Shown here: positions 1 to 22,522 of the stretch, piece after piece | How the letters are laid out: each line of letters begins with the position of its first letter | Position numbering within the stretch: the stretch's first letter is position 1 | Source of the DNA: Oscillospiraceae bacterium | Lineage (GTDB): Bacteria; Bacillota; Clostridia; Oscillospirales; Oscillospiraceae | Assembly (NCBI GenBank): GCA_017458885.1 | Contig: JAFSZQ010000046.1 | Span: 1 to 22,522, forward strand | DNA length: 22,522 nt | Direction of reading: 5' to 3' | Program-made: the position numbers and the translations under genes | Notes under the pieces: generated by a model | What the model was told of the DNA's origin: nothing | Database searches by the model: none | Seen by the model: only the letters and a program-made list of their open reading frames with translations

Positions 1-1154
1 GCGAGGCGAGCGAGGGCACCTACGAGTGGGTGCGCAAGCTGTTGGAAAATCAGGAGAACACCGACGCCGAGGAGTTCGTCCACACCTTAAAGGTCGATAT
101 GTTCGCGGACGAGGTGTTCGTCTTCTCCCCGAAGGGCGACGTGCGGAACCTGCCCGCCGGCGCGACGCCCATCGACTTCGCCTACAACGTCCACAGCGCC
201 GTCGGCAACCGCATGACCGGCGCGAAGGTCAACGGACGCATCGTGCCGCTGGACTACACGCTGCAAAACGGCGACGTGGTGGAGATCCTGACCGCGAACA
301 ACGCCCACGGCCCCAGCCGCGACTGGCTGACCATCGCCAAGTCCAGCGAGGCGCGCGGCAAGATCCGCCAGTGGTTCAAGAAGGAAAAGCGCCCCGAGAA
401 CATCGTGGGCGGCCGCGCCGCGTTCGAGGCGGAGCTCAAGCACGTCGGCGTCCCGCTCACCGAGGTCATCGGCACAGAGCTGGAAGCGACGCTGCTCAAG
501 AAGCTGCCCTACGGCACGATGGACGATATGTACGCCGCCATCGGCTACGGCGGGTTCTCCGCGCAGAAGGCGGTCAGCCGCATCTACGAGGAGCTGCAGC
601 GCCTCAAGCGCCAGCAGCAGGCGGAGCGGGAGGCGACCGAGCCTGTCCCCGGCGCGCCGGAGGAGACGCGCCCCGCCGTGCCCCGCCGCGCGAAGATCGA
701 GCAGGGCATCGTCGTGGAGGGGCTGTCGAACTGCCTCGTGAAGTTCTCCAAGTGCTGCACGCCCGTGCCCGGGGACGACATCGTGGGCTTCATCACGCGC
801 GGCTACGGCGTGTCGGTGCACCGCAGCGACTGTCCCAACGCCGCGCCGGAGCGCCGCCGCGCGGAGGAGCGCGGGCGCTGGGTGCGGGTGAGCTGGGGCA
901 AGGACGTGCGCGAGAGCTACCTCACGTCGCTGGAGGTCTTCGCGAAGGACAGGGCGAACCTGATCCTGGACGTCTCCGCCGCGCTTTCGACGACGGGCAC
1001 GCGCGTCAAATCGCTCTCCGCCGACGTGACGGCGGACGGCTACGCCATCGTGAAGCTGCTGATCCATGTCGCGGACAGCGAACAGCTCCGCTCGGTGATG
1101 AAGCGGCTGCACCAGATCGGCGGGGTGATGAAGGTGGACCGCCCCGCGGGATGA
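1..1154 (+). CDS. relA: RelA/SpoT-family (p)ppGpp synthetase/hydrolase, C-terminal part (5' end outside window)
   Basis: The bifunctional RelA/SpoT (Rel) enzyme makes and degrades the stringent-response alarmone (p)ppGpp. The reading frame is open from base 3 (E-A-S-E-G-T-Y-E-W-V-R-K), so the gene begins upstream; the GTG at 30 is internal. The N-terminal HD hydrolase and synthetase domains are missing from the window. Visible regions are a TGS domain at about 100-290 (DEVFVFSPKGDV, then NGDVVEILT), a helical stretch, a Cys-containing zinc-finger/RIS-type segment at about 745-840 (FSKCCTPVPGDD, then HRSDCPN), and a C-terminal ACT domain at about 895-1145 (RANLILDVSAAL). The stop TGA is followed within a few bases by a strong hairpin terminator. 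The family call is firm. Which activities remain cannot be judged because the catalytic half is not visible. Confidence 0.95.
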   Translation, partial: EASEGTYEWVRKLLENQENTDAEEFVHTLKVDMFADEVFVFSPKGDVRNLPAGATPIDFAYNVHSAVGNRMTGAKVNGRIVPLDYTLQNGDVVEILTANNAHGPSRDWLTIAKSSEARGKIRQWFKKEKRPENIVGGRAAFEAELKHVGVPLTEVIGTELEATLLKKLPYGTMDDMYAAIGYGGFSAQKAVSRIYEELQRLKRQQQAEREATEPVPGAPEETRPAVPRRAKIEQGIVVEGLSNCLVKFSKCCTPVPGDDIVGFITRGYGVSVHRSDCPNAAPERRRAEERGRWVRVSWGKDVRESYLTSLEVFAKDRANLILDVSAALSTTGTRVKSLSADVTADGYAIVKLLIHVADSEQLRSVMKRLHQIGGVMKVDRPAG

Positions 1155-1156
1155 AG

Positions 1157-1187
1157 AAAAAAAGAGGCTCGTTCGAGCCTCTTTTTT
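1157..1187. terminator. Bidirectional Rho-independent terminator between relA and the dCMP deaminase gene
   Basis: The arms GAGGCTC (1164-1170) and GAGCCTC (1175-1181) close a GTTC loop. They are flanked by seven A on the left and six T on the right, so the hairpin can terminate both convergent transcripts. The 18-base core is the exact reverse complement of the core at 18927-18944. Confidence 0.9.
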
Positions 1188-1191
1188 CTGT

Positions 1192-1677
1192 TCACACCGG
1201 CACGTTTGCCATCGAATCGTCCTCGTACACCCACTCGCGGACGGGGATGACCTCGTACTCCGTCGGCGTGCGGCGGATGACCACCTTCTCCAGCCCCGCG
1301 TTGATGATCTGGCGGCGGCACATCGAGCAGGAGGTCGCGTCCGAGAGCAGCGCGCCCGTCCGCGCGTCGCGCCCGACGAGGTAGATCGTCCCGCCCGCCA
1401 TGTCGCGCCGCGCGGCGGAGATGATGGCGTTCGCCTCGGCGTGGACGCTGCGGCAGAGCTCGTAGCGTTCGCCGCGCGGCACCTGCATCGCCTCGCGCGT
1501 GCAGTAGCCGAGATCGACGCAGTTCTTGCGCCCGCGCGGCGCGCCGTTGTAGCCGGTGGAGATGATCTCGTCGTTGTTGACGATGATCGCGCCGTACACC
1601 CGCCGCAGGCAGGTCGCGCGCTCCGTGACCGTCTGCGCGATGTCGAGGTAGTAGTTCTCCTTGCTGGTGCGTTCCAT
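1192..1677 (-). CDS. Deoxycytidylate (dCMP) deaminase
   Basis: Cytosolic zinc enzyme converting dCMP to dUMP, the precursor of dTMP; 161 residues, typical for the family. The zinc/catalytic motif H79-A-E81 (in SVHAEANAI) and the second zinc pair C117-x2-C120 (SCSMC, followed by RRQIINAGLEKV) are intact. The N-terminal segment TGYNGAPRG is also characteristic. The start was set at the ATG at 1677 because the minus strand has GGGAGGG about 9 bases upstream; the longer reading from a TTG would include that ribosome binding site. It is the last gene of a minus-strand operon after the radical SAM gene (30 bases between) and thymidine kinase, which fits a pyrimidine deoxynucleotide salvage role. 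B. subtilis ComEB belongs to the same family; nothing here links this copy to competence. Confidence 0.93.
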   Translation of the reverse strand: MERTSKENYYLDIAQTVTERATCLRRVYGAIIVNNDEIISTGYNGAPRGRKNCVDLGYCTREAMQVPRGERYELCRSVHAEANAIISAARRDMAGGTIYLVGRDARTGALLSDATSCSMCRRQIINAGLEKVVIRRTPTEYEVIPVREWVYEDDSMANVPV

Positions 1678-1707
1678 CGTTTCTGTCCCTCCCAAAAGTC
1701 GTTGTTT

Positions 1708-2580
1708 CTAAACGCCGCTCAAGTCGAAGTCCGGCGTGTATGCCGCGTTCGCGCTGCTCCGCTCCTGCACGAAGCCGTCCGATATGCCGCAGGCGCGCAG
1801 ATACTCCACCGCCGCGCGGTACTCCGCGCCCGTGACGCGCCGCGCGAGCGCGCCCGCCGCGCCCTTTTGCGGCGTGTACTGGCTCATGAGCGAGAACAGC
1901 GCCCCGCCGTCGGGGAACCGCGCCGCGACGTAGTCGATCACGCGCCGCGTGTTTTCGAGCTGCCCGGGCAGCAGCATATGCCGGATGAGCACGCCGCTTT
2001 GCAGCACGCCGTCCGCGCCCAGCCGGTACGGCCCCGTCTGACGGTACATCTCGTCGATGGCGGCTTTGGCGGTCTCAAAATAGTCCGGCGCGTCCGACAG
2101 CGCCGCCGCGAGGCGCGCGTCCGCGTACTTGAGGTCGGGCAGGTAGACCTGCACCTTGCCCGCGAGCGTCCGCAGCGTCTCCACGCGCTCGTAGCCGCCG
2201 CTGTTCCAGACCACCGGCACGGGGAGCGGCTCCGCGAGCGCCTCCGCGATCCACGGCGTGAAGTGCGTCGGCGTGACGAGGTCGATGCACGCCGCGCCCC
2301 GCGCGATCCCGTCCTCGAAGATCTCCCGCAGCCGCGCGGGAGAGACCGGCTTGCCGAAGTTCCCGCGGCTGATCTCGCCGTTCTGGCAGTACGAGCAGCC
2401 GAGATTGCAGCCCGTGAAAAACACGCAGAGCGCGCCGCGCGCGCCGGAGATGCACGGCTCCTCCCAGCGGTGGAGCATCGCCTTCGCCGCGACGACGCCG
2501 GCGGGCATGGCGCAGAACCCCGCGCCGCGCGCCTCCGTGCGCTCCGCATGGCAGCGGCGGGGGCAGAGGTCGCAGATCAT
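1708..2580 (-). CDS. Radical SAM protein, PflA/PflX-like (pyruvate formate-lyase activating enzyme-related)
   Basis: A 290-residue radical SAM protein. The cluster motif C58-x3-C62-x2-C65 (TGCNLGCSYCQN) should bind the SAM-coordinated 4Fe-4S centre. An N-terminal cysteine set (CDLCPRRC, then GFC at residue 23) resembles the extra cysteine module of the PflX-type family. The substrate is unknown; no glycyl radical enzyme lies in the window, so 'activating enzyme' is only a family label. The ATG at 2580 overlaps the stop of the upstream thymidine kinase gene in an ATGA arrangement, indicating translational coupling. A longer open frame upstream lies wholly inside tdk and is not used. The gene ends in TAG, 30 bases before the dCMP deaminase start. 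The family call is strong, the function open. Confidence 0.88.
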   Translation of the reverse strand: MICDLCPRRCHAERTEARGAGFCAMPAGVVAAKAMLHRWEEPCISGARGALCVFFTGCNLGCSYCQNGEISRGNFGKPVSPARLREIFEDGIARGAACIDLVTPTHFTPWIAEALAEPLPVPVVWNSGGYERVETLRTLAGKVQVYLPDLKYADARLAAALSDAPDYFETAKAAIDEMYRQTGPYRLGADGVLQSGVLIRHMLLPGQLENTRRVIDYVAARFPDGGALFSLMSQYTPQKGAAGALARRVTGAEYRAAVEYLRACGISDGFVQERSSANAAYTPDFDLSGV

Positions 2581-3143
2581 CGCCCCAGATCGCCGCGCAT
2601 CCAGTGCTTGCGGCACAGCCCGATGTACTTGTCGTTCGCGCCGAGCACCACCTGCTCGCCCTCCTTGAGCACGCGCCCGTCGGCGTCGAAGCGGGCGTTG
2701 AACGCCGCCTTCTTGCCGCACCAGCAGATGGTCTTGACCTCCTCGAGCTTGTCCGCCATGACCAGCAGCTCGTAGCTGCCCGGGAACAGCTCGCCGCGGA
2801 AGTCCGCGCGCAGCCCGTAGCAGATCACAGGGATGCCGCAGTCGTCCACGAGGTGCACGAGGTAGCGCACCTCCTCGCGCGTCAAAAACTGCGCCTCGTC
2901 CACGATGATGCAGGCGTTCTTTTTCAGCTCCGCCTCGTCCATCGCGCGCATCTCGTGGAAGTAGACGCACGGGTGCTCCAGCCCGATGCGCGAGTGCACC
3001 ATGTGGTCGCCGTCGCGCGTGTCGAGTTGGGGCTTGACGAGCAGCGTCCGCTGCCCGCGCTCCTCGTAGTTGAACCGCGCCATCAGCGCGTTGGCGCTCT
3101 TGCTGGAGCCCATCGCGCCATACTTGAAGTATAATTGTGCCAT
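2577..3143 (-). CDS. tdk: Thymidine kinase (type II)
   Basis: Phosphorylates thymidine to dTMP using ATP in the salvage pathway; 188 residues, normal for the type II family. The P-loop lies at residues 9-16 (GAMGSSKS). The DEAQF motif at 82-86 carries the Mg2+-binding Asp and catalytic Glu. Zinc-ribbon ligands appear as C-x-C (ICWCGKK) and C-x2-H (LCRKHW). The start ATG at 3143 is preceded on the minus strand by AAGGAG, 7 bases away. It is the first gene of the tdk / radical SAM / dCMP deaminase operon. No clear promoter was found in the 174-base gap to mutY, which is largely filled by a hairpin-bearing repeat, so either transcription starts within the repeat or mutY reads through. Confidence 0.95.
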   Translation of the reverse strand: MAQLYFKYGAMGSSKSANALMARFNYEERGQRTLLVKPQLDTRDGDHMVHSRIGLEHPCVYFHEMRAMDEAELKKNACIIVDEAQFLTREEVRYLVHLVDDCGIPVICYGLRADFRGELFPGSYELLVMADKLEEVKTICWCGKKAAFNARFDADGRVLKEGEQVVLGANDKYIGLCRKHWMRGDLGR

Positions 3144-3161
3144 GAGATTACTCCTTGTTTA

Positions 3162-3222
3162 TTCAGGACGATTCCTGAAACCGTTTCTTCTTTCGCCTTG
3201 CCGAAAGAAGAAATGGTTTCAG
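3162..3222 (-). promoter_or_regulatory. Two overlapping, mutually exclusive hairpins in the tdk leader
   Basis: The large stem pairs 3175-3195 with 3202-3222 (21 positions with one mismatch, or a G-U pair on one strand; loop CCTTGC). A small stem pairs TTCAGGA (3162-3168) with TCCTGAA (3173-3179). They share bases 3175-3179, so both cannot form fully at once. On the minus strand the small stem lies just upstream of the tdk ribosome binding site (3151-3156). A switch or attenuator role is inference; no T-run typical of a terminator follows on the minus strand. Confidence 0.45.
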
Positions 3223-3343
3223 ACTTCCGTAGAAGAAAGGGCGCCTGCCGGCTGTCTCTGTGACGTTTGGGTTTCCGTGTCTAGATTACGCTGTTTGCTC
3301 GTGCGGATTGGCATTTGCTACCCCTTATTCGGCGGAGGGATAT
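3173..3343. repeat. Dispersed hairpin-bearing repeat, copy A (about 170 bp)
   Basis: This segment aligns along its length with 22237-22398 in the same orientation. Shared blocks are TTCCTGA plus a 21-position stem-loop ending GGTTTCAGACTTCC, a weaker middle (TGTGA, GTG), and the nearly identical end ACGCTGTTTGC, CGT, CGG and GCATTTGCTACCCCTTATTCG. The last block contains the mutY stop codon and its last three codons (N-K-G). It encodes no convincing protein. It could be a non-autonomous mobile repeat, a structured RNA or a conserved 3' untranslated region element. Confidence 0.8.
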
Positions 3344-4397
3344 TCAGCAGGTTTTTGGCTTGGGCGGCGTACTTCTTGAATGCCGTGGGGATCGCCAGTT
3401 GCTCAAACTCCGTTGCGTCCACCCATTGAAACTCGGCGTTGTCGCCCGTCACCTCCGCGACGTAGCCCTTCATCTGCCACTCGATGTGCGTGAAGATGTG
3501 CTTCGCCGTGCCGCAGGGCGTAAGGCTCGTCGGCTTTACGCCCCACTGCGCGAGCGTCACGAGCGCGCTCGGCTCGTCGAGGCTGCCCGCCGCGTTCGGG
3601 AACTCCGTCAGCCGCGCCAGCAGCCCCGTGTCGCCGCGGCGGCGGACGGCGACCTTGCCGCCGCGCAGGAGCAGGAACACCGTGCGCTCCTCCGCGCGGC
3701 GCTTTTTCTTCGGCGCGCGCACGGGCAGCACGCCCGTCAGCCCCTCGCGGTACGCCGTGCAAAACGCCCTTGCGGGGCACTCGGCGCACAGCGGCGCGCC
3801 GTTCGGCAGGCACACCGTCGCGCCGAGGTCCATCATCGCCTGGTTCCACGCGCCCGGGCGGGCGCGGTCGATGGACGCCGCCATGTGCTCGCGGAACCGC
3901 CGCCGCGTCCGCGCGTCGGTCACGTCCTCGGCGCAGCCGCAGACGCGCGACGCAACGCGCAGCAGGTTGCCGTCCACCGCCGGCTCCGGCAAACCGTAGT
4001 TGATGCTCGCGATGGCGCTCGCGGTATAGTCGCCGACGCCCGGCAGCGCGCGCAGCGCGTCCATCGTGCGCGGCAGCTCGCCGCCGTATTCGCTGACAAC
4101 GACTTGCGCCGCGCGGTGCAGATTTTTTGCGCGCGAATAGTACCCCAGCCCCTGCCACAATTTATAGAGCCGCTCCTCGGATACCGCCGCGAGCGCGCGC
4201 GCGTCCGGCAGCTCCGCCAGAAAGCGCGCGTAATACGCCAGCACCGCGCCGACGCGCGTCTGCTGGAGCATGATCTCGCTGACCCATGTGCGGTACGGCG
4301 ACGGCTCCTCGCGCCACGGCAGCACGCGGCGGTGCGCGTCGTACCACGCCAGCAGCGGCGCGCGCAGCGCGTCCAAATTGTCCCAATGCTCGTCCAT
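3318..4397 (-). CDS. mutY: A/G-specific adenine DNA glycosylase
   Basis: Removes adenine mispaired with 8-oxoguanine; 359 residues, normal length. Catalytic Glu41 sits in SEIMLQQTRV and catalytic Asp142 in PAVDGNLLRV; the helix-hairpin-helix is at about 118-128 (LPGVGDYTASA). The iron-sulfur cysteines are C196, C204, C207 and C213, spaced x7-x2-x5 rather than the x6-x2-x5 of E. coli. A C-terminal NUDIX-like 8-oxoG recognition domain follows (AKHIFTHIEWQMKGYV). The start ATG at 4397 was chosen because the family N-terminus (LLAWYDAHRRVLPWR) follows at once and a strong promoter places the transcript start within one or two bases of it, so the mRNA may be leaderless. The last codons and the TAG lie inside repeat copy A, which may have replaced the original C-terminus. 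Confidence 0.95.
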   Translation of the reverse strand: MDEHWDNLDALRAPLLAWYDAHRRVLPWREEPSPYRTWVSEIMLQQTRVGAVLAYYARFLAELPDARALAAVSEERLYKLWQGLGYYSRAKNLHRAAQVVVSEYGGELPRTMDALRALPGVGDYTASAIASINYGLPEPAVDGNLLRVASRVCGCAEDVTDARTRRRFREHMAASIDRARPGAWNQAMMDLGATVCLPNGAPLCAECPARAFCTAYREGLTGVLPVRAPKKKRRAEERTVFLLLRGGKVAVRRRGDTGLLARLTEFPNAAGSLDEPSALVTLAQWGVKPTSLTPCGTAKHIFTHIEWQMKGYVAEVTGDNAEFQWVDATEFEQLAIPTAFKKYAAQAKNLLNIPPPNKG

Positions 4398-4404
4398 TGT
4401 CCGC

Positions 4405-4433
4405 AGTATACCACAACATCTTGGGTTTGCCAA
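4405..4433 (-). promoter_or_regulatory. mutY promoter
   Basis: On the minus strand, TTGGCA (4433-4428), a 17-base spacer and TATACT (4410-4405). The expected start site at about 4398 is next to the mutY ATG at 4397. The -35 box shares five base pairs with the divergent promoter. Confidence 0.75.
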
Positions 4434-4456
4434 GAGGCGGCTTTCTATGCTACAAT
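4427..4456 (+). promoter_or_regulatory. Promoter of the metallo-hydrolase gene
   Basis: TTGCCA (4427-4432), an 18-base spacer and TACAAT (4451-4456), then GGGAG and the ATG at 4486. It is arranged back to back with the mutY promoter. Confidence 0.7.
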
Positions 4457-4485
4457 GACCGTACTCTGTAAAAGGGAGACCGGAT

Positions 4486-5244
4486 ATGACCATCACGTTC
4501 CTCGCCCACAGCGGCTTTTTGGTCGAGTGGGAGCATTTTTACACGCTCTTCGACTGGTGGAAGGGCGCGCTGCCGCCGCTCAAAACGGACAAGCCGCTGC
4601 TCGTCTTCGCGAGCCACGCCCACGAAGACCACTTCGACAAGCACATCTTCGCCCTGCCCGAGACCTATCCCCTGACGCGCTACGTCCTCTCCCACGACAT
4701 CCGCCTCGCCGCGCGCCGCTGGGAGAAGCTCGGCATGACCGAGGAACTCTTTGCCCGCGTCACGTCGATGCGCGCGGACAGCGTGTTCGCGACCGAGGCG
4801 GGCGGCGCGGCGCTGACCGTCCGCACCGTCAAGTCCACCGACATCGGCGTGGCGTTCCTGCTCTCCGCCGAGGGGAAGCTCGTCTACCACGCGGGCGACC
4901 TCAACTGGTGGCACTGGACGGACGAGGGCAAGCAGTACTGCGACAACATGGCGGAGAGCTATCGCCGCGCGATCGCCAAGCTCGCGGGCGCCGTGCGCGA
5001 CGAGGCGGCGGACTGCGGCTGCGCGCCGATGCTCGACGTCGCGATGGCGCCGCTCGACCCGCGCCTCGGCGACGCCTACGACAAGGGCGTCGCGTACTTG
5101 ATGGAGCAGATCCCCGTCAAGCGGCTGTTCCCGATGCACGTCTGGGAGAAGTTCGACTGGATCGACCGCTATCGCCGCGAGCATCCCGCCGACGCGGAGC
5201 GGATCGCGCCCATCCGCGCGGACGGGGAGACGTTCCCGATATGA
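4486..5244 (+). CDS. Metallo-beta-lactamase-fold hydrolase
   Basis: A 252-residue cytosolic protein of the MBL superfamily. The metal-binding signature appears as S-H44-A-H46-E-D48-H49 (HxHxDH). Later ligand candidates are the Asp in YHAGDLNWWHW and the His in FPMHVWEKF near the C-terminus. The layout resembles the UPF0173-type stand-alone hydrolases rather than beta-lactamases: no signal peptide, a short core and a C-terminal MHxW segment. The substrate is unknown. GGGAG lies about 10 bases before the ATG, and a sigma-A-like promoter sits at 4427-4456. It is monocistronic, with an AT-rich 148-base gap and no clear terminator before the next gene. Confidence 0.85.
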   Translation: MTITFLAHSGFLVEWEHFYTLFDWWKGALPPLKTDKPLLVFASHAHEDHFDKHIFALPETYPLTRYVLSHDIRLAARRWEKLGMTEELFARVTSMRADSVFATEAGGAALTVRTVKSTDIGVAFLLSAEGKLVYHAGDLNWWHWTDEGKQYCDNMAESYRRAIAKLAGAVRDEAADCGCAPMLDVAMAPLDPRLGDAYDKGVAYLMEQIPVKRLFPMHVWEKFDWIDRYRREHPADAERIAPIRADGETFPI

Positions 5245-5307
5245 CGGGACAATTTCAAAAGAAAATCAACAGGATAAAAAAGATGAAAGCAATCTTGCAA
5301 ATAGGGC

Positions 5308-5336
5308 TTGATTTTCGGCGATACAACGTATAGAAT
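5308..5336 (+). promoter_or_regulatory. Probable promoter of the 2-hydroxyacid dehydrogenase gene
   Basis: TTGATT (5308-5313), 17 bases, TAGAAT (5331-5336). A TATAAT at 5369-5374 is closer to the gene but lacks a -35 box and would place the start site on the ribosome binding site AGGAGG (5380-5385), so it is less likely. Otherwise 5245-5392 is AT-rich with nothing recognisable. Confidence 0.5.
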
Positions 5337-5392
5337 AGTTCCGACAGCGAAAACTTTTGTAATGATTATATAATAGGTAGGAGGAACGGATC

Positions 5393-6367
5393 ATGGCAAA
5401 ATTCAAGGTCTACTACACCATCGAGCTGAACGAGGTGGCGACCCATATCTTCGAGCAGAACGGGTTTGAGGTCAAGCTCTGCTCCCACAACGACGAGGAG
5501 ACTTACGTCAAGGAGCTGACGGCGTACCAGCCCGACGCGATCATGTGCCGCACCGAGCCCGTCACCGCGAAGATGATGGACGTGTGCAAGAACCTCAAGG
5601 TCATCGGCAAGCAGGGCGCGGGGCTGGACAACATCGACATGGACCACGCCGCCGAGAAGGACGTCCAGGTCGTCTTCGCGCCCGCCGGCAACGCCAACGC
5701 CGTCGCCGAGCACGCGATCCTGCTGATGCTCGCCTGCGCCAAGCGGTTTACTTACGTCGACCGCCAGTTCCGCGGCGGCAACTTCCTCGTGCGCATGGGC
5801 ATGGAGCACACCTACGAGCTCGGCGGCAAGACGCTGGGCATGATCGGCTGCGGGCGCATCTCCCAGCTCGCGATGCAGAAGGCGAAGTTCGGCTTCGGCA
5901 TGAAGGTCATCGGCTACGACCCGTACCTCACGCAGGACAAGATCGGCGACCTGTGCGAGCTCAAGGCGACCGCGAAGGAGGTCTGGGAGCAGGCGGACTT
6001 CGTCAGCGTCCATCTGCCCGAGGTCGAGTCCACACACCACTCCATCGGCCGCGAGCAGTTCTCGTGGATGAAGCCGACGGCGTCGTTCATCAACTGCGCG
6101 CGCGGCGGGCTGATCAAGGAAGACGAGCTGATCGCCTGCCTCAAGGACGGCACGCTGTTCCAGGCGGGGCTCGACGTGTTCGAGCACGAGCCGATCCAGC
6201 CGTCCAGCCGCGAGCTGTTCGACCTTGACAACGTGGTCATGACCCCGCACATGGCGGCGACGACCGAGCAGTCGGTGCTCAACTGCTGCACGAGCGTTGC
6301 GAACGACATCGTGGCGGTCTGCAACGGCGAGGCGCCGAAGTGCCCCGCGTCCAAGCCGAAGTTCTAA
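5393..6367 (+). CDS. D-isomer-specific 2-hydroxyacid dehydrogenase (phosphoglycerate dehydrogenase-like)
   Basis: A 324-residue NAD(P)-dependent oxidoreductase. The catalytic triad is visible: Arg237 in NCARGGLIKEDEL, Glu266 in DVFEHEP and His286 in MTPHMAATTEQ. The Rossmann motif is G152-C-G154-R-I-S157, with Ser where the family usually has the third Gly. TGS or ACT regulatory domains of long SerA enzymes are absent, so this is the short form. The substrate (3-phosphoglycerate, a 2-keto acid or another D-hydroxyacid) cannot be decided from sequence. AGGAGG precedes the ATG. A strong terminator follows, so it is a single-gene unit. The GntR regulator downstream has its own promoter; a regulatory link is possible but unsupported. 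Confidence 0.9.
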   Translation: MAKFKVYYTIELNEVATHIFEQNGFEVKLCSHNDEETYVKELTAYQPDAIMCRTEPVTAKMMDVCKNLKVIGKQGAGLDNIDMDHAAEKDVQVVFAPAGNANAVAEHAILLMLACAKRFTYVDRQFRGGNFLVRMGMEHTYELGGKTLGMIGCGRISQLAMQKAKFGFGMKVIGYDPYLTQDKIGDLCELKATAKEVWEQADFVSVHLPEVESTHHSIGREQFSWMKPTASFINCARGGLIKEDELIACLKDGTLFQAGLDVFEHEPIQPSSRELFDLDNVVMTPHMAATTEQSVLNCCTSVANDIVAVCNGEAPKCPASKPKF

Positions 6368-6375
6368 AACGAGAG

Positions 6376-6402
6376 ATCGCCGCCAAAAGGCGGCGATTTT
6401 TT
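6376..6402 (+). terminator. Rho-independent terminator of the dehydrogenase gene
   Basis: ATCGCCGCC (6376-6384), loop AAAA, GGCGGCGAT (6389-6397), followed by a T-run and a second run of five T. Confidence 0.92.
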
Positions 6403-6412
6403 GTTTTTCCTC

Positions 6413-6442
6413 TTGAAATATTCCCACTATATATGGTACAAT
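6413..6442 (+). promoter_or_regulatory. Promoter of the HutC-type GntR gene
   Basis: TTGAAA (6413-6418), 18 bases, TACAAT (6437-6442); the start site is expected near 6449, about 30 bases before the ATG at 6479. Confidence 0.7.
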
Positions 6443-6478
6443 CTAAACGTTCCAAACAAATCGAAAGAGGGCAGGACA

Positions 6479-7258
6479 ATGGAGAGCAGTTCCATTTTGC
6501 ACAACCAGCTTCAGATCGACAGCGAGGTGCCGCTTTACTCCCAGCTCATCGGCATCATCAAGCGCGCCATCACCTCCGGCGAGGCGGGCGTGGGCGCGCT
6601 GCTGCCGTCCGAGGCGGAGCTGTGCGGCGCGTACCACATCAGCCGCAACACGGTGCGTCAGGCGATCGGCGCGCTGGAGGAGGACGGCTTCGTCGTGCGC
6701 AAGCGCGGCAAGGGCACCTTCGTCGCCGACCCCGCGATGCGCCGCAAGCACGTCGAGTATTCGTTCACGACGGAGATCTCCCAGCAGGGCAAGACGCCCT
6801 CGTCCACGCTGGTCGATTTCTCCGTCGCGCCCGCGACGCCGCGCATCCGCAAGATCATGGAGCTCGGCGCGGACGAGCGGGTCTACTGCTTCACGCGCGT
6901 GCGCAATGTGGACGGCGCGCCGCTGATCGTCGAGACGTCCTACTACCCCGAGCACATCTACCCCAACCTCACGCGCGAGATGGTGCAGACGCACAGCTTC
7001 TACAGCCTGCTCTACCATGTGGGCGTCGTGCCGATCTCGGCGCGGGACAGCTACGAGGCGGTGACGCTGGGCGAGGCCGAGGCGGAGCTGCTCGGCTGCC
7101 CCGTCGGCTCGCCGGCGTTTTTCCACCAGCGCCGCACCACCGGCGAGAACGGGCACATCTACGAGTACACGATGAGCCATATGCGCGCCGACCGCATGAA
7201 GCTCTCCGTGCAGTTCCAAAAGGGCTCGACCGAGTTTACGCGCCTCGTTGACCGATAA
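6479..7258 (+). CDS. GntR-family transcriptional regulator, HutC/UTRA subfamily
   Basis: A 259-residue regulator with an N-terminal winged helix-turn-helix (about residues 15-82: VPLYSQLIGIIKRAI, LLPSEAELCGAYHISRNTVRQAI, KRGKGTFVADP) and a C-terminal UTRA ligand-binding domain (about 95-250: DERVYCFTRVRN, then FFHQRRTTGENGHIYEYTMSH). UTRA proteins usually sense a small metabolite such as a sugar phosphate or amino-acid derivative; the ligand here is unknown. The start ATG at 6479 was chosen over an upstream in-frame start because the promoter lies between them and GAGGG precedes this ATG. It stands alone between two terminators, so its target is probably itself or a distant locus. Confidence 0.92.
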   Translation: MESSSILHNQLQIDSEVPLYSQLIGIIKRAITSGEAGVGALLPSEAELCGAYHISRNTVRQAIGALEEDGFVVRKRGKGTFVADPAMRRKHVEYSFTTEISQQGKTPSSTLVDFSVAPATPRIRKIMELGADERVYCFTRVRNVDGAPLIVETSYYPEHIYPNLTREMVQTHSFYSLLYHVGVVPISARDSYEAVTLGEAEAELLGCPVGSPAFFHQRRTTGENGHIYEYTMSHMRADRMKLSVQFQKGSTEFTRLVDR

Positions 7259-7260
7259 CG

Positions 7261-7300
7261 CCAAAAAACGCTCCCGCCGCGGCGGGAGCGTTCCTTTTTT
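7261..7300. terminator. Bidirectional terminator between the GntR and gpmA genes
   Basis: A perfect 26-base palindrome (7267-7292, arm AACGCTCCCGCCG) with T-rich sequence to the right and six A to the left serves both convergent genes. Confidence 0.92.
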
Positions 7301-7301
7301 G

Positions 7302-8048
7302 TCATTTTTTCTTGCCCTGGTTGGCGACCGCCTGCATCTTGGCGGCGATGGCGTCGGGATCGCCGAGGTAGTAGTGCTTCACCGCGCGGAACGCATCGTC
7401 GAACTCGTAGACCAGCGGCACGCCGGTCGGGATGTTGACGCCGATGATCTCCTCGGGCGTCAGGTCGTCGAAATACTTGACCAGCGCGCGCAGCGAGTTG
7501 CCGTGCGCCGCGATGACGACGCGCCTGCCCGCCGCCATGTCGGGCTTGATGACCCCCTCAAAATAGGGGATGACGCGCTCGATGGTGGTCTCGAGGCTCT
7601 CGTGCGCGGGCAGGAGCGCGGGGTCTACGCCGCGGTACATCGCCTGCTTTGCCGGATTGCGCTCGTCGTCCGCCTCCAGCGCGGGGGGCTTGACGTCGAA
7701 GCTGCGGCGCCAGACCTTGACCTGCTCCTCGCCGTATTTCTCGGCGGTCTCCGCCTTGTTCAGCCCCTGCAGCGCGCCGTAGTGCCGCTCGTTGAGCTTC
7801 CAGCTTTTGACGACCGGCAGCCACGCGCGATCCATCTCGTCGAGCGCGAGGTTCAGCGTGTGGATGGCGCGCTTTAAGTACGAGGTGTAGCACACGTCGA
7901 AGTCGTAGCCCTCCGCCTTGAGAGTCGCGCCGGCGGCCTTCGCCTCCTCGCGGCCCTTGTCGCTGAGGTCTACGTCCGTCCAGCCGGTGAACAGGTTCAG
8001 CTTGTTCCATTCGCTCTCGCCGTGGCGGAGCAGCACGAGTTTGGTCAT
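7302..8048 (-). CDS. gpmA: 2,3-bisphosphoglycerate-dependent phosphoglycerate mutase
   Basis: Glycolytic enzyme interconverting 3- and 2-phosphoglycerate; 248 residues, typical for the dPGM family. The phosphohistidine motif is RHGESEWN with His9. Other active-site residues are Arg60 (SYLKRAI), Glu87 ([11 protein letters not shown]) and His182 ([11 protein letters not shown]). The sequence reads cleanly from [10 protein letters not shown] to a Lys-rich C-terminus. AAAGGA lies about 10 bases before the ATG on the minus strand. Its 5' side is only 30 bases from the methyltransferase stop, and no separate promoter was seen there, so transcription may start inside the methyltransferase gene or read through from it. 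Confidence 0.96.
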
Positions 8049-8078
8049 GGTAAATTCGTCCTTTCTATCGCGGCGGCG

Positions 8079-9086
8079 TCAGGCGCCGCCCGTCTTTTTT
8101 CGGATCAGTATCCGCGCGTAGCACGGCTTCCCGCCGATCGCCACGCGCCCGCCGATCAGCTTTTCCTTGGGCACGGTGTAGCGGTCGAGCCCCACGATCT
8201 CGAACTGCTCGGGGCAGTACTTGTCGAGGAAGGTGATCGGCACGCCCATCGTCTCGCCGCAGTCCGACGGGATGGCGTCGGTGTAGGACACCTCGACGGC
8301 GTCGTAGTTGTCGTAGCGGGGGTAGCCCCGCTCGCGGATGAGCTTGTGGGGGCTGGAGCGCCGGTTTTCCGCCATCGTCATCAGCGGGAGTGGCTGATGC
8401 CGCCTGCCGTGCTCCAGATTGGTGAACCAGCGCACGCCCTTGACGCGGATGAACTTCCGCCCCTGCTCGTCCACGCCGCAGGTCAGCGCCTCCAGCGGGT
8501 AGGCGTCGGGCACGTTGAACGCCCGATCTCCGCCGGTGATGCTCACGCCGAGCCAGACGCGGTTGCTCTGGATATAGGGGAAAAACTCCTTGTAGGTCAG
8601 CGCGTTCTGGTTGCCGATGATCAGGAACTTTTTGCCCGCCGCCATGATCCATGCGACGAACTCCCGAAACAGCGAGAACGGCGGGTTCGTGACGATCATA
8701 TCCGCCTCGTCGCGCAGGCGCGACGCCTCCGCGCCCCGAAAATCGCCGTCGCCGTCAAGGTAGCCCCAGCGCGGCGCGGCGGGCGGCGTTTCGCCGCGCG
8801 AGAGCGTGAAGATCCTGCCCCGCGTCTCGCCGTGGGCGGCGATGCTCGTGCTGACGAGCTTTTTCAGCCCCAGCGCGTCGAAGCGTCGGACAAAATAGCG
8901 CGTAAAATTGCTGCGCTCGGGGTCGTCGCAGGGCAGCAGGACGGTCTTGTCCCGAAACGTGTCGGGGTCGTAGTCGAGATACGCCTCCACCTCGCGCGCG
9001 ACGTCGTCATACTGCGTGTAGAACTCGTCGCTCTTGTTGTCCCGCGCCGCCATCAGGGCGTCGTTCGTCTTCTTTCGCTTTGCCAT
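8079..9086 (-). CDS. Adenine-specific DNA methyltransferase, EcoRI-methylase family (solitary)
   Basis: A 335-residue protein matching the EcoRI methylase family: the N-terminal block NKSDEFYTQYDDVAREVEAYL, then VLLPCDDPERSNFTRYF, and the N6-adenine catalytic motif N134-P-P-F137 (DMIVTNPPFSLFREFV). The family transfers a methyl group from SAM to adenine in DNA. No cognate restriction endonuclease gene is visible in the window, so it is probably an orphan methylase, a remnant of a restriction system, or an anti-restriction or epigenetic enzyme. It lies 37 bases downstream of the HEPN gene on the same strand, so MNT-HEPN-methylase may be one operon. The ribosome binding site GGGAGG is only two bases from the ATG, closer than usual; no better start was seen. 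Confidence 0.85.
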   Translation of the reverse strand: MAKRKKTNDALMAARDNKSDEFYTQYDDVAREVEAYLDYDPDTFRDKTVLLPCDDPERSNFTRYFVRRFDALGLKKLVSTSIAAHGETRGRIFTLSRGETPPAAPRWGYLDGDGDFRGAEASRLRDEADMIVTNPPFSLFREFVAWIMAAGKKFLIIGNQNALTYKEFFPYIQSNRVWLGVSITGGDRAFNVPDAYPLEALTCGVDEQGRKFIRVKGVRWFTNLEHGRRHQPLPLMTMAENRRSSPHKLIRERGYPRYDNYDAVEVSYTDAIPSDCGETMGVPITFLDKYCPEQFEIVGLDRYTVPKEKLIGGRVAIGGKPCYARILIRKKTGGA

Positions 9087-9123
9087 GTCCTCCCGCCCGT
9101 TCCGTGTCTTACCGCTAAAAAAT

Positions 9124-9510
9124 CTACTCGCAGTTTATCTTTGCCCAATCCAGCAGCGCCTCGGCGTGGCGCAGCGCCGAACGCGCGTGCCGCTCCTCCA
9201 AGGCAAGTTCGCTCGGGTAGCGCACCGCCACGCCGTAGGGCGTCAGCGCGTCTGCGGCATCGTAATACCGCTCGTCGATCTTGATCGCGTTTTTGACCTG
9301 ATCCAACAGGAACGAGAGGTCGTGCAGCTTTGGCATCCCGCCTTGCGCGCCGTGTGCGACGATCACAGCCTTGATCGCTTTTTCCGCGGACTGCTGGCAG
9401 TGGTAGCAGATGATCTCCAACGGCTGCGGGCGGTAGGTTTCAAGCAGGTGCCGCGCCACGCCCAAGTCGGTCTCCGCAAAGGCGAGCCACTCCCCAGACG
9501 CCCTATCCAT
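9124..9510 (-). CDS. HEPN-domain protein (partner of the MNT nucleotidyltransferase)
   Basis: A 128-residue, mostly helical protein of the HEPN superfamily (PF05168-like): WLAFAETDLGVARHLLE at the N-terminus, CYHCQQSAEKAIKAVIVAHG in the core, KLHDLSFLLD and the terminal RYPSEL segment. HEPN proteins paired with a minimal nucleotidyltransferase often form toxin-antitoxin modules in which the HEPN partner is an RNase. The RX4HXY active motif of the HepT-type toxins is not visible here, so RNase activity is uncertain. The start ATG at 9510 has GGAGGGGAG upstream and overlaps the MNT stop by 8 bases, so the two are translationally coupled. An upstream extension lies within the MNT gene and is not used. 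Confidence 0.85.
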   Translation of the reverse strand: MDRASGEWLAFAETDLGVARHLLETYRPQPLEIICYHCQQSAEKAIKAVIVAHGAQGGMPKLHDLSFLLDQVKNAIKIDERYYDAADALTPYGVAVRYPSELALEERHARSALRHAEALLDWAKINCE

Positions 9511-9814
9511 ACAGCAGCACTCCCCTCCGAAACACCTCGTTTTCGACCGTGGGCAGCTCCTTGCGCTCATTGAAGCGGCTCTCCGTGCCGACAAGGATAT
9601 CGACCGGACGCCGCTTGAGCCGCCGGATGGAGCGGTATGCCCGCGCTGTCACGTCCGCGAGGTCTTGCGTCCCGTCCTTGACAACGATGTAGAAGTCCAG
9701 ATCGCTCTGCTCGCGGTTCGTGCCGTTCGCGTAAGAGCCAAACAGATAGATGCGCAGCGGTGCGAGTTGTGCGACGAGCTGATTGCGAAGCTCCTCAATC
9801 TCCCGCGTAGGCAT
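9503..9814 (-). CDS. MNT-type minimal nucleotidyltransferase (putative antitoxin)
   Basis: A 103-residue DNA polymerase beta-like nucleotidyltransferase. The motif G26-S27-x10-D38-x-D40 (LFGSYANGTNREQSDLDFYIVV) and a third acidic residue D72 (RPVDILVG) form the metal-binding site. In characterised MntA/HepT pairs, the MNT partner AMPylates and neutralises the HEPN toxin; the pairing here fits that but the HEPN lacks the usual target motif. AAGGAGG lies 7 bases before the ATG. Its promoter is the TATAAT at 9854-9849. It is the first gene of the likely MNT-HEPN-methyltransferase operon. Confidence 0.87.
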   Translation of the reverse strand: MPTREIEELRNQLVAQLAPLRIYLFGSYANGTNREQSDLDFYIVVKDGTQDLADVTARAYRSIRRLKRRPVDILVGTESRFNERKELPTVENEVFRRGVLLYG

Positions 9815-9848
9815 AGCCGTTCCTCCTTCCGCAGATCTTTTCCAACAT

Positions 9849-9900
9849 ATTATACCACGCCAAAGGGAAAGGCAACCCGTTTTTTGACGGCGTTGCCTTT
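9849..9900 (-). promoter_or_regulatory. MNT/HEPN operon promoter with an overlapping inverted repeat
   Basis: On the minus strand, TATAAT (9854-9849) with a possible -35 TTGCCT (9875-9870, spacer 15). The -35 lies in an arm of an inverted repeat: AAAGGCAAC (9868-9876) with GTTGCCTTT (9892-9900), plus inner CCGT/ACGG. The repeat could be an autoregulatory operator. It is not placed to be a terminator for any gene. Confidence 0.5.
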
Positions 9901-9919
9901 CGTTCTTTCAAAATTTTGC

Positions 9920-9970
9920 GCGGCAAATTTGCCGCCTCCCGTTGCATCTACCAAAATACCGTGCTAAAAT
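9920..9970 (+). promoter_or_regulatory. Promoter of the SLH protein gene with a 16-bp palindrome upstream
   Basis: TTGCAT (9942-9947), 17 bases, TAAAAT (9965-9970). A perfect palindrome GCGGCAAATTTGCCGC (9920-9935) sits just upstream. The octamer AAATTTGC occurs at 9925, 9967 and 9987, the last two 20 bp apart around the expected start site at about 9977. Confidence 0.6.
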
Positions 9971-10044
9971 TTGCGGGAAGTTGTCGAAATTTGCCCAATT
10001 TTGGCGACTCACATTCTATTTTGGTTTAAGGAGGAACAAAAATT

Positions 10045-12105
10045 ATGTCACAACTGAAAAGAACCCTGACCCTGCTTCTCACGCTGGCGCTGACGCTTGG
10101 GCTGCTCAGCGCGCCCGCCGCGGCGGACGAAGGCTACCGCGACACGCACGGGCACTGGGCGGAAGCCGCCATCGACCGCTGGAGCGGGTACGGCGTCGTG
10201 GAGGGCAGCGGCGGCGCGTTCAAGCCCGACGCGGGCATGACGCGCGGCGAGCTGGCGAAGACGCTCTCCTGCCTGCTCGGATTGACCGAAGCGACGGCGG
10301 AAAACCCGTTCAGCGACGTGCCCGCGACGGAGTGGTACGCGCCGTATATGCTCCGCTGTCACGCCGCCGGCATCCTGCTCGGCGCGGGCGGCAAGGGCAA
10401 GCCGAACGCGCCGGTCAGCCGCGAGGAGGCGCTGACGCTGATCGCCCGCGCGCTGGAGCTCGAGCCCGCGGACACCGCCGCGCTCGACGGCTACAAGGAC
10501 GCGGGCGGCGTCTCGGACTGGGCGGCGGGCTATGTGGCGGCGCTTGCCGCGGCAGGCGTGGTCGGCGGCGTCGGCAACGCGGCGCTCGCGCCGGGCAACA
10601 ATATCGACCGCGCCTCGGTGATGACGGTCTTTGACAAGGCGATCGCGCAGTACGTCAACGCCTCCGGCTCCTACGAGCTGACCGATCGGGACGGCGTCGT
10701 GCTCATCGCCGCGGGCGGCGTGACGCTGACGGGTACGACCCGCGCCGACGTGCTCATCTCCCACGCCGCGGACGGCAAAGAGGTCAACTTCGACAAGGCG
10801 GCGGTCTCGGGCAGGCTCGTCGTGCAGGCGGACAACGCGAAGATCTCGGCTTCCGCGGATTCAACGCTCCCCGCGCCCGCCATGCGCGGCACAAGCTCGG
10901 TCTATGCCGAAGCGGCGGCGGTATCGTCAGGCGGCGGCGGAAGTTCCTCCGCGCCGAGCGCGCCCGCTCCCGCGCCAAGCCCCTCCGCACCAAGTACGCC
11001 CGCTCCCGCGCCCAGTCCCTCCGCGCCAAGTACGCCCGAGCCCGCGCCGCATACGCACGTCTGGAACGCCGGCGTTGTGACGACGCCGGCGACCTGCGTT
11101 TCGTCGGGCGTCAAGACCTATACCTGCACCGGCTGCGGCGCGACCAGGCTCGAGGCAGTCCCCGCGTTCGGACACGACTACGCCGAGGCGTGGAGCCACG
11201 ACGACGCGAAGCACTGGCACGCCTGCTCGCACGACGCGACGCACCACGGCGGCGAGGCGGCGCACGTCTGGGACGGCGGCGCGGTGACGACGGAGGCGAC
11301 GGCGGGCGAGGACGGCGTCAAGACCTACGCCTGCACCGTCTGCGGCGCGACGAAGACCGAGCCGATCCCCGCGACGGGGCTGTATGCCGTAACGCTCGCC
11401 ACGCCCGCCAACGGGACGCTGACCGCCCCATCGACGCAGAAGGCGGGAACGGAGCTGACGGTGACGCTCGCCGCCGCCGAGGGCTATGTCTGCACCGCCG
11501 TCACGTTCAGCTATGACGGCGAGGACTTCCCGCTCCCCGACGGCAGCTTCGACAAGACCTCCCGCACGGCGACGGCGACGTTCGTGATGCCGTCCGCCGA
11601 CGTTGTTGTCCGCGCGACGTTTCTCCCGTGGCTGGAAGCGCGTCTGGAGGCAGGCGGCACGGTCACGCTCGACAGAGACGTTGCGGTGGATTCGCTTACG
11701 ATGAACTCCGGAACGGCGATACTCGACCTCAACGGGCACAGCCTGGATCTCGACTTTGGCGAATTTCTCATCAACAGCGGCGCGACCCTCACGATCCGGG
11801 GGAGCGGTACGATCTCAACCCTCGGCTCCTGCGGCATCCGCAACCGCGGCGACCTGACCGTGGAGGGCGGCGCGGTGACGTCGTTCGGCATACCGCTTTC
11901 TCAGGAGGCAAATACCGTGCGGATAACGGGCGGCAGCTTTTCCAGTGAACTCTCAAATATGAATGCGTTGCTCGTAACGGGCGGCGCTGTTTTTATCTCC
12001 GGCGGTACGTTCTGCAGCGACCCGAGTGCTTACGTCGATCCCGCCACGCATGAGGCGGTCAAAAGCGGAAAGGTCTGGACGGTCACGGCAAAGGCGCAGG
12101 GCTGA
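10045..12105 (+). CDS. Secreted SLH-domain surface protein with Cys-rich repeats and beta-helix-like C-terminus
   Basis: A 686-residue exported protein. A signal peptide spans about residues 1-27 (positive start, then LTLLLTLALTLGLL and APAAA). Three SLH domains follow (about 28-205: YRDTHGHWAEAAIDRW, NPFSDVPATEWYAPYM, GYKDAGGVSDWAAGYV) and should bind secondary cell-wall polymer. After a Gly/Ser stretch comes a Pro/Ser/Ala linker (303-335). Two copies of a module (HVW..GVVTT.AT...GVKTY.C..CGAT) each carry a CxxC pair. Then an InlB-repeat-like segment (YAVTLATPANGTL), and a C-terminal part rich in short beta repeats (LTIRGSGTIS, LTVEGGAVTS, VRITGGSFSS, VFISGGTF), suggesting a right-handed beta-helix. 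AAGGAGG lies 10 bases before the ATG. The ligand or adhesive role is unknown. It is flanked by its own promoter and a terminator. Confidence 0.88.
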   Translation: MSQLKRTLTLLLTLALTLGLLSAPAAADEGYRDTHGHWAEAAIDRWSGYGVVEGSGGAFKPDAGMTRGELAKTLSCLLGLTEATAENPFSDVPATEWYAPYMLRCHAAGILLGAGGKGKPNAPVSREEALTLIARALELEPADTAALDGYKDAGGVSDWAAGYVAALAAAGVVGGVGNAALAPGNNIDRASVMTVFDKAIAQYVNASGSYELTDRDGVVLIAAGGVTLTGTTRADVLISHAADGKEVNFDKAAVSGRLVVQADNAKISASADSTLPAPAMRGTSSVYAEAAAVSSGGGGSSSAPSAPAPAPSPSAPSTPAPAPSPSAPSTPEPAPHTHVWNAGVVTTPATCVSSGVKTYTCTGCGATRLEAVPAFGHDYAEAWSHDDAKHWHACSHDATHHGGEAAHVWDGGAVTTEATAGEDGVKTYACTVCGATKTEPIPATGLYAVTLATPANGTLTAPSTQKAGTELTVTLAAAEGYVCTAVTFSYDGEDFPLPDGSFDKTSRTATATFVMPSADVVVRATFLPWLEARLEAGGTVTLDRDVAVDSLTMNSGTAILDLNGHSLDLDFGEFLINSGATLTIRGSGTISTLGSCGIRNRGDLTVEGGAVTSFGIPLSQEANTVRITGGSFSSELSNMNALLVTGGAVFISGGTFCSDPSAYVDPATHEAVKSGKVWTVTAKAQG
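10951..11049 (+). repeat. 36-bp tandem repeat encoding a Pro/Ser/Ala linker
   Basis: Units 10951-10986 and 10987-11022 and a partial unit 11023-11049 encode APSAPAPAPSPS, APSTPAPAPSPS and APSTPEPAP. The unit keeps frame, so copy-number changes would only alter linker length. Confidence 0.9.
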
Positions 12106-12114
12106 CCGCCTCCA

Positions 12115-12152
12115 AAAAAGCGTCTGAACTCTCACGAGTTCAGACGCTTTTT
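12115..12152. terminator. Bidirectional terminator between the SLH and SGNH hydrolase genes
   Basis: A perfect 17-bp stem (12115-12131 with 12136-12152; arm core GCGTCTGAACTC), loop TCAC, with A-run and T-run at the base of the stem. Confidence 0.93.
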
Positions 12153-12163
12153 GCCGCGACGCC

Positions 12164-12829
12164 TCACAGCGCCCCGCAGAACGCCTGATACAGCAGCTCC
12201 TGCCCGAGGCGCGACGGATGGATGCCGTCGGCGCAGAGCAGCTCCTCCGGCGCGCGCGCGTCCCGCAGGAACGGGCGGCGCAGGTCGATCAGCGGCGCGC
12301 CCTCCTCGCGGGCGACCTGCTCGACCATCTGCGAATAGTGCTCCTGCCAGCGGTAGATGCGCTGCACGTCGCCCAGCCAGCGCAAGAGGTTCTCTCGCGA
12401 CAGCCCGCCGCGGCAGAGGAAGCCCAGATACAGCTCCGCGTTGATCGGCGGCAGCGACGCGAGCACCGGCGTCCGCCCGCTCGCGCGCAGGAGCCGCACC
12501 GCGCGGCGCAGCCCGTCCAGAAAACGCGGCGGCGGCGTTTTGCACTCGTGCGCCGCCTCCGGCGCGTCGGAGACCGCCGCCCAGTCGTAGTCGCAGTCGT
12601 TCCCGCCCAGCTCCAGCAGCGCGTACTCCTCGCCGTCCGGCTCGGCCGCGCTGTCCTGCTCGATGCGCGCGAGCGCCTTGGGCAGCGTGCCGCCGAAGCG
12701 CGAGCGGTTCACCACCCGCAGGTCGAACCGCTCGGCGAGCCGCCGCTCCCAGCCGCGCTCGAGCACATAGCGCCCGTTCTCATACAGCACGCCCTTGAGG
12801 ATCGAATCCCCATAGACCGTCACAAGCAT
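12164..12829 (-). CDS. SGNH/GDSL-family hydrolase
   Basis: A 221-residue esterase/lipase-fold protein. The catalytic Ser is S9 in VYGDSILKG (block I), block III is G75-G-N-D78 and block V is D201-G-I-H204, giving the Ser-Asp-His set. There is no signal peptide, so it is probably cytosolic. The substrate is unknown; SGNH members include carbohydrate deacetylases, lipases and thioesterases. The start ATG at 12829 was chosen because the GDS block must lie near the N-terminus and AGGTGG precedes it; a longer open frame crosses the promoter. It diverges from the DUF1836 gene and converges on the SLH gene. Confidence 0.9.
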   Translation of the reverse strand: MLVTVYGDSILKGVLYENGRYVLERGWERRLAERFDLRVVNRSRFGGTLPKALARIEQDSAAEPDGEEYALLELGGNDCDYDWAAVSDAPEAAHECKTPPPRFLDGLRRAVRLLRASGRTPVLASLPPINAELYLGFLCRGGLSRENLLRWLGDVQRIYRWQEHYSQMVEQVAREEGAPLIDLRRPFLRDARAPEELLCADGIHPSRLGQELLYQAFCGAL

Positions 12830-12841
12830 CTGCTCACCACC

Positions 12842-12889
12842 TAATCTGGTTTTCAAAACTAGATTAAACCATCTTAAAGTCTTTGTCAA
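12842..12889 (-). promoter_or_regulatory. SGNH hydrolase promoter with a 25-bp inverted repeat over the start site
   Basis: On the minus strand, TTGACA (12889-12884), 17 bases, TAATCT (12866-12861). The inverted repeat TAATCTGGTTTT-C-AAAACTAGATTA (12842-12866, one mismatch) covers the -10 box and the expected start near 12854, the position of a repressor operator. Confidence 0.7.
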
Positions 12890-12909
12890 GCGTATCCAGA
12901 AAATAAATC

Positions 12910-12938
12910 TTGTAATTTCGCGCAAATTTTGCTATGGT
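12910..12938 (+). promoter_or_regulatory. Weak promoter of the DUF1836 gene
   Basis: TTGTAA (12910-12915), 17 bases, TATGGT (12933-12938), then AAAGGA and the ATG at 12963. It diverges from the SGNH promoter. Confidence 0.45.
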
Positions 12939-12962
12939 ATCCCAGAAAGGACGGTGAGGGGC

Positions 12963-13490
12963 ATGGAGGACGCGGCGCGTCCGGCGCTCGCGGCGGTGTG
13001 CGAACGCCTCGCGGGGCAGCGGCTCCCGCGCTGGGAGGAGCTGCCCGATCTGGAGCTATACATGGATCAGGTGCTCTCGCTGATGGATCGCTACCTCGGC
13101 GACTGCCCGGGCTTCGACCGCAAGGGGCTGACGGCGTCGATGGTGAACAACTACGTCAAGCTCGGCGTCATGCCGCCGCCGGTGAAAAAGAAGTATTCCC
13201 GCGCCCACCTCGCGCACCTCATCATGATCTGCGTGCTGAAGGCGAGCTTCCCCATCGACCGCGTCAAGCGGCTGCTCGCGCTGCTGCAGCAGCAGCGCGG
13301 CGAGCGCGAGGGCTACGACCGGTTCTGCGACGAGTACGAGCGCGCGCTGCAGGACACGGCGGCGGCGAATGCGGCGGACGACGGGGAACGGGTCTGCCGC
13401 GCGGCGCTGCGCGCGCAGGCGGAGCAGGCGCTCGCGCTCGCGCTGTGCGACGCGATGTTCCCCGAGCCGGAGAAAAAAGAGAAGAAGTGA
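12963..13490 (+). CDS. DUF1836 domain-containing protein (probable DNA-binding regulator)
   Basis: A 175-residue protein with the hallmark blocks of the DUF1836 family: LPDLELYMDQVLSLMDRYL, then LTASMVNNYVKLGVMPPPVKKKYSRAHLAHLIMICVLK. The second block resembles a MerR-like winged helix (N-x-Y-x-x-x-G-x-x-x-x-P). Family function is not established. The C-terminal third is Ala/Arg/Glu-rich helix ending in a Lys-rich tail. The start ATG at 12963 was chosen; a GTG at 12954 would leave no room for the AAAGGA ribosome binding site. Its divergent neighbour with an operator-like palindrome makes local regulation possible, though not shown. Confidence 0.8.
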   Translation: MEDAARPALAAVCERLAGQRLPRWEELPDLELYMDQVLSLMDRYLGDCPGFDRKGLTASMVNNYVKLGVMPPPVKKKYSRAHLAHLIMICVLKASFPIDRVKRLLALLQQQRGEREGYDRFCDEYERALQDTAAANAADDGERVCRAALRAQAEQALALALCDAMFPEPEKKEKK

Positions 13491-13521
13491 TTTGCCCGCG
13501 CGTCCGCGCGGGCAAAAATTT
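13491..13521 (+). terminator. Rho-independent terminator of the DUF1836 gene
   Basis: Arms TTTGCCCGCGCG (13491-13502) and CGCGCGGGCAAA (13505-13516) followed by AATTTTT, starting directly after the stop codon. Confidence 0.9.
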
Positions 13522-13534
13522 TTGAAACACCCCC

Positions 13535-13583
13535 TTGACAGGGGGGCGTTTGCCGTGCTATTGTATCAATCACTTAATACAAT
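13535..13583 (+). promoter_or_regulatory. Promoter and probable autoregulatory operator of the YtrA-type operon
   Basis: TTGACA (13535-13540), 18 bases, TATTGT (13559-13564). The inverted repeat ATTGTAT-N10-ATACAAT (13560-13566, 13577-13583) overlaps the -10 box and the expected start near 13571. Runs of C (13530-13534) and G (13541-13546) also flank the -35 box symmetrically. YtrA-type GntR proteins commonly bind such a site next to their own operon. Confidence 0.75.
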
Positions 13584-13602
13584 CACACAAGGAGGGCAGC
13601 CG

Positions 13603-13974
13603 ATGGAATGGACGTTTCGCGCGGACGCGCCGCTTTACACCCAGCTTTGCGAGCAGTTGACGTTTGCCGTCGTATCCGGCGTGTTCGCGGCGGGCGAGCG
13701 GCTGCCCGCGGTGCGGGAGCTGGCGGTGGACGCGGGCGTGAACCCGAACACGGTGCAGCGCGCGCTCGGCGAGCTGGAGCGCGGCGGGCTGGTCTACACC
13801 CTGCGCACGGCGGGGCGGTTCGTGACCGCCGACAAAGCGCGTCTTGAGGCGGCGCGGCGCGCGCTGGCGGAGGCGCGGGCGGGGGAGTTCCTGCGCGTGA
13901 TGGAAAAGCTGGGCTACGACCGCGCGCAGGCGGCCGCGCTGCTGGAAGAACGGGAAGGAGACGAAGCAACATGA
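13603..13974 (+). CDS. GntR-family transcriptional regulator, YtrA subfamily
   Basis: A 123-residue protein consisting of a winged helix-turn-helix (about residues 8-75: APLYTQLCEQLTFAVVSG, ERLPAVRELAVDAGVNPNTVQRALGELE, TAGRFV) and a short helical tail with no ligand domain, which is the YtrA subfamily layout. Such proteins repress an adjacent ABC transporter operon, often one responding to cell-envelope stress or peptides. GGAGGG precedes the ATG, and the gene overlaps the ABC ATPase gene by ATGA. The operator candidate at 13560-13583 supports autoregulation. Confidence 0.92.
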   Translation: MEWTFRADAPLYTQLCEQLTFAVVSGVFAAGERLPAVRELAVDAGVNPNTVQRALGELERGGLVYTLRTAGRFVTADKARLEAARRALAEARAGEFLRVMEKLGYDRAQAAALLEEREGDEAT

Positions 13975-14669
13975 GCACGATACTGGAATGCAGGGCGCTG
14001 CAAAAGCGTTACGGGACGAAGGATGCGCTGCGCGGCGTGGAGCTGGCGCTGGAGTCGGGGCGCATCGTCGGGCTGCTGGGCCCGAACGGCAGCGGGAAGA
14101 CGACGCTGATCAAGCTCGCCTGCGGGCTGCTGACGCCGACGGGCGGCGAGATATTGGTGGACGGCAGACAGCCCTCGCGGGAGACGAAGGCGGTCGTGTC
14201 CTACCTGCCCGAGCGCATCGCGCTGCCGCTGTGGATGACGGCGAAACAGGCGATGGACTACTATCAGGACTTCTACGCCGACTTTCGCCGTTACGCCGCG
14301 GAGGAGATGCTCGAGAAGCTGGGGCTGGACGAAAAGCAGACCATCCGCGCGATGTCCAAGGGCACGCGGGAGAAGCTGCAGCTCATTCTGGTCATGAGCC
14401 GCGGCGCGAAGCTGTACCTGCTCGACGAGCCGATCGGCGGGGTCGATCCCGCGACGCGGGACTACATCCTCAAGACCATCCTCACAAACTACAGCGAGGA
14501 CGCGACGGTGCTGATCTCGACGCACCTGATCGCGGACGTGGAGCAGGTGCTCGACGAGGCGGTGTTCCTGCGCGAGGGGCGCGTCGTGCTGCACGAGCGC
14601 GTGGACGACGTGCGCGAGCAGCGGGGCAAGAGCGTGGACGAGCTGTTCCGCGAGACGTTCGCATATTGA
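13971..14669 (+). CDS. ABC transporter ATP-binding protein
   Basis: A 232-residue nucleotide-binding subunit. Walker A is at 37-44 (GPNGSGKT), Walker B at 148-153 (LYLLDE) and the switch His at 185 (LISTHL). The signature reads MSKGTREK (128-135) rather than LSGGQ. The usual Q-loop Gln is replaced in SYLPERIAL (Glu81), a divergence common in YtrB/BcrA-like ATPases. It is translationally coupled to the YtrA regulator and lies 16 bases before the permease gene. Drug or peptide export is typical for this class, but the substrate is not shown here. Confidence 0.93.
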   Translation: MSTILECRALQKRYGTKDALRGVELALESGRIVGLLGPNGSGKTTLIKLACGLLTPTGGEILVDGRQPSRETKAVVSYLPERIALPLWMTAKQAMDYYQDFYADFRRYAAEEMLEKLGLDEKQTIRAMSKGTREKLQLILVMSRGAKLYLLDEPIGGVDPATRDYILKTILTNYSEDATVLISTHLIADVEQVLDEAVFLREGRVVLHERVDDVREQRGKSVDELFRETFAY

Positions 14670-14685
14670 GAGGGGGTCGGGGACG

Positions 14686-15492
14686 ATGTTCGGAAAACTG
14701 GTAAAACACGAATTCCGCGCCACGGGACGCTTCGCGCTGCCGCTGTGCGGCGCGATGCTGGCGCTGGCGCTGCTCGCGGGCACGGTGCTCCGCTTTTGGA
14801 ACAGCCTGCAAAACGGCTGGCAGGGCATGGCGGGCAACGCGATCGTCATTCTCTACGGCATGAGCCTGTTCGCCGTCGCCGTCGGGATCTTCGTCATCCT
14901 GATGCAGCGTTACAAGCAAAACTTTTTCGGCGACGAGGGCTATTTGACGCGCACGCTGCCCGTCGGCGAGCACGCCCTGCTGCTCTCAAAGCTGCTGACC
15001 GCGGTGTGCTGGTACGTCGCCGCGCTTGCGCTGATGGCGCTGTCCGTGCTGCTCGCGGGGGCGCTTGCCGGCGGGTTCACGCGCGCCGACGCGCGGGACG
15101 CGCTCGACGCGCTGCGGTACTACTTCCCGCGCATCGGCGCGAGCGCGGCGCTCCGCGCGCTCCTCGGCACGCTGGGCGGCATGAGCTTCGTCACGCTGCT
15201 GTGCTACGCCGTCGCGACCATCGCGCAGAACTTCAGCAAGCATCGGTTTTGGTACTTCGTGATGACGGTCGTGCTCCTCCTCGCGCTGGCGCGCCTGCTC
15301 GCGGGACTGAACCTGTTTCTCGACGCGCGCCTCGCGCGGAGCGTCGGCGTCATCGGCGGCGCGGACGGCCCCACGGCGATCTACGTCACGGGCGGCGCGC
15401 CGTGGCTGGGGCTGGTCGAGCTGTACCTCGGGAACGCGCTGCTGTACTTTTTGACGTGGGCGTTCCTCAAATTCCGCCCAAATCTGGCGTGA
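14686..15492 (+). CDS. ABC transporter membrane permease (YtrA operon) with a GGADGPTAI motif
   Basis: A 268-residue integral membrane protein with about six hydrophobic segments (roughly residues 16-34, 53-73, 104-130, 166-182, 188-210 and 240-262), consistent with an ABC-2-like permease partner of the upstream ATPase. Residues 220-235 (VGVIGGADGPTAIYVT) match the conserved motif of Na+-translocating decarboxylase beta subunits (OadB/GcdB/MmdB), where the Asp is functionally important; the rest of the protein does not look like that family. GAGGGGG lies 8-9 bases before the ATG. It is the last gene of the operon, followed by a hairpin. Confidence 0.85.
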   Translation: MFGKLVKHEFRATGRFALPLCGAMLALALLAGTVLRFWNSLQNGWQGMAGNAIVILYGMSLFAVAVGIFVILMQRYKQNFFGDEGYLTRTLPVGEHALLLSKLLTAVCWYVAALALMALSVLLAGALAGGFTRADARDALDALRYYFPRIGASAALRALLGTLGGMSFVTLLCYAVATIAQNFSKHRFWYFVMTVVLLLALARLLAGLNLFLDARLARSVGVIGGADGPTAIYVTGGAPWLGLVELYLGNALLYFLTWAFLKFRPNLA

Positions 15493-15498
15493 CGCGCG

Positions 15499-15520
15499 AG
15501 AGCCGCCTTATGGCGGCTCT
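15499..15520 (+). terminator. Hairpin after the ABC permease gene, weak terminator
   Basis: AGAGCCGCC (15499-15507), loop TTAT, GGCGGCTCT (15512-15520). The T-rich tail is short, so termination may be incomplete and the next gene partly co-transcribed. Confidence 0.6.
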
Positions 15521-15548
15521 TGCATTTCCGCCGCGCATATGCGATAAT
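15520..15548 (+). promoter_or_regulatory. Promoter of the large membrane protein gene
   Basis: TTGCAT (15520-15525), 17 bases, GATAAT (15543-15548); the ribosome binding site AAGGAG precedes the ATG at 15583. Confidence 0.65.
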
Positions 15549-15582
15549 GCCGTTGCACAACCTATCGGAAAAGGAGTACGCC

Positions 15583-17307
15583 ATGGAATTCAAATACGAC
15601 CCCGCCGCGGGCGGGTTCCAGATCAACCGCAACAAGCCGCCGCGCGAGAAAAAGCCCCGCAAGGCGATCGGCAGCAAGGGCGCGCGCGTCGCGATCAACC
15701 TCGCCGTCACGCTCGCGTTCGCGCTGGTCTACTACTATATCAGCCTGCCCGCGCTCAACCTCCACGCCGAGGAATGCTACGGCTTCGTGTTCCTGCTCTG
15801 CCTTGTCTACTGCGGCTGCGCGGTGCTGACCTCCGGCTTCACGGGCGAGGGCGCGAAGGGCTATTTCCAGTTCGTCAAAAAGCAGTGCCGCGTCCCGTTC
15901 TTCCTCGTCGCCGCGCTCGTCGTCGTGGCGCTCGCGGGCGCGCTGACCTCGTGGGTCGTGCTGCGCGCGAACGCCTACCAGAAGCTGCTGACCGTGCAGC
16001 CCGGCGACTTCGCCGCCGAGGTGGACGAGATCCGCTACGACCAGATCCCCATGCTCGACGGCGCGAGCGCCCAGCGCCTCGGCGACCGCAAGCTCGGCGA
16101 GCTCGCCGACATGGTCTCGCAGTTCGAGGTCGCGGGCGACTACACCCAGATCAACTATCAGGGCCGTCCCGTGCGCGTGACGCCCCTGCGCTACGGCGAT
16201 ATCGTCAAATGGTTCAACAACCGCGCGAGCGGGCTGCCCGCCTACCTCGTCATCGACATGGTCACGCAGAACGTCGAGGTCGTGCGGCTCGCGGACGGCA
16301 TGAAGTACACCACGGCGGAGCACTTCTCGCGCAACCTCTACCGCCACCTGCGCTTCCGCTACCCCACGATGATGTTCGACACGCCCGTGTTCGAGATCGA
16401 CGAGGACGGCACGCCCTACTGGGTCTGCGCCAAGCGCGAGAAGACCATCGGGCTCTTCGGCGGCGACGACAACCGCGGCGCGGTACTCGTGAACGCCATC
16501 ACCGGCGAGTGCGCGTACTACGAGGAGGTCCCCGCGTGGGTCGATCACGTCTACTCGGCGGGGCTCATCATCCAGCAGTACGACTACTACGGGCGCTACC
16601 ACAACGGCTTCTGGAACTCCATCCTCGGCCAGCGCGACGTGAGCGTGACCACCGACGGCTACAACTACCTCGCCCGCGGCGACGACGTGTGGGTCTACAC
16701 CGGCGTCACCAGCGTCGGCGGGGACGAGAGCAACATCGGCTTCCTGCTCTCCAACCAGCGCACGAAGGAGACGCGCTACTACGCCGTCGCCGGCGCGGAG
16801 GAGTTCTCCGCCATGGGCAGTGCCGAGGGCCAGGTGCAGCAGATGCGCTACGCCGCGACGTTCCCGCTGCTGCTCAACATCGCAGACCAGCCGACGTACT
16901 TCATGGCGCTCAAGGACGCCGCTTCGCTCGTCAAGATGTACGCCATGGTCAACGTCAGCCAGTACCAGATCGTCGCCACCGGCGCGAGCGTCATGGACTG
17001 CGAGGCGAACTACCGCGCGATGCTCCGCCAGAACGGGCTGATCGGCGACGGACAGGCGGAGGTCGCGCCGAGCGAGGCGAGCCTAGAGCGCGGCGGCGTC
17101 ATCGCCGAGCTGCGCAGCGCGGTCATCGGCGGCGACACCTATTATTACCTGCGCTTCGAGGGCGAGGACGCCTTCTCCGTCCGCGCGAGCGCGGCGGTCG
17201 TCCCCCTCGCGCCGCTGCTCTCCGTCGGCGACGAGGTGACGGTCTATTACCGCAACGACGGCGTGGGACAGTACTGGATCGACGCTTACGACCTCGCGAT
17301 TTTATGA
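15583..17307 (+). CDS. Membrane-anchored protein of unknown function
   Basis: A 574-residue protein I cannot assign to a function. A basic N-terminus (KPPREKKPRKAIGSKGAR) precedes three transmembrane segments at about 36-58, 65-85 and 104-126. A large soluble region follows (130-574) and begins NAYQKLLTVQPGDF. Notable blocks are YPTMMFDTPVFEIDEDGTPYWVC (352-374 region, kept short here as FEIDEDGTPYW), VWVYTGVTSVGGDESNIGF and AATFPLLLNIADQPTYFMALKD. No catalytic motif was recognised. The three-helix anchor with positive cytoplasmic tail suggests the large domain faces outward, but topology is inference. The start ATG at 15583 follows AAGGAG; upstream in-frame sequence crosses the promoter. It has its own promoter and a terminator-like hairpin, so it is probably monocistronic. 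Confidence 0.75.
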   Translation: MEFKYDPAAGGFQINRNKPPREKKPRKAIGSKGARVAINLAVTLAFALVYYYISLPALNLHAEECYGFVFLLCLVYCGCAVLTSGFTGEGAKGYFQFVKKQCRVPFFLVAALVVVALAGALTSWVVLRANAYQKLLTVQPGDFAAEVDEIRYDQIPMLDGASAQRLGDRKLGELADMVSQFEVAGDYTQINYQGRPVRVTPLRYGDIVKWFNNRASGLPAYLVIDMVTQNVEVVRLADGMKYTTAEHFSRNLYRHLRFRYPTMMFDTPVFEIDEDGTPYWVCAKREKTIGLFGGDDNRGAVLVNAITGECAYYEEVPAWVDHVYSAGLIIQQYDYYGRYHNGFWNSILGQRDVSVTTDGYNYLARGDDVWVYTGVTSVGGDESNIGFLLSNQRTKETRYYAVAGAEEFSAMGSAEGQVQQMRYAATFPLLLNIADQPTYFMALKDAASLVKMYAMVNVSQYQIVATGASVMDCEANYRAMLRQNGLIGDGQAEVAPSEASLERGGVIAELRSAVIGGDTYYYLRFEGEDAFSVRASAAVVPLAPLLSVGDEVTVYYRNDGVGQYWIDAYDLAIL

Positions 17308-17311
17308 CGGC

Positions 17312-17358
17312 AATATTGCAGGACGCTTTGCCCGTTGGCAGGCGTCTTGCAATATTTT
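17312..17358 (+). terminator. Terminator-like hairpin after the large membrane protein gene
   Basis: AATATTGCAGGACGC (17312-17326) pairs with GCGTCTTGCAATATT (17342-17356) with one mismatch across a 15-base loop. A short T-run follows. A second small inverted repeat TTTTCATG/CATGAAAA spans 17355-17375. Confidence 0.6.
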
Positions 17359-17448
17359 CATGCTTATCATGAAAAAACGGAAAGCTCCGCCAAATCGCTT
17401 TGGACAGTCTGCACAAAAACGGAAAACGATTTTCTCATGGCGCGTCCA

Positions 17449-17546
17449 TTGAGAAACTTTGGCAAGCGTGTTAATCTATACATCAGGATGGACGAACCAT
17501 CAAATCCCCCGCAGCCAAGGGGGAAATATGAAGGAGGTTGTTTCCC
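17449..17546 (+). promoter_or_regulatory. gdhA promoter and leader
   Basis: TTGAGA (17449-17454), 17 bases, TAATCT (17472-17477); start expected near 17484. The roughly 60-base leader holds two small stems, GATGG/CCATC (17487-17501) and TCCCCC/GGGGGA (17505-17524), then AAGGAGG. The sequence between 17376 and 17448 is AT-rich with two copies of AAAACGGAAA and nothing else recognisable. Confidence 0.6.
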
Positions 17547-18899
17547 ATGAACAAGTATATTGAGCGCGTATTGGAAGAGACCCGTGCGAAGAATCCGGAT
17601 CAGAAGCTGTTCCTGCAGACCGTCGAAGAGGTGCTCCTCTCCGTCGAGCCGCTGATCAACGCGCACCCCGAGTATGAGAAGGCCTGCATCCTCGAGCGCA
17701 TGGTCGAGCCCGAGCGCGCGATCGAGTTCCGCGTCGCGTGGATGGACGACAAGCTCCAGTATCACGTCAACCGCGGCTACCGCGTGCAGTTCAACGCGAG
17801 CCTTGGCCCCCACAAGGGCGGTCTGCGCTTCGCGTCCAACGTCAACCTCGACACCATCAAGTTCCTCGGCTTCGAGCAGGTCTACAAGGATGCGCTGACC
17901 TGCCTGCCCATCGGCGGCGCCAAGGGCGGCTCCGACTTCAGCCCCATCGGCAGGAGCGACGGCGAAGTCATGCGCTTCTGCCAGGCGTTCATGACCGAGC
18001 TGTATCGTCACATCGGTCAGGACATCGACTGCCCGGCGGGCGACGTCGGCGTCGGCGGCCGTGAGATCGGCTATCTGTACGGTCAGTACCGCCGCATCAT
18101 GGGCAACGCGGAGTTCGGCGCGGTGTCCGGCAAGGACATCAAGACCGGCGGCTCCATCCTCCGTCCCGAGGCGACCGGCTTCGGCGCGGTGTACTATCTG
18201 TGCGAGGTGCTCAAGCACGACGGTCAGGACATCAAGGGCAAGCAGATCGCCAGGTCCGGCTACGGCATCGTGGGCTGGGTCATCTTGATGAAGTCCGCCG
18301 AGCTCGGCGCGAAGGTCACCTACTTCGCCGGCCCCGACGGCTACATCCACGATCCCGACGGCGTCTGCACCGAGGAGAAGCTCAACTACATCCTCGAGAT
18401 GCGCGCCAAGGATCCGATGCACTGCAAGCCCTACGCCGAGAAGTTCCACTGCGAGTTCGTCGAGGGTCAGAAGTGCTGGGGCGTCAAGGACGTGGACATC
18501 TATATGCCCGCCGCGACGCAGAACGACGTCAACATGGATTGGGCGAAGAAGATCGCCGAGTCCGGCGTGAAGTACTACATCGAGGTCGCGAATATGCCCA
18601 CGACCAACGACGCGCTGGAGTTCCTGAAGGGCCAGAAGCACCTCATCATCGCCCCGTCCAAGGCGGTCAACGCCTGCGGCGTGTCCGTCTCCGAGCTGGA
18701 GATGGCGCAGAACGCCGAGCGCCTGTACTGGAGCGCGGAAGAGGTCGACGAGAAGATGCACGGCATCATGACCAACATCTACAACGCCTCCGTCACGGCG
18801 GCTGAGAAGTACGGTCTGGGCTACGACCTGATCGCCGGCGCGAACATCGCGGGCTTCGAGAAGGTCGCCGACGCGATGCTCTGCCAGGGTATCTTCTAA
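17547..18899 (+). CDS. gdhA: Glutamate dehydrogenase (hexameric, GdhA type)
   Basis: Interconverts 2-oxoglutarate plus ammonium and glutamate; 450 residues, typical for the bacterial hexameric class. Substrate and catalytic residues are Lys90 (GPHKGGLRF), Lys126 (PIGGAKGG) and Asp166 (CPAGDVGVGGREIG). The dinucleotide-binding turn reads G238-Y-G240-I-V-G243 (ARSGYGIVGW), whereas relatives usually have G-F/S-G-N-V-A; the change preserves a GxGxxG pattern. NADP versus NAD preference is not settled by eye. The start ATG at 17547 follows AAGGAGG; a TTG at 17538 is too close to it. The gene uses noticeably more GGT and CGT codons than its neighbours, consistent with high expression. A strong bidirectional terminator follows. 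Confidence 0.96.
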   Translation: MNKYIERVLEETRAKNPDQKLFLQTVEEVLLSVEPLINAHPEYEKACILERMVEPERAIEFRVAWMDDKLQYHVNRGYRVQFNASLGPHKGGLRFASNVNLDTIKFLGFEQVYKDALTCLPIGGAKGGSDFSPIGRSDGEVMRFCQAFMTELYRHIGQDIDCPAGDVGVGGREIGYLYGQYRRIMGNAEFGAVSGKDIKTGGSILRPEATGFGAVYYLCEVLKHDGQDIKGKQIARSGYGIVGWVILMKSAELGAKVTYFAGPDGYIHDPDGVCTEEKLNYILEMRAKDPMHCKPYAEKFHCEFVEGQKCWGVKDVDIYMPAATQNDVNMDWAKKIAESGVKYYIEVANMPTTNDALEFLKGQKHLIIAPSKAVNACGVSVSELEMAQNAERLYWSAEEVDEKMHGIMTNIYNASVTAAEKYGLGYDLIAGANIAGFEKVADAMLCQGIF

Positions 18900-18918
18900 G
18901 GTACACGCGACAATTGCA

Positions 18919-18952
18919 AAAAAGAAGAGGCTCGAACGAGCCTCTTCTTTTT
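18919..18952. terminator. gdhA terminator
   Basis: A 15-bp stem including A/T flanks (18919-18933 with 18938-18952), loop GAAC, core GAAGAGGCTC/GAGCCTCTTC. The 18-base core repeats the relA terminator in inverted orientation. Confidence 0.93.
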
Positions 18953-18964
18953 GTCCGCGCCCCA

Positions 18965-18999
18965 AAAAAAGAAAGACGGCATTGCCGTCTTTCTTTTTT
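18965..18999. terminator. Second terminator, serving the minus-strand tRNA gene and backing up gdhA
   Basis: AAAAAAGAAAGACGGC (18965-18980), loop ATT, GCCGTCTTTCTTTTTT (18984-18999). On the minus strand the stem starts directly after the encoded CCA of the tRNA. Confidence 0.9.
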
Positions 19000-19072
19000 G
19001 GAGCAGGGTACGGGAGTCGAACCCGCCTAGCCAGCTTGGGAAGCTGGAGTAATACCGATATACCAACCCTGC
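18999..19072 (-). tRNA. tRNA-Gly (anticodon CCC)
   Basis: The minus strand folds as a cloverleaf: acceptor GCAGGGT with ACCCTGC, anticodon stem CCAGC/GCTGG with loop TTCCCAA (anticodon CCC), T arm GCGGGTTCGACTCCCGT, discriminator T and a genome-encoded CCA (19001-18999). The discriminator U is normal for tRNA-Gly. It reads GGG codons. It has its own promoter and terminator. Confidence 0.95.
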
Positions 19073-19092
19073 GTATTCACTTCGCAGGACAT

Positions 19093-19121
19093 ATCATACC
19101 ACACTCTCGCGCGGTTTGCAA
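19093..19121 (-). promoter_or_regulatory. tRNA-Gly promoter
   Basis: On the minus strand, TTGCAA (19121-19116), 17 bases, TATGAT (19098-19093), a short distance upstream of the tRNA 5' end at 19072. Confidence 0.75.
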
Positions 19122-19186
19122 GGCAAAAAGTATGTTTTGCCCCCGCGCTTCATAAGATGCATCATTCTTGCCACGGAGGGTCGCCC

Positions 19187-20320
19187 ATGAAACGCTTTTT
19201 CGCCCTGCTCTGCCTGTTTTCGCTCGTCCTCTGCGTTCCCGCGCGCGCCGTCGAGCTCGACCTGAACGCGCCGTCCGCCATCCTGATGGAAAAAACCACC
19301 GGCACGGTGCTCTACGCCAAGGATGAGCATACGCCGCGCGAGCCCGCGAGCGTCACGAAGATCATGACCATCCTGCTGACGATGGAGGCGATCGACGGCG
19401 GGCTGCTCTCCTACGACGACGTGGTGACGGGCAGCGCCCACGCGAGCTCGATGGGCGGCAGCCAGATCTGGCTCAAGGAGGGCGAGAAAATGACCGTGCG
19501 CGACCTGCTCAAGGCGGTATGCGTCGTCTCCGGCAACGACGCCGCCGTGGCGCTCGGCGAGCAGCTCGCGGGCAGCGAGGCGGCGTTCGTCGAGAAAATG
19601 AACGCGCGCGCCGAGCAGCTCGGCATGAACGACACGCACTTCGTCAACGCCACGGGGCTGCCCGCCGCGGGACACGTCACGTCCGCGCACGACATCGCGG
19701 TCATGTCGCGCGAGCTGATCCGAAACCACCCCGACGTGCGCCAGTTCACGACGATCTGGATGGATTCCCTGCGCGACGGCGAATCCATGCTCGTGAACAC
19801 CAACAAGCTCATCCGCTTCTACGACGGCGCGACGGGGCTCAAGACCGGCTCCACGGACGCGGCGGGCTACTGCCTCAGCGCCACGGCGGAGCGCGGCGGC
19901 ATGGAGCTGATCGCCGTCGTGATGAAAGGGCGCACCAGCGACGAACGCTTCGCCGACGCGCGCGCGATGCTCGACTACGGCTTCGCGACCTACACGCTCG
20001 TGACCGTCACGCCCGACGCGGCGCTCGCGCCGCTGCGCGTCGTCCTCGGCGAGCGGAACGCCGTACAGCCGGTGCTGACGCCGGACAACGTGCTGCTGCT
20101 TGAAAAGTCCGCCGCGGGCGCCCTGCAAAAGGAGGTCGTCCTGCCCGACGCCGTGGACGCGCCGATGGAGCGGGGCGACCGCCTCGGCGAGCTGCGCGTG
20201 ACGGGCGCGGACGGCAGCACGGTCGCCGTGCTGCCCATCCTCGCGGGCGAGAGCGTCGCGCGCGTGACCTGGGGGCAGATGTTCCACAGGCTGCTGAAAA
20301 CCGCGTTTTGTGCCGAATGA
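19187..20320 (+). CDS. D-alanyl-D-alanine carboxypeptidase (DacA/DacF-type low-molecular-weight PBP)
   Basis: Trims the terminal D-Ala of peptidoglycan peptides outside the membrane; 377 residues. A signal peptide spans about 1-21 (MKRFFALLCLFSLVLCVPARA). The penicillin-binding motifs are S55-V-T-K58, S115-G-N117 and K219-T-G221. The conserved block GGSQIWLKEGEKM follows the first motif. A PBP5-like C-terminal beta domain occupies about 265-365, and the protein ends MFHRLLKTAFCAE without a clearly long amphipathic anchor. The start ATG at 19187 follows CGGAGGG by 6-7 bases and begins the signal peptide; the upstream in-frame Met residues do not. No clear promoter was identified between 19122 and 19180, and no strong terminator follows. 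Confidence 0.94.
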   Translation: MKRFFALLCLFSLVLCVPARAVELDLNAPSAILMEKTTGTVLYAKDEHTPREPASVTKIMTILLTMEAIDGGLLSYDDVVTGSAHASSMGGSQIWLKEGEKMTVRDLLKAVCVVSGNDAAVALGEQLAGSEAAFVEKMNARAEQLGMNDTHFVNATGLPAAGHVTSAHDIAVMSRELIRNHPDVRQFTTIWMDSLRDGESMLVNTNKLIRFYDGATGLKTGSTDAAGYCLSATAERGGMELIAVVMKGRTSDERFADARAMLDYGFATYTLVTVTPDAALAPLRVVLGERNAVQPVLTPDNVLLLEKSAAGALQKEVVLPDAVDAPMERGDRLGELRVTGADGSTVAVLPILAGESVARVTWGQMFHRLLKTAFCAE

Positions 20321-20393
20321 CGGGAACCTTGTTCGTTCCGTTGTGCTGCTTTGGTAAAGTATACAAAGTTGACGCACAGAACAAAATTTTCTC

Positions 20394-20421
20394 TTGACTC
20401 GCGAAAAAATGGGGGTATACT
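20394..20421 (+). promoter_or_regulatory. Promoter of the lysine riboswitch/transporter transcript
   Basis: TTGACT (20394-20399), 16 bases, TATACT (20416-20421); start expected near 20428, just before the aptamer. Sequence 20321-20393 between dac and this promoter has only a small inverted repeat (GGAAC/GTTCC, 20325-20341). Confidence 0.75.
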
Positions 20422-20438
20422 GCAACTAACCAAATAAA

Positions 20439-20605
20439 GTCTTGATAGAGGCGCGGCTGACAAGAGTAGCTCCGGCGGACGACAGGAAATCGTGGGGCGA
20501 AAGGGGATGCCGCCGAGGGGCGACGCGGGTTCCTGACCGCATCGCTGCCGGGCCGTCGGGGAATACCCGCCGGACTGTCGCCGAGAGGCGGAGAGCTGTC
20601 ATGAC
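20439..20605 (+). ncRNA. Lysine riboswitch (L-box) aptamer
   Basis: The conserved core of the L-box is readable in order: GATAGAGGCGCG (20444-20455), AAGAGTAGC (20462-20470), GGGGCGAAAGGGGATGCCGCCGA (about 20494-20516), GCTGCCGGGCCG (20546-20557) and CTGTC near the 3' end. P1 forms between GTCTTGATAG (20439-20448) and CTGTCATGAC (20596-20605). The order matches the B. subtilis lysC leader. Lysine binding would stabilise P1. The downstream gene is an NhaC-superfamily transporter, a known partner class for L-boxes. Confidence 0.92.
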
Positions 20606-20634
20606 CGCACGGGGCGCTTGCGTCCTTTCTGTTC

Positions 20635-20666
20635 AGTCATGATGGAAACATCATGACTTCTTTTTT
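20635..20666 (+). terminator. Riboswitch-controlled intrinsic terminator
   Basis: AGTCATGATG (20635-20644), GNRA-type loop GAAA, CATCATGACT (20649-20658), then TCTTTTTT. The left arm can instead pair with the P1 3' strand GTCATGAC (20598-20605), which is self-complementary, giving an antiterminator when lysine is low. Confidence 0.88.
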
Positions 20667-20694
20667 GGAAAAACACAGAAAGGTCGTGTCAACT

Positions 20695-22206
20695 ATGTTT
20701 GGACAAACCCTCGTATCCCTGCTGCCTCCGATCATCGCCATTGGACTGGCGCTGATCACGAAGGAGGTCTACTCCTCGCTGTTCATCGGCATCCTCGCCG
20801 GCGGGCTGATGTATTCGCACTTCAGCTTTGCCGGAACGATGGAGCACGTCTTCGTCGACGGGATGATCGGCTCGCTCTCCGACGGGTGGAACGTCGGCAT
20901 CCTGCTGTTCCTCGTCATTCTCGGCGCGATGGTCATGCTGATGAACCGCGCCGGTGGGAGCGCCGCGTTCGGGCGCTGGGCGGCGGCGCACGTCAAGAGC
21001 CGCCGCGGCGCGGAGCTGGCGACCATCGCGCTGGGCGTGCTGATCTTCATTGACGACTACTTCAACTGCCTGACCGTCGGCTCGGTCATGAGCCCGCTCG
21101 CGGAGCGCCACGGCGTCACGCGCGCCAAGCTCGCGTACCTCATCGACGCGACGGCGGCGCCGATCTGCATCATCGCGCCGATCTCGTCCTGGGCTGCGGC
21201 GGTGACGGGCTTCGTGGACGGCGTGAACGGGCTCGACCTGTTCATCCGCGCGATCCCCTACAACTTCTACGCGGTGGCGACGCTCGTGATGCTCGTCACG
21301 CTCGCGGCGGGGCAGTTCGACTACGGCCCCATGCGCGCGGTGGAGATGGCGGAGCGGCTGCAGCACCCGCGCCGCGCGAGCATCACCGGCGCGGAAGACC
21401 TGCCGAACCCGCCCGTGCGCGACAACGGCAAGGTCATCCATCTCGTGCTGCCGATCCTCGTGCTGATCGTCTCCTGCGTCGTCGGCATGATCTACACCGG
21501 CTATCAAAACGGCGCGGACAGCTTTGTGGACGCGTTTGCGAACTCTGACGCCTCCGTGGGTCTCGTGTACGGCTCCGCCGCGGCGCTGGTCATCACGATC
21601 GTGTTCTATCTCTGCACGCGCGCGCTGACGTTCAGCGAGTGCATGAACGCCATTCCCGAGGGCTTCAAGGCGATGGTGCCCGCGATTTTGGTGCTGACCT
21701 TTGCGTGGACGCTCAAGGCGATGACCGACTCGCTCGGCGCGGCGGAGAACGTCGCGGCGCTGGTGAACTCCGCCGCGCACGGCGGCGCGATCATGAGCCT
21801 GCTGCCCGCGCTGGTGTTCGTCGTCGGCGGCTTCCTCGCGTTCGCGACCGGCACGAGCTGGGGCACGTTCGGCATCCTGATCCCGATCGTGGTGGATGTG
21901 TTCGGCGCGAACATGGGCAACGAGCTGATGGTCATTTCGATCTCCGCCTGCATGGCGGGCGCGGTGCTCGGCGACCACTGCTCCCCGATCTCGGACACGA
22001 CGATCATGGCGAGCGCGGGCGCGCAGTGCAACCACGTCCAGCACGTCTCGACGCAGCTCCCCTACGCGCTGACGGCCGCGGGCGTGTCGCTGGTGTGCTA
22101 CGTCGTCGCGGGCTTTGTGCGGAGCTGGTTCGTCTGCCTGCCGCTGTCCGTCGTGCTGATGGTGGTCACGCTGTTGGTCGTGCGCGCGGCGGAGAAGCGT
22201 TCCTGA
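20695..22206 (+). CDS. lysW: NhaC-superfamily transporter, predicted lysine transporter (LysW-like)
   Basis: A 503-residue membrane protein with about 11-12 hydrophobic segments. NhaC-superfamily features include FIDDYFNCLTVGSVMSPL, DATAAPICIIAPISSWAAAVTGF, FATGTSWGTFGILIPI and the C-terminal GDHCSPISDTTIMASAG. The superfamily contains Na+/H+ antiporters and amino-acid transporters. Control by a lysine riboswitch points to lysine import, the role proposed for LysW-type genes under L-boxes by comparative genomics; transport of lysine by this protein is inference. The start ATG at 20695 was chosen because an earlier in-frame ATG (20653) lies inside the terminator hairpin; only a weak AAAGG precedes the chosen start. 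The TGA stop lies in the first bases of the hairpin repeat that follows. Confidence 0.88.
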   Translation: MFGQTLVSLLPPIIAIGLALITKEVYSSLFIGILAGGLMYSHFSFAGTMEHVFVDGMIGSLSDGWNVGILLFLVILGAMVMLMNRAGGSAAFGRWAAAHVKSRRGAELATIALGVLIFIDDYFNCLTVGSVMSPLAERHGVTRAKLAYLIDATAAPICIIAPISSWAAAVTGFVDGVNGLDLFIRAIPYNFYAVATLVMLVTLAAGQFDYGPMRAVEMAERLQHPRRASITGAEDLPNPPVRDNGKVIHLVLPILVLIVSCVVGMIYTGYQNGADSFVDAFANSDASVGLVYGSAAALVITIVFYLCTRALTFSECMNAIPEGFKAMVPAILVLTFAWTLKAMTDSLGAAENVAALVNSAAHGGAIMSLLPALVFVVGGFLAFATGTSWGTFGILIPIVVDVFGANMGNELMVISISACMAGAVLGDHCSPISDTTIMASAGAQCNHVQHVSTQLPYALTAAGVSLVCYVVAGFVRSWFVCLPLSVVLMVVTLLVVRAAEKRS

Positions 22207-22400
22207 AACTGCTTTTCTCTTGCGAAAGAGAACGGTTCCTGACACCATTTTTTCTCTTTTCTTGAAAGAGAAAAAACGGTTTCAGACTTCCAAAAAAGAG
22301 AAAACGCTTTTGGGCGGCATTTCTTGTGATTTTAGGCTATCGTGCCTACACCACGCTGTTTGCCCGTACGGGTCAGCATTTGCTACCCCTTATTCGACGT
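22203..22400. repeat. Dispersed hairpin-bearing repeat, copy B, with a duplicated leading hairpin
   Basis: The main stem pairs 22239-22259 with 22265-22285 (21 positions, two mismatches, loop TCTTG), corresponding to the copy A stem. Downstream conserved blocks are AGACTTCC (22284-22291), ACGCTGTTTGC (22353-22363) and GCATTTGCTACCCCTTATTCG (22376-22396). A shorter related hairpin with the same start TTCCTGAAAC lies at 22200-22240 and overlaps the lysW stop codon; it may act as the lysW terminator. No convincing coding sequence runs through it. Confidence 0.8.
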
Positions 22401-22522
22401 TGTTGTAAAACGAAGAGACACAACGCCGCGCTGGTATCCCAAAGAGCGGCAGCGGACCGAAGACGCACCGTCAAATCGTCTCACGGGAAACAGCGCAAAT
22501 AAGACGCAAAAAGGACGCCAAC
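22401..22522. other. Unassigned tail of the window
   Basis: No coding region, RNA family or promoter was recognised. The only structure seen is a small inverted repeat CGTTGT/ACAACG (about 22397-22424). The stretch may be more of the repeat region or the leader of a gene beyond the window. Confidence 0.4.

Follow-up and report, generated by a model that had tools for sequence, protein, structure and literature searches.

The window, by which we mean the whole stretch of DNA analysed, is the entire contig C152 (22,522 bases) of G000, the 0.92-Mb genome of an uncultured gut bacterium assembled in 154 contigs and 64% complete. It contains a mutY-like ORF on the minus strand (3318-4496), a 517-aa antiporter-like ORF (20653-22206) with a lysine riboswitch (Rfam RF00168, 75.3 bits) at 20438-20606 just upstream, and two copies of a repeat on the same strand, copy A at 3173-3343 and copy B at 22237-22400. 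The mutY-like ORF has its stop codon inside the tail block of copy A (3288..3331), and the antiporter-like ORF ends beside copy B. Reading both copies confirmed the positions and shared orientation given by the first-pass annotation, as well as the arm sequences it quoted, which differ between A and B while each copy keeps its stem, and the near-identical far block (80% match over 69 nt, 3266-3334 against 22331-22399). Folded as DNA, the hairpin of copy A (3175-3222) reached -20.2 kcal/mol (z -8.45) and that of copy B (22239-22285) -13.7 kcal/mol (z -5.08), and for each of them 0/200 dinucleotide shuffles folded as well. The annotation had rightly noticed the two covarying arms of the hairpin and had missed a third covarying tract, which lies just inside each hairpin. 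The parts of the two copies are as follows.

3175..3182, plus strand: copy A, 5' side of the lower stem (CTGAAACC), pairing with 3215-3222 (sequence, fold and covariation)
3184..3195, plus strand: copy A, pyrimidine arm Y of the upper stem (sequence, DNA fold)
3202..3213, plus strand: copy A, purine arm R of the upper stem (sequence, DNA fold)
3215..3222, plus strand: copy A, 3' side of the lower stem (GGTTTCAG) (sequence, DNA fold)
3223..3230, plus strand: copy A, linker (ACTTCCGT) (sequence, comparison of ends)
3231..3239, plus strand: copy A, third tract, a mirror of R (comparison of ends, mirror scoring)
3288..3331, plus strand: copy A, conserved tail block, belonging to the body of longer elements (alignment of copies)
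22203..22238, plus strand: outer partial hairpin adjoining copy B, possibly the remnant of an older end (sequence; 7-bp stem)
22239..22246, plus strand: copy B, 5' side of the lower stem (CTGACACC), pairing with 22278-22285 (sequence, fold)
22248..22259, plus strand: copy B, pyrimidine arm Y (sequence, DNA fold)
22265..22276, plus strand: copy B, purine arm R (sequence, DNA fold)
22278..22285, plus strand: copy B, 3' side of the lower stem (sequence, DNA fold)
22286..22291, plus strand: copy B, linker (ACTTCC) (sequence, comparison of ends)
22292..22303, plus strand: copy B, third tract, an exact 12-nt mirror of R (sequence, mirror scoring)
22353..22396, plus strand: copy B, conserved tail block (alignment of copies)
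22429..22495, plus strand: copy B, body module CGCTGG...CAGCG, which recurs between paired ends elsewhere (contig end soon after)

Where lower and upper stem meet there is often a mismatch of wobble type (G.T or A.C), as at 3183/3214 and 22247/22277 and in several genera; these mismatches did not point to one functional strand. Rfam returned only the lysine riboswitch and a tRNA in the window, both away from the copies, and nothing at the gathering score in 16 related loci; a known RNA family was accordingly rejected.

Copy number, architecture and distribution

A BLAST search with copy A gave 55 matches in G000, several of which are hairpins matching themselves on their own reverse strand; this number, like the covariation of the stems described below, goes further than chance would explain. 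The repeat is real, but the unit of about 170 bp proposed for it is not the natural one: of the 18 contigs for which a match is listed, 14 have a plus copy followed a few hundred bases later by a minus copy, and these are two hairpin ends facing each other. Eleven such places were read and have hairpin ends around a mosaic body, within which CGCTGG...CAGCG and other modules found beyond the tail of copy B recur, and the two ends of one element mostly carry different tracts. The conserved ACGCTGTTTGC...CCCCTTATTCG block is likewise a piece of a longer element's body; copy A is a single end only, while copy B reaches the end of the contig. A further repeated module, CAAAACCGCAGGTTTTGGCGG...TTTTTGGTGACTTTT...GTCACTCCGCCCGCAGGCGG, was seen inside or beside single-ended copies (L168 4559+, L172 1201-, L177 1201+ and L159). 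Half hairpins of older ends also flank newer elements, at L129 (G000:C7) and at window positions 22203-22238, and look as if new copies had entered or replaced older ones.

Among 40 genomes compared by BLAST, 10 including G000 gave matches, all of them in one genus, and across these relatives it is the hairpin end that is conserved. A covariance model was built and run on the relatives, where it found ends in 13 of the 18 genomes of the genus (one match each in G008, G010 and G016); in a sample of the family, under strict filters, it matched 13/250 genomes and 7/106 genera. Scanning the genomes of named species for an exact pattern gave 30 stretches, 28 of them in MAGs labelled Oscillospiraceae, Ruminococcaceae or Clostridia, several of whose titles mention rumen or abomasum; the other two, in unrelated bacteria, are probably due to chance. 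No match to the repeat was found in plasmid and phage collections and no exact match in viral contigs, and a phage or plasmid origin was rejected on this basis. In related elements of another genus, at L240-L259 (G109 and G237), a conserved hairpin-rich sequence lies about 100 nt outside the triplex-like hairpin.

Covariation of the third tract

An alignment of 41 ends gave a common layout of lower stem, Y, loop, R, lower stem, linker and purine tract. At 10 of the 19 predicted pairs both sides have changed with pairing kept, and secondary-structure prediction captures these two arms only and not the third tract. The latter is R read backwards, a mirror and not a complement, such that R GAAAGGAAGAAA is accompanied by the tract AGAAGGAAAG, and R AAAGAGAAAAAA by the tract AAAAAAGAGAAA. 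Three tracts thus lie on one strand and the third mirrors the purine tract, which is the arrangement of an intrastrand triplex (PIT/BoxC-like) element.

The mirror relation was scored in two ways. With the model, 269 matches, including reverse-strand and partial ones, were found in 97 fetched regions plus the window, and the best 150 were aligned; 134 could be parsed (the 16 dropped were 11 reverse-strand matches and 5 genuine ends that were short or had unusual spellings), 132 were scored, and these collapsed to 52 distinct ends. With no offset allowed, a scoring that disfavours a direct copy, the mean match was 0.862 for the mirror, 0.552 for the direct copy and 0.679 for within-class shuffles, and none of 5000 such shuffles reached the observed mirror match, although some of these ends violate the rule. 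When the third tract was allowed anywhere within 34 nt, in 136 ends from the genus and 12 hand-chosen from other genera (144/148 scored, 136 distinct), the mirror scored 9.18/10 and the direct copy 8.06; for the genus by itself (132/136 scored, 124 distinct) the values were 9.16/10 and 7.98. Descent and recombination link the ends to one another, so the shuffle counts are not to be taken as probabilities; a better guide to independence is the number of tract types, about 16 by our count, the 31 R ten-mers including some that are shifts of one type. Since the third tract enters the covariance model as sequence, the model prefers ends that carry purines at that place, but it is blind to the mirror relation.

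One could object that the third tract is purine sequence of low complexity resembling R by chance, or a direct copy of it, with no triplex under selection. A/G-rich tracts do make for a high chance match, shuffled downstream segments already scoring a mean of 7.64/10 in the offset test, and several tracts are mirror-symmetric; yet the observed 9.18 was reached by 0/1000 shuffles, and the asymmetric tracts favour the mirror. In the 51 distinct genus ends with a mirror-asymmetric R, the mirror fitted better than the direct copy in 46, worse in 1 and equally in 4, and among 56 distinct asymmetric ends with other genera included there were 24 perfect mirrors and no perfect direct copy. We consider this explanation improbable. 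The match is also not simply one of pairing between the two ends of an element, since across 42 facing pairs (84 ends) the third tract of an end fitted its own R better than the partner's tract did in 59 cases, worse in 7 and equally in 18 (52, 6 and 12 in a 35-pair subset). Within the genus, mirror covariation is firm.

The three-tract layout extends to six further genera. We read 44 ends in other genera, and these have different lower stems and linkers (including CCAGGACC, CCAAACCC, GCGAAACC, CTAACAACC, CGAAAATC and CTGAGAGGCC) but are laid out alike; in G109, a 13-nt tract is by eye a mirror of the entire R. In the 12 chosen ends the mirror fitted better than the direct copy in 4, equally in 7 and worse in 1, a weak preference attributable to tracts that are nearly mirror-symmetric, and the ends from other genera speak for the layout more strongly than for the mirror rule.

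Filled and empty sites

Three intergenic sites were compared among congeners. At mutY-tdk, 16 genomes with tdk were compared: G000 carries copy A and G014 a different copy in the opposite orientation, and no end was seen in the 560 nt read in each of the other 14. Copy A is flanked on both sides by CTGAATA, a possible target duplication; a check of 28 pairs, and of nine pairs from G109, gave no consistent one. At infB-rbfA the element is present in G000 only, the other 17 of 18 genomes being empty within the stretch read (470 nt in five genomes, 150 nt in the rest), and within that stretch 14 of these 17 have a GC-rich terminator-like hairpin. The right flank in G000 reads CGCCCTTTT and resembles the far half of the congeners' hairpin. 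An outer GGGARCG motif was at first taken to belong to the element, but the infB-rbfA site suggests that part of it may be target hairpin. Stems of at least 5 near the ends numbered 38/135 in the nearest stretch and 31/135, 15/135 and 15/135 farther out.

At prs-pth, 16 genomes divided into 7 with an end-like hairpin, 5 with a terminator-like hairpin, 1 with neither and 3 that were unresolved. In the seven congeners the hairpin lies 35 to 42 nt past the start of the aligned prs end and the flanks can be aligned, which suggests one old insertion. In three of these (G004, G009 and G014), which carry two different tracts, the mirror fit is 8 or 9 of 9; in G002 the mirror and direct fits are equal (8), in G006 the mirror fit is 6 against a direct fit of 7, and G001 (L315; 3 mirror, 3 direct) and G007 (L318; 6 and 5) have kept the stem with no clear third tract. 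Replacement of a hairpin by the insertion thus fits two sites, infB-rbfA and prs-pth, and does not fit mutY-tdk. Taken together, the empty sites support mobility of the element.

That the ends at infB-rbfA and prs-pth occupy the places of terminator-like hairpins in congeners raises the possibility that the triplex is made in RNA and that the element is chiefly a mobile terminator or RNA-stability element, in which the 3' side of a transcript, bearing the pyrimidine form with third tract, pyrimidine arm and purine arm, would end or stabilise that transcript. It is in line with this that, in the account of Holder et al. (PMC4666352), intrastrand triplexes of the pyrimidine type occur in RNA and those of the purine type cannot. 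The motif is, however, present on both strands by construction, a terminator scan found 1 site near copy A against a shuffle mean of 1.1, and wobble pairs favour no single strand (plus in 8, minus in 11 and mixed in 23 of 42 pairs), a result on which the inference of one functional strand was dropped. We regard a role in RNA as rather unlikely.

Cargo and the search for a helper enzyme

Seven longer elements of 0.6 to 1.2 kb were read, most with small ORFs (HTH proteins, a 188-aa protein and others) and none with a transposase. Scanning of eight cargo ORFs gave HTH domains in 2, a match below the cut-off in 1 and nothing in 5, and the idea of an autonomous element among these longer copies was therefore abandoned. 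Longer elements with small genes were noted at L149, L140, L142, L195 and L208, and by eye the short proteins of L149 and L208 are alike, as are those of L142 and L195. With multiple copies, inverted ends and no transposase inside among the eight ORFs scanned, the element shares these features with MITEs.

Facing hairpins, intergenic location, many copies and a mosaic arrangement would also be expected of a REP/BIME-type repeat (REPIN) mobilised by a RAYT, that is, a Y1 tyrosine transposase. The Pfam domain Y1_Tnp was nonetheless detected in just one of the 18 genus genomes (G014, where it is partial). It was not detected in G002, G004 and G006, which are rich in elements, nor in the incomplete G000, and we consider mobilisation of this kind very improbable. 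DUF772, which we take to be an IS1182-type transposase, occurs in 10/18 genus genomes, including the element-free G012, G013, G015 and G017, and was not found in the element-bearing G001, G003, G007, G009 and G000, all incomplete genomes. No element end was found near 10 DUF772 loci (of the 25 matches listed) or near the one Y1 locus, and on these grounds DUF772 was rejected as the helper. The two transposase families tried, Y1 and DUF772, accordingly yielded no parent or helper with the same ends.

Discussion

Selection on structure, as put forward in the first-pass annotation, is supported by the many copies and their covarying stems, and its suggestion of a non-autonomous mobile repeat by the number of copies, the filled and empty sites and the elements read, which have no transposase. 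Covariation between the arms of a palindrome can by itself come from template-switch correction, and it is hence the mirror tract that carries the argument for selection; we know of no copying process that reverses polarity without complementing. A triple helix, as described by Holder et al. (PMC4666352), needs precisely a mirror repeat of a purine tract beside the hairpin containing that tract, and the mirror covariation likely reflects such a structure.

We propose that a MITE-like element, modular and non-autonomous, has spread among intergenic sites of Oscillospiraceae, and that the repeat is one of its ends. The hairpin would form in single-stranded DNA or in a cruciform, and the third tract would fold back onto it, giving an intrastrand triple helix with G.G-C and A.A-T triads on the top strand (class II of Holder et al.) or C+.G-C and T.A-T triads on the bottom strand (class IV, also possible in RNA). 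If what selection maintains is the three-stranded shape, and not a fixed sequence, the sequence may change as long as the three positions change together. The shape would most likely be recognised by an enzyme supplied in trans, or would protect the end. The copies, their facing ends, the mirror covariation within single ends and the filled and empty sites are observations; from them we infer triplex formation, a trans-acting enzyme and DNA as the acting form, and a MITE-like element whose ends are selected to form an intrastrand triplex, read in trans or protective, is in our judgement the probable explanation. The more specific proposal, that mobile elements of Oscillospiraceae have ends which are recognised by their three-stranded shape, and that selection keeps this triplex through concerted change of three tracts while the sequence drifts, is put forward tentatively, and the triple helix might serve transposition.

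The role of DNA triple helices in cells is a long-standing question that has mostly been argued from single sequences. In these genomes one structure exists in many evolved versions, from which a three-way rule can be deduced, and this provides a rare evolutionary hint that such a helix matters in living cells. Each natural version could be tested with short oligonucleotides. If the proposal is true, covariation would back a DNA triplex that occurs in nature, and there would be a transposition system that goes by the shape of a triplex and not by sequence; and if shape guides mobility, it would constitute a new way for an enzyme to locate the ends of an element. Searches of an open-access library, in which many journals are missing, gave no report of triplex-like element ends varied in step.

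Several known systems share features with the element. As in the stem-loop-replacing transposition described for IS1272 (PMC5678879), an end takes the place of a terminator-like hairpin at infB-rbfA and prs-pth; the likeness concerns these two sites only, no such hairpin is seen in congeners at mutY-tdk, and the element has no transposase gene. Facing palindromes in a mosaic arrangement are shared with REP, BIME and REPIN sequences, whereas the units here are larger and the Y1 transposase is confined to one of 18 genomes. In being short, multi-copy and intergenic, with inverted ends and no transposase in the copies read, the element resembles bacterial MITEs, from which it differs in that neither a parent element nor a consistent target duplication was found, and in that each end consists of a hairpin plus a third tract, with tracts that mostly differ between the two ends.

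The element is also like BoxC (TM_ECO), a PIT element shown to form a triplex in vitro, for which Holder et al. (2015, PMC4666352) describe 23 highly similar copies in E. coli and report no association with mobile elements. Both are interspersed intergenic repeats in which one strand carries the pyrimidine, purine and third tracts, ordered as in class II. In the element described here, a lower stem and linker separate R from the third tract by more than the loops of 1-6 nt given for the search of Holder et al. Whereas BoxC, as described there, is G/C-rich with near-identical copies, the tracts here are A/T-rich and exist in many versions; what differs from BoxC is that the structure lies at both ends of larger elements and that its three tracts have varied in step.
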